A stretch of DNA of 45,205 nucleotides. Source: Candidatus Bathyarchaeota archaeon (GTDB taxonomy: Archaea; Thermoproteota; Bathyarchaeia; 40CM-2-53-6). Shown here in pieces: positions 1 through 45,205 of this stretch (its first letter is position 1; each line of letters opens with the position of its first letter). Under the pieces are notes generated by a model. The model was not told the origin of the DNA, did no database searches, and was given only the letters and a program-made list of their open reading frames with translations. A program made the position numbers and the translations under genes. The stretch covers positions 1 through 45,205 of the forward strand of contig VBBD01000024.1 of the NCBI GenBank assembly GCA_005882895.1, given 5' to 3'.

Positions 1-1
1 C

Positions 2-571
2 AGAATAATCGAGCCAATCCAGTCAAGATGCGCCCTGTTCCGTTTCACGCCTCTCCCTGAGGAGAGGGTCGTCGAATCCCTCCACCGTATCGCCAAAAAT
101 GAGAGCCTGAAGACCACTGAGGGAGGCTTGAAGACTATTGTTGACGTGGCCGAGGGCGACCTCCGAAAGGCCATAAACATACTTCAAGCAGCCTCCTCCA
201 TGTCCAAGGGGATCTCCGAAGAGACAGTCTACCAAGTGGTAGGAAGAGCAAGGCCAACTGATGTCCATGAGATGTTGAACGATGCCCTGAAAGGCGACTT
301 CCTCAAAGCCCGGGACGAACTTCGAAACCTTCTAGTCAAGTATGGGCTATCGGGCTCCGACATTGTCCGTCAGATTCACTCGGAAGTATTCCGCCTCCCA
401 ATTCCAGAGAAAACACGGATCAGTCTTATCGAGGCTATCGGGGACACAGACTTCCGGTTGGTACAAGGTGGAGATGAAGAGGTCCAGCTAAGCGCGCTGC
501 TTGCCCATCTCGCCACTCAATCGGTTCATCGAAGTGTTCGGGAAGAGCATGTCACAGCCCTGGACCGTTAG
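2..571 (+). CDS. rfcS: Replication factor C small subunit, C-terminal part (5' end outside window)
   Basis: This is the C-terminal 189 residues of the clamp-loader small subunit, an AAA+ ATPase that loads the PCNA sliding clamp with RfcL. The frame is open from the left edge, so the Walker A and B portion lies outside the window. The visible part starts with the RFC-typical EPIQSRC segment, followed by the FTPLPEE and lid region, the GDLRKAINILQ sensor-2 helix and the helical collar that mediates oligomerisation. The gene ends at a TAG at 569-571. The next gene, rfcL, starts inside its 3' end at ATG 549, so the two overlap by 23 nt and are probably cotranscribed and translationally coupled. 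The family assignment is secure; only the N-terminus is missing. Confidence 0.93.
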   Translation, partial: RIIEPIQSRCALFRFTPLPEERVVESLHRIAKNESLKTTEGGLKTIVDVAEGDLRKAINILQAASSMSKGISEETVYQVVGRARPTDVHEMLNDALKGDFLKARDELRNLLVKYGLSGSDIVRQIHSEVFRLPIPEKTRISLIEAIGDTDFRLVQGGDEEVQLSALLAHLATQSVHRSVREEHVTALDR

Positions 572-1784
572 ATACAGACCGCGGACAACTCGAGAGATCG
601 CGGGTAACAAGCTAGCCCTAGCGAAGATTAATCAATGGTTTGATTCCTGGTCCAAAGGCAAACCGTCCAAAGCGGCCGTCCTTCTGTATGGGCCAGCTGG
701 AGTGGGAAAGACAACGGTCGCCGAGGCTATTGCTCGGGAGAGAGGTTGGGATATGGTGGAGATCAACGCTTCCGACAAGAGAAGCGGCGACATTCTCTCC
801 AGAATCGCAGGACTAGCATCGACACAATCATAATTGTTCAGCATGGGAAGACTCATACTACTGGACGAAGTAGATGGTATCAACCTAAGAACAGACTCAG
901 GCGCGATCATCGCGATACTCCGCGTAATCAAAGAATCTCAATTTCCAATTGTTCTAACTGCTAACGACCCCTGGGACCCGAAGATCAGACCTCTACGGGA
1001 CGCATGTCTGCTCATCGAGCTGAAGAGACTCGGACTGAGGGAAGGGATTCCACTAATGAAGGGAATCCTGGCCAAGGAGCGCGTGAATGCGGACGAGGAA
1101 GCACTCAGGTCCATCATGGAACGGGACCGTGGCGACATGCGGTCAGCGATAACTGACCTTCAGATCCTGACCGGACCTAAGAAGAATCTAACGTTGGATG
1201 ATACAGCGTTGCTCTCAAATCGAGACAGGACGGAGTCCATATTCGAAGTATTACGGATCATCTTCAATAGCAAAACCGTTGCTCAAGCTCGACGAGCTCT
1301 GGACAAGTCAGATGTGGACCAAGAAATGCTCTTTCAGTGGATACTGGAAAACACTCCCGGCCAGATTCCGAACCCTCGCGAACTCGAAGCGGCCATGTCC
1401 GCGCTTGCAGAGGCGGATCTCTACTTCGCTCGGATCAGAAAGACACAATCTTGGCACCTATTATCGTACGCCCTCGATCTCATGACTGCAGGGGTTGCTG
1501 TCGCAAAGGAGACGAGCCCGGGAGGCTGGGTGTCAATGAAGTTCCCACAGCGAATTAGCTCCATGTCTCGTAGCCGAGGCACGAGAGAACTCCGGAAGGG
1601 CGTTGGAGCCCTGATCGGATCCAAGTCTCACATCTCCAGTCGAAGAGGAGCTAAACTCTACCTACCTATGATCCAGTTCATCCACGAGCATGATCCTGAG
1701 AAGTATCGCGAGATTGCAGAGTGGCTTGATGCGAAGGAGCCGCTAGATGAGATTCTATCCCTGGACTCCGAATCGACCGCCTAG
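549..1784 (+). pseudogene. rfcL: Replication factor C large subunit, interrupted by an in-frame TAA
   Basis: RfcL is the large subunit of the archaeal clamp loader. The start ATG at 549 gives MSQPWTVRYRPRT, the usual RFC opening, and overlaps rfcS. Walker A (GPAGVGKTT) and the EINASDKRS segment are in the first 94 codons. A TAA at 831-833 then stops the frame, and a TTG follows directly at 834. The same frame continues without a shift into the Walker B box LLDEVDG, sensor 1 (VLTANDPWD), the RGDMRSAITDLQ sensor-2 helix and the C-terminal collar, ending at 1784. Read through, the protein would be about 411 residues, a normal size. A single substitution (for example TCA to TAA) or a sequencing error explains this most simply; two separately translated pieces or stop readthrough are less likely. 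I see no obvious PIP-box tail. Confidence 0.85.
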
Positions 1785-1972
1785 CGGTTGCGCATTACCA
1801 GCGCGCCACCGACAAAGGCGATAATGGTTGACATGACCTCGGCAACCAGAAGTTGTTGAAGAGCCGAAGGAGTAATCGCAGCACCAGCGCCCATAGCAGT
1901 TGTGGCACCAATTGCACCCATGCATCCTGTGAAGAGGAGGAGCATTCCTACGGTGAGAAAAGCTTCCTTCAA
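1781..1972 (-). CDS. Small two-helix membrane protein of unknown function
   Basis: This frame encodes 63 residues, starting at a TTG. It is almost entirely hydrophobic, with two predicted membrane segments (about residues 5-29 and 41-59) separated by a short polar turn (TPSALQQ), and it ends in MRNR. A Cys at residue 17 lies in a lipobox-like context, so a lipoprotein signal is possible but weak. Its stop overlaps the rfcL stop by 4 nt on the opposite strand. A TATA-like AT-rich run lies about 40 nt upstream of the start. I do not recognise a family. The hydrophobic pattern and compact spacing support it being real, but short hydrophobic frames can arise by chance. Confidence 0.5.
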   Translation of the reverse strand: MKEAFLTVGMLLLFTGCMGAIGATTAMGAGAAITPSALQQLLVAEVMSTIIAFVGGALVMRNR

Positions 1973-2008
1973 GCGTTGCCGCCTCAGTCGTTCTCGCGGT
2001 TGGAAGTG

Positions 2009-2019
2009 AAATAAAAGTT
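2009..2019 (-). promoter_or_regulatory. TATA-like box for the small membrane protein
   Basis: On the minus strand this AT-rich stretch reads ACTTTTATTT, which resembles an archaeal TATA box. It sits about 37-47 nt upstream of the TTG at 1972, so transcription would start just ahead of the gene. No BRE can be identified with confidence. Confidence 0.35.
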
Positions 2020-2043
2020 TACTCTATGATCGAACATGGAGCC

Positions 2044-3381
2044 TTATTCCTTCAAAGCCAAGTTGACTAGTTCACGTGTCACGCCGAGGTATGTCCGATA
2101 GTCAAGTGCTTCCTTGATCTCTTTGGGCTTCAGCCTTTTCGAGATGAACTTGTCTTCAAGCAGGAGCTTTGAGAAGGGAATCTTGTTGTCGAAGGCTCTA
2201 ATCGATATTTTTCTTATCCTCTCGTGAGCATCTTGTCTCGGCACCCCTTTCTCCACGAGCGAGTTCACAATCCGCTCTGCAAGCAAAGCGCCCTGTGACA
2301 ACTCCAAGTTTCGTTCCATATTCTTCGGCAACACCTCCAAGCCATCAAGGACCCGTGTTACAAGACGAAGCATCTCGTCCACAAGAATGAAAGACATTGG
2401 AAAGATGAAACGCTCGCTGGCAGAGTTGGATATGTCCCGCTCGTGCCAGAGAGGAATATTCTCCAGAGCAGGAATAACTAGGCCTCGCATCAGCTTCGCC
2501 ATGCTTGAGACCCTTTCGCTGAGCTCCGGATTCCTCTTCGATGGTAAAGCCGAGCTTCCGACCTGTTTGTCCCGCTCAAATGGCTCCATCACCTCCGAGA
2601 TCTCGCTCCTCTGGAGGTTCCGGATCTCCGTCGCGAACTTGTCAAGGCTCGACCCTAGTAGAGAGAGATAGCATACCGTCTCGGCATGGAGATCCCTCTG
2701 AATGACCTGCGTAACAAGGCCTGCTGGTTTGAGTCCCAACTTGTTTAGCGCTCTCTCCTGAATCTTCAGCGCGTTTTTCCCAAGCCCAGCACCATTTCCA
2801 ACTATCCCCAGGATCTTGCCAACAAGAACCCTTTCTTTGACCTGCGTCAGCCTCTCCTGATATCTTCGGACTTCCTCTAGCCAGACCGCGAACTTCAGTC
2901 CGAGAGTGATGACACCGGCGTGCCGTCCGTGGGTCCGGCCCACAACCAACAGTGCTCGGTGCTTAGCTACGCGAGAACCAAGGATTTCCTCTAACGCATC
3001 GAGTCTCTTCTCGAGGACTGAGAATCCTTCCTTGAACTGGATGCCTGTTGCGGTGTCCTCGATATCGTAGCTGGTCAGACCGAAGTGTACGTACTTGCGC
3101 CCATCGCCCGTGCAAGCTTCCGAGAGTGCCACTACCATTGCCATTAGATCGTGACGAATCTCCTTCTCGATCCCTTTGACATGATCCAAGGTCACGATTT
3201 TCGTGTTGGCGTTTCGTCGGATTTCTTCCGCCGCCTCCTTCGGTATGTCGCCGACGAAGGCTTGCGCCTCGGCAACCGCCGCCTCCACGTCCAGCCATCG
3301 TTGGAGTCTGTTTTCTTCCTCGAAGATTCTCCTCATCTCCGGACTGCCATAACGACCCGTGTCAATTGGAAGAATGGGCAA
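2044..3381 (-). CDS. purB: Adenylosuccinate lyase
   Basis: This enzyme of 445 residues belongs to the fumarase/aspartase superfamily. It cleaves SAICAR to AICAR and adenylosuccinate to AMP, each with release of fumarate, in purine synthesis. The N-terminus (PIDTGRYGSPEM) is characteristic of PurB. The three conserved regions are visible: HFGLTSYDIEDTA near residue 99, the TH-containing GRTHGRHAG segment near residue 148, and the signature loop GSSALPSKRNPE with the catalytic Ser near residue 275. In the signature the usual MPHKRNP appears as LPSKRNP. Length is normal for the family. It is divergent from the asparagine synthetase-like gene with 70 nt between the starts, and no other purine genes are adjacent. 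Confidence 0.95.
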   Translation of the reverse strand: MPILPIDTGRYGSPEMRRIFEEENRLQRWLDVEAAVAEAQAFVGDIPKEAAEEIRRNANTKIVTLDHVKGIEKEIRHDLMAMVVALSEACTGDGRKYVHFGLTSYDIEDTATGIQFKEGFSVLEKRLDALEEILGSRVAKHRALLVVGRTHGRHAGVITLGLKFAVWLEEVRRYQERLTQVKERVLVGKILGIVGNGAGLGKNALKIQERALNKLGLKPAGLVTQVIQRDLHAETVCYLSLLGSSLDKFATEIRNLQRSEISEVMEPFERDKQVGSSALPSKRNPELSERVSSMAKLMRGLVIPALENIPLWHERDISNSASERFIFPMSFILVDEMLRLVTRVLDGLEVLPKNMERNLELSQGALLAERIVNSLVEKGVPRQDAHERIRKISIRAFDNKIPFSKLLLEDKFISKRLKPKEIKEALDYRTYLGVTRELVNLALKE

Positions 3382-3413
3382 TCTTACCGACTCGAGCAGA
3401 GAAACAACTAGTC

Positions 3414-3425
3414 TATCATATTAAA
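3414..3425. promoter_or_regulatory. Shared AT-rich core of the divergent purB / asnB promoters
   Basis: The 70-nt gap between the two divergent starts has one AT-rich core (TATCATATTAAA). It lies about 33-44 nt upstream of the purB start on one strand and about 27-38 nt upstream of the asnB-like ATG on the other. It therefore could serve as TATA element in both directions. This is inferred from spacing and composition only. Confidence 0.45.
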
Positions 3426-3451
3426 CAACTCCGAAGAAAAATAGAGGAATA

Positions 3452-4798
3452 ATGACGGGCATCTGCGGCCTCATAGGACGAGAATTGGACGATCTCGAAT
3501 CGAAAGCGAAGAATATCCTCTCCCTAATGCGGAACCGCGGAACAAAATCTCGAACATTATCAGAAAGCGTTGCCGATGGAAAAAAAATCGTGATTGGAAT
3601 ATGCGATCCCACCGGTGCGCAATCGTTCATTCATCAAGCAGTGCCGCTAGCCCTCGACGGGTTTCTTTTTGGCGATGATGCAAGAACCAACAAGGCCGGC
3701 CCAGCGGGTCCAAGCCGTCTCATACAGACGCCTGGAGCTTTCTCTTTCTTGACCTCGCTCCAGAATCAACTGATCGCGGGAAGGGACATCATTGGACAGA
3801 AACCGCTCTATTTTGGACGGACGCGAGACGGAGCTCTTGCCTTTGCCAGCCTCCGGTCTCCGCTCGTCTCAATTGGCATCCCTGAACCCGAACCCGTTCC
3901 TGCAGGCAAGGTGATCGGAGCCACCGCTCGAGGTTACGAGACGCTGAGCGATTACTCGCTCAAACAGCCACCGGAAGAATCGATAGTCGAACCCGATGCA
4001 ACGCGGAGCTTGGACAAGCTGTTCACAGAGGCGGTCGGAAGAGTTGTGCCGCGAGGTTCCGGGATCGCGTTCTCGGGCGGATTAGACAGCGCCCTCGTTG
4101 CCTACGTAGCGAAGCGGTCAGGTCTAGAGCCAGAATTGATCTCGGTGGGGCTGAACGGTCAACAGGAACTTGGCCACGCGGAAAGAACCGCGAAAACTTT
4201 CGGACTCCACGTTAATATCAGCGAATTGTCGAGCTCAGAGATTCTCAACTCATTGCCAGATGTCGTCCAGATCATCGAGACCACAGATCCAGTGATTGTC
4301 GGGATCTCGGTTCCGATCTATTTTGCCTGTCAAAAAGCGCGCGAGATGGGCCTGAGCTATATCGCGGCTGGCCAGCTCAGCGATGAGCTGTTCGGCGGTT
4401 ATGGAAAGTTCGAAGAAGTTGCTCTGAGAGACGGGACCGAGAACCTTGGAAGAGAAATGTTCGACAGCCTTGTCGCTGCTTCTGTCAAAGATTTTGATCC
4501 CGGAGATAAGCTGGCGGTTGCGGCTGGTCTCGAGCTTTGCTGCCCGTTCGCGTATCTTCCACTTGTCGAGTACGCTTTGAAGCTGCCTTCCGCTCTCCGA
4601 GTCAACCTTTCTGATGGAAAGGTGATACGAAAATATATTCTAAGAAAGCTTGCCGCTCACCTGGGACTGCCGGATAGCGTTGTAGACCGGCCGAAAAAGG
4701 CTGTGCAATACTCCAGTGGCGTCCAGAAAGTTTTGTTGAAAGAAGCAAAACGGAAGGGAGTGAACCTCGGCAAGATGCTGGAATCCTTCACGAGTTAG
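3452..4798 (+). CDS. Asparagine synthetase B-like protein with degenerate glutaminase domain
   Basis: This 448-residue protein has the AsnB two-domain layout: an N-terminal Ntn-type glutaminase-like domain (about 1-170) and a C-terminal ATP-pyrophosphatase synthetase domain. The ATP loop SGGLDSA is at residues 208-214, and AGQLSDELFGGY further on is the conserved synthetase segment. The N-terminus is unusual. Functional class II glutaminases start with Cys2, but here the first residues are MTGICG, so the Cys is residue 5. The usual RGPD loop is replaced by RNRGTK at 27-32. The glutaminase half may therefore be inactive and the enzyme ammonia-dependent. Alternatively translation starts at the ATC just before the Cys codon. 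It is divergent from purB. It could act on a substrate other than aspartate. Confidence 0.8.
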   Translation: MTGICGLIGRELDDLESKAKNILSLMRNRGTKSRTLSESVADGKKIVIGICDPTGAQSFIHQAVPLALDGFLFGDDARTNKAGPAGPSRLIQTPGAFSFLTSLQNQLIAGRDIIGQKPLYFGRTRDGALAFASLRSPLVSIGIPEPEPVPAGKVIGATARGYETLSDYSLKQPPEESIVEPDATRSLDKLFTEAVGRVVPRGSGIAFSGGLDSALVAYVAKRSGLEPELISVGLNGQQELGHAERTAKTFGLHVNISELSSSEILNSLPDVVQIIETTDPVIVGISVPIYFACQKAREMGLSYIAAGQLSDELFGGYGKFEEVALRDGTENLGREMFDSLVAASVKDFDPGDKLAVAAGLELCCPFAYLPLVEYALKLPSALRVNLSDGKVIRKYILRKLAAHLGLPDSVVDRPKKAVQYSSGVQKVLLKEAKRKGVNLGKMLESFTS

Positions 4799-4847
4799 TC
4801 TGTAAGACTTATCCGATAGGCCACCACTGTAGGCGCAGACTGGAATA

Positions 4848-5393
4848 TTGACGAAAGTAAACCCGGTGCGAGTGGGACATCCTAGATCGTTACTAGCAGG
4901 TGGTCTAGGGGTGTTCGCCAGCCTTCTTGCTGTAGGCTGGGCTTTGTTCGGCTACAACCTTTCCTCAACAGTCAATTTTGCGTCAGGTCAATCTGAGAAC
5001 CTAATGCTCCTCCAGTTCAGCGTCGCGTTCATAGTCTTGATTGGAAGCGGTCTAATGCTAGCTAGGTATACCCGTCTAGGCGGCGCGATCAACATTTTGG
5101 GAGGTCTGGCAACCTTCGGCATCGGTGTGCTTTACGCCAGAGTCCTGGAGCAATCAGCCAGAACTGCGAGTCTGCAAGCTATCCCCCTTCGCTTCTCTCA
5201 GGTCTACACTGCGCCCCTGGTCGTACCAGTTGACCGTCTGGTCGCAACTCTTCTCGTCGTTCCAGTCTTTCCAATAGCAACTCTCTTGGTTATCAGCGGA
5301 CTGGGAGCGCTCGCAACCTATCGCATGCACAGGCCTCACCCGATCCCAGTCTCTACACAACAGCAAGTTTCTGTTCAAACAACAAATAAGTAG
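4848..5393 (+). CDS. Four-helix integral membrane protein of unknown function
   Basis: This frame of 181 residues starts at a TTG and shows four hydrophobic segments, at about residues 15-37, 52-72, 77-96 and 128-156. A less hydrophobic region near 100-125 lies between helices 3 and 4. The tail is short and polar, rich in Gln, Thr and Pro. I do not recognise a family. The general plan resembles the protein at 39084-39506 (repeated Gly-rich helices), though the two are not clearly homologous. It is followed 29 nt later by the rhodanese gene on the same strand, and a short operon is possible. The exact start is uncertain because GTG codons lie just downstream. Confidence 0.65.
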   Translation: MTKVNPVRVGHPRSLLAGGLGVFASLLAVGWALFGYNLSSTVNFASGQSENLMLLQFSVAFIVLIGSGLMLARYTRLGGAINILGGLATFGIGVLYARVLEQSARTASLQAIPLRFSQVYTAPLVVPVDRLVATLLVVPVFPIATLLVISGLGALATYRMHRPHPIPVSTQQQVSVQTTNK

Positions 5394-5422
5394 AAAGTCA
5401 TTCTACCTATCATAGGACCGCA

Positions 5423-5881
5423 ATGTCAGACCATGCGAATGAATCTCTTGCTCAACCGGCCTCTAAGGTACTGGAGAACGCACCGGCTGAATCCTCGATC
5501 GCCAATAGTCATTTCCGATCGAAACTCTCGTTCGAAACTGACCCCTCAGATGTCTACCACGACATCACAAACAAGGTCTCTAGAATACTGGTGATCGATG
5601 CAAGAACCCCCGAGGCGCACGCCCGAGGGCATGTTCCAGGAAGCATCAACATGCCCCACCGAACTATCGACTCCTCCACAACCGGTTCCTTGCCCCGAGA
5701 CAAGGTCATAGTAACTTATTGCGACGGGGTCTTCTGCAACGCCTCCACCAAGGCAGCTGCGAAACTGACGGCTCTCGGCTTCAGAGGGAAGGAGATGCTT
5801 GATGGGATGGAAGGCTGGAGAAAAGAAGGCTATCCAATCGAAGAGACGCTCATGCAGATGACCATTCCCACGTCTCAGTAG
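5423..5881 (+). CDS. Single-domain rhodanese-like sulfurtransferase
   Basis: The 152-residue protein has one rhodanese domain at about residues 38-140. The first 35 residues are polar and probably flexible. Family hallmarks are the VIDARTPEAHARGHVPGSINMPH segment, split here between the DAR motif (59-61) and the GHVPGSIN motif (69-76), and the active-site loop starting at Cys100 in TYCDGVFCNAS, with a second Cys at 105. The GMEGW motif near the end is also typical. Such proteins move sulfane sulfur as a Cys persulfide; the acceptor here cannot be told. It follows the membrane protein gene and precedes the tRNA. No signal peptide is visible, so it is probably cytoplasmic. Confidence 0.9.
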   Translation: MSDHANESLAQPASKVLENAPAESSIANSHFRSKLSFETDPSDVYHDITNKVSRILVIDARTPEAHARGHVPGSINMPHRTIDSSTTGSLPRDKVIVTYCDGVFCNASTKAAAKLTALGFRGKEMLDGMEGWRKEGYPIEETLMQMTIPTSQ

Positions 5882-5968
5882 ATCTCTCCTGTATACCTCT
5901 CATCGTCATCAGTCTGGACGAGCGATGAGCATAACACAGAAAAGCAGCCGGATTCAATTCCGACCTTA

Positions 5969-6108
5969 GGGGCCGTCGTCTAGCTTGGTCAAGGGGATTG
6001 ACCCCGCCCAGAGGATACCAGAGTCCAATCTTGGACGGTGACCCTGGGGCGCTGGCGACTCCGAGCAATCGGGGCCAGAGGTCGTGGGTTCAAATCCCAC
6101 CGGCCCCA
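5969..6108 (+). tRNA. Interrupted tRNA gene with one or more introns, isotype unresolved (Pro or Arg candidates)
   Basis: The ends form a tRNA: a 7-bp acceptor stem GGGGCCG (5969-5975) with CGGCCCC (6101-6107), discriminator A6108, encoded CCA at 6109-6111, T stem GTGGG/CCCAC (6084-6088/6096-6100) with loop TTCAAAT, and D-arm start GTCTAGCTTGGTCAA (5978-5992). The anticodon stem is CTGGC (6052-6056) with GCCAG (6074-6078), followed by variable loop AGGTC. The span of 140 nt exceeds a mature tRNA by about 65 nt. One insert lies between the D arm and the anticodon stem (about 5995-6049) and can fold a GTCCA/TGGAC hairpin. A further roughly 10-12 nt excess lies in the 17-nt anticodon loop, where TCCG (6060-6063) can pair with CGGG (6070-6073), as in a relaxed bulge-helix-loop splice site. 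I could not derive a loop with U33 and exact splice points. CGG (Pro) and CCG/TCG (Arg) are candidate anticodons. Confidence 0.8.
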
Positions 6109-6195
6109 CCAATCACCACTGACTATTGCACAAGGTGCTCGCACATCGCTCGAGAAGATTGGAGAAGTGTTGCTCGAATCACTCATCCGGTTGCC

Positions 6196-6204
6196 CTTTT
6201 ATAA
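6196..6204 (+). promoter_or_regulatory. TATA box of the ABC importer operon
   Basis: CTTTTATAA is a strong match to an archaeal TATA box. It lies 48 nt before the TTG start of the permease gene, leaving a leader of about 20-25 nt. The flanks are otherwise GC-rich, so the element stands out. The region from 6112 to 6251 holds no gene that I can support. Confidence 0.6.
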
Positions 6205-6251
6205 CGAGACGCACTGGTGCATTTTTCTAAGAATATTGGATAGGGTTCATT

Positions 6252-8090
6252 TTGCATGTGTCAAGGCCGAGCCTTAGAAAACGCGTGGCCTCGTCCTCGG
6301 CCGGGAGAACAGTCTCTTTTTTCACCAAGATATTCCTGAGCGGAATCGCTGCTGTAGCGATTGTCGCTTTGATAATCGAGCTACTGACGGGCGGGCTGTC
6401 TCCGAACTGTAAGAGTAATCCTCTCGACCCATTGTGTATTCCGGGGTATGCTGTTCGAACGCTTACCCGAATGACAATTGCCTACGCTTTCGCTCTCGGC
6501 TTTGCATTGACATATGGAATCGCGACGGCGATGAGCCATCGCGCTTCGCACGTGCTCTTACCCCTCCTCGACATCTTCCAGTCGGTACCTGTTCTTGGAG
6601 TCGTGCCGGTAGTATTCCTGATCATCTTGGGAACAGGATCCAATCCCCCTGTATTCAACCAAGAAGTTGCTTCGATCATACTGATCTTTACAGCTATGGC
6701 CTGGGCGCCTACCTTCGGGGTCATTGCAGGAATAAACGCGATCCCGACAGACATCAAGGAGGCGGCTCATGCCTACGGAATGCACGGCGCCAGGTATCTG
6801 CGCCAGATCGTTCTTCCCGCGGTATTCCCAGAACTCGTTTGGAGTAGCATTCTTGCATGGGGCGGAGGGTGGTATCTTATCCCTGTCGAGGAGCATCTTT
6901 CTTTCGGGCAACCTCCCAATCAAACCCAGGTAGACCTTCCCGGGATAGGCAGGTTCATCGCGCTGGCTGCGTTGAAGGCGGACCTTGGATTGGCGCTCTT
7001 TGGACTCATTGTGCTCGTGGGAATCATACTTGCAATCGACCGATTGATATGGAAGCCCCTAGGAGTGAGGGCAGAGAAGTACAAGTACGAAACAGTAGCG
7101 GCTCCACGGACGACCGCAACACGACAGAGTAGTGTTGTGGCCGGAGTGAGAAGATACGAGGATCGGTTGGTTTCTCCCGTACTCACTTTCTTCAAATCTG
7201 AACGGTCTTATGCGGCACGAGTCCTGGAGATCACTCGTCTGAAACGAATACGTCACATAACAGAGAGGTTGAGGTTTCCGGAGCGAATCGGAAGAATCCC
7301 GTTATGGGGAAGGATCCTGAGCTACGCGATCTTCGTTGGACTCGTTATCCTGGGTCTCATCGTGACGATTATGTCGCGATCCCAATCCATTGAGAGTGGC
7401 ATTTCCCTTCTGGCTACTGATGTAACAGCTTTCGAATTGATCGCGATTACACTTCTTTCACTATCGAGGCTGGTCATTGCGTACGTCATTGCCCTCTCGT
7501 GGACGCTTGGTGCGGGAATATTGATAGCTAGAAGTCAGAGGCTTTCTAGGCTTCTCGTGCCTATCTTTGATATCGGACAGTCTATCCCTGCGACGGCCCT
7601 GTTCCCGCTTGTTGTAATACTACTAGTCGACCCGTTCAAGAACTCGCCCTATCTCGGATTCACACTGAACCTAGCTTCTGTGCTCTTGATTCTCACTGGT
7701 ATGCAGTGGTATTTGCTGTTCAACATCGTCGGTGCAGTGAACGGTGTCCCGAATGACATTTTGGAGGCGACTGCAGCCTATCGAGTTCGAGGACGACGTT
7801 TTGTCAAAGAAATCCTAATCCCGGCATCTTTTCCCGCAATCCTCATCGGAAGCATACAGGCCTGGGGCGGCGGCTGGAACGCCTTGATAGTCTCTGAGTC
7901 CATCGGGGCCAATGTTAGTGTCCCGGGATTGGGTTCGTTTCTGGTTCAGGCCTCATCAAGAGAGCCTGCACTAGGAGCTGTTGAGATCTATGCGTCTCTA
8001 TTGGTCATGACTGCAACTGTTCTTATCATTAACCGGTTGGTCTGGAGACGTTTGCTACGTAAGGCCGACAGGTACAAGTTCGAGGCATAG
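6252..8090 (+). CDS. ABC transporter permease, two BPD-type domains fused in one chain
   Basis: This 612-residue integral membrane protein carries two binding-protein-dependent permease domains in tandem, at about residues 65-270 and 385-600. Each has its own ATPase-coupling EAA loop: EAAHAYGMHGARYLRQIVLP in the first and EATAAYRVRGRRFVKEI in the second. Each is followed by the AWGGGW segment seen in NitT/TauT/SsuC-type permeases. Most such transporters use a homodimer of a single-domain permease, so this chain would supply both halves of the channel. The start is a TTG at 6252; GTG 6258 is an alternative. The ATPase gene follows after 4 nt. No substrate-binding protein gene is next to it, so the substrate (nitrate, sulfonate, taurine or other) cannot be inferred. 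Confidence 0.88.
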   Translation: MHVSRPSLRKRVASSSAGRTVSFFTKIFLSGIAAVAIVALIIELLTGGLSPNCKSNPLDPLCIPGYAVRTLTRMTIAYAFALGFALTYGIATAMSHRASHVLLPLLDIFQSVPVLGVVPVVFLIILGTGSNPPVFNQEVASIILIFTAMAWAPTFGVIAGINAIPTDIKEAAHAYGMHGARYLRQIVLPAVFPELVWSSILAWGGGWYLIPVEEHLSFGQPPNQTQVDLPGIGRFIALAALKADLGLALFGLIVLVGIILAIDRLIWKPLGVRAEKYKYETVAAPRTTATRQSSVVAGVRRYEDRLVSPVLTFFKSERSYAARVLEITRLKRIRHITERLRFPERIGRIPLWGRILSYAIFVGLVILGLIVTIMSRSQSIESGISLLATDVTAFELIAITLLSLSRLVIAYVIALSWTLGAGILIARSQRLSRLLVPIFDIGQSIPATALFPLVVILLVDPFKNSPYLGFTLNLASVLLILTGMQWYLLFNIVGAVNGVPNDILEATAAYRVRGRRFVKEILIPASFPAILIGSIQAWGGGWNALIVSESIGANVSVPGLGSFLVQASSREPALGAVEIYASLLVMTATVLIINRLVWRRLLRKADRYKFEA

Positions 8091-8094
8091 CAGG

Positions 8095-8856
8095 ATGAGC
8101 CAGACATCTGAACCTATTCTCCAAATCAAGGACATTGCAAAGATCTATCCGGGTGAAGGCAAGAGCACCACCGTACTCGACCATATTTCATTTGACGTCT
8201 ACAAAGAGTTCCTCTGCATTGTCGGGCCTTCAGGCTGCGGCAAGAGCACGCTGCTCCGAATTATTGATGGACTAGATAAACCGACAAGCGGTCAGGTGCT
8301 GTTTCACGGCCAAGCAATTACGAGTCCAAGCCCGAAGGTCGGTGTGATCTTCCAGACCTTCGCCCTGATACCTTGGAAAACGGTGCTTGGAAACGTTTTG
8401 ATGGCGATCTCATCGGCATCGATTCAGAAAGAGGAGCAGCTGAAGATCGCACAGAAGTATATTCAGGATGTTGGCTTGGAGGGGTTCGAGTCTTCCTATC
8501 CGAAGGAGTTGTCAGGTGGGATGAAGCAGCGGGTCGGGATTGCCCGTGCTCTCGCGCTCCAGCCGGAGGTGTTGTTGATGGACGAGCCGTTCTCAAGCCT
8601 CGACGCGTTGACAGCCGAGAACTTACGGCGCGAGGTCGTGGATATTTGGAGGGACCCGGCCTACCCTACTGGTTCGGTGATCATGGTTACCCACAATGTT
8701 CAGGAGGCTGTGGAGATGGCTGACCGGGTGATCGTGTTGAGCGCGAGGCCCGCGAAGATAGTTGATGATGTCAAGATTGATCTTGAGCGGCCGAGAAGCC
8801 CTAGGGACCCGGTTCTATATGATCTTGCGGACCGGATAATCTCGAAGATCAGCTAG
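8095..8856 (+). CDS. ABC transporter ATPase, NitT/TauT (SsuB-like) family
   Basis: The 253-residue nucleotide-binding protein has Walker A GPSGCGKST at 44-52, Q loop FQTFALIPW, signature LSGGMKQR, Walker B LLMDEPFSSLD and the H loop VTHN. The spacing and the VLSARP segment near the C-terminus are typical of the nitrate/sulfonate/taurine importer family. It starts 4 nt after the fused permease and almost certainly energises it. The protein ends at the usual place for the minimal ATPase. Some archaeal and bacterial relatives carry an extra AAA-associated C-terminal domain, and here that domain seems to be encoded separately on the opposite strand, overlapping the last 4 nt. Confidence 0.93.
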   Translation: MSQTSEPILQIKDIAKIYPGEGKSTTVLDHISFDVYKEFLCIVGPSGCGKSTLLRIIDGLDKPTSGQVLFHGQAITSPSPKVGVIFQTFALIPWKTVLGNVLMAISSASIQKEEQLKIAQKYIQDVGLEGFESSYPKELSGGMKQRVGIARALALQPEVLLMDEPFSSLDALTAENLRREVVDIWRDPAYPTGSVIMVTHNVQEAVEMADRVIVLSARPAKIVDDVKIDLERPRSPRDPVLYDLADRIISKIS

Positions 8857-9323
8857 TGAGTGTGGGTTTTCGGTAGCAACCGTTCCGATTGTCCGTCGTA
8901 GCCGAATAGGCCTGTGAAGACGCCCCAGCTGATGAGTATGCTGATCAGTGCTGGGATGTCGAGAGTTGGGCCGTACTTGGAGCTTACGAAGCGGGCGAGG
9001 CTGAAACGCGTGACCTGTCCTTGTTCCTTGAGTAGTTTTGCGATATCAGAGAAGGGTTCGAGTGTTTCCAGTCGCTGGTGGACGAGTTTTTTCCGTTCCG
9101 CTATCTTGCTGTTGAGGGCCTTGGTGCCGAGCTCTGTCAGGGAGATCTCGCCTTGCTGGACACCGACAAGACCGAGATACTCCGCGGTGTCTATAATCGG
9201 GAGTAGCTCGTCAAGATCGATGCGAAGATCGATCGTCAGGTTGGCAATGTCCGTTTTTCCATTGTACGCTTTTAAGAGATCGAGCAGACCGAAGACGCGG
9301 TTTACGCCGGCGGTAGGGAGCAT
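8853..9323 (-). CDS. Stand-alone AAA-associated C-terminal domain protein
   Basis: The 156-residue protein matches, by eye, the domain that is usually fused to the C-terminus of NitT/TauT-type ABC ATPases (Pfam AAA_assoc_C). Signs are the helical N-terminus with a winged-helix feel (DLDELLPIIDTAEYLGLV near 33-50), the beta-wing EISLTELGTKAL, the helical ERKKLVHQRLETLEP stretch and a C-terminal WGVFTGLFGYD segment. No Walker motifs are present. It is convergent with the ATPase gene and overlaps its stop by 4 nt, so it cannot be read as a frameshifted tail of that gene. A role as a separately made regulatory partner of the transporter is my inference. Confidence 0.65.
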   Translation of the reverse strand: MLPTAGVNRVFGLLDLLKAYNGKTDIANLTIDLRIDLDELLPIIDTAEYLGLVGVQQGEISLTELGTKALNSKIAERKKLVHQRLETLEPFSDIAKLLKEQGQVTRFSLARFVSSKYGPTLDIPALISILISWGVFTGLFGYDGQSERLLPKTHTH

Positions 9324-9396
9324 TCTCGTTACGGGATTCGCTTGGACCTGACTGGGGTTAAAGAACTTTGGATACCCCAGATGGATCGTTTGCCTA

Positions 9397-10284
9397 TCAG
9401 TTCAGCAGTTTCGACAATATCTTGATCCCGTCTACCTGGTTTGGTACGCTTGCTCTTCCATCTGGACTAGGCACGGCGACGATGTAGGAGACTCCGAGCT
9501 GTTCTAGACTCGATAGTATCCGTTTGTTCTGAGCTTGGTTTCCAGAGAGCATTATTCGTCTTTCCCCTTGGGCCGACTTGTATTCTGATTGTTCGGCCCT
9601 CGTGTTTATCGCAATTCGTACGCAGATCTCCTTGGTCTTTGCATTTGGCGAGGTTTCTCTGAAATCCGAGACGAGTTTTGTGAATTGGTCGACGGGTTGG
9701 ACGTTTGGATGCCAGGCGTCGCCGAGGGTTGCGGCCCGTTTCATGGCAGCCTTGCTAGTTCCTCCAATCCACATCGTTAGATTCCTCTGTAGAGGGGGCG
9801 GTTCGAAGACGGCGTCGCTGAATTCGATCCCAAGGATACGACTCTTGAAGCTCGTCTCTCCTTTCCAGAGCGCTCGTATCAGTCGAATAGACGCGTCGAG
9901 CCTCTTGCCTCTGTTGTGGAAGTTTGAGCCTAGGTGGGCGAACTCTTTCTCGTTCCAGCCCGCGCTCGTTGCCAGAATTAGCCTGCCGTGGCTAAGGTTG
10001 TCTACTGTCGCGAGCTGTTTTGCGACAACGAGGGGATTTCGCATTGCAGTGATGAGAGATGAGATTCCTAACTTCACGCTGTCAGTAATTGCTGCAAGAT
10101 AGGCGAGCGTAGTTATGCTGTCGAGGATTCTCTCATAGGGTGTTCCACTGTTCCTGGGCATCAGTATATGGTCGGTGGTCCAGAGGGAGTCACAGCCAGC
10201 GCGTTCAGCCTCCAGAGTTAAGGTACGCAGCGCTTCAGCCGAGGGTGATTCGCCGTAGTTTGGGACACATACGCCGAATTTCAT
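9397..10284 (-). CDS. LLM-class (luciferase-like) F420-dependent oxidoreductase
   Basis: This 295-residue TIM-barrel protein belongs to the bacterial luciferase-like family. It starts MKFGVCVPNYG, then has the conserved LWTTDHILMP segment, the LGISSLITAMRNP strand, and the GRLILATSAGWNEKEF block typical of the F420-binding branch. WIGGTSKAAMKRAA near residue 172 is the conserved phosphate/cofactor loop. Archaeal members usually use F420 for hydride transfer to an organic substrate that cannot be predicted from sequence. It lies alone between the convergent transporter locus and the divergent exporter operon. Length is normal. The subfamily call (F420 rather than FMN) is inference from lineage and motif. 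Confidence 0.87.
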   Translation of the reverse strand: MKFGVCVPNYGESPSAEALRTLTLEAERAGCDSLWTTDHILMPRNSGTPYERILDSITTLAYLAAITDSVKLGISSLITAMRNPLVVAKQLATVDNLSHGRLILATSAGWNEKEFAHLGSNFHNRGKRLDASIRLIRALWKGETSFKSRILGIEFSDAVFEPPPLQRNLTMWIGGTSKAAMKRAATLGDAWHPNVQPVDQFTKLVSDFRETSPNAKTKEICVRIAINTRAEQSEYKSAQGERRIMLSGNQAQNKRILSSLEQLGVSYIVAVPSPDGRASVPNQVDGIKILSKLLN

Positions 10285-10373
10285 ATCGTGCGCATTATGC
10301 GGCTTGTTGATAACATTCTTCTAAATTCGCGAAAGCGGACCCTGCGCTAGACCTCAATGGTGTTGGTTCAACA

Positions 10374-10380
10374 TTTTTAT
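10374..10380 (+). promoter_or_regulatory. TATA-like box of the ABC-2 exporter operon
   Basis: TTTTTAT in the context CATTTTTATCG lies 33-39 nt upstream of the TTG at 10413. That spacing predicts a transcript with a very short leader or none, as is common in archaea. The gap from 10285 to 10412 holds no other feature I can support. Confidence 0.5.
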
Positions 10381-10412
10381 CGCCCACCCAGACCAGTGAA
10401 CGTTTCCCAAGC

Positions 10413-11357
10413 TTGTATGCAGTGGAAACGCTAAACCTCTCGAAGAGGTACGGTAAGACTGACGCCCTTCGCGGCTTGAACTTCACGGTCAACGAGGGCG
10501 AGATAATGGTAATTCTAGGCCCGAACGGCTCGGGAAAAACCACTCTCCTGATGATCCTCTGCACGATTCTGAAGCCGACATCAGGCACTGCAAGAGTTGT
10601 TGGTATTGATGTTGTAGAGGAGGGGACCAAGGTTCGAGAGGTTATGGGAATAGCCTTTCAGGAAGCGAGAGGTTTCTGGCGCCACAAGCCCTCGTCCATT
10701 CTGAAGTTTCACGCTTCAATGTTCGACATCGACCCTGCGAAGCGGCAGGATCTGATCGAACGCACAATGAAGGACTTGGAACTGTGGGAGTCCCGTGACA
10801 AGATGTTCATGCACCTGTCAGGGGGGCAGGCGAAAAGGCTAGAGACGGCGAAGGTTCTGATCCAGCAACCGAAGCTTGCGATTTTCGACGAGCCTACGAG
10901 CCAAGTGGATCTGCGCGGTAAGAGGAAGATCTGGGACAAGATCCGCGAGCTACGGGACCAAGGGTCCACGATCATAGTTGCGACGAACGAGGTTCGAGAG
11001 GCTGAGTACCTTGCCGACAGGGTGACGATATTGCACCAAGGCCAACGTGTTGTTTGTGATACTATTCCGAAGCTGAAGGACGCGATTGCCGGCGGAGATA
11101 TTGTCGAGGTGGACTTCGAAGACCCTGTTTCAGGAAAGCTAGTGGACGACCTCAATGGACTCGGCGGCGATGTTTCGTTGTTATCGGATGGTAATCAGTT
11201 GCGGGCGAAGGTTTCGAGAGCGGAAGACTGGGTTCCAAAGATGACCTCGGCTAGCTACGTGGCCGGTGCTAAGATCGCATCAATCAGGATTACCGAGCCC
11301 TCTCTCGATGACGTCTTCCTGCACTTTACCGGGAAAGCTCTGGCGGACCAGCCATGA
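10413..11357 (+). CDS. ABC-2 type exporter ATPase (DrrA/CcmA-like)
   Basis: The 314-residue ATPase starts at TTG 10413 (MYAVETLNLSKRYG). Walker A GPNGSGKTT is at 36-44, the Q loop follows in FQEARGFW, the signature is LSGGQAKRLE, Walker B is LAIFDEPTSQVD, and the H-loop position carries ATNE, with Asn where His is usual. That last change could affect catalysis and is worth noting. The C-terminal 90 residues (from about 225) form the extra domain typical of DrrA/NatA-type exporters and end with EPSLDDVFLHFTG. The stop overlaps the start of the first permease gene, so the three genes form one operon. The substrate (drug, lipid, ion or other) is unknown. Confidence 0.92.
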   Translation: MYAVETLNLSKRYGKTDALRGLNFTVNEGEIMVILGPNGSGKTTLLMILCTILKPTSGTARVVGIDVVEEGTKVREVMGIAFQEARGFWRHKPSSILKFHASMFDIDPAKRQDLIERTMKDLELWESRDKMFMHLSGGQAKRLETAKVLIQQPKLAIFDEPTSQVDLRGKRKIWDKIRELRDQGSTIIVATNEVREAEYLADRVTILHQGQRVVCDTIPKLKDAIAGGDIVEVDFEDPVSGKLVDDLNGLGGDVSLLSDGNQLRAKVSRAEDWVPKMTSASYVAGAKIASIRITEPSLDDVFLHFTGKALADQP

Positions 11358-12118
11358 ACCGCGTGCTGACTCTCGCCGCGTACAACATCAGGATTCTCTT
11401 ATCGGAGAGAACCTGGTTCGTTCTAGCATGGGCCCTGTTCGGACTACAGATAGCCGTCTACGGGTCCCTGATGTCAAAACTTGTATCGACCGCGGTCCCG
11501 AACTACCTGTTCTTCTACGCAGTCGGGCTAATGGTCATCACAGTATTCGACTCGGGAGCTGATGTGGGTCGACATTTCGTCGAGCACGCGCACGAAGGAG
11601 AACTGCCCTACTTCCTCTCTCTACCAGTCTCGCGCGGAGGGTTCCTGGCTGCCCAGGCGATCTACGGGGTTGCGAATACGATGATCAAGGTTCTGCCGCC
11701 CCTTATCGGGGTCCTTTGGTTTGTTGGCGATCTTACAATTCAAGGAGCCGTTTTCGCGTTGATATCGATGTTTCTACTCGGACTGGGAATCACCGGGATA
11801 ATGGTGTCGATGTCGTTCATCGCATTCAAATCCGTGGATATCTACAGCGCGTTCCTCGCCGGGCTATCGGCATTGATCGTCCGATTCAGCACCGTCTTCT
11901 ACCCACTAATCTTCATGCCCAGCTTCTACTCACCAGTCTCCGTGTTCAGTCCCCTGACTTATGGTGCTGACCTGACAAGATGGGTCTTAGGCTTCGACCC
12001 GAAATTCCTCCTCAACCCAATCCTGGCCGCAGGGGTCGTCACCGGAGTGGCAGTCGGAACCCTCTCCTTGAGCGCAAGAATAGTCGACAAGGTCATCGAA
12101 GGCGTGAAAGCAGCATGA
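11354..12118 (+). CDS. ABC-2 type exporter permease, first copy
   Basis: This 254-residue protein has about six membrane segments and the ABC-2 permease plan. It opens with a short cytoplasmic helix (AAYNIRILLSERTW), followed by paired helices, a long hydrophobic region, and the YPLIFMPSFYSPVSVFSPLTY segment that marks the family near the last periplasmic loop. It overlaps the ATPase gene by 4 nt (ATG inside the ATPase end) and the second permease gene by 4 nt (ATGA). Tight overlaps indicate translational coupling, and a heterodimeric channel with the next gene product is likely. Confidence 0.9.
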   Translation: MNRVLTLAAYNIRILLSERTWFVLAWALFGLQIAVYGSLMSKLVSTAVPNYLFFYAVGLMVITVFDSGADVGRHFVEHAHEGELPYFLSLPVSRGGFLAAQAIYGVANTMIKVLPPLIGVLWFVGDLTIQGAVFALISMFLLGLGITGIMVSMSFIAFKSVDIYSAFLAGLSALIVRFSTVFYPLIFMPSFYSPVSVFSPLTYGADLTRWVLGFDPKFLLNPILAAGVVTGVAVGTLSLSARIVDKVIEGVKAA

Positions 12119-12927
12119 GCCAACTCTCACGACTCGTACATATCGCACGGACAGATTTCTCATATTTCTTCCGAACCAAATGGTTGATGGCGGTCCTGAT
12201 CAGCCTCAGCCTCTCAGACATGCTCGTCGTGGGACTTGTATACGGAAGGCTTATCCCCACCAAATTCGCGGGTCTTACCTATTTTCAGTTCCTCGTCCCC
12301 GGGATCGTCGTAGTCGGGCTGTTTTCTGCCGCAACCGACACCGGCCGACGAATCTGGCTCGCGCTTCGGGAAGGAGTCGTGCAGTATTACCTTACACTTC
12401 CGATCCGTACTGGGGGGTTAGTTGGAGCTTACATCATATCCGGAGGCCTCGGCGGAATAGTATACTCTGGCGCGCTTCTAGTCATAGCCTATGTTGCGCT
12501 CTCGTTCCTGGGACCGACGGCAATACCCGTTCAGGGAATATTGTACGCTCTCGTACTCATTCCCTTCCTATTCGTCCTCGCGACAGGGATCGCGGGCCTG
12601 GCAGCTTTCTTCGCCAGTGTGTCCCGAAGAGGGGAGATGTACTGGGTCTACGCGCAAGCACTCCAAGTATCAATGGTCACAATCAGTACAGTATTCTACC
12701 CTGCACAAACCATAGCCCGATATCTTCCAGCCCCAATAGCCACGATCGCGGAATACAATCCTCTCAGCCTTGCAGCCGGCATCCTTCGAGACTCCGCCTT
12801 CGCGGGAAACCCTCTCGATACCAGTGCTCTAACAAATCTTCTCGCCACCTCGCTTCCGCTCGCCGCACTCGGAGCATTTGCATACTGGATCATTCTCCGA
12901 ACCATTAGACTCAAAGGCAAACCCTGA
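12115..12927 (+). CDS. ABC-2 type exporter permease, second copy
   Basis: I place the start at ATG 12115, in an ATGA overlap with the first permease, giving 270 residues (MSQLSRLVHIARTDF). Upstream in-frame codons exist but read into the other gene. Six membrane segments are visible, along with the AATDTGRRIWLALREGVVQYYLTLP loop (positions about 65-90), equivalent to the EHAHEGELPYFLSLP loop in its partner, and the VFYPAQ...LPAPIATIAEYNPLSLAAGILR segment. It is a paralogue of the preceding gene and probably forms the other half of the export channel. The acetyltransferase gene follows after 2 nt and may be part of the same transcript. Confidence 0.9.
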   Translation: MSQLSRLVHIARTDFSYFFRTKWLMAVLISLSLSDMLVVGLVYGRLIPTKFAGLTYFQFLVPGIVVVGLFSAATDTGRRIWLALREGVVQYYLTLPIRTGGLVGAYIISGGLGGIVYSGALLVIAYVALSFLGPTAIPVQGILYALVLIPFLFVLATGIAGLAAFFASVSRRGEMYWVYAQALQVSMVTISTVFYPAQTIARYLPAPIATIAEYNPLSLAAGILRDSAFAGNPLDTSALTNLLATSLPLAALGAFAYWIILRTIRLKGKP

Positions 12928-12929
12928 AA

Positions 12930-13855
12930 ATGACCGAGACATCGATCGTCGAAAAACCATCAGGCGTTTCCCTGAGATCGTTCTCTCGCGGTGAAGAGTC
13001 GACATTACTAGACATTCTGAAAGATGCCTTCGGCAGCTTTGCAGATGTTCCGCGGACAAGGGCGGCCCTATCCTCACGGCGATTCGACGCTGACGGATGC
13101 TCCGTTGCCGAAGAGAATGAAGCACCAATCGGATGGGTGGCAGCGACTCGTCTTCCCCGAGACAATTGGTTCGTGATAAGATATCTCAGCATCAGACGCG
13201 CAAGATCCAAACCGCAATCGCTGAAAGACTTCTCACCAAAGCGATTACTCATGTGGAGTCGAAGGGACCAGAATTCCTGAGAGCCACCACTCCCGCCGTT
13301 CGGCCTTACGTAGAGGTGTACCGGAAATTGGGCTTCAAGCCGCTACGGCGAGATTTTCGAATCAGCTGGCAAATAGAGGACGTGCCGCATACTGGAGACT
13401 CTCGGCTTGAAACCGAGGAGGTCTTAGACGAGACGATGGATAGTGCCAGCAGCTTGTTCGTCCGGGCATTAAGTCCTTACTGGGACTGGCGGACGGAGGA
13501 AGAAGGTGGCAATGCCACCGTGGCCGAATCATTCAAAGAAGATCGGTCTCGTGGAGCTAGGCGGATTCTTGCTAGCTTGAACAAGGAATCTGTGGGGTTA
13601 GTAGGGATTATTCCTGACTTTTATGAGCCAGGGGTGGCTTGGTTCAGAGGAGCATTTGTTCTTCCAGAGCATCGGGGAAAGGGAATCGGCTCCGCTTTGA
13701 TGTCAGAGATCTCAAAATTTGCGAAGATCCTGGGGCAAAGAAAGATGGTTGTTTACACGTTCTCCTATTTGGACAGTCTAGCTCCTGGAGCCGTGCTCTA
13801 CCTCAAGTCTGGTGGCAAGATAGAGGCGGAGTACTTGCAGCTCGCTAGAATGTGA
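12930..13855 (+). pseudogene. Tandem GNAT acetyltransferase, frameshifted near 13200
   Basis: Two overlapping frames together look like one protein of about 308 residues with two GNAT-like halves. The first frame starts at ATG 12930 and runs through SVAEENEAPIGWVAATRLPRDNW and RYLSI, a GNAT beta4 region, then loses similarity. Family-like sequence resumes one frame over at about 13203 (IQTAIAERLLTKAI, then AVRPYVEVYRKLGFKP), as expected after loss of one base. The C-terminal half (to 13855) has the acetyl-CoA loop RGKGIGSALMSEI and the VLYLKSGGK end typical of GNAT enzymes. Either the gene is broken, the assembly has an indel, or a -1 frameshift is used. The gene follows the exporter operon by 2 nt. 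Its substrate is unknown. Confidence 0.75.
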
Positions 13856-13917
13856 GCTTCGACTGTTTCGGGAAAGTAATGCATAACCCGAATATAGTAA
13901 ACTGAACATCTCTACGC

Positions 13918-15273
13918 TTGGCGGGCCTGCTGGCATCGTTGGAACCGTGGGATGTGACGATCATTGGTGGAGGAATCCTCGGGACCTCTCTTTCCTACTG
14001 GCTGGCGAACCAGTATGAAGGCCGAATCGCCGTCATTGAGAAGGAGCAACAGGTGGCAGTCCATACTTCCAAGAGGAATACCGGAGTCATCCACCGCCCC
14101 TTCTACTTGGACCCGGTCAATCGGCGAGTCTTCGCCAGGGCGTCCCAAGCAGCATACGGGATGTGGAAATCATACGCGAAGGAGCGGGGCCTTCCCTGGT
14201 CGCCGGTGACAACATTCGAGGTGGCGACGCGAGAAGCCGATGTGAAGCGGGTGGAGAAGTACTACCACTGGGGCTTGGAGAACGGGATGGGAGAGGATGA
14301 GCTAGAACTTCTGACGGCAGAGGAGGTGCGCAAGCTTGAGCCCCATGTGAAGTCTCACGGAGCAATATGGTCGAAAACTGATACTTCCGTTGATTATCCC
14401 TCGTTCACGCGTGCCCTGCAGGCGGACGCGGAACGGGAAGGGGTCAGGTTCATTTTCGGTTTCGAGGTCAAGGCGATTGGAGTAGCCAAGGATCTCTTGG
14501 AGATTCAATCGAAAAATGGCGGCGAGGCGATACGAACCCGGTTTCTCGTAAACTGCGCGGGAGGAAACTCCATGCGGATCGCACACATGCTGGGCCTCGG
14601 AAGAGAATACGCCGACCTCAACTTCCGAGGAGAATATTGGGAAGTAGGACAACAATGGGCATACCTAGCCTCGAGAAATATCTACACTGTAGCACAGCAC
14701 CCCGAGTTGCCCTTTCTGGATCCGCACTGGATATGCCGTGCTGATGGGCGTCGGGAGATAGGCCCCAACGCCGTCCCAGTAGCCGGACCGTATACCTACA
14801 CGGGCTTTTTCAAGAACCCGATACAAGCGTTGGAGAAGATTCTAGAACCGCCGATGATGAACAAGATCGCCCTTCTATACAACAAGGACTTCCTGACACT
14901 CGCCGGAGAAGAATGGAAATCGTCCATCTTCAAATCAGAAATGGCGAGAAGAGCGCAAGAGTTCATTCCAGAACTCAAACTAGATTACTTGGTGAGACCT
15001 GGCATTGCAGGTGTCCGTGCGCAAATAATAGATCGAAATGGGACCTTCATAAAAGAAGCCATCGAGATCAAAGGCCCATTGTCGTACCACATTACCAACT
15101 ATAACTCCCCGGGAGCGACTGGGTCTCCCGCCTACGCCGCTTGGCTGGTTGAGAAGCTGGGTTCCCTAGGCTACTTGGATCTTAGAAGGAGATCCTCTGC
15201 AATATCCAAGGCACCATGGGATTATGACTCGATCACCAGTATGGTGAGCGACTCACCAAGGATCTTGGCCTAA
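13918..15273 (+). CDS. FAD-dependent oxidoreductase of the DAO family, L-2-hydroxyglutarate oxidase-like
   Basis: The 451-residue flavoprotein starts at TTG 13918. It has the FAD-binding loop IIGGGILGTSL at residues 15-25, followed by the VIEKEQQVAVHTSKRNTGVIH region that is close to LhgO and related 2-hydroxyacid oxidases (HxSxxNSGVIH in that family). RFLVNCAGG is the second FAD contact and FRGEYWEV is the LhgO-type segment. LhgO enzymes oxidise L-2-hydroxyglutarate to 2-oxoglutarate. The insert between 250 and 330 and the overall length (LhgO is near 400) suggest a related but distinct substrate. An AT-rich element (AATATAGTAAAC, about 13892) could be its promoter. No partner dehydrogenase subunit is adjacent. 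Confidence 0.8.
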   Translation: MAGLLASLEPWDVTIIGGGILGTSLSYWLANQYEGRIAVIEKEQQVAVHTSKRNTGVIHRPFYLDPVNRRVFARASQAAYGMWKSYAKERGLPWSPVTTFEVATREADVKRVEKYYHWGLENGMGEDELELLTAEEVRKLEPHVKSHGAIWSKTDTSVDYPSFTRALQADAEREGVRFIFGFEVKAIGVAKDLLEIQSKNGGEAIRTRFLVNCAGGNSMRIAHMLGLGREYADLNFRGEYWEVGQQWAYLASRNIYTVAQHPELPFLDPHWICRADGRREIGPNAVPVAGPYTYTGFFKNPIQALEKILEPPMMNKIALLYNKDFLTLAGEEWKSSIFKSEMARRAQEFIPELKLDYLVRPGIAGVRAQIIDRNGTFIKEAIEIKGPLSYHITNYNSPGATGSPAYAAWLVEKLGSLGYLDLRRRSSAISKAPWDYDSITSMVSDSPRILA

Positions 15274-15313
15274 GAAAGGCGGTTGAGCTTCTTGTTCAAT
15301 AACTTTGTCTCAC

Positions 15314-16051
15314 TCAAGGTATGGAATATCTGAAGTTCTTCCAGATCCCGGTCGCGCCTTGACCGTGGACTGACACGCTTCCCTTCTCGGGATCGACAGG
15401 CTTGAGTGTGAAGAGTCCCCAGCCCACGGTAATGTCCTTGGGGACGACCGGAAGGCTCTCTGTCTTGAAGAACGTTTTTCCATCGACAATCCATTCCGCT
15501 CGCTTCTTCTGCGCGTCTATTCTGACCGTGTAGTGGTGCATCATTTCGGGTTTCGTACGGACCCCGGAAAATGGTGCCTCAATGACATAGGTGAACGCCG
15601 TCTTCTCATCAGTCACGCCAGGGATCAGGAGTCTCTCGTAGATTGCTCCTATCTTTTTTCCAGTCGTGATGAAGTCGAATATCATGCCGGTTGAAAGGTC
15701 CATGACGTTGAAGCCTGCAAAGGCGTCCTGCAGATCCTCCGCATTGCTACGATAGGTCTCGGCGCCCATATCAGCCTCGAAAACCGTTACCTGATCATGT
15801 GATACTGGAAAGGTCCTCGTGGACGCGTACAGTTGCTTCGGATCGTCGAACATATGGATCTTGTCGTGCTTCCGCGTGAAGGGATCCACTGTCAGCGCTA
15901 GCCCGCCACTCTTGGATGTGATCCTAGCTTTTGGTTCTTCCCAGACCCAGTTTTCGCCGTTGCCCATAGGGAAGCTGAGGATCTTCCATTTCGAAGGGTC
16001 AACATGCCCCTTCGACATGTCATCGTAAAGATTAGTCTCCGTCTTCAACAA
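15314..16051 (-). CDS. Predicted beta-sandwich (concanavalin-like) protein of unknown function
   Basis: The 245-residue protein lacks membrane segments or a signal peptide. Alternating short beta strands, the aromatic and Gly-rich start (SFPMGNGENWVW), a HMFDDPKQLYASTR segment near residue 67 and a central VFEADMGAE strand resemble the LamG/concanavalin-type domains found in DUF6081-like proteins. I give that family only as a possibility. There are many strand-turn-strand patterns such as YTVRIDAQKKRAEWIVDGK, where a typical dimension-reporting lectin strand pair would be. It is convergent with the LhgO-like gene and lies 56 nt downstream of nob1. No catalytic residues could be identified. 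Confidence 0.7.
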   Translation of the reverse strand: MLKTETNLYDDMSKGHVDPSKWKILSFPMGNGENWVWEEPKARITSKSGGLALTVDPFTRKHDKIHMFDDPKQLYASTRTFPVSHDQVTVFEADMGAETYRSNAEDLQDAFAGFNVMDLSTGMIFDFITTGKKIGAIYERLLIPGVTDEKTAFTYVIEAPFSGVRTKPEMMHHYTVRIDAQKKRAEWIVDGKTFFKTESLPVVPKDITVGWGLFTLKPVDPEKGSVSVHGQGATGIWKNFRYSIP

Positions 16052-16107
16052 GGCTGTCTCATTCCCGTGTTGGGCTGGGCACTGGATTTAATTCTTCCGA
16101 AAATGCT

Positions 16108-16629
16108 TCACACTTTAGTACGAGACACTCTAGATCGAGATAAGACCTTTCTCTTCAGCTCGGTTCCACACACTCTACATGTCTTTTCTGGTCCCGTGAA
16201 TCTTCGATGGCAGGCGGGGCAGTACATTATCCAGTCAAACTTGTGAGCAATTCCAAAATTGGCCAGGGATCCATAGCTGAGATGAAGATGCTCAGCCATG
16301 TTCTGTACTGCGTAGTCGTCGCTGACTATCACAGGGTCTTGTCCATCTTGTTTCAGGTCCAGAGCCAGAGCGACAACCTCTCGATCAGCTTGTGAAACGT
16401 GGCCCTTCTCACCCGCTTTCGCGCTTACTGTCTCCACAGATTCCAAGGCACGGAGAGATGGCGTCTTGATTATCACCTTGCCCTTCTCCTTGTTCACATG
16501 AAATCGTAGCTGAGTCATCGTCCCCCTCAACAGCTCATCTTCTACAGCCGGGACCGTATACACCTCTCCTGGCCGAGTTGGGTTAAAGCCCATGATGAAC
16601 GCTGACGTATCCAAGACGAGCACCTTCAA
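16108..16629 (-). CDS. nob1: Endoribonuclease Nob1 (PIN domain plus zinc ribbon)
   Basis: The 173-residue protein has the archaeal Nob1 plan. A PIN domain starts VLVLDTSAF with Asp7, and further acidic residues that would bind the metal lie at Asp82 (QADREVVALAL) and Asp104/105 (VSDDYAVQN). A zinc ribbon follows with Cys137 and Cys140 (CPAC) and Cys151 and Cys154 (CRVC), then a basic tail. Nob1 makes the final cut that forms the 3' end of 16S rRNA on the pre-30S subunit. Its start overlaps the nadK stop by 4 nt (ATGA), so the two are cotranscribed. Motif order and length fit the family well. Confidence 0.92.
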   Translation of the reverse strand: MKVLVLDTSAFIMGFNPTRPGEVYTVPAVEDELLRGTMTQLRFHVNKEKGKVIIKTPSLRALESVETVSAKAGEKGHVSQADREVVALALDLKQDGQDPVIVSDDYAVQNMAEHLHLSYGSLANFGIAHKFDWIMYCPACHRRFTGPEKTCRVCGTELKRKVLSRSRVSRTKV

Positions 16630-17465
16630 CCGTTTTCCCTTTCGGAGGACAGTCTTCTGAGACTCCTCTGGAGAAATGAGTCGCCGAACCTGACGAAAAA
16701 TGTGCTGTTGCCGGATTTTCTGAACGATAACGATTGCCCGATCCCAATCTGCCGCTCAAGGCGGCCGTCTATCACCAGGTTAGCGCTTGGACCCGGTTCT
16801 ACCACGCGCAGCTGTACGCCCGCCTTCACCGGTACAACGATAGACTTGACCGGCTGGAGAGGAGCAATAAGTGTTAGCGATAGGCTATCCATCGAGGTTT
16901 CGAGAACTGGTCCTCCTGCCGAGAAGGAGTGGGCTGTGGATCCTGTTGGAGTGGAGACGATAATTCCGTCCGCCCTCGCCTGGAAAACTTGTTTGCCCCT
17001 GAGGGTTAGGTTCAGGTTGAGCATTTTCGCTGGAATAGTGGGAAGAAGAAGTGCCTCGTTGAGAGCTTCACCTAAGAGTCGATTCTGGAGAAGCACTGAG
17101 AGCTTCCATTGCTGCTCTAACTCGTAGTCGCCTTTCTCCCACTTGGTGAAAGCGGCCTCGAACTCGGAAGGCTCGACCTCGGTGAGATAGCCCCTACGGC
17201 CCATGTTTACTGCAAGTATCGCGGTCTTTGGTTTCAACATCTCTTTAGCGGCTTTCAGTACTGTCCCATCTCCTCCCAGTGTCACAAGAAGCTCGATCTC
17301 CATTCGCCTGAGGGGCTTGCCACCTGCAATCTTAGCCGATCTTCCTATTTCTTCGTCGGGAACTGATCTGAAGCCGTGCTGTTCGATAATTTTGTGAATT
17401 TTCCTAGCCTCGGTGAGAATTTCTTTCGAGCCTTTCTTGGCTAAGATGCCGACCACCTTGGGCAT
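16626..17465 (-). CDS. nadK: NAD kinase
   Basis: This 279-residue enzyme phosphorylates NAD to NADP using ATP or polyphosphate. The diagnostic GGDGT motif is at residues 64-68, followed by AVNMGRRGYLTEVEP, the LNEALLL segment (with Glu as in the NE motif) and the Gly-rich DGIIVSTPTGSTAHSFSAGGPV block. The end of the protein (RFGDSFLQRSLRRL) is also typical. Length fits the family. It is the first gene of an overlapping pair with nob1. The 236 nt upstream (17466-17701) hold only regulatory-type signals for the divergent PLP enzyme gene. Confidence 0.95.
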   Translation of the reverse strand: MPKVVGILAKKGSKEILTEARKIHKIIEQHGFRSVPDEEIGRSAKIAGGKPLRRMEIELLVTLGGDGTVLKAAKEMLKPKTAILAVNMGRRGYLTEVEPSEFEAAFTKWEKGDYELEQQWKLSVLLQNRLLGEALNEALLLPTIPAKMLNLNLTLRGKQVFQARADGIIVSTPTGSTAHSFSAGGPVLETSMDSLSLTLIAPLQPVKSIVVPVKAGVQLRVVEPGPSANLVIDGRLERQIGIGQSLSFRKSGNSTFFVRFGDSFLQRSLRRLSSERENG

Positions 17466-17630
17466 GGCGATTCAGATTGTGGAGAGTTGGAATGGACCAG
17501 TTGAAAAGAATTCTCTAGGGCCGCTGAATCAGGGGTACGAAACACCCGAACCGTAAAATGGATTCTTCCATGATTTGAAATAGCACGCAAAGACTGAACG
17601 AGTACTAGAGACTAAAAGACGAGAAGAGCG

Positions 17631-17645
17631 AGCATCGTCGATGCT
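17631..17645. promoter_or_regulatory. Near-perfect palindrome upstream of the PLP-enzyme gene
   Basis: AGCATCG at 17631-17637 is followed by a single T and then CGATGCT at 17639-17645, so the two 7-nt arms are exact reverse complements. It lies 57-71 nt upstream of ATG 17702, a place where a repressor or activator could bind. No sequence match to a known operator is claimed. Confidence 0.45.
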
Positions 17646-17673
17646 TTAGTGAATGTTAGCCCGCAAATCTTCT

Positions 17674-17700
17674 TTAGTCGCTTTTGTCGTCTTCGACTAA
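17674..17700. promoter_or_regulatory. Inverted repeat abutting the start of the PLP-enzyme gene
   Basis: TTAGTCG (17674-17680) and CGACTAA (17694-17700) are exact reverse complements with a 13-nt loop. The repeat ends one base before ATG 17702 and would cover the transcript's 5' end or ribosome-binding region. It could be an operator, or a hairpin controlling translation. Confidence 0.5.
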
Positions 17701-17701
17701 C

Positions 17702-18820
17702 ATGAAAATCGAGACTACTGCTGTCCACGCTGGCGCTGACATAGACCCAAGCACTGGAGCGATTGCTCCGCCTATTCACCTCTCAACCACTTTCGAGCAC
17801 GGGCCTGCCAGCGAGGAGATCCATGGCTACTCGTATATCCGGGAGAAGAACCCGACCCAGTCTCGGCTAGAAGAAGCCCTGGCACAGCTGGATAGCGGCG
17901 AGGGTGCTGTAGCCTTCGCGTCGGGAATGGCAGCCGGGGTTGCGGTTGTACAAACTTTGCCCCCAGGGTCTCATGTCATCTTTCCAGACGATATCTACGT
18001 CACGTTTCGACGTCTTGCTCGAGACTTCCTACCGAACTGGAACCTTCAGTCCACAGTGGTTAACATGCAAGACCCTGCGAAGCTGAGCAAGGCCATTCGT
18101 CCAAACACGAAACTCATCTGGGTTGAGACTCCCTCTAATCCTCTTCTGAAAATTTCAGATATCAGGGCCATCTCAGAAATTGCTCATGCTTCAAAAGCAA
18201 TGGTCTTGGTTGACAACACCTTTGCAACTCCTATAATACAACGTCCCCTCGAACTGGGCGCTGACATTGTCCTGTACTCCACAACAAAGTACTTTGGTGG
18301 TCATAGCGATGTTCAAGGTGGAGCATTAGTGCTCGGCAACAAAAACCCCATATTCGATAAACTGTTGAGAATACGTCAAGTTCTGGGCTCCGTATCCTCC
18401 CCCTTCAATGCTTGGCTTGTTCTAAGGGGACTACGAACCCTACCTTGCAGAATGGAAAGACACACATCAAACGCAGCTGCGATCGCCACCGCTCTCGAAG
18501 ATGTGCCTGCAGTCGAGGAGGTGTTCTATCCAGGCCTACCTACCCACAAAGAACACGAGATTGCTAAGCGACAGATGAGATACTTCGGTGGGATGCTGTC
18601 TTTCCAAGTTAGAGGGGGACAAGATCAAGCGACAATGGTCGCGTCGAAAGTCAAACTCTTCCTGAACGCAACGAGTCTTGGGGGAACCGAAAGCCTCATC
18701 GAACATCGCGCATCGAGCGAAGGAGAATTTTCAACTGCACAACCTAACCTGCTACGTCTATCCGTGGGTATTGAACACCCTGACGACCTGATAGAGGACC
18801 TCCTCCAGGCATTGAAGTAA
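17702..18820 (+). CDS. Cystathionine gamma-synthase/lyase-type PLP enzyme
   Basis: This Cys/Met-metabolism PLP enzyme family member uses the start MKIETTAVHAG at ATG 17702; a TTG at 17684 is in frame but lies inside an inverted repeat. The protein is 372 residues. The PLP Lys is in YSTTKYFGGH (K196). AVAFASGMAAG and ETPSNPLL, and the final LIEHRASS and LLRLSVGIEHPDDL segments, match the family. Members carry out gamma-synthesis, gamma- or beta-lysis on cystathionine, homocysteine or methionine, and these cannot be separated by eye. No MET pathway genes are adjacent. The two inverted repeats just upstream suggest local regulation. Confidence 0.92.
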   Translation: MKIETTAVHAGADIDPSTGAIAPPIHLSTTFEHGPASEEIHGYSYIREKNPTQSRLEEALAQLDSGEGAVAFASGMAAGVAVVQTLPPGSHVIFPDDIYVTFRRLARDFLPNWNLQSTVVNMQDPAKLSKAIRPNTKLIWVETPSNPLLKISDIRAISEIAHASKAMVLVDNTFATPIIQRPLELGADIVLYSTTKYFGGHSDVQGGALVLGNKNPIFDKLLRIRQVLGSVSSPFNAWLVLRGLRTLPCRMERHTSNAAAIATALEDVPAVEEVFYPGLPTHKEHEIAKRQMRYFGGMLSFQVRGGQDQATMVASKVKLFLNATSLGGTESLIEHRASSEGEFSTAQPNLLRLSVGIEHPDDLIEDLLQALK

Positions 18821-18998
18821 GGCGCGTGTCTTGCAAAGTCTTGTTAGAACCCAACTACCCCGGCAATTTCTCCACATCTGTTTTGGACCTCCTGCACAAT
18901 CCCGAATGTACGAGCCAACAGATCGGCCCATCTGAAAATTGTCTGAGACAAGGCCAAGTTCCCCGAGAACCATGACAAATCTTAACATCGTCATCAAG

Positions 18999-19006
18999 CT
19001 TTTAGA
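18999..19006 (+). promoter_or_regulatory. TATA-like box upstream of aIF5A, flanked by an inverted repeat
   Basis: CTTTTAGA lies 38-45 nt upstream of ATG 19044, a usual archaeal spacing. The flanking TCATC (18991-18995) and GATGA (19005-19009) form a short inverted repeat around it, which could be chance. No gene is visible in 18821-19043. Confidence 0.4.
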
Positions 19007-19043
19007 TGAAGTCCTAGAGGGCTGACCGTCAGGACGCAATTTC

Positions 19044-19439
19044 ATGAGCAAGCCGGTCGAAGTTGGCAGTTTGAAGATTGGCCAGTACGTCCTCATTGAT
19101 GGTGAACCGTGCAGGATCGTAGAGTTCGAGAAATCCAAGCCCGGCAAGCACGGCTCCGCAAAGGCACGGATCGTTGCGATAAGCGCGTTCACAGGCCAGA
19201 AGAAGAACCTCATCAGCCCTGTTGACGGCAAAGCCGAGGTCCCTCTCATAGACAAGCGAACAGGACAGGTTCTTTCCATCTCCGGAAATCTTCTCCAAGT
19301 GATGGACATGGAGAATTATCAGACATTCGAGACACCCATGCCGGACGATGAGGACTTGAAGAAACAAATGACTTCCGGAATCGAAGTCGAGTACTGGAGC
19401 GTCATGGGACGGAACATGGTCGTCCGCCGAAAGGGCTGA
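19044..19439 (+). CDS. Translation factor aIF5A (hypusine-containing)
   Basis: The 131-residue factor binds the ribosome and helps elongation past difficult peptides such as polyproline. The hypusine loop is SKPGKHGSAK at residues 31-40; by alignment with human eIF5A the modified Lys is K35. The N-terminal SH3-like domain and C-terminal OB fold (VLSISGNLLQVMDMENYQTFE) are both complete. Deoxyhypusine synthase, the enzyme that modifies this Lys, is encoded 58 nt downstream on the same strand. That places factor and modifier in the same transcriptional unit, with srp54 behind. Confidence 0.95.
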   Translation: MSKPVEVGSLKIGQYVLIDGEPCRIVEFEKSKPGKHGSAKARIVAISAFTGQKKNLISPVDGKAEVPLIDKRTGQVLSISGNLLQVMDMENYQTFETPMPDDEDLKKQMTSGIEVEYWSVMGRNMVVRRKG

Positions 19440-19497
19440 GCAATCCATCACGAGTAAAAGTCCTTCAAGAGTAAAACACCTACGGCTCTGGCCGGGA

Positions 19498-20412
19498 ATG
19501 ACGGCCGGCGCTCTCGTCCGAGAGATGAACGCAACCGGGGTCCTAGGGGGAGGCCGAATCGGGGCGGCCACCGATGTTGTCGAAGAAATGTTCAGAGGAC
19601 CAGACTTCACAAATTTCCTAACGCTCGCAGGGCCGATGGTTCCGTCAGGGTTTCGGTTGCTCATTGGAGATTTGATCGATCGAGGGTTTCTCGATGCGAT
19701 CGTAACCACGGGGGCGAACTTAACCCATGATGTGATCGAGTCGCTGGGTTTGCATCATTATCAAGGGACGTTCCAGGTCGACGATCGTCTGCTGATCAGG
19801 AAAGGGTACAGTCGAATCGCGGACATCTTTGTCAAAGAAGAATCATTCCAGATCTTAGACAAGACGGTCAGAAAGTTGCTTGGAAAGATTCCAACTGACC
19901 AGAGGCGAGGGGTCGCAGTCTCAGACATTCTCCAGAAAATCGGCCTCCTCCTGCAAGACAAAGATTCGATTCTTTACAAGGCTGCCCGTAACAAGGTTAA
20001 GGTCTTCTCGCCAGGTCTGCTGGACTCGATCCTTGGTCTCAGCCTTTGGAGTTTCTCTCAGACAGAATTGCTACAGTTGAACCCGATGGCGGATGTGACT
20101 AATATGATAGAAATGGCGATCACCTCGAAAAAGCTCGGGGTCTTGATTCTGGGCGGAGGATTGCCCAAGCACCACACTCTCTTGGCGAGTGTTCTGCGAG
20201 AGGGGTTTGATGCAGCGGTTCAGATAACCGCAGATAGACCCGAGCCAGGAGGATTGAGCGGAGCTCCTTTAGCTGAGTCAATCAGCTGGAGGAAAATCCG
20301 GAAAGGAGGAAGGTTCGTCGACGTATACGGTGATGCAACTGTCTGCTTCCCACTGATAATCGCGGCTGTTCTCGGGAAGGTTAAGAAGCGCGTGAGAACG
20401 TTGAGAGAGTAG
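19498..20412 (+). CDS. dys: Deoxyhypusine synthase
   Basis: The enzyme transfers the aminobutyl group of spermidine to aIF5A. The 304 residues show the NAD-binding and active-site segments, including IVTTGANLTHD near residue 61, GVLILGGGLPKHH near 214, and the Lys-bearing SWRKIRKGG, where K266 aligns with the catalytic Lys of SWGK in other enzymes. The first standard start is ATG 19498. The frame remains open upstream to 19372, and the codons just before it read VKHLRLWPGM, which resembles the N-terminal region conserved in archaeal homologues, but they contain no ATG, GTG or TTG. Translation may start at a rare codon such as ATC 19447, or the protein may be short. Next to aIF5A. Confidence 0.92.
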   Translation: MTAGALVREMNATGVLGGGRIGAATDVVEEMFRGPDFTNFLTLAGPMVPSGFRLLIGDLIDRGFLDAIVTTGANLTHDVIESLGLHHYQGTFQVDDRLLIRKGYSRIADIFVKEESFQILDKTVRKLLGKIPTDQRRGVAVSDILQKIGLLLQDKDSILYKAARNKVKVFSPGLLDSILGLSLWSFSQTELLQLNPMADVTNMIEMAITSKKLGVLILGGGLPKHHTLLASVLREGFDAAVQITADRPEPGGLSGAPLAESISWRKIRKGGRFVDVYGDATVCFPLIIAAVLGKVKKRVRTLRE

Positions 20413-20414
20413 TC

Positions 20415-21737
20415 TTGGAAACAGTTGGCCGTTCTCTCACGGACGCAGTCCGCAAGCTCTTGCGGATGCCGAACGTCGACGAGAAGGCGATCAAGGAGCT
20501 TGTGAAAGATCTCCAGAGGACACTATTGCAGGCGGACGTGAACGTCGAACTTGTCCTCCAACTATCCAGGGCCGTCGAAGATCGTTCGCTGAAGGAAAAG
20601 CTTCCTCCGGGAATCACCAGACGCGAGCATGTTGTCAAAGTGCTATACGAAGAAATGACAAAGTTTGTCGGCCAAGATCCCGCTAAAGTCGAGGTCCAAC
20701 CGGGCGTGTTTCGCAAGCTCATGCTCGTCGGGATTCAGGGAACCGGGAAGACAACTAGCTCCGTGAAGCTAGCACGGTTTTTCCAGAAGAGAGGATTGAG
20801 GGTAGGCGTCGTTGGCGCCGATACTCACCGTCCTGGCGCGCTGGAACAACTCAAGCAGTTAGCGGCCACAGTGGAAATTCCGGTCTACGGCGAGCCGGGC
20901 ACCAAGAAGCCAGAGGACATCGCGAAGCACGGTCTCGAACACTATCGGAAGGAGAAGACTGACTTGGTGATCATCGATACTGCGGGGCGACACCGGAATG
21001 AGCGGGACCTGATGGACGAGATGAAGAGAATTGCCTCTGCCGTGAAGCCCGACGAGATCGTGCTCGCAATCGATGCGACGATTGGACAGCAGGCGATTAC
21101 TCAAGCCCGCGCGTTCCACGAAGCAACACCTGTCGGGTCGGTGCTATTGACAAAGATGGACGGGTCCGCCAAGGGAGGAGGAGCGCTTTCGGCCGTCGCA
21201 GGAACCGGTTCGAAGGTCAAATTCATCGGAACAGGAGAACGAGTTGAGGATTTGGAGCAGTTCGTCCCTACAGATTTTGTGGGACGGCTATTGGGAATGG
21301 GCGATCTCAACGCGCTTCTGGAGAAAGTGAAGGAGGCTGAGGTGCAAGTTCCTGAGGCGAAGGTGAAACAGTTCATGGAGGGTCGTTTTACTCTGAAGGA
21401 CATGTATGATCAAATGGAGAACCTTCGGAAGATGGGGCCGTTGAGAAAAGTTCTGCAGATGATTCCTGGGGGGGTAAGTCTTCCCGAGGAGCAGTTAGGA
21501 GTGGCGGAAGAGAAGATGAAAGCGTGGAGGGTCATTATTCAGTCTATGACGAAGAAAGAGTTGGAAGAGCCTCGGCTCGTAGACAGTTCCAGGTCGAAGA
21601 GGATTGCGCGAGGTGCAGGTCGGCCCGAGCGCGAGGTGCGCGAATTGGTTAACCAGTATTTTACGATGCGGAAGATGATGAAACAGATGAAACGACGCGG
21701 GCCGATGATGAAAGGCATGCCTTTCATGAAGAAGTAA
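20415..21737 (+). CDS. srp54: Signal recognition particle GTPase SRP54
   Basis: The 440-residue protein binds the signal sequence and SRP RNA and targets ribosomes to the Sec translocon. The N domain is residues 1-95, and the G domain has P loop GIQGTGKTT at 106-114, DTAGRHRNE for G3 and TKMDGSAKGG for G4. The Met-rich M domain begins near 300. It ends in a run of Met- and Lys-rich sequence (MRKMMKQMKRRGPMMKG), the hydrophobic groove and RNA contact. The start is a TTG at 20415, 3 nt after the deoxyhypusine synthase stop, so the two genes are probably coupled. Confidence 0.96.
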   Translation: METVGRSLTDAVRKLLRMPNVDEKAIKELVKDLQRTLLQADVNVELVLQLSRAVEDRSLKEKLPPGITRREHVVKVLYEEMTKFVGQDPAKVEVQPGVFRKLMLVGIQGTGKTTSSVKLARFFQKRGLRVGVVGADTHRPGALEQLKQLAATVEIPVYGEPGTKKPEDIAKHGLEHYRKEKTDLVIIDTAGRHRNERDLMDEMKRIASAVKPDEIVLAIDATIGQQAITQARAFHEATPVGSVLLTKMDGSAKGGGALSAVAGTGSKVKFIGTGERVEDLEQFVPTDFVGRLLGMGDLNALLEKVKEAEVQVPEAKVKQFMEGRFTLKDMYDQMENLRKMGPLRKVLQMIPGGVSLPEEQLGVAEEKMKAWRVIIQSMTKKELEEPRLVDSSRSKRIARGAGRPEREVRELVNQYFTMRKMMKQMKRRGPMMKGMPFMKK

Positions 21738-21786
21738 TTCTAAGGGGTTCTCTTACCCAGAGCGTATCACAGAAATCGGAAAAACT

Positions 21787-22143
21787 TCAGGGTTTGCGGT
21801 GATCGTGGAGTTCGATCACGTTTCCCCAAGGGTCCGTTAATGTGCCTGAGTTCTTGCCCTTTCGTTTGATGGAATATCCTTTCTTCTCCAACTGGTCAGC
21901 GGCCTCTTCGAAGCTGATGATGTGAAGGTTGATCGGACTAACATCCGCGCCTCGGAGAACTAGGGGTGTGATCTTCGGAGTCTTGTAGAGCGTCAGCTCA
22001 CCTAGCTTTGTCGCGATGACGCTCCACTCAGGTGAGTGCTCTTTGAGTTCGAATCCGAGCGTGTCGCAGTATAGTTCGACTGCCTTGTCCATGTCTCCAA
22101 CTTGAAGGATGATGTGACCGATGTCGCTAACGAGTTTGGCCAA
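21787..22143 (-). CDS. VOC-superfamily (glyoxalase/dioxygenase-fold) protein
   Basis: The 118-residue protein has one vicinal-oxygen-chelate unit of paired beta-alpha-beta-beta-beta motifs. The start IGHIILQVGDMDKAVELYCDTLGFEL is typical, with the first metal-type His at residue 10. The second half has LHIISFEEAADQLEKKGY and ends TDPWGNVIELHDH, where the last Glu is the usual metal ligand. Substrate cannot be told: glyoxalase, bleomycin-resistance and lyase branches share these motifs. It lies 3 nt downstream of the pore-loop membrane protein gene on the same strand, so the two may be cotranscribed. Confidence 0.85.
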   Translation of the reverse strand: MAKLVSDIGHIILQVGDMDKAVELYCDTLGFELKEHSPEWSVIATKLGELTLYKTPKITPLVLRGADVSPINLHIISFEEAADQLEKKGYSIKRKGKNSGTLTDPWGNVIELHDHRKP

Positions 22144-22146
22144 GTC

Positions 22147-22716
22147 TTAGTCCTCCGGGCGGGTAGAGGAACGCGTTTGGTTTTTGTGTTCAAGCTCTTT
22201 CTTGAGTTTGTTCTCTCCCTTCTCGACGTAGGCGAATCCCTCCTTCAGTATGGAGCCGAATAAGGGTCCGAACGTGAAGGTTATTGCTGATATTGCCGCG
22301 CCGATCGAGAAGAAGGCCATGACGGAGGCGAAGATTTTCCCTCCTACCGTCACGGGTGCTTGTGCTGGGCCCTCGGCCGTTGCTAAAAGGGACATGAAAT
22401 ATAATGAAGTCACAGGGTCCCAGCCCTCCAGCGCCATCATCCCAATGGTTCCAATGGCCATCACAACGGCCAGAATCATGATTGAGATGAAGGCTCTCTT
22501 CTTGAACGGAGAAAGAGGATGCCGGACGATTCTAGCGATTCCTCTTTCATTCATGAGTAACCAATGACCCTTGAAGGATGGCACCTTAGCTCTTTCTATT
22601 AACAAAACTGCGCGATTGAGAGCATCGTTGTAGTCTTGGCCCAAGGTCCGCAGGCCTTTGGTTTCGATCGCTGCCCAACAGCAAATTTCGAATCCCTTAT
22701 GAAACAGCCAAAACAA
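22147..22716 (-). CDS. Two-transmembrane pore-loop ion-channel-like protein with atypical filter
   Basis: I choose TTG 22716, giving 189 residues, because the longer frame upstream overlaps the divergent glycosylase gene. The chain has a cytoplasmic region (residues 1-74), a first membrane helix (about 75-96), a pore-loop region, a second helix (about 128-152) and a charged tail. The plan, and segments such as WDPVTSLYFMSLLA and GGKIFASVMAFFSIG, follow the Ion_trans_2 pore module of K+ channels. The filter, however, reads TAEGPA at residues 113-118 in place of the K+ signature TVGYG, with Pro and Ala-Pro after it. Ion selectivity is therefore probably different, or the protein is not a channel. 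It precedes the VOC gene by 3 nt. The start lies 10 nt from the divergent gene's start. Confidence 0.65.
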   Translation of the reverse strand: MFWLFHKGFEICCWAAIETKGLRTLGQDYNDALNRAVLLIERAKVPSFKGHWLLMNERGIARIVRHPLSPFKKRAFISIMILAVVMAIGTIGMMALEGWDPVTSLYFMSLLATAEGPAQAPVTVGGKIFASVMAFFSIGAAISAITFTFGPLFGSILKEGFAYVEKGENKLKKELEHKNQTRSSTRPED

Positions 22717-22726
22717 GTTCTCTTCC

Positions 22727-23977
22727 GTGTCTAAGAAAATTACAACGACTCTAGAGAACGCTAGACGTCTCGCAGTTGCCAAACAGCATCTCGCTGGAAA
22801 GAGGCCCAGCAAACCGGACTCCGATGACATTCTGAGAGTGACACGAGACATGGGTTGCCTCCAGCTTGATCCGATCAGCACGGTTGCTCCTAGTCATCTC
22901 ATCGTTCTCTGGAGCAGACTCGGAAACTTCGACAGAACCGACTTGGACAATTTGTTGTGGCGTGACAAGAAGCTCTTCGAATACTGGGCCCACCAAGCAT
23001 CAATAGTCTTGATGGAAGACTATCCTCTCTGCTATTCTCTCATGCGAAGATATCCTGACGTGCTCGTACGTCCAGGATCGGTTTGGCGACAAAGAATCGA
23101 CAAATGGCTGAATGCGAACACGAGGCTGAGAGATCATATTTTGAGCGAGCTTAGAAAGAAAGGCCCTCTCCTCTCTCGCCAGTTTGAGGACAAGACCAGG
23201 GTAAAGCGTAGTTTTGGCTGGAGTAGCTGGGGAGATGTCTCTCGGATGATGTTCCACCTTTTTTTGAGGGGAGAAGTAATGGTAGTTGGCCGTCAGGGTA
23301 AACAGAAACTCTACGGTCTCTCGGAAAATTTCCTGCCGTCCTGGGTTTCAAAGAAGGAATTGTCGGCGGATGAGGTCGAGTACCTTTCGGCCCAGAGATC
23401 ACTACGCGCCCTCGGAATCGCAAATTCGTCCGAGATAAGCTGGCACTTTTTCCGGAACCGATACCCAAACCTGAAAGCAACCATGAAACAATTAGTGGCG
23501 GACGAAAAGATCATTCCAGTCGATATCACGGATGGACCGGTCGGGAAGGGCGAACGGTACATTCACTCGAAAGACATCGCCTTACTAAGCGAGTTGGATT
23601 CAAACAAGTGGGAGCCACGGGTCTCGTTGCTCTCCCCTTTCGACAATCTGTTCTGCGACAGGGCCAGAACCAAGCTTCTGTTCAATTTCGACTACACAAT
23701 CGAAATCTATACTCCCCCAAGCAAACGCAAGTACGGGTACTACGTCCTCCCGATACTGTCCGGCGACAAATTCATCGGGCGTCTAGATCCGCTCATGGAC
23801 CGGAAAAACGGGAAACTAATCATCAAGGCAGTCCACGCTGAACCACACGCGCCCAAGGACAAGGATACCTCAAGAGAAATTCGAGATAGCGTGAAACAGC
23901 TTTCAGAGTTTCTCGGAGCGAAAGAAGTAGTCTATTCACGCAAAGTGCCGAAGTATTGGCAAGCCCATCTTCACTAG
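22727..23977 (+). CDS. AlkX/YcaQ-type DNA glycosylase (HTH_42 family)
   Basis: This 416-residue protein starts at GTG 22727 and belongs to the winged-helix HTH_42 family, which includes E. coli YcaQ/AlkX and Streptomyces AlkZ, enzymes that unhook interstrand crosslinks by removing alkylated bases. The catalytic QxQ/QxD motif appears as QLD (residues 46-48, in GCLQLDPIST). Other family segments are LEYWAH-like FEYWAHQASIV near residue 85, the winged-helix domains and the C-terminal SPFDNLFCDRARTK...FDYTIE region with YYVLPILSGDKFIGRLDP. The QxD form is the one associated with AlkX-type enzymes. It is divergent from the channel-like gene with only 10 nt between starts. Confidence 0.87.
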   Translation: MSKKITTTLENARRLAVAKQHLAGKRPSKPDSDDILRVTRDMGCLQLDPISTVAPSHLIVLWSRLGNFDRTDLDNLLWRDKKLFEYWAHQASIVLMEDYPLCYSLMRRYPDVLVRPGSVWRQRIDKWLNANTRLRDHILSELRKKGPLLSRQFEDKTRVKRSFGWSSWGDVSRMMFHLFLRGEVMVVGRQGKQKLYGLSENFLPSWVSKKELSADEVEYLSAQRSLRALGIANSSEISWHFFRNRYPNLKATMKQLVADEKIIPVDITDGPVGKGERYIHSKDIALLSELDSNKWEPRVSLLSPFDNLFCDRARTKLLFNFDYTIEIYTPPSKRKYGYYVLPILSGDKFIGRLDPLMDRKNGKLIIKAVHAEPHAPKDKDTSREIRDSVKQLSEFLGAKEVVYSRKVPKYWQAHLH

Positions 23978-24102
23978 TCTCAGACACATACTGGATCGTA
24001 GGACCGAGCGGACGCAAGTATCGAATCTCGATATTCTCGGATTTTGTAATCACGGAGCCTTCTGTAACCTACTTGCTGTTTCTAGGAAAACGATTTGAAT
24101 AA
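23956..24102 (+). CDS. Possible small protein overlapping two genes
   Basis: A 48-residue frame starts at TTG 23956 inside the glycosylase 3' end and stops at TAA 24100-24102, inside the next gene. Its product (DTYWIVGPSGRKYRISIFSDF, positions 10-30, in part) has protein-like composition, and mostly alternating strand residues. No family is recognised. Overlap with two other frames and the short length leave it doubtful; it could also be a remnant. Confidence 0.25.
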   Translation: MASPSSLVSDTYWIVGPSGRKYRISIFSDFVITEPSVTYLLFLGKRFE

Positions 24103-24520
24103 ATCGCCGGAATCACCATTACCTGTTTCGAGGATCCTTCTGAAGAAGGCGAGCCTCGTGTCGAGAACATCACCATCACAACATTCCTCCCGAGCCACAA
24201 TACTCTCGCAGGCCGTTACCGAAGCGTCAAGCCATTCAATAAGTCCACATGAGAATTACGTGGAGCAGTTCCTCGCGAAGTTTCCAGACTATAGGAAAGC
24301 CCTGTGGTTGGCTGCCCGAAGCGAGGAAGAGGGACTAGGAAACCCGTCTTATCAGGGATGGCAGTGGAGCGATGTCGAGATGCACCCCACCCGGGTCCTG
24401 AAGCTTGTGATAGAAGGAATCGCCAAAATCAGCTTGAGAACTAGGCGGGCTACGTATTATCTTCTGAAAGAGCCGGACTTGGTAAAGACGGTCCTCAAGA
24501 GCTCAGTTCTCAAGAAATAG
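24095..24520 (+). CDS. Hypothetical protein
   Basis: The frame encodes 141 residues from TTG 24095. The first 50 residues are Ser-rich and probably disordered; the rest is compact and mainly helical (ENYVEQFLAKFPDYRKALWLAARS at about 53-76, and HPTRVLKLVIEGI near 97). The C-terminal part is rich in Lys and Arg. I see no cysteine clusters, membrane helices or known motifs. The low-complexity start may mean that translation begins further downstream. It is the last gene on this strand before the convergent phosphatase gene. Confidence 0.55.
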   Translation: MNKSPESPLPVSRILLKKASLVSRTSPSQHSSRATILSQAVTEASSHSISPHENYVEQFLAKFPDYRKALWLAARSEEEGLGNPSYQGWQWSDVEMHPTRVLKLVIEGIAKISLRTRRATYYLLKEPDLVKTVLKSSVLKK

Positions 24521-24565
24521 TCAGAAACGCGTCTCCCCGAACATGCGAGGGGTCAGACTCGAAGG

Positions 24566-25069
24566 TTATTCTGAGAGTCTCGCTATTTTCAGCATCTTGG
24601 CAAAGTCTTCCAAGCCACTCGCATAATTTCCGTCTTCACCATTCCAAACCGAGCGTTTGCTCAATAGGAGCTCTTTCGCGTCCCGAAGGGGAATCCCACA
24701 ATATACGAGGTAGGCGGCGGCGCACGTTGGGCTCCTGCCGAGCCCCATCTTGCAATGAAGGTAGACTTTTCTTCCTCCACGGATGTGTTGTTCAATGAGT
24801 CGGGAGACGAGTCGGAGCTGGCTTACCGGAACCGCGGAAAAGGTTTCTTCGACCTTTGGGGTCCGATCTTCGTATTGCAAGCCGAGTTTCTTGGACCACT
24901 CCTCCTCCCATGGATTTCTCGTAAGGTCGACAATCACAGCCTTACCTACGCTTTGTTTCTTGATTTCTTCTAGGTCTGCTAGTGTAGGGGCTGCGCCTAC
25001 CCACAATTCGTTAGCCAAGATCTCGGTGAAGTCCAACCGGTCTTTCGCCACTTTATGGTGAGCGGTCAA
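24566..25069 (-). CDS. Dual-specificity (tyrosine/serine) protein phosphatase
   Basis: The 167-residue protein has the Cys-based phosphatase loop HCKMGLGRS at residues 105-113, with nucleophile Cys106 and phosphate-binding Arg112. ELWVGAAPTLADLEEIKK at the start and a conserved acidic residue in the EDRTPKVEE segment, candidate general acid, fit the dual-specificity family. It dephosphorylates protein Tyr or Ser/Thr, or possibly another phosphomonoester such as RNA 5' ends. No kinase is adjacent, so a partner cannot be assigned. Length and domain integrity look normal. Confidence 0.88.
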   Translation of the reverse strand: MTAHHKVAKDRLDFTEILANELWVGAAPTLADLEEIKKQSVGKAVIVDLTRNPWEEEWSKKLGLQYEDRTPKVEETFSAVPVSQLRLVSRLIEQHIRGGRKVYLHCKMGLGRSPTCAAAYLVYCGIPLRDAKELLLSKRSVWNGEDGNYASGLEDFAKMLKIARLSE

Positions 25070-25121
25070 TGAGGAGAGTCATCCTAGTCTCCTCGCGGAG
25101 GCTCGCCAGTCGACAACTGCT

Positions 25122-25643
25122 CTAGCTGAGTTTCTTTGGGTCGAATTTGTTGCCGAATTTGTCGATGAACGCAAGTTCCGAAATTGGCATACGATCCTTC
25201 TTCCCAACTATCTTCTTGACGGGATAGCCAAAACCTACCACCATAGTTGGCTTGATGTCGGCTGGGAAACCAAAATCCCTTCGCATTGCCTCTTCCTTAA
25301 TTCCCGTGTAGACTCCGGAGATAACTCCGCTGTTCCAGGCGGAGAGCTGCATTTGTTGTACTGCGCGTCCCGTATCGATGAGGTGGAACCCTATTTTGGG
25401 GTCTGTCAGGACGATAACTGCAAAGTCTGCGCCGGCGACCCAAGGACCGCTTGTACTATCCTCGGCTAGCTTCTTGATCGATTCCTTGTTTTGGACGAGT
25501 ATGAATCTCAAGTGCTGCTTGTTGTTTCCCGTCTGGGCCGCTCGCGCCGCTTCGAGTACTTTCAGCTTCAAGTCGGCCGGGGCCTTCTTGGGGTTGAACT
25601 GTCTAACATCCAGTTTAGTCAGGATTGCTTGATGAGTGTCCAT
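25122..25643 (-). CDS. Nitroreductase family protein
   Basis: The 173-residue protein belongs to the FMN-dependent nitroreductase superfamily. VRQFNPKKAP near the N-terminus is the FMN-binding RxF segment, the long helix with AARAAQTGNNKQHLRFILV is the second (the usual APS/NQP), and DTGRAVQQMQLSAWNSGVISGVYTG is the central FMN and dimer helix. It ends with the GFGYPVKK segment. Substrate and biological role (for example quinone reduction) cannot be predicted. The gene lies between the phosphatase and the divergent malate/lactate dehydrogenase gene. Confidence 0.86.
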   Translation of the reverse strand: MDTHQAILTKLDVRQFNPKKAPADLKLKVLEAARAAQTGNNKQHLRFILVQNKESIKKLAEDSTSGPWVAGADFAVIVLTDPKIGFHLIDTGRAVQQMQLSAWNSGVISGVYTGIKEEAMRRDFGFPADIKPTMVVGFGYPVKKIVGKKDRMPISELAFIDKFGNKFDPKKLS

Positions 25644-25732
25644 TTCTCTCAGAGTGTATCCGAGAATAGGCCTAAGTTAAAAAATATCTCCTTGAAGGCT
25701 CAGATTGGGTAGAGGTTTCCGAGGGTACAGTC

Positions 25733-26833
25733 GTGGTTGACCAGGTCACAGTTCAGAAGCAAGTGGTTGTACAGGAACCGAAACTGAGAGACTTTTGTAA
25801 CAAAGTGTGGTTGAAGCTGGGTGTACCGGCACAGGACGCCAAGATAACAACGGATGTACTGGTTCTAGCTGATCTACGAGGGATCGAGTCCCACGGCGTC
25901 GCCCGTCTTCCTCGATATTATGCCGATCTAAAGAACGGCTGGACAAAACCAACAGACCAAAGCAAGATCGTGAAAGAGACCAAGGCTACAGCGATGATCG
26001 ACGGGGGCCAGAGCCTAGGTCAGGTGGTCGGGCATAAGGGAATGGAGTTGGCCATCAAGAAGGCCAAGGAGACCGCGGTAGGAATTGTCTCAGTCAAGAA
26101 TTCTCACCACTATGGAATAGCAGGCTACTACAGTCTGATGGCATTGGAACACGATTTGATCGGGATGAGCATGACCAACGCCGCCCCGCTTGTTGTTCCT
26201 ACATTCGGGAGAAATGCGCTTCTCGGTACGAACCCGATTAGCCTGACTGCGCCTGCTGGGAAGGAGAAGGCATTCGTGTTGGACATGGCAACGTCTGTGG
26301 TTCCGCGCGGGAAGCTTGAGGTCTACGATCGCCAAGGGAAAAAGATGCCTCTGGGGTGGGCTGTGGACAAGACCGGAAGAGGGACTGAAGACCCGCATGC
26401 AGTCCTCGATGCTTTGTCTAAGAGATTGGGCGGTGGGATTCTACCTCTGGGTGGGGAGGGTGAGGAGCACTCGGGCCACAAAGGGTATGGGCTGGCTTTG
26501 ATGGTGGATGTTCTAAGCGGGGTCTTGAGCGGTGCAGCCACGGGTCTGGGTGTCGATGTCATCAAGGAAAGACCGAATGTCGGCCACTTCTTCATGGCCC
26601 TAGATCCAGCAGCGTTTCGACCGCTCGAGGACTTCAAAAAAGACATGGACCGATTGGCCCGAGAGTTGAAAGATTCGCCAAAGGCGGAAGGCGAATCACG
26701 AATCTATGTCCATGGCGAGAAGAGTTGTGCAAGGATGGAAAAGTTCCGGAAAGAAGGCATTCCACTGGGTCCCAAGGTTGTGGAAGCCATGAAGCAGGTG
26801 GGGACGGAGATAGGTGTTCCTTGGCTAGGGTAG
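25733..26833 (+). CDS. Malate/L-lactate dehydrogenase (LDH2/MDH2 family)
   Basis: The 366-residue enzyme starts at GTG 25733. It has the LDH2/MDH2 type fold, distinct from classical Rossmann LDH/MDH, and oxidises 2-hydroxyacids such as malate, sulfolactate or ureidoglycolate with NAD(P). RGIESHGVARLPRY (near residues 50-63) and the VKNSHHYGIAGYY segment near 124-136 carry the catalytic His residues, and ALLGTNPISLTAPAG near 163 and the GHKGYGLALMVDVLSG block near 248 are also diagnostic. The substrate cannot be assigned from sequence. No neighbouring gene suggests a pathway. Confidence 0.93.
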   Translation: MVDQVTVQKQVVVQEPKLRDFCNKVWLKLGVPAQDAKITTDVLVLADLRGIESHGVARLPRYYADLKNGWTKPTDQSKIVKETKATAMIDGGQSLGQVVGHKGMELAIKKAKETAVGIVSVKNSHHYGIAGYYSLMALEHDLIGMSMTNAAPLVVPTFGRNALLGTNPISLTAPAGKEKAFVLDMATSVVPRGKLEVYDRQGKKMPLGWAVDKTGRGTEDPHAVLDALSKRLGGGILPLGGEGEEHSGHKGYGLALMVDVLSGVLSGAATGLGVDVIKERPNVGHFFMALDPAAFRPLEDFKKDMDRLARELKDSPKAEGESRIYVHGEKSCARMEKFRKEGIPLGPKVVEAMKQVGTEIGVPWLG

Positions 26834-26872
26834 CTTCCCGCTCTTGAACTCCAGTCAGGGACTTCTCACCGA

Positions 26873-27637
26873 CTACGCTGGGCTTCTTAACTTCGATATT
26901 TTTTCTATGATTCCAATATACACAGAGCTTTGAGAGTCTACAAAACGCTTTATTCTCCATCCGGTGCCTTCGAGTATTCGCTTCATCTCCTTCTTCGAGA
27001 CAATCAGATAGTCAAACCATGGTGTCATGTACTTCTTGTATCGGACTCGGATGGTCAATTCACCGGGCATTTTGCCCTTTCCACGGTTGCGTCTGTGGTA
27101 GGCTAGATGAAAGGGCTCATTGGTTCGATATGGGTCGTTGCTTTCGGCAATTATCAAAGCCTCTGAACTCGTTGAGCGGTAGAACTGCCTGAGTAATCGC
27201 CTTGCCCGGTCGGGGCTGCCGAAGAGCCCGAAGTTGTTGCCGATCATTAGAATCGTGTCGAACTTTCCGAGTTTTGAACTCACGTCTGTGATCGACATGG
27301 CTCGAGCTTTCTGAAGGCCTCTGATCTTGCAAACCTTGATCGCTAGGGGGGATACGTCAATTCCAAGTACATCGAAGCCTCGCTTTTGGAAATAGAGGGA
27401 GATTCTTCCGCCTCCGCATCCGATATCGAGTACTTTCCCGTGTGCATATCGCATCGCCTCTTTTTCGTGTGGCCGCCAGTTCTTGTATTCGGCAAGGTAG
27501 TATCTGGGGAGTGAAGCGCTGGTATCGATGAAGCCGTCGTCTCTCTCCACTACCTCAACAACTTCCTTCCCTTTGAAACAGTCGTACAATTGGTGCCCGT
27601 AGGCATCCTGACTATCATTCAGCAAGAGGAATCTCAC
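26873..27637 (-). CDS. Class I SAM-dependent methyltransferase
   Basis: This 254-residue protein has a Rossmann-fold methyltransferase core at about residues 60-175. SAM motif I is VLDIGCGGGRISLYF, motif II is GIDVSPLAIKVCK, and FDTILMIGNNFGLFG is motif IV. The N-terminal 60 residues and the C-terminal 80 residues (containing VRYKKYMTPWFDY) are variable. It could methylate a small molecule, protein or RNA. No neighbouring gene indicates the substrate. It is convergent with the LDH2 gene. Confidence 0.86.
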   Translation of the reverse strand: MRFLLLNDSQDAYGHQLYDCFKGKEVVEVVERDDGFIDTSASLPRYYLAEYKNWRPHEKEAMRYAHGKVLDIGCGGGRISLYFQKRGFDVLGIDVSPLAIKVCKIRGLQKARAMSITDVSSKLGKFDTILMIGNNFGLFGSPDRARRLLRQFYRSTSSEALIIAESNDPYRTNEPFHLAYHRRNRGKGKMPGELTIRVRYKKYMTPWFDYLIVSKKEMKRILEGTGWRIKRFVDSQSSVYIGIIEKISKLRSPA

Positions 27638-27737
27638 CCACTTGGAGTTCGTGAGCTTGCTTCTAACTTTGTCACCGGCTTCCCGGGAGTTTGGTAGAGG
27701 TAGGCCTTAGCGAGTGGCTGAGTTCCGTTGATGCGTT

Positions 27738-28037
27738 TTGTCAGCCCCAACAAGTAGCGACGGTAGCCCTACCCAGAAGCTGAAGATTGGAATGCTTTCC
27801 ATGTTAGTTTCTTTTCCACTATTTTTCATTCTAGGGGTGCTGAGGGGTTTTGCCGTTATTCTATTTCTCGCGGGCTTGATCATCTACTTCGATGGGCTGG
27901 TCCAAAACCGAAAATGGGAAAATGCAAAGAAACAAGGGGTCGCAATCGTAGAATCCACGAAACGAGGACCTGGGCAAGCAAAGCCCAGGGAGAGCGAGAA
28001 GGGCCAAATGCCTCGCCGCTTTCAAAATGAATATTGA
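27738..28037 (+). CDS. Small two-helix membrane protein
   Basis: The frame gives 99 residues from TTG 27738. Two closely spaced hydrophobic segments, about residues 18-36 and 38-54, form a membrane hairpin. The C-terminal 45 residues are polar, with many Lys and Arg, so they are probably cytoplasmic. No family is recognised. It is the first of several small membrane protein genes on both strands between 27738 and 29562. Confidence 0.55.
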   Translation: MSAPTSSDGSPTQKLKIGMLSMLVSFPLFFILGVLRGFAVILFLAGLIIYFDGLVQNRKWENAKKQGVAIVESTKRGPGQAKPRESEKGQMPRRFQNEY

Positions 28038-28261
28038 CGTTTCGATTAATAAGCGAATCGTGACCACGGTTCAAAGAGAACCAGGCTTCCCACTTCAAGC
28101 CACCTTTATCAGACGCCTTTCAGTCTTAGGCTGGGAATGGAGAACTTTTGAATTACTAAGATTGGTCGTAAGTGGCCGAAAGTATATCCTCGGAAGCTGA
28201 TCTTCAGTTAAACAGGGCTTAAGAGGCGTTTCGCGCCATCCTGAATTGTGGTCGTCGAAGA

Positions 28262-28474
28262 ATGAGGAAGCTAATGGTCCTCATCGGAGCAGTATTCGTC
28301 CTGCTCGGAATTGCCGCTGAGAGTCTGTACATTACTAGTGCTAAGGTCGCATACGCCGGAGCGACAATCTCTGCTAACACGTACATGATCTCGGGTCTTT
28401 TCCTAATCGTCCTGGGACTAGTCCTGACTCTGTCTGGAGCAAGAATCCCCAAGATCCGAATTCCGCACGTCTAA
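28262..28474 (+). CDS. Small two-helix membrane protein
   Basis: This 70-residue frame starts at ATG 28262. Two hydrophobic segments (about residues 4-25 and 41-60) are separated by a short polar loop, and the tail is basic (RIPKIRIPHV). The 224 nt upstream (28038-28261) hold no other gene that I can support, though an AT-rich TATA-like AGTATATCC lies about 75 nt before the start. No family is recognised. Confidence 0.6.
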   Translation: MRKLMVLIGAVFVLLGIAAESLYITSAKVAYAGATISANTYMISGLFLIVLGLVLTLSGARIPKIRIPHV

Positions 28475-28542
28475 TCGCGGATTACGAATTCGACTTCTTG
28501 GAAATAGGACCCAGCGTAGTCTCTACACTTTCCGGAATAGGC

Positions 28543-29118
28543 TCAGATCTTGGTTATGACCCCGGGGTCAATTTTGACCGGCCGATGCCCTGATATCCCG
28601 TGAGCAATGTCTCGAACCCCAACGGCGACCAATACAATAGCCATTATGACGGCCAAGCTCAGCTGACCTAAGGACGAGTCGAGGATCACGAAGACGGAGA
28701 GAATAACGGTCAAAACCCCCACTATTCCGAACAGTCCTCGTACCCAAACCGGTGGGTGCTTTGCAAAGCCAGCTGCCACGATCTCCACTATACCGACAAC
28801 CAGGAGTGCGAAAGCGACGAGAAGAGTGAGAAAGCCGATGGCGAATTGCGGGTCGATTATTACAACGATGCCGAGGACGAGGGCGATTATTCCGCCGCCA
28901 GTGTTGATCTCTCGAAACCAGGGTGCGAAATATCGCCCGTAAATGCCGGCAAAGATTCGCGATAATCCTAGAATGAAGAGCCCGATGCCAAGTGTATAGG
29001 CTAGGACGGTGAGGGCAAATGAAGAGTCAGCCAGCACGAAAAACGCGACTGCTAGAACCAATACTCCGGCAAGTACCTCAAGAACGCGCAACCAACCTGG
29101 ACTTCTCTTCTCTATCAA
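28543..29118 (-). CDS. DUF308/HdeD-like membrane protein
   Basis: This 191-residue protein is made of six membrane helices in three hairpins with similar sequences, as in HdeD/DUF308 proteins. The regular hydrophobic repeat (LEVLAGVLVLAVAFFVLADSS, then GGIIALVLGIVVIIDP, then LFGIVGVLTVILSVFVILDSS) with Asp at the end of each odd helix is characteristic. Bacterial HdeD has been linked to acid resistance, but no role is established for archaeal relatives. It lies in a cluster of small membrane proteins. Confidence 0.85.
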   Translation of the reverse strand: MIEKRSPGWLRVLEVLAGVLVLAVAFFVLADSSFALTVLAYTLGIGLFILGLSRIFAGIYGRYFAPWFREINTGGGIIALVLGIVVIIDPQFAIGFLTLLVAFALLVVGIVEIVAAGFAKHPPVWVRGLFGIVGVLTVILSVFVILDSSLGQLSLAVIMAIVLVAVGVRDIAHGISGHRPVKIDPGVITKI

Positions 29119-29283
29119 CTTAGGCCTTGACAGATGCGATTAGCTCCGTATTTAGTAGCTTTCCTCTCACTCGTAACGGCGTGGGAAGCTCAGACTCCGA
29201 ACAGACGTATCAGGTAAGCTGCCAGCACTGTAGCGACGAGGGGAGCCCCCAATATCCCTGTCAGGCGCACAACTGTTCCAATG

Positions 29284-29562
29284 TCAAACGGCCAATCGTG
29301 CATCTGGCGAATCTTCGATACGGCGACGAATGTAACTGGACGGGAACAAAATGTAGACGATGTTTGCTAGGAGCAGTGGGACGCCGAGTGAAATATCGCC
29401 TGTGAAGTCTGTCTTTACACCATAAGCGTAGTATCCTAACAATGTCAAAATGAGAGGAGGGACGAATCCTACAAGGAGAACTCCAGCCCAAAATGGTAGA
29501 CCGATATGAGCGTAGAGACGTTCAAACCATAGCTTGGATGAATCACTCGATGTAGAAATCAA
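29284..29562 (-). CDS. Small two-helix membrane protein
   Basis: The frame encodes 92 residues. Two hydrophobic segments span about residues 21-44 and 57-73. The N-terminus is short and polar with several Ser, and the tail is charged. Other reading frames overlap this stretch but lack similarly coherent hydrophobic pattern, so I prefer this one. It lies 16 nt upstream of the helicase 3' end region and is transcribed in the same direction. No family is recognised. Confidence 0.5.
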   Translation of the reverse strand: MISTSSDSSKLWFERLYAHIGLPFWAGVLLVGFVPPLILTLLGYYAYGVKTDFTGDISLGVPLLLANIVYILFPSSYIRRRIEDSPDARLAV

Positions 29563-29578
29563 TCTGCGTAACGTCGTC

Positions 29579-31144
29579 CTAGTTATTTTGGGAGGTGGAC
29601 CAGTCGTCTAAAGTCCGTTTTGTCCTAGATGGAGGTTTCGGTCCCTTCTTCTTTACCGTCTGCAAGAAACGGTGCATCTGCTGCTCTCTCTTTTTGCTTG
29701 TCCAATAGTAAGCCTCGTCGATCGTTCCTTCTGACATGAGTACCGTCATTTTCCCCTGCCGTGTTCTCCCGGTACGACCTCGACGCTGTATCAGACGGAT
29801 TTCGGACGGAACGGCCTCGTAGAATATGACGTGGTCAACATCGGGAATGTGCAGTCCCTCCTCGCCAATGCTAGTTGTCACGAGTAAGTTATGACGTCCT
29901 TGTCGAAAATCGTCTAGGATACTCATCTGCTCGCTCTGGGTTAGACCCACGTCATCAGTGTCCCGGGTTGCCTGACCGACAAAGCGGACAGCGGAGACAC
30001 CATCGAGCTGGTTCAGTCTTTCGACGAGTGTTTCGACGGTATCTCTGTACTGAGTGAAGACTATGATTTTCGCATCTTTGTTCAGCTTCATCTCCCCTTC
30101 GACTAGCTCTCGAAGTCTCTTTTGTTTCGGATGCTCTCTTTCCTCCATTGAGAATGCGAGCTGTCTAGCTTCGAGAATTTTCGGGTCTCTTGAGAGACTC
30201 TTGCCCGACTTGCTGCTGGCGGTTTCGAGCTTTGCAAGGTATCTTGTGAGATTGTGCAAACCCTGCGTCTCCAGCACGTCGATTGCATGACTCAACGACA
30301 TCGCTTGGGCCTGCAGAATGATTGCTCCATACAAGGCTCCGGACCCTCCTCTTCTCAGACTCTTTCGCAGTTTCTCTCCGAGCTCCAGGAGCATCCGCTT
30401 GTTCGCCCGGACACCGGTCGGTAGCTGGTGCATCGCCCTGAGCTTCTCAGTTCTCTCTTCAAGCCCGGATCGAAGAATCTTGCTGATATCCTTGTAGGCC
30501 GGAGGAAGAGGGACGCGTTCCCAGTTTATCGTCACGTCGTTGACATACTGGACTACATCCTCGTCCTCTTCCGTTCTCATCTCTACGTTGGTTATGGCTA
30601 GTTTGTCGCAGATCTCTTGGACCCGCTCTTTTCGAGCGCTCGGCGACGCCGTTAACCCAAGTATCAACGGGTTCGATGCCTGGCGCTTGTAGCTCTCGGC
30701 CACCTCAGAGTACGCATAGTCGCGGACACACCGATGCGCCTCATCAAAAACGATCAAAGAGACGTGGTTAAGCGTATACCGTTCACTCAGGACATCGTTT
30801 CTAATCACTTCAGGAGTCGCAAAAACCAGTTGAGATCCCTCGAAGTCCATCACTCTCGTAGCTGGAGGAGTTTCTCCTGTGAGCACCGATAATCTGACTT
30901 TCTTGTCCGGAAAATGTTCCTTAAAGAACTCGGCGTGTTGTAAAACCAGCGGTTTCGTCGGGGCTAGCATGACTACCTTATTGTCAGGGTGTTCTGAAAG
31001 ACGCTTTGCGGCTACAAGCAAGGCGACTATGGTCTTGCCTAGACCAGTCGGTAGAACGACGAGAGTGTTGGCTTTGGCGGCGGACTCTGCAATAGTGCTT
31101 TGATACTCTCTTGCCTGAATACCTTGTGGCTTGGAGATCTGCAG
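29579..31144 (-). CDS. hef: Hef/FANCM-type superfamily 2 DNA helicase, helicase part only, start codon unclear
   Basis: This is the helicase half of archaeal Hef, which acts on stalled forks. In order it has the Q-type segment QAREYQ, motif I PTGLGKT (31031-31051), motif II DEAH, motif III GLTASPS, a helical insert, and motifs IV-VI ending QRRGRTGR. The XPF-type nuclease part of euryarchaeal Hef is absent. The tail KRTLDDW resembles a PCNA-binding box. The frame is open from 31165, right after the TAG (31166-31168) of the upstream gene, but the first ATG/GTG/TTG is TTG 31021, which lies beyond motif I. I use the near-cognate CTG at 31144 (521 residues) as a provisional start; ATC or ATT codons nearby are other options. 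An N-terminal sequencing error is also possible. Confidence 0.85.
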   Translation of the reverse strand: MQISKPQGIQAREYQSTIAESAAKANTLVVLPTGLGKTIVALLVAAKRLSEHPDNKVVMLAPTKPLVLQHAEFFKEHFPDKKVRLSVLTGETPPATRVMDFEGSQLVFATPEVIRNDVLSERYTLNHVSLIVFDEAHRCVRDYAYSEVAESYKRQASNPLILGLTASPSARKERVQEICDKLAITNVEMRTEEDEDVVQYVNDVTINWERVPLPPAYKDISKILRSGLEERTEKLRAMHQLPTGVRANKRMLLELGEKLRKSLRRGGSGALYGAIILQAQAMSLSHAIDVLETQGLHNLTRYLAKLETASSKSGKSLSRDPKILEARQLAFSMEEREHPKQKRLRELVEGEMKLNKDAKIIVFTQYRDTVETLVERLNQLDGVSAVRFVGQATRDTDDVGLTQSEQMSILDDFRQGRHNLLVTTSIGEEGLHIPDVDHVIFYEAVPSEIRLIQRRGRTGRTRQGKMTVLMSEGTIDEAYYWTSKKREQQMHRFLQTVKKKGPKPPSRTKRTLDDWSTSQNN

Positions 31145-31165
31145 TTTGCCCTTGCGCCTGTTCTT

Positions 31166-31792
31166 CTAGGGAGAAGGCGGGAGGGGGTTTAAGGGTGTGC
31201 GCCTGATTTCTTGGATGTGTTTCCTGCCAAACGTCAGCAGTAGGAGGGAAGCTGAAACCCAGGCGACGAGTGCGGCGTCCGCGAACATTGCCCGTAATGG
31301 CCTGCCGAAGTAGAGAAAGCCCAGCATGACGAGAACTATTGCGAAGATGCTTAGAGTCTGGTATCGATCTAACAGTCCAAAGTCTCTCCGTCCAACGGTC
31401 CAGACCTTGTAAAGGGTGGCGAGATAGAGCGCGAGCCCGACTGCAGCTAGGGTTGCCAAGGAAGTAAGCGCCCAGTACGGGACTTTAAGAATTAGGAGAC
31501 CGACCTCGTCAGCTACTAGACCAAGCCCCGCTCCAAACACCAAAGCGGTGTCCCATCTCGTGCGGACATCTGTCGCAAAAACCATGATAGTTGACGAGGC
31601 CAGCAACAAGAGGACTCCATAGTAGAGATGATGGATGTGAAATCCCTGAACTCGGATAACAGGACAAGACTGAGTACACCTCGCCTCAACAGCGACGAAC
31701 AATCTCGCTACAAGAACGGCCATGGTGAATCCTACAGCAGCAAAGAGGAGTCCTACTGGCCCCAGCAGTGGTGCGCCCTTTGGCCGGCTCAA
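31166..31792 (-). CDS. Multi-pass membrane protein of unknown function
   Basis: The 208-residue protein has about six hydrophobic segments. A notable conserved-looking stretch is the His-rich GFHIHHLYYGVLLLL near residues 50-64, followed by the acidic loop ADEVGLLI near 94-101. The His pair and the Asp-Glu pair in adjacent membrane helices could bind a metal or form an active site. The N-terminal segment has two Cys near residues 39-43. Its TAG stop is directly followed, in the same frame, by the helicase sequence. Family not recognised. Confidence 0.7.
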   Translation of the reverse strand: MSRPKGAPLLGPVGLLFAAVGFTMAVLVARLFVAVEARCTQSCPVIRVQGFHIHHLYYGVLLLLASSTIMVFATDVRTRWDTALVFGAGLGLVADEVGLLILKVPYWALTSLATLAAVGLALYLATLYKVWTVGRRDFGLLDRYQTLSIFAIVLVMLGFLYFGRPLRAMFADAALVAWVSASLLLLTFGRKHIQEIRRTPLNPLPPSP

Positions 31793-31947
31793 CCTGACCT
31801 AGTCCTCACTAGTCCGCCTTCTTTAGTCTATCCCGGTCTTTTGTAATTTCTGACATGCCTTTTAAGAAAAATCCTCATTTACAACTTTGTAACCTTGACA
31901 AGAATGGAAGACTGGCCCCGAGCTATTCATACTAGTAACGAGTAGGC

Positions 31948-31954
31948 AGGAGGG
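31948..31954 (+). promoter_or_regulatory. Strong Shine-Dalgarno sequence of the topoisomerase IB gene
   Basis: AGGAGGG ends 7 nt before GTG 31962 and is complementary to the archaeal 16S rRNA 3' end. It decides in favour of GTG 31962 over an out-of-frame ATG at 31955. A TATA-like CTTTTAAG lies further upstream at 31859-31866, so this gene probably has a leader. Confidence 0.6.
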
Positions 31955-31961
31955 ATGGATT

Positions 31962-33500
31962 GTGGCGTGGAAAGAGTTGAGGCACAACGGCGTGGCTTTT
32001 CCGCCGCCTTACGAGCCAAGGAAACTCTCTATCCGAATCCATGGCACTGGTGTCCAACTCTCCCCTGAAGCCGAAGAATTAGCCTACGCGTGGGGAAAGA
32101 AAAGAACCACCCCCTATATCCAAGACCCAGTCTTCCAGACAAACTTTCTCTCAGATTTTCTCAGGCATTTGCCCTCAAACTTTGCGAACACAAAGTATTC
32201 CGAGATCAACTTCATCCCCGTCTACGACTACCAGGCAAAGGAGGAGCTTCAGAAGCAGGATCTTGACTTCAAAAAGAAAATGGCCGCTCAGCGGAAACAA
32301 CTTCGCCTATCGCTTAAGGAGAAGTACGGGTTCGCAGAGATTGATGGAGTCAAGACTGAAGTCGCCAACTGGATGGTAGAACCTCCCAGCCTCTTCATGG
32401 GGAGAGGCAGCCATCCGATGAGGGGACGTTGGAAGCCGCGAATCCATCCCGAGGACGTTGTTCTGAACCTGTCGGAAAACGTTGAAGCTCCTCAGGGTAA
32501 CTGGAAGGAGATTGTTCACGATCACGAGTCCATCTGGATAGCTTACTGGGTGGACAAGCTCAGCAACGTCCGCAAATACGTCTGGCCCAGCGACATCTCT
32601 GATCTCCGTCAAGAACGAGACAAGCTGAAGTATGATGCTGCTCGGAAACTGCAACGCCGTCTCCCGGAAGTTCGACAGTTCATCGACAAGAATCTTCTAT
32701 CACCTGACCTGAAGATGCGCAAGCTCGCGACGGTCTGCTATCTCATAGACAATCTAGCTATGAGGGTGGGCGATGAGAAGGAAGAAGACGAGGCGGACAC
32801 GGTAGGCGCTTCAACACTTAGAGTCGAACACCTCAAGTTCCTTCCGCACGGGGTCGAGTTCGACTTTCTAGGAAAAGACAGCGTCCGGTGGCAGAAAATC
32901 CTGAAGGTCGACGGAACGAACACGCCTATTCGCAAGAATCTTCAGGAATTTTCGCAGGGGAAGAAGCCAGAGGATCTGGTCTTTGATGGAATTACCTCTC
33001 AGCACGTGAACCGTTTCCTCAACAAGGCGATGAGAGGCCTAACCGCCAAGGTTTTCAGAACCCACCACGCTACAGAGATAGTTCAGACCTACCTACGAAG
33101 ACACAACGGCTTCAAGCCTGAGGAGTCTCCTTACGTCAAGTTGCATCACGCCCGCGTCGCGAATCTCGAAGCAGCGATCAGATGCAACCACAAGCGAACT
33201 CCACCGAAGACCTGGGAGGGAACCCTTCTCAAGAAGCAGCAACGATTGGACGAGTTGAAGACAAGAGAGGTCAAGACGGCCAAGCAGAAGATGAGGCTCG
33301 ATGAACGCATTCGAAAGTTAAAGCTTGATGTGGATCTTCAGAAGCGGACTCGCGATTACAATCTGAATACGTCGCTTAGAAACTATATTGATCCAAGGGT
33401 TTACAAGAACTGGGCGAACAAAGCCGAATTCGACTGGAAGGGGATCTATCCGAAGACCCTCCAGCGAAAGTTTCTCTGGGCGTCTAGGTCCAAGGCCTGA
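31962..33500 (+). CDS. DNA topoisomerase IB, eukaryotic type
   Basis: The 512-residue enzyme relaxes DNA by a 3'-phosphotyrosine intermediate. It aligns by eye with human TOP1: all five catalytic residues are present, namely R268 (in MRVGDEKEEDEADTVG), K305 (in LGKDSV), R366 (in VFRTHHATE), H410 (in CNHKRTPPK) and the nucleophile Y475 (in SLRNYIDPRV). The core and C-terminal domains are complete, with a helical linker near 420-470; the long disordered eukaryotic N-terminal tail is missing. The start is GTG 31962, supported by a Shine-Dalgarno-like AGGAGGG at 31948-31954. This enzyme type is known in Thaumarchaeota and related lineages, which helps place the organism. Confidence 0.96.
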   Translation: MAWKELRHNGVAFPPPYEPRKLSIRIHGTGVQLSPEAEELAYAWGKKRTTPYIQDPVFQTNFLSDFLRHLPSNFANTKYSEINFIPVYDYQAKEELQKQDLDFKKKMAAQRKQLRLSLKEKYGFAEIDGVKTEVANWMVEPPSLFMGRGSHPMRGRWKPRIHPEDVVLNLSENVEAPQGNWKEIVHDHESIWIAYWVDKLSNVRKYVWPSDISDLRQERDKLKYDAARKLQRRLPEVRQFIDKNLLSPDLKMRKLATVCYLIDNLAMRVGDEKEEDEADTVGASTLRVEHLKFLPHGVEFDFLGKDSVRWQKILKVDGTNTPIRKNLQEFSQGKKPEDLVFDGITSQHVNRFLNKAMRGLTAKVFRTHHATEIVQTYLRRHNGFKPEESPYVKLHHARVANLEAAIRCNHKRTPPKTWEGTLLKKQQRLDELKTREVKTAKQKMRLDERIRKLKLDVDLQKRTRDYNLNTSLRNYIDPRVYKNWANKAEFDWKGIYPKTLQRKFLWASRSKA

Positions 33501-33505
33501 CTTGT

Positions 33506-34315
33506 CTATCGCGATTTCTTAGGGCCTTTGAGCCATCCTCCGATTCCAAGCTCCCTAACCTTGCTGTCCTTATCAATTGTAACTGAGCCATCGTTGTGAA
33601 GTTGAAGCCGTCGCCATCTGTTGTCACTTGACATTCCGCGCAGAGTTCTTACCCTTGCGAAGTGCTCGACCTGTCCTCCCTCTTCGCTACTTCGGAATTC
33701 GATGATGCCGTCGCAGAGCGATTCAAACTGTTTATAGAAAGAGTCGGATGCGATTCCCATCATCACTGAGTGGAACATTGCGAGTCCCCGGATCTTTGCG
33801 TAGGGAATGATCCTTGTCCTCCAGATATCGACCATCAGCTTCTCATCCGTATAGTGACACATCACCGAGGTATTGTCGTCAATGTGCAGCCACTGTTTCT
33901 CGTCCTCAGCAACTCCCTCTCGAATCATGGTGACTACTTTGCTGCTCCAGTGATTGAGGTCGAAGGACTGGTGTTCGTAAGCTTCCCGTCCCTTTGATCG
34001 CAAGCCCTCGGGCGTTTCGGGGTGCGCGAGCCCGGTCATCACGTCGTAGGTGTCCAGTATTCTGAGATGGTCTTTCTGCTCCAATTCTGTCACGTGCAAT
34101 CCGAGTCTTGTTAGAGATTCTCGAACTTCGTGGGGCGGATGCATGTAGGTATGGTACTCTGTGCGAGCCCCGTTTCTCAACGCGCTGGCGGCTATTGTGA
34201 GCGACGTTTCGTACCACGGAGAATCTGGACCGAACTCTACTAGATAACTAGCTCCGAACCTGATTCCATTGGGAACGAGGTCCTCAAGGATTGCCAGCGC
34301 CAGCGTCCGTTCCAT
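33506..34315 (-). CDS. KaiC/RadA-like protein with degenerate Walker A
   Basis: The 269-residue protein follows the KaiC/RAD55-type RecA fold: an N-terminal PNGIRFGASYLVEFGP strand at the place of the P loop, then helix and strands (ALRNGARTEYHTYMH). The Walker A, however, reads GPDSPWYETS at residues 29-38 where GPPGTGKTT would be expected, so ATP binding is probably lost. RILDTYD near residue 86 would be the Walker B counterpart. The C-terminal half (RIIPYAKIRGLAMFHSVMMG, then EHFARVRTLRGMSSDNRW) has the KaiC-domain pattern. A regulatory or structural role is likely. No functional partner is adjacent. Confidence 0.65.
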   Translation of the reverse strand: MERTLALAILEDLVPNGIRFGASYLVEFGPDSPWYETSLTIAASALRNGARTEYHTYMHPPHEVRESLTRLGLHVTELEQKDHLRILDTYDVMTGLAHPETPEGLRSKGREAYEHQSFDLNHWSSKVVTMIREGVAEDEKQWLHIDDNTSVMCHYTDEKLMVDIWRTRIIPYAKIRGLAMFHSVMMGIASDSFYKQFESLCDGIIEFRSSEEGGQVEHFARVRTLRGMSSDNRWRRLQLHNDGSVTIDKDSKVRELGIGGWLKGPKKSR

Positions 34316-34391
34316 GGTCAGGGTTCCACGCTTGGTGCGTGTTCCGTTTCTCTAACACTTATGGTTAAAGCTGAACTAGCTCCTTCTGCAA

Positions 34392-35450
34392 GTGCTCAAC
34401 CTGACGAGAATCCCGTCAGGACAATGGAGACAGAGTGAAGCCTTGCCAAAGCCCAATCTATTGATTACGACCGATGTCGTCGATCAAGCCAGCATTCAGG
34501 TCCTTTCCAGATATGCGAGAGTTTTCAGCTCGACCACGCTCGACGAGCCTTCGCTAATCCAGCTGTTACCAACCATAGACATCCTCCTCGTGTTCTCATG
34601 GCCAACATTCCTAACCGCTGAAAACTTATCGAAGGTGAGCGACCTGCGATTCATTCAGAGCATCCTTGCTGGCGTTAACCACATCCCCTTCGCCCAGCTC
34701 GATAGGAAGGTAATGGTCTGCAGCAACGCGGGCGCCTACTCTGACGAGGTCGCTGAGTACGCCTGGTCCCTCCTGCTATCAGCCTCCAAGAGAATAGTTG
34801 ACTTCCACAACGCGGTCAAGACAGAAGAGTGGACTTTGAGGCGAACTCTAGGCGGGAAGGAAGTGACAATTCTGATGGGAGGGAAATTGGGTATCCTTGG
34901 ATACGGTGGAATAGGGTCTGCTGTTGCACGAATCGGTGAAGGGTTCGCAATGAAGATCTATGCATATTCTAGAAAACCCATTCGAGAGAAGGGCGTGAGA
35001 TCGTTTCAAGGGGCCAAAGGCCTCTTGACTGTCCTAGCGGAGAGCGATGCAGTCGTAGTCTCGCTTCCGTTGACAAGAGACACCAGCAAGCTGATTGACG
35101 CGGACAAACTTGGCGCCATGAAGAAAAATGCGATACTCGTGAACATAGCGCGTGGAGAGCTTGTGGACGAACCCGCGCTCTACGAGCACCTGAAGGCTAA
35201 TCAGGATTTCCGATACGCGACCGACGTGTGGTGGTATCGAGAGGGAAGAGAGTCTCTAAAGACCTCACACCCGTTCTTCGAATTGTCCAACTTCATCGGG
35301 ACCCCTCACGTATCAGGTCCATCAGGATTAGCCACTGGCAAACCGGTGAAGTTTGCTGTCGAGAATGTGATCCGGTTCCTTCGGGGTCTTAAGCCAAAGA
35401 ACATCGTTAACCCCGCAGAATATCTCGTCACGGATCGGCAAGAATACTAG
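34392..35450 (+). CDS. D-isomer-specific 2-hydroxyacid dehydrogenase
   Basis: This 352-residue enzyme starts at GTG 34392; TTG 34443 would give a more typical N-terminus (LPKPNLLITT). The NAD-binding domain begins with the GILGYGGIGSAVA loop. The catalytic Arg is in VNIARGELVD and the catalytic His in PHVSG near residue 308; the catalytic Glu is expected between them in the DVWWYREG stretch, where the exact position is unclear. Members reduce 2-oxoacids such as glyoxylate, hydroxypyruvate or phosphoglycerate-derived ones. The substrate is not predictable. It is convergent with the threonine dehydratase gene. Confidence 0.9.
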   Translation: MLNLTRIPSGQWRQSEALPKPNLLITTDVVDQASIQVLSRYARVFSSTTLDEPSLIQLLPTIDILLVFSWPTFLTAENLSKVSDLRFIQSILAGVNHIPFAQLDRKVMVCSNAGAYSDEVAEYAWSLLLSASKRIVDFHNAVKTEEWTLRRTLGGKEVTILMGGKLGILGYGGIGSAVARIGEGFAMKIYAYSRKPIREKGVRSFQGAKGLLTVLAESDAVVVSLPLTRDTSKLIDADKLGAMKKNAILVNIARGELVDEPALYEHLKANQDFRYATDVWWYREGRESLKTSHPFFELSNFIGTPHVSGPSGLATGKPVKFAVENVIRFLRGLKPKNIVNPAEYLVTDRQEY

Positions 35451-35453
35451 ATT

Positions 35454-36476
35454 CTAATCGTCATCGGTAATCGTCTTTGCAAGAAGATCCAATGATACAT
35501 TACCGCCCGATATGACTAGCACAACTTTCTCACCAAGTTTCTCTAGATCCCTGTTGGCGAGTAGGACAGCGGCCGGCGCCGCTCCAGAGGGCTCTGGGAA
35601 AATATGGGCTTCACGAATCAATAGTTTCATTGCCGCAAGGATCTCGTCGTCCGAAACATTGTAGACGCCATCTACGTGCTTCCTGCATGCTTCAAGAGTT
35701 AGTTCTCCTACCGCTGAAGGGATAAGCCCGTCCGCGATAGATTTCGGCGAATCGAATGTGACAATCTTCCCGGCTTTGAGCGCTGCTTGGAGTTTCGGCG
35801 CTCCCTGCGGTTCGACCCCGTAGACTTTCGCTTTCGGCTTTAGCGATTTGATCGCGGTGGATATACCGGAGATGAGACCCCCTCCGCCAACGGGAACTAT
35901 TACCGAGTCGAAGTCGTCCAGTTGATTCGCTATCTCTAGCCCGCAGGTTCCTTGACCAGCGATTATGTCAGGGTCGTTGAACGGATGTACGAGTGTCGCT
36001 CCGGTCTTGCTGACTATTTCCTTAGCTTTCGCATCACGATCAGTCGTATATTTTCCATACTTGATCGCTTCTGCACCATATTCGATGATGGTGTTGACTT
36101 TCTCTTGGACCGCTGTCTCTGGTAGTATGACGGTGCATTTCTTTCCAAGAAGTCGAGAACTGTAAGCTACTGCTATGCCATGGTTGCCTGAAGAGACCGC
36201 GACGATGTTCTTAGATGACAACTGTGAGATCTTGTTGTAGGCTCCTCGAATCTTGAAAACCCGTATGGGCTGGAAGCATTCGAGCTTCAAATAGACCCTG
36301 CGACCGAATCTCTTCGAGAGTGAGGGCGATTCCACAAGCGGGGTCTTGGCTGCTACTCCCTCGATCCGCCTGCTGGCCGCAAAAATGTCGTCCAGCGCCG
36401 GCAAATAGACTTGGTTCATGAATCCATCGGACATTTCCTTCCCCGGTTGAGGGTTAAAGGCACGCTCACAGGGCAA
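35454..36476 (-). CDS. ilvA: Threonine dehydratase/serine racemase-type PLP enzyme
   Basis: The 340-residue enzyme deaminates threonine to 2-oxobutyrate, feeding isoleucine synthesis, though serine dehydratase or racemase activity is possible. The PLP Lys lies in FKIRGA (K75 in the longest frame), and the phosphate cup is GGGGLISG. SSGNHGIAVAYSS and EPSGAAPAA are also typical. There is no ACT regulatory domain at the C-terminus, so the enzyme is the short, probably catabolic form. ATG codons at 36434 or 36419 may be the true start, since the first residues lack similarity. The dispersed repeat starts directly upstream. Confidence 0.92.
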   Translation of the reverse strand: MPCERAFNPQPGKEMSDGFMNQVYLPALDDIFAASRRIEGVAAKTPLVESPSLSKRFGRRVYLKLECFQPIRVFKIRGAYNKISQLSSKNIVAVSSGNHGIAVAYSSRLLGKKCTVILPETAVQEKVNTIIEYGAEAIKYGKYTTDRDAKAKEIVSKTGATLVHPFNDPDIIAGQGTCGLEIANQLDDFDSVIVPVGGGGLISGISTAIKSLKPKAKVYGVEPQGAPKLQAALKAGKIVTFDSPKSIADGLIPSAVGELTLEACRKHVDGVYNVSDDEILAAMKLLIREAHIFPEPSGAAPAAVLLANRDLEKLGEKVVLVISGGNVSLDLLAKTITDDD

Positions 36477-36745
36477 GAATCGCCTATTATCAGCCCTGAT
36501 CTCGATTCTGGAAATCCTCCATTAACTCTCCCGAAATTCGTTCGGAATTGTCGCCATCTTTCCAGTACCATCCCAGCCTGGATTGTGCCCTGATCAGCCT
36601 GTCTCGCCCATTATCACTGCCAGACAGGAAATGGTTTTTGGAAAATAGGGGGTCTTAGCGACCGACCCTCGTGTCGCATGAGCGGGAGTTCCCCAATTCC
36701 CCGTGAAAGATGCGCTTTTCACTGATGAGGGGAGGGCTGGCCTCA
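36476..36745. repeat. Dispersed ~267-nt element, copy A
   Basis: This gene-free stretch is colinear with 43845-44111. It begins with a conserved block (ATCGCCTATTATCAGCCC), has a diverged middle, and then a conserved block of about 125 nt from the second TCGCCCATTATC (36604) through GGTCTTAGCGACC, then a weaker tail ending near CTGGCCTC. The TCGCC-ATTATC motif recurs at 36480 and 36604, 124 nt apart, exactly as in copy B. CCTGTCT and AGACAGG (36598-36604 and 36621-36627) form a hairpin with a 16-nt loop. It lies between the 5' end of ilvA and the 3' end of the nicotinate phosphoribosyltransferase gene. Confidence 0.75.
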
Positions 36746-36756
36746 AACCCCTTCGT

Positions 36757-37959
36757 CTAGGGGGCACTCAGTCGCCCTATCTGGTCAAGCACTCTTTCGC
36801 GAATATGATCCGCCGAGGGAAGCGCTTTTGATAATCGGCCTTTCGAAAGAAGTGGTGCCAGCAACTTGCCCATTTTTCCTCCGCAGTTCGGACATTTGAG
36901 CGCGGTTACGGTGGCCCCGGTTACCTTCTCTGTCAGACAGTCTTCGCATCTCCAGACCATTTTCCTCCCGCCCAACTTCCCTCTCTTTGCCACAGGTTTC
37001 CCGTCAGCCTCCACAATGTCCAAGGCGAAGTCGATGCTAGGCGCGTTACTTACAGAAGTTCCAACTCCGAATCCGTCAGCTCCCGCGAGAGATAGGTCAC
37101 CGACGGATTCATCGTTCAGTCCACCTGAGACGAAAATCTTCACGTGGTTGTATCCTCTCGAGTCCAGCTCCCATCTTACCTCGCGAATAATTTCGCCAAA
37201 ATTCCCCCGTCTGGAGCTAGGCGTATCCAGTCGGACCCCGTTGAGATCTTTACCAAGCGCTTCAGCAGCCATGATAGACTCCGCCTTCTCATCATAGTAA
37301 GTGTCGACCAGAGCGATCCTGGGCACCTTCTTCGGCATGTGCTTGTTGAAGCTCTTCCACGCCCTAACCTGGTCTCCCATTGCGATTATCAGCGAGTGAG
37401 GCATTGTCCCCGCTGGATCCTTCCCGAGAAGCCTCGCCCCAACAATGCTGGAGACCTCGTCGAAACCGCCAATGTAACACGACCGGTCGATCATAGGGGC
37501 CAGAGCTGGATGAGCTCTGCGAATCCCAAAAGAGAGGAGAGTTTTCTTGTCGGCCGCTCTCCTCACCCGCGCCGCCATGGTCGTGATCCCGGACGCCTGG
37601 CAGAGAAGTCCGAGTAGTGGTGTCTCGTAGAGACAGAAATCCAAGTATCGGCCCTCAAGCAACATGACAGGCTCTCTTACGCCTTCCACGTCACTTGAAT
37701 GAAACAGAGTTCCTTCTGGAAAAGAGTGAACATCGATTGGTACACCTTCTAGAAGATGAGCTGCTTCCTCAACCCCAGCGAGGATTCCCCATTCCCAATT
37801 CCTGGGAAGCGAGCCAGTCGTTATCTCGGCAGTTACGTGAAGATCGGATAGTCCTTCTTTTTCGAGAATCTCTTTTGTGCGTGTGAAATAGACGTCGGTT
37901 GTTTCTGCGTTCTTGATCTCGTCATCACTTGCCACCTGGAACTTTCTCAAATTAGTCAC
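36757..37959 (-). CDS. pncB: Nicotinate phosphoribosyltransferase with C-terminal zinc ribbon
   Basis: This 400-residue enzyme makes nicotinate mononucleotide from nicotinate and PRPP in NAD salvage. FGIRRAHPA, YYDEKAE, RLDTPSSRRG, IFVSGGLNDE and the FGVGTSVSNAP PRPP-binding segment match the archaeal family. Near the C-terminus two Cys pairs (CEDC and CPNC, around residues 342-367) form a zinc ribbon, which occurs in some archaeal members. It is divergent from the GfcR-like PRPP-binding regulator gene with 120 nt between. TTATAA at 37981-37986 is a good minus-strand TATA box, giving a near-leaderless transcript. Confidence 0.93.
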   Translation of the reverse strand: MTNLRKFQVASDDEIKNAETTDVYFTRTKEILEKEGLSDLHVTAEITTGSLPRNWEWGILAGVEEAAHLLEGVPIDVHSFPEGTLFHSSDVEGVREPVMLLEGRYLDFCLYETPLLGLLCQASGITTMAARVRRAADKKTLLSFGIRRAHPALAPMIDRSCYIGGFDEVSSIVGARLLGKDPAGTMPHSLIIAMGDQVRAWKSFNKHMPKKVPRIALVDTYYDEKAESIMAAEALGKDLNGVRLDTPSSRRGNFGEIIREVRWELDSRGYNHVKIFVSGGLNDESVGDLSLAGADGFGVGTSVSNAPSIDFALDIVEADGKPVAKRGKLGGRKMVWRCEDCLTEKVTGATVTALKCPNCGGKMGKLLAPLLSKGRLSKALPSADHIRERVLDQIGRLSAP

Positions 37960-37980
37960 TGTCGGGTCCCCTTGATCGAA

Positions 37981-37986
37981 TTATAA
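37981..37986 (-). promoter_or_regulatory. TATA box of pncB
   Basis: On the minus strand TTATAA in the context GATTATAATTC lies 22-27 nt upstream of ATG 37959, so transcription would start at or next to the start codon. It stands out in GC-rich surroundings. Confidence 0.6.
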
Positions 37987-38033
37987 TCTTAGGGTAGGAA
38001 ACTTCCCTCTTTCCGGATACAGCATCTGACAAG

Positions 38034-38056
38034 TTATAACTAGGCTCAACGAGCCT
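38034..38056 (+). promoter_or_regulatory. gfcR-like promoter: TATA box with adjacent palindrome
   Basis: TTATAA at 38034-38039 is followed 2 nt later by a perfect palindrome AGGCTC-AAC-GAGCCT (38042-38056). The palindrome falls between TATA box and expected transcription start (about 38062-38066), where binding of a repressor would block RNA polymerase. Start GTG is at 38080. Autoregulation by the gene product is a reasonable inference. Confidence 0.6.
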
Positions 38057-38079
38057 CAATAGCGTAGGTCAGTTAGACT

Positions 38080-38694
38080 GTGAGATCACTGGAAGAACTA
38101 GCGAAGAGCGCTCGCGAGCTGAAAGAACGCGGCATGTCCACGTACGAAATAGCTGATGAGCTGAAGGTTCAAGCAGACACGGTCGTCTGGCTCCTGCTCC
38201 ATGGCAAAGAGGGAGTCAAGACAAAGGAAGCATACGACGTCTATGTTAACTGGAACCCAATAGGGTCCAGCGTTCGGCGCCTAACCCTAGTGGGCCGAGC
38301 AATGGCGGACATGGTCCGTGAAGCAGTAGAGGCCGGACTGATGGAGGAACCTGAAGTTGTAGCAGGGATCGAGAGCGGTGGAATGGCCCTAGGACTCATC
38401 GTCGCAAGATCACTGAACAAACCCATCGCCTCCGTACGACCCCAGAGACTAGGCGAGAAGAAAGTCGCTGGCGCAGTGAACCCTAGCTTCTCAAGAGTCG
38501 AAGGGAAGAAGGTTCTGATTGTCGACACAATACTACGGATGGGAGAGACGATTAGGGCGGCCATCGAGACCCTTACTGGAGTCAAGGCCAAAGCTGTAGG
38601 AGTTGTCGTTCTTGCCAACAAGAGCGGCAAAGAGAGTATCGAAGGAGTTCCTCTACGATCGCTTGTTGAGCTTTTGCCTGTGGCAAAGCAGTGA
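38080..38694 (+). CDS. GfcR/PyrE-like regulator: HTH plus phosphoribosyltransferase domain
   Basis: The 204-residue protein starts at GTG 38080. It has an N-terminal helix-turn-helix (residues 17-40, RGMSTYEIADELKVQADTVV) followed by a PRTase domain (about 60-200), as in haloarchaeal GfcR and archaeal orotate phosphoribosyltransferase-like proteins. The PRPP-loop position reads VLIVDTILRMGET at 145-157, with Asp-Thr for the usual Asp-Asp, so catalysis may be weak. GfcR-type proteins sense metabolites and regulate transcription. It is divergent from pncB with a shared upstream region, so PRPP or NAD salvage control is a possible role. Confidence 0.85.
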   Translation: MRSLEELAKSARELKERGMSTYEIADELKVQADTVVWLLLHGKEGVKTKEAYDVYVNWNPIGSSVRRLTLVGRAMADMVREAVEAGLMEEPEVVAGIESGGMALGLIVARSLNKPIASVRPQRLGEKKVAGAVNPSFSRVEGKKVLIVDTILRMGETIRAAIETLTGVKAKAVGVVVLANKSGKESIEGVPLRSLVELLPVAKQ

Positions 38695-38757
38695 GCCGCC
38701 CATCAGTTAAAGGGAATAGAAAGATAGAAGAGGATCCAATCCGAGTCAAAAGCGTGC

Positions 38758-38766
38758 AATTATATC
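38758..38766 (+). promoter_or_regulatory. TATA box of the ribbon-helix-helix gene
   Basis: AATTATATC lies 37-45 nt upstream of ATG 38803 and is the only AT-rich block in the gap 38695-38802. Confidence 0.5.
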
Positions 38767-38802
38767 CTACGGATGCGGCCGGTATAACGGAAGCGTAGAG
38801 AA

Positions 38803-39018
38803 ATGCCAACCAAATTCATGCAGTCCCTCGACCCACAAGTCTACGCAGAACTCCGGAAGATCGCGAAGGACAGAGGCATAACCATGCAAGAGCTAATCAG
38901 AGCCGTGATCGTCCCCGATTGGATGAGAAAGGATGGCACGAGCTCAGGCGGATCTCCAAGGAGATCTCGAACGGCACGCAACGCACCCAAGAGAGCTAGA
39001 ACCAGGATTACGGCGTAG
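38803..39018 (+). CDS. Small ribbon-helix-helix DNA-binding protein
   Basis: The 71-residue protein has an N-terminal strand and two helices (PTKFMQSLDPQVYAELRKIAKDRGITMQELIRAVI) in the CopG/Arc ribbon-helix-helix pattern at residues 2-37, followed by a basic tail rich in Arg, Ser and Lys. It probably binds DNA as a dimer. A TATA box lies just upstream. It is not paired with a toxin-like gene, so a toxin-antitoxin role is not supported. Small proteins with this plan are common in Thaumarchaeota. Confidence 0.75.
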   Translation: MPTKFMQSLDPQVYAELRKIAKDRGITMQELIRAVIVPDWMRKDGTSSGGSPRRSRTARNAPKRARTRITA

Positions 39019-39083
39019 CCAATCAAAGCCCAGGCAACGCTTATTTCTCGGCTGACGCAAGACTCCGAGTTGAAGAGTCAACG

Positions 39084-39506
39084 TTGTCCGCTCAAGATCG
39101 AGCCCCCGCCTATGCGATCTCACTACTCGCAGGAATATTGACATTCATCGGTGGACTGGCCAAGGCATCTACCGCTGGGATTATCAAATACACTGCTTCC
39201 GGAGCGACCTTCAACAATTTCGTGGGGAATAGTGTCCGGTCGACCAATTTCGGTTTCGCGCTAGCGAGCGCACGAATCTCCGCAGTCATTTTGATTCTCT
39301 CTGGAATCCTGGTCTTGGTTAGTGCAGTTGTGATGAGTTTTCGGTCTCATCAATACCCTGCATGGGGAACTGTCATCCTAGTATTATCGGTGGTCGGGCT
39401 CTTTGCAGGCGGCAACTTCCTTACAGGGGTCGGGTCGGTCCTTGGAATAATAGGGGGACTTTTGGCAATTACATACAGAACAGCCCCGCGTTCCGTGCCT
39501 GCGTGA
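39084..39506 (+). CDS. Four-helix integral membrane protein of unknown function
   Basis: This frame of 140 residues starts at TTG 39084. Four hydrophobic segments are visible at about residues 10-28, 58-86 (possibly one long or two short), 93-110 and 113-130. The last two are Gly-rich (VVGLFAGGNFLTGVGSVLGIIGGLLAI). No family is recognised; the general plan is like the protein at 4848-5393. It lies between the ribbon-helix-helix gene and the P5C dehydrogenase gene. Confidence 0.65.
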   Translation: MSAQDRAPAYAISLLAGILTFIGGLAKASTAGIIKYTASGATFNNFVGNSVRSTNFGFALASARISAVILILSGILVLVSAVVMSFRSHQYPAWGTVILVLSVVGLFAGGNFLTGVGSVLGIIGGLLAITYRTAPRSVPA

Positions 39507-39604
39507 TTCCCCCGACCTAAAGTTTTCAACCGGCTCCCCGAGCGAGGCTTTGGCCAGCCGTAGTCTTATCTTCAGCCTCTGATCAGTTACTTGTCAGGAA
39601 TGCC

Positions 39605-41185
39605 TTGAGTCCAGAAACAAAGCTGACCTACGTTACCTTGCTCGCTGACCCGAGCATTCATCCGAAATATGAATCCGCACTGAAACAGGTCGAAGCTGAA
39701 TTTGGGAAACACCATCCAATGTTCATCGACGGCCGAAAAGTTCTCGCAGGAGAGGGAGAATTTGATGTCAGAAGCCCTCTCGATACAAAGATCCTCATCG
39801 GGTATTTCCAGAAGGGAACACCCCAATACGCCCGCAAAGCCATCGAAGCCGGCAAGGACGCGTTCGAAGAATGGAGCAAGAAACCCTGGACAGAGCGAGT
39901 TGCCATCATCCGGAAAGCCGCGGACCTGATGGAAGAGGAGCGGTTCAAGCTTGCAGCGCTAATCACATACGAGGTCGGCAAGAACCGGTACGAAGCCGTC
40001 GCGGAAGCAAGCGAAGCAATCGACATGCTCGACTACTACGCTGACTTGATGGAACAAAGTGATGGATACGTGAAGCCTATGCAGCCAGGTGCACCGGGAG
40101 AAACATCGAAGAGCGTTCTCCGTCCCTACGGTGTGTGGGCAGTCATTTCCCCGTTCAACTTCCCCCTAGCGTTGGCGGCAGGCATGGTTGCATCCGCATT
40201 GGTCACCGGCAACACGGTTATATTTCATCCCACTAGCGCCGCGCCTTTGGTGGGCCTCAAGCTCTACGAGATACTAATCAACGCTGGAGTGCCACCAGGG
40301 GCCCTGAGCTATCTCACTGGTCCCGGCGAGTCCTTCGGCGACGAAGTCACCAGGAACCTCGACGTCGCCGGCATCGCGTTCACCGGCTCAAAGGATGTTG
40401 GCATGAAGCTCTACCGCGACTTCGTGAACAAGCAGCCATATCCGAAACCGTTCATCGCTGAGATGGGCAGCAAGAACCCGGCCGTGATCACGTCCAACGC
40501 CGACCTGGAAAAGGCGGCAGAAGGAGTAGTCAGAGGCGCTTTCGGATACAGCGGCCAAAAATGCAGCGCCACATCACGAGTATACGTCGAGAGAGGGATA
40601 AGGAACGATTTTCTCAAGATCCTCAAGGACAAAGTAGACCATCTAAAAGTCGGAGACCCCAGGGAGAAGGATGCTTTCGTGGGCCCTGTGATTAACGAGA
40701 AAGCAGTGAAGAAGTACCAGCGCTATCTCGAACTAGCCAAAAAGGACGGTGGGAAGATAGTTGCTGGAGGTGGCCTGCCAGAAGACAAGAAACTGTCCAA
40801 AGGCTACTATGTCAGACCAACAGTGGTTGCGGGCCTGCCTTCCAAGGATCGTCTCTTCAAGGAGGAACTCTTCCTGCCTTTCGTTGTCGTTGATGAGGTC
40901 AAGAGCTTGGACGAGGCGTTGAAGAAGGCAAACGACACGGACTTCGGCTTGACTGCAGGAATCTTTAGCAACGACCAGAGCGAGGTTGACATTTTCTTCA
41001 AGAACATCGACTTCGGCGTCACATATGCGAACAGAAAAGGCGGCGCAACAACAGGCGCCTGGCCAGGCTCTCAATCGTTCGGTGGCTGGAAGGGAAGTGG
41101 AGCGACAGGCAAAGGAGTCGGCGGACCGTACTATCTGCTGGAGTTCATGCACGAACAAGCCCAGACCATCGTCAAAGACGCCTAG
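39605..41185 (+). CDS. L-glutamate gamma-semialdehyde (1-pyrroline-5-carboxylate) dehydrogenase
   Basis: This 526-residue enzyme is an aldehyde dehydrogenase of the RocA/PutA type and oxidises glutamate gamma-semialdehyde, the open form of P5C, to glutamate, the last step of proline or arginine breakdown. The catalytic Cys is C320 in GYSGQKCSATSRV and the general base Glu E286 in AEMGSKNP; GSKDVG is the NAD loop. FMHEQAQTI at the end is typical of the subfamily. Start TTG 39605 fits the N-terminus. No proline dehydrogenase gene is adjacent. It is convergent with the RecJ-like gene, with a 4-nt stop overlap. Confidence 0.93.
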   Translation: MSPETKLTYVTLLADPSIHPKYESALKQVEAEFGKHHPMFIDGRKVLAGEGEFDVRSPLDTKILIGYFQKGTPQYARKAIEAGKDAFEEWSKKPWTERVAIIRKAADLMEEERFKLAALITYEVGKNRYEAVAEASEAIDMLDYYADLMEQSDGYVKPMQPGAPGETSKSVLRPYGVWAVISPFNFPLALAAGMVASALVTGNTVIFHPTSAAPLVGLKLYEILINAGVPPGALSYLTGPGESFGDEVTRNLDVAGIAFTGSKDVGMKLYRDFVNKQPYPKPFIAEMGSKNPAVITSNADLEKAAEGVVRGAFGYSGQKCSATSRVYVERGIRNDFLKILKDKVDHLKVGDPREKDAFVGPVINEKAVKKYQRYLELAKKDGGKIVAGGGLPEDKKLSKGYYVRPTVVAGLPSKDRLFKEELFLPFVVVDEVKSLDEALKKANDTDFGLTAGIFSNDQSEVDIFFKNIDFGVTYANRKGGATTGAWPGSQSFGGWKGSGATGKGVGGPYYLLEFMHEQAQTIVKDA

Positions 41186-42366
41186 ACAGCCAATCGATCT
41201 ATCTCATCCAAGAACATCTTTTCCTTTCCTATTGGAAACACGCCCGAGGCTGCAACCGAGTGTCCATCGCCGAAGCCGCCGATCTTCGAGCATGATTCAG
41301 GAAGAATCTTCGACAGTGGCGGTTTAGTTCCCTTCTTGATAAGGCTCGTAAGGATCTGAGGGGATCTTCCCGAGACCTTTGCCATTGAGGAGGATAATTT
41401 TCCCCAACCGGGAATATCCGGTGGCACGTTCATCATTCCGATCAAGTACTTGACGGGGTTGACGACACGCTGGTAGCGTAGGTAGGAGCAGAAGCTTCCG
41501 ACTACTTTTCCTCCCATGCCTTTGTAGTTGTCGTGGGCGTGAAACCATTGGATATTCTTCATCTGCGAAAGACCATCCCTCTCGATCGTCGAAAGCATCT
41601 TCCGGTTGGCCTGTTTTCGTTCCTCCTCAAACTCTTTGGCCCTCTCCATCGTTTTCCCGCTGAAACCGTTTGTACACGCTTCGATGCCCATCTCAGGCCC
41701 GTTTCGGTAATATCCGACTGAGCCGAGAATATTGAGGAGGCTTGAGGCTCGCGTTCTGGTAAGACTCATGCCCTCAGCCTCGATCCTAAAGTCCCCCTTG
41801 CGAGAATCCCGAACCAGTCCATGATCTTTCGCGTCCTTCACGGCGATCAGGTTGAGTCCCTGCGTTTCGCCGGGTATTTCTAGAGACCCTATCGTCGCTA
41901 GATGAGCGTAGCGGGACAGTTCAGTATCGACCGTTTTGCAGAACAGATAGGCTACTGTTGCGGAGGAGGCGTCTTTCTCGCCTGAAAAACCGTAGAGTTC
42001 AGGGTTGAGATTGTAAAGCAAGGGATTCTGAGTGAAGGTTGTGTCGTGGTGGTCCAGAACCAAGATTAATCCTTTGGAGGTGTTTGCTTCGACCAACCAG
42101 TCAATGTGTCCGGAGCCTAAGTCGACGTAGGCTGCGACCTGAGGACGACCTGACTCAATGTCTTTGACAACTTCTGGGTACAGCTTGTCCAGACAGATTA
42201 GTCTGGTGTTGAGCCCGAGACTTGATAGTGCGAGTTGCGTTAGTGCTGCCGACGTTAGCCCATCTGCTTCATCGTGATGGAGAACGACTGCTTCTCGGAT
42301 AGCAGACTCTCGGACAGCGGACACCGCAGAATCTAATCTTTCTTGGAGACCGTGAAGGCGTTGCAC
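41182..42366 (-). CDS. Archaeal RecJ-like DHH phosphoesterase
   Basis: This 394-residue protein starts with GTG at 42366. It has the DHH family motifs: HHDEADG at residues 30-36 (motif I), YVDLGSGH, and LDHHDT near residue 104 (motif III), followed by a C-terminal DHHA1 domain ending in GGFGDGHSVAASG. Archaeal members act as single-strand DNA or RNA exonucleases, and some associate with the GINS/replisome. This gene is upstream of leuS-region genes and follows the RNA methyltransferase gene on the same strand with 12 nt between. Nuclease activity is likely, but the substrate (DNA or RNA) is not settled by motif reading. Confidence 0.85.
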   Translation of the reverse strand: MQRLHGLQERLDSAVSAVRESAIREAVVLHHDEADGLTSAALTQLALSSLGLNTRLICLDKLYPEVVKDIESGRPQVAAYVDLGSGHIDWLVEANTSKGLILVLDHHDTTFTQNPLLYNLNPELYGFSGEKDASSATVAYLFCKTVDTELSRYAHLATIGSLEIPGETQGLNLIAVKDAKDHGLVRDSRKGDFRIEAEGMSLTRTRASSLLNILGSVGYYRNGPEMGIEACTNGFSGKTMERAKEFEEERKQANRKMLSTIERDGLSQMKNIQWFHAHDNYKGMGGKVVGSFCSYLRYQRVVNPVKYLIGMMNVPPDIPGWGKLSSSMAKVSGRSPQILTSLIKKGTKPPLSKILPESCSKIGGFGDGHSVAASGVFPIGKEKMFLDEIDRLAV

Positions 42367-42378
42367 GGGGTCCTCATC

Positions 42379-43536
42379 TCAGTTCTTGACAAATCGCGCA
42401 ATGAAATAGCCTGTCTCGTGAGTATCGGGATTGAATCTCTGCGTGAGATGATCTTGATCGAACCCGTTCTCACCAAGAAGCGGGAATTGTTTCTCCAGCG
42501 TCAACCCCAATTCTCTCTGGGCGAAGCCCACGACGTCTTCGCACTCTTCCTTAGTAATCGTGCAGACGCTGTACACAATTGTTCCGTCTTTCTTGGTGAT
42601 GTGAGAGGCAGCGGTTAGAAACTGTTTTTGATAGTCCGCCGAGTTCTCAACGTTCTGCACCGTAGTCTTGATCGCAAGCTTCGGGATTATTCCGAGAGCG
42701 GAACAAGGCGGGTCCACCAACACTCTGTCGGCTTTGATGTTGTAGTCTATGTGAACATATCTGGAGTCATGGCATATCAGTTGGTAGTTTGTGCAGCCTA
42801 GTCTCTCCATGAGTTGCTTTGTCTTCTGGATCTTCTGTGTGTTGCGGTCGAAGCCGATTATCCGAGCACGGTTTTGGGTTAGCTGGCTGATGTGACTTGT
42901 CTTGCCGCCAGGTGCGCAGTTGAGGTCGACTATGGCCTCTCCCGGTTTCGGATCCAAGATATGGCTTGTCAGGATGGCTGGAAGTGACTGAAGGTGGATA
43001 TGTCCATCCGCGTAACACGGGGTTTCCATTATGCTCGGCAAACCCGTTCTGCTGATCTTGATCTCCACCGCGACTCCCTGTCGATACGTCAAGACGCTTG
43101 TTTCGCTCTGGTGTGAGACCCCAGAGCCGACAGCCGTTCCGTTCCCGTCAACGACTGTTACTCTCATGCCCGGTCGCAACCCATGGCATCGCTTTACGCC
43201 GGGAGCGTAGAGATGTGCGCCTAGTTGAACAGCTTCCGCGGCAATCCTATCCGCTTCCACAATATTCCCGTCAGTTTCTATCCTTGAGGGGCGAGGATGG
43301 ATGAACGCAGCATCCTCTAGCCGCTCGTGAGCTTCAACGTGCAGACCGGTGGACATCATAGATTGGATGGTGGCGTCCCGTTCAGCTTTGAGCGTGTTTA
43401 TCCGAAAATAGTATCGTGAAGGCATAGCGAGCATCGAAGATAGAACTCTATCGGTTCGTTGGCCGTAGAATCCGCGGAGACGGCTCTCTAGTTCTGGATC
43501 AAGTCGCAACCGTCTCTCGGGAAGCTCCAGGAGCAA
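42379..43536 (-). CDS. NOL1/NOP2/Sun (RsmB-type) RNA m5C methyltransferase with PUA domain
   Basis: This 385-residue enzyme methylates C5 of cytosine in RNA. The order is an N-terminal region (1-90), a PUA-like RNA-binding domain at about 90-170 (AHLYAPGVKRCHGLRPGMRVTVVD within it), then the catalytic domain. SAM motif I is IVDLNCAPGGKTSHI; the DPPCSALG motif IV with its Cys and SVCTITKEECED motif VI with the nucleophile Cys are intact. A PUA insertion like this is seen in archaeal tRNA or rRNA m5C methyltransferases such as the NSUN6 group. It is upstream of the RecJ-like gene on the same strand, probably in one operon. Confidence 0.9.
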   Translation of the reverse strand: MLLELPERRLRLDPELESRLRGFYGQRTDRVLSSMLAMPSRYYFRINTLKAERDATIQSMMSTGLHVEAHERLEDAAFIHPRPSRIETDGNIVEADRIAAEAVQLGAHLYAPGVKRCHGLRPGMRVTVVDGNGTAVGSGVSHQSETSVLTYRQGVAVEIKISRTGLPSIMETPCYADGHIHLQSLPAILTSHILDPKPGEAIVDLNCAPGGKTSHISQLTQNRARIIGFDRNTQKIQKTKQLMERLGCTNYQLICHDSRYVHIDYNIKADRVLVDPPCSALGIIPKLAIKTTVQNVENSADYQKQFLTAASHITKKDGTIVYSVCTITKEECEDVVGFAQRELGLTLEKQFPLLGENGFDQDHLTQRFNPDTHETGYFIARFVKN

Positions 43537-43619
43537 CGCTGTGTTCGCTTTACTGTCGGGAGGCTTTCTGGTTTAATTACCCTTGACTTTCGCTCGGGGA
43601 GAAGAAAAGGATCCCCTAG

Positions 43620-43823
43620 ATGGCAAGAGTGGTCTTGGAGCTTCGCTGCGTGAAATGCGCGGTCAAGTTTGAGCGGACCTTCGAGGAGAGGAGGAGACAA
43701 CTCAACTATTCTGAGGGAGAAATGTTGCAGCTAGACGCGAAAGCCTGCCCCAACCATTGCGGCGGAGACTGGTTCTCGATCGAAAAACAGCATCCAATCC
43801 GCAAGTTCAAGCGGCGATTCTGA
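43620..43823 (+). CDS. Small zinc-finger protein
   Basis: The 67-residue protein starts at ATG 43620. It has a zinc-binding pattern with CVKC at residues 10-13, and C43, H46, C47 (KACPNHCGGDW) further down, enough for one zinc finger or ribbon. The sequence is otherwise basic at the end (RKFKRRF). No family is recognised. It is divergent from the methyltransferase gene with 83 nt between the starts. RNA- or DNA-binding is possible. Confidence 0.7.
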   Translation: MARVVLELRCVKCAVKFERTFEERRRQLNYSEGEMLQLDAKACPNHCGGDWFSIEKQHPIRKFKRRF

Positions 43824-44249
43824 CCGGGATACCCAACAAGAACGAAAATCGCCCATTATCAGCCCTGATTCAAGATCTGAACAGGCTCACTTGCAAAACG
43901 GGATATTTCACGCTGTAAACGCGGATAATGCCCCACCGATCCAAGCCCAGACCGTGCTTTGATCCGCCCGTCTCGCCCATTATCGATGCCAGACAGGAAA
44001 TGTTCCTGGAAAATAGGAGGTCTTAGCGACTCGATCCCGCGACACAAGAGTGAAAGTTCCAAGCTCCTTCGAATGATCGGCGTTTCACTAACAAACGAGG
44101 AACTGGCTTCCATTCGTGAACTCATTTCTTCGTGTCTCGAGTCCGATTAGACCGGTTACGTTCCGTGCGAGTTACTCAAGGCTTAAACCGGGTCTTTCGC
44201 AAGCTACAATTCGATACCCTATAGAAGAGACGGAATTCCGGGATATGGA
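43824..44249. other. Gene-free interval holding repeat copy B
   Basis: No protein gene that I can support lies here. Most of the interval is the dispersed element (43845-44111). The remaining 138 nt up to the next start contain no clear TATA box; AT-rich stretches near 44195-44225 (TTTCGCAAGCTACAATTC) may hold the promoter of the downstream gene. Confidence 0.6.
43845..44111. repeat. Dispersed ~267-nt element, copy B
   Basis: This copy is colinear with 36476-36745. Matching blocks are the first 27 nt (AATCGCCCATTATCAGCCC and after), then about 125 nt from the second TCGCCCATTATC (43973) through GGTCTTAGCGACTCG, then the tail TTTCACTA...CTGGCTTC. The duplicated TCGCCCATTATC motifs are 124 nt apart (43849 and 43973), as in copy A. 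Minus- and plus-strand frames through it are only fair as coding sequence, and a 1-nt indel relative to copy A breaks them, so a noncoding or mobile element fits better. Confidence 0.75.
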
Positions 44250-44540
44250 TTGAAAAAGACGGCTAGCAAGAGCCCTCAGCTACTCAACGGCTTTCCCCAC
44301 ATTCCCTTCGACGAATTTCCCCTGAAAAGATCGGAGGACCTAGTAGTGGTGCTCGAGAAGAACATGCCAGAAGGGGCGAAAGTGGAAGTTACACCGATGG
44401 ACGACTCCCATCACTCTCCCTGCATGGAAGAAATGGTCGCGATAATGGTCCATAATATTGAAGAGGGAAAAGATTCCTCCGAGATCTTCACCATCTACCA
44501 GTTCTGCCCATCCTGCCACGTAGCGGTCAGAGTCCTTTAG
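44250..44540 (+). CDS. Hypothetical protein with CxxC end
   Basis: The frame gives 96 residues from TTG 44250. The first 30 are polar, followed by a beta/alpha stretch (EDLVVVLEKNMPEGAKVEVTPM at about 29-50), His-His-Ser-Pro-Cys near 54-58 and a C-terminal CPSCHVAVRVL. Cys58 with the CPSC pair and neighbouring His suggests metal or redox binding. No family is recognised. It is convergent with leuS, the stop lying 6 nt from it. Confidence 0.55.
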   Translation: MKKTASKSPQLLNGFPHIPFDEFPLKRSEDLVVVLEKNMPEGAKVEVTPMDDSHHSPCMEEMVAIMVHNIEEGKDSSEIFTIYQFCPSCHVAVRVL

Positions 44541-44546
44541 CCCGGA

Positions 44547-45203
44547 CTATTCTAGATAGATTGCTGGTCTGTAAGGCTCCGACATTCTAGCTCGTCCCTT
44601 AGGGTCGCTTATCTTTAGGTCTCCTTCCTGCCAGACGTCGACCCCGCATTTGAATTCTCGTTGATAAAAGTCTAGTGAGTCAACAAAGATAGTTTTCTCG
44701 GCCGCGATGCCATCTCGCAAACGCGACTCTCTCATCTCATCCGGCATCTGGTTTGCCTGTTGAATCGCCTTCGCTGCATAGTCTGCAGCCATCTTTCCCA
44801 GCGATCGGAGCTGAGGGTCGCCCATGACGTCCTTGATGAAGTCACCCTGCTTCCTCTTCTCCTCCACAGATTTCAACGCCTTGAGATACACCTGCCACTT
44901 CCAATCAGCCGCCGTGTAGTAGGCGATGCGCTTCGGGGTTATGCCTGTGGCCTTCCGAATCTCGCCCGTATCATCTAGGACTTGTCGAACGAGTGTCTCC
45001 GCCCGCTCAGCAGTGGGATCTTTCTCTGACTCACTTTCTTCGGGCCAGTCGGTCTGGACGACGAATCCCTTGTTCCCGATACGGCTCCAGATCTCTTCCG
45101 CAGTATGTGGCGCAAGTGGGGCCATCATTCTCATTCTCGTCTCCAGTACCTTTCGCAGGATTCGGTCCCGATTGTCTGACCTCAGCTTCTTCGGCCCCAG
45201 TCG
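44547..45203 (-). CDS. leuS: Leucyl-tRNA synthetase, C-terminal part (5' end outside window)
   Basis: The frame runs into the right edge, so only the C-terminal 218 residues are present, with the catalytic core (HIGH, KMSKS) outside. The LRSDNRDRILRKVLETRMRMMAPLAPHTAEEIW stretch, split here into shorter segments, marks the class Ia anticodon-binding domain. The later ITPKRIAYYTAADWKWQVY segment and the final acidic-basic helix domain (FYQREFKCGVDV and beyond) match archaeal LeuRS. Another class Ia synthetase is less likely. It is convergent with the hypothetical gene. Confidence 0.88.
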   Translation of the reverse strand, partial: RLGPKKLRSDNRDRILRKVLETRMRMMAPLAPHTAEEIWSRIGNKGFVVQTDWPEESESEKDPTAERAETLVRQVLDDTGEIRKATGITPKRIAYYTAADWKWQVYLKALKSVEEKRKQGDFIKDVMGDPQLRSLGKMAADYAAKAIQQANQMPDEMRESRLRDGIAAEKTIFVDSLDFYQREFKCGVDVWQEGDLKISDPKGRARMSEPYRPAIYLE

Positions 45204-45205
45204 TC

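Follow-up and report, generated by a model that had tools for sequence, protein, structure and literature searches.

Short intergenic repeats of a Bathyarchaeota lineage: evidence for renewal at shared addresses

The data presented here support the renewal, at shared addresses, of a non-autonomous repeat family that is specific to one lineage. The window (the whole 45,205-nt stretch of Candidatus Bathyarchaeota archaeon DNA that was analysed, contig VBBD01000024.1) carries two copies, and we think it fairly probable that they are members of a lineage-specific, non-coding, non-autonomous family of short repeats which propagates mainly onto its own existing copies. The renewal could be brought about either by site-specific insertion or by host gene conversion. 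Dispersed repeats usually stay put or land at scattered new sites; inherited addresses with swapped contents are the behaviour of a cassette system, yet here without a recognised cargo gene or enzyme. If true, this would imply that little-known uncultured archaea use a recombination reaction not described so far, or undergo gene conversion very often, and the units would be short markers for recent exchange between these species.

Repeat units in the window and in the genome

The two window copies consist of the following parts.

36478..36685, plus strand: repeat unit copy 1, middle type with CCGAAATTCGTTCGG (profile match, all 208 positions)
36480..36491, plus strand: first TCGCC-ATTATC motif of copy 1, within the conserved 5′ block
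36604..36615, plus strand: second TCGCC-ATTATC motif of copy 1
36686..36745, plus strand: 3′ terminal segment of copy 1, loosely like that of copy 2 (by eye)
43847..44053, plus strand: repeat unit copy 2, middle type with ACGCTGTAAACGCGGATAAT (profile match, positions 1-207)
43849..43860, plus strand: first TCGCC-ATTATC motif of copy 2
43973..43984, plus strand: second TCGCC-ATTATC motif of copy 2
44054..44111, plus strand: 3′ terminal segment of copy 2 (by eye)

As the first-pass annotation had noticed, the paired TCGCC-ATTATC motifs are spaced by 124 nt in both copies. The likeness of the copies is above chance. With one mismatch or none, the 12-mer TCGCCCATTATC is present at four places in the window (36480, 36604, 43849 and 43973), always inside the two copies, against a mean of 0.11 and a maximum of 1 in 100 shuffles, and the long conserved block said to be common to both was recovered (36570-36692 and 43939-44060; BLAST E 2.1e-22). 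The copies align at 79% identity over 75 nt and at 73% over an overlapping 59 nt. The proposed length of about 267 nt stood for the first ~208 nt, which are well conserved, but not for the last ~60 nt, which are loosely alike by eye and vary by locus; the segment 36686..36745 seems to be part of the address more than of the unit. Both copies are intergenic, as first noted. By Pfam, copy 1 is flanked by two minus-strand genes, one for a PLP-dependent enzyme and one QRPTase-like, and upstream of copy 2 lies a frame of 67 codons (43620-43823, by eye) that can also be recognised in relatives. Copy 2 itself holds an 88-aa frame on the minus strand.

The idea of a two-copy element had to be given up, as 54 matches were obtained in this genome by BLAST with copy 1 as query and at least 66 with a 3′-half model, for which scoring covered 99 of the 539 first-look candidates. 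A profile built from the fetched pieces identified 58 units in 39 pieces, and 64 in 44 after five more stretches were included. The true copy number is probably higher, because C60, C17, C29, C32 and C21 were later seen to carry more copies, of which at least two are at contig ends. Each unit is approximately 208 nt long (about 205-225) and comprises, in order, a conserved 5′ block (AAATCGCCCATTATCAGCCCTGATC), a variable middle that comes in several types, a middle block containing the second TCGCC-ATTATC motif and GCCAGACAG, and a 3′ block (GGGGGTCTTAGCGAC...CGACGCAAGAGTGG). A coding remnant was thought improbable, since the indels by which units differ in length preserve no frame (by eye). 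Units stand singly or head-to-tail, with a linker of 23-28 nt in the 16 tandem pairs examined; in relatives the gap between units occasionally departs from this (12 to 73 nt), in some cases next to a partial unit, and the orientation of two units at C52 is opposite.

Some units are mosaics: by thresholds of our own choosing, 153 of 5050 unit pairs looked related over one part but not over another. The second units at C10 and C43 are 0.90 and 0.94 identical in their outer parts and 0.52 in the middle. At the copy-1 address of genome G012, the unit appears, by eye, to have lost what lay between its two GCCCTGATC repeats. Units collapsed between the paired motifs were also searched for; the matches were all dubious, and some of them were intact units on the opposite strand.

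Addresses and contents in related genomes

When a named genome collection was scanned for an exact pattern, 32 stretches matched. Every one came from a MAG with the title Candidatus Bathyarchaeota or Crenarchaeota archaeon, and the titles bear depth labels such as 30cm, from which we infer that the carriers are soil organisms. With the 3′-half model the family was present in 18 of the 41 genomes searched; within the genus there were 42-66 matches in 11 genomes and 0-6 in seven, and one genome from another genus of the same taxonomic family gave 12. Across the class, with at most 15 candidates scored per genome, at least 17 of 256 genomes matched, representing two of 108 genera, all of one taxonomic family (G008, which had given one weak match earlier, dropped out). 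Weaker matches, with E up to 0.05, were obtained in G018 (31), G010 (12), G003 (12) and G016 (9), and at the loci of these four genomes the order of the blocks is the same while their form is altered (26 of 64 loci aligned). The genomes compared are apparently all metagenome assemblies.

Many unit-bearing loci of relatives align by their flanks to unit-bearing loci of this genome (hereafter G000). The locus-by-locus comparison was made with a relative, G009, for which 30 stretches around model matches plus locus L058 gave 31 loci. Flanks paired 24 of these with a G000 locus, 23 on both sides (BLAST) and C19_39800 on one side; L161, L162, L170, L183, L185 and L186 were partnerless among the fetched pieces and were omitted, as was L173, the flanks of which match two G000 loci. 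Flank identity at paired loci is mostly 84-95%, with single pieces at 70-79%, and at C42_4717, C14 and C26 the alignment of the bases adjoining the unit is poor on one side or more. The best identity between G000 and G009 units is 0.62-0.73 at 12 of the 24 paired loci and 0.78-0.97 at the remaining 12. Since units of unpaired loci have a median identity of 0.68 (95% point 0.83, n=552), the units at the former 12 loci are no closer to each other than units from other addresses. The window copy-1 address is among these low-identity loci (0.68). In several cases conservation of the flank extends to the very edge of the unit on one side or both, as on the left at C65 and C32 and on the right at C69, C35_29684 and C43_12952, to name examples.

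The same pattern was seen when the two window addresses were followed across species, where their flanks are 77-88% identical. Counting only units of at least 60 bits and excluding genomes without such a unit, one of 35 cross-species unit pairs is at least 0.75 identical at the copy-1 address (nine units, eight genomes), and one of 27 at the copy-2 address (eight units, seven genomes). The profile finds no unit at the copy-2 address in G013 and G014 or at the copy-1 address in G001 and G015, suggesting that an address can be lost. At another locus, C81, G000 has 2484 nt where G009 has one unit. An autonomous element taking the place of a unit was considered here and not adopted; the stretch contains a large frame resembling a surface protein, together with part of a unit.

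That units move between loci is supported by one of them, unit V. The 242-nt block made up of unit V and its linker, with the G009 copy at the copy-1 address as query, recurs at G009 L186 (98.8%), G000 C43 (97.5%), G000 C10 (97.1%) and G009 L170 (93.3%), and at G000 C60 the unit plus linker is 97% identical. At all six loci a further unit follows, and these followers are only 0.60-0.80 identical to one another; the left flanks are mutually unmatched (198 nt of flank in the case of C60). That V and linker are alike while followers and left flanks are unlike suggests that the unit with its linker travels apart from the following unit. Near-identical V plus linker (97-99%) thus occurs at four unrelated loci of two species, as befits a dispersed mobile repeat. 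Lone V units without the linker were found at C67 (97.7%), C15 (94.4%) and L182 (93.0%). The C43 address, where G000 has V and a second unit and G009 has one unit, was considered as a clean insertion, which was not borne out: the identity of the G009 unit to the second G000 unit is 0.78, which is less than that of the flanks (~90%), and a unit from elsewhere in the comparison is closer to it (0.90). A swap together with a gain is an equally good reading of the difference.

The suggestion of a non-autonomous mobile element is therefore upheld as regards movement of units between loci, given the dispersed copies and V plus linker, and fails as regards flanking duplications. In 40 single-unit loci the longest shared flank string averaged 3.40 nt, against 3.42 nt for mismatched loci, and further out 3.75 against 3.79; such negative results argue against a classic duplicating transposon. 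Comparing the start of the unit with its reverse-complemented end gave no terminal inverted repeats either (mean best score 4.65 in 81 units, shuffled 5.41; with the linker included, 4.86 in 80 units, shuffled 5.10), and an earlier test on four copies and one unrelated stretch had found neither inverted ends nor target duplication.

Candidate mechanisms and rival explanations

As we envisage it, a new unit would enter at the 5′ boundary of a resident unit, with the junction ...GCG|AAATCGCC, and old units would be lost or replaced via recombination through the conserved 5′, middle (second motif) and 3′ blocks, so that addresses would persist while their contents turn over. Such junctions could come from a circular one-unit intermediate or from template switching in the ~25-nt 5′ block, and gene conversion among copies could account for most replacements. 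A further version, a gene-free cassette exchange in which addresses marked by a resident take up ~240-nt units on its 5′ side, shed old ones and pass units between species by an undescribed site-specific recombination, possibly with the TCGCC-ATTATC blocks as substrate of an Xer-type recombinase from the host, is put forward tentatively, and as a whole we hold it to be unlikely.

Four enzyme families were searched for a mover. In the 18 genomes of the genus, Y1_Tnp (Y1 transposase) was found in none (five of 14 control genomes were positive), a serine resolvase in one, a reverse transcriptase in one (this genome) and a tyrosine recombinase in 17; all four were rejected, as their presence does not track copy number, and no autonomous partner was found among them. 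The single PF00589 (tyrosine recombinase) match of G000, with a profile that is not IntI-specific, covers profile positions 98-167 and lies in a putatively Xer-like frame of 213 aa; high-copy genomes and the low-copy G008 also have frames of similar length in which this part of the profile is matched. Because the four families do not fit, our guess is that a host factor, i.e. general homologous recombination or the sole tyrosine-recombinase-like protein, performs the reaction. Two exact patterns had no match in viral contigs, a search that diverged copies could escape.

Alternatively, the units could be functional where they stand, for example as protein-binding DNA involved in chromosome organisation, and be kept alike and swapped by ectopic gene conversion without any dedicated movement. 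This would explain why the conserved blocks occur in all subtypes and, altered, in another genus, and why addresses persist across species, and the replacements between G000 and G009 require nothing beyond gene conversion. In addition, in 15 unit pairs regarded as kept, changes were less frequent in conserved columns (113 of 1441) than in variable ones (199 of 994), as they did in the ten least mixed-looking pairs (70 of 958 and 82 of 661), a hint that units are possibly under constraint in place; the size of this constraint is uncertain, because these very sequences also served to define the column classes, and some pairs have a swapped middle. The V plus linker loci fit less well, as conversion tracts would need to have ended repeatedly at the same unit boundary to leave 97-99% identity at four loci with unlike followers and left flanks. 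Also speaking against function in place are the addresses lacking a profile unit in G013, G014, G001 and G015, and the lack of a fixed orientation of neighbouring genes. A simple frame finder placed genes on both sides of 57 arrays of G000 and G009; these genes are convergent at 22 arrays, co-directional at 24 and divergent at 11, and of the other arrays nine were at edges and 12 overlapped with a frame predicted in this way. Such a context speaks more for tolerance of intergenic space than for a role tied to one neighbour. The regulatory module listed among the options of the first-pass annotation may still apply, with neighbouring genes in no constant orientation. On balance, we regard function in place without dedicated movement as possible but rather doubtful.

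A family of genes for structured non-coding RNAs, whose variable middle might be guide-like, was also envisaged, the first-pass annotation having listed a noncoding RNA among its options. The majority sequence of the 3′ half can indeed form two hairpins, in which 78.9% of cells pair; with the partner slid the figure falls to 26-38%, as it should when hairpins have been drawn on a consensus. But shuffling columns among sequences gives 78.8%, hence no gain, and in the hairpin CCTGTCT/AGACAGG, present in many copies, the left arm often changes without the right. Rfam (4227 models) gave no match in the window at gathering thresholds and none up to E 1 at six loci of this genome; folding excess was absent on either strand (mean z -0.28 and -0.45, for the 48 best-scoring of 58 units); and RNAalifold predicted four pairs for the full unit, none with two-sided change, and eight for the 3′ half, two with two-sided changes. 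An RNA with a fold conserved across the subtypes is thus left without support from any of these tests, and such a gene family appears very unlikely. Mis-joining of repeats in the metagenome assemblies, which would make the swapped contents artefactual, has in its favour that the assemblies are fragmented and that contigs C17, C21 and C35 end inside units. Against this, several assemblies give low unit identity at shared addresses and flanks align on both sides at most paired loci, and we reason that mis-joining at swapped units is unlikely because the units differ by ~30%. An assembly error is therefore judged highly improbable, and the renewal of a repeat family at shared addresses remains the reading that we favour.

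Comparison with known repeat systems

In the open-licence literature on archaeal and Bathyarchaeota repeats and on integrons, covered mainly at title and abstract level, a description of this family was not found. CRISPR arrays resemble it in outline, as a head-to-tail array beside a boundary, but their unit length differs, and the family has no identical short repeats and occupies dozens of separate addresses. REPINs, as outlined in PMC3116915, are inverted doublets with predicted hairpins, tied to RAYT tyrosine transposases. REPINs and REP sequences share with our family that they are short, extragenic, non-autonomous and present in many copies per genome; in contrast, the motif is here repeated directly, 124 nt apart, the hairpin is unsupported and Y1_Tnp is absent from the 18 genomes. 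MITEs and the enterobacterial RU-1/2/3 elements (PMC2759123) are likewise dispersed intergenic repeats of 100-250 nt without a recognised gene. They differ in that terminal inverted repeats and target duplications were not found here, and in that new units seem to be directed to existing copies. Unlike integron cassettes, the units are short and without a recognised gene, and G000 has one short tyrosine-recombinase match. The integron cassette arrays, including archaeal CALINs, which are without IntI, nevertheless resemble the family (PMC9668308) in being head-to-tail stacks at fixed sites whose contents vary by genome.

A second dispersed repeat and its position relative to the units

Besides the ~208-nt unit, another dispersed repeat of ~70 nt was observed, which contains an inverted repeat (GACCCC..GGGGTGGTC) and has the tail TTTTCCCGCGCCCCGCCCTTCGTGA. 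Within the locus sequences examined it gave 17 distinct matches, including those at the following six loci, among others:

L011:1726-1793, ~70-nt repeat
L038:1229-1295, ~70-nt repeat
L120:444-511, ~70-nt repeat
L098:6305-6370, ~70-nt repeat
L179:2305-2372, ~70-nt repeat
L112:6112-6141, ~70-nt repeat

At each of the six loci listed, a unit is found on the same strand 19-23 nt downstream of the ~70-nt repeat.

Addresses compared between genomes

Beside the PLP-enzyme gene (window 35454-36757; loci L067-L071), the sequence of the high-copy species of the genus is unlike that of the low-copy species, five genomes of the latter being included in the comparison. The profile search detected no unit beside this gene in these low-copy genomes. 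At another address, on contig C81 of the window's own genome (L203, G000:C81:20300-26300), a stretch of 2484 nt is present, as against a single unit in the relative G009. That stretch includes a partial unit and also a large frame, which looks like one for a surface protein.

Reverse transcriptase and a related element

Among the 18 genomes of the genus, a reverse-transcriptase domain was found in the window's own genome only:

G000:C40:2208-2861 (L212), the domain itself, part of an open frame of 1003 aa

Judged by eye, the related element in G018, from the sister genus, seems to have three TCGCCC-type motifs rather than two (loci L135, L138, L142 and L147).
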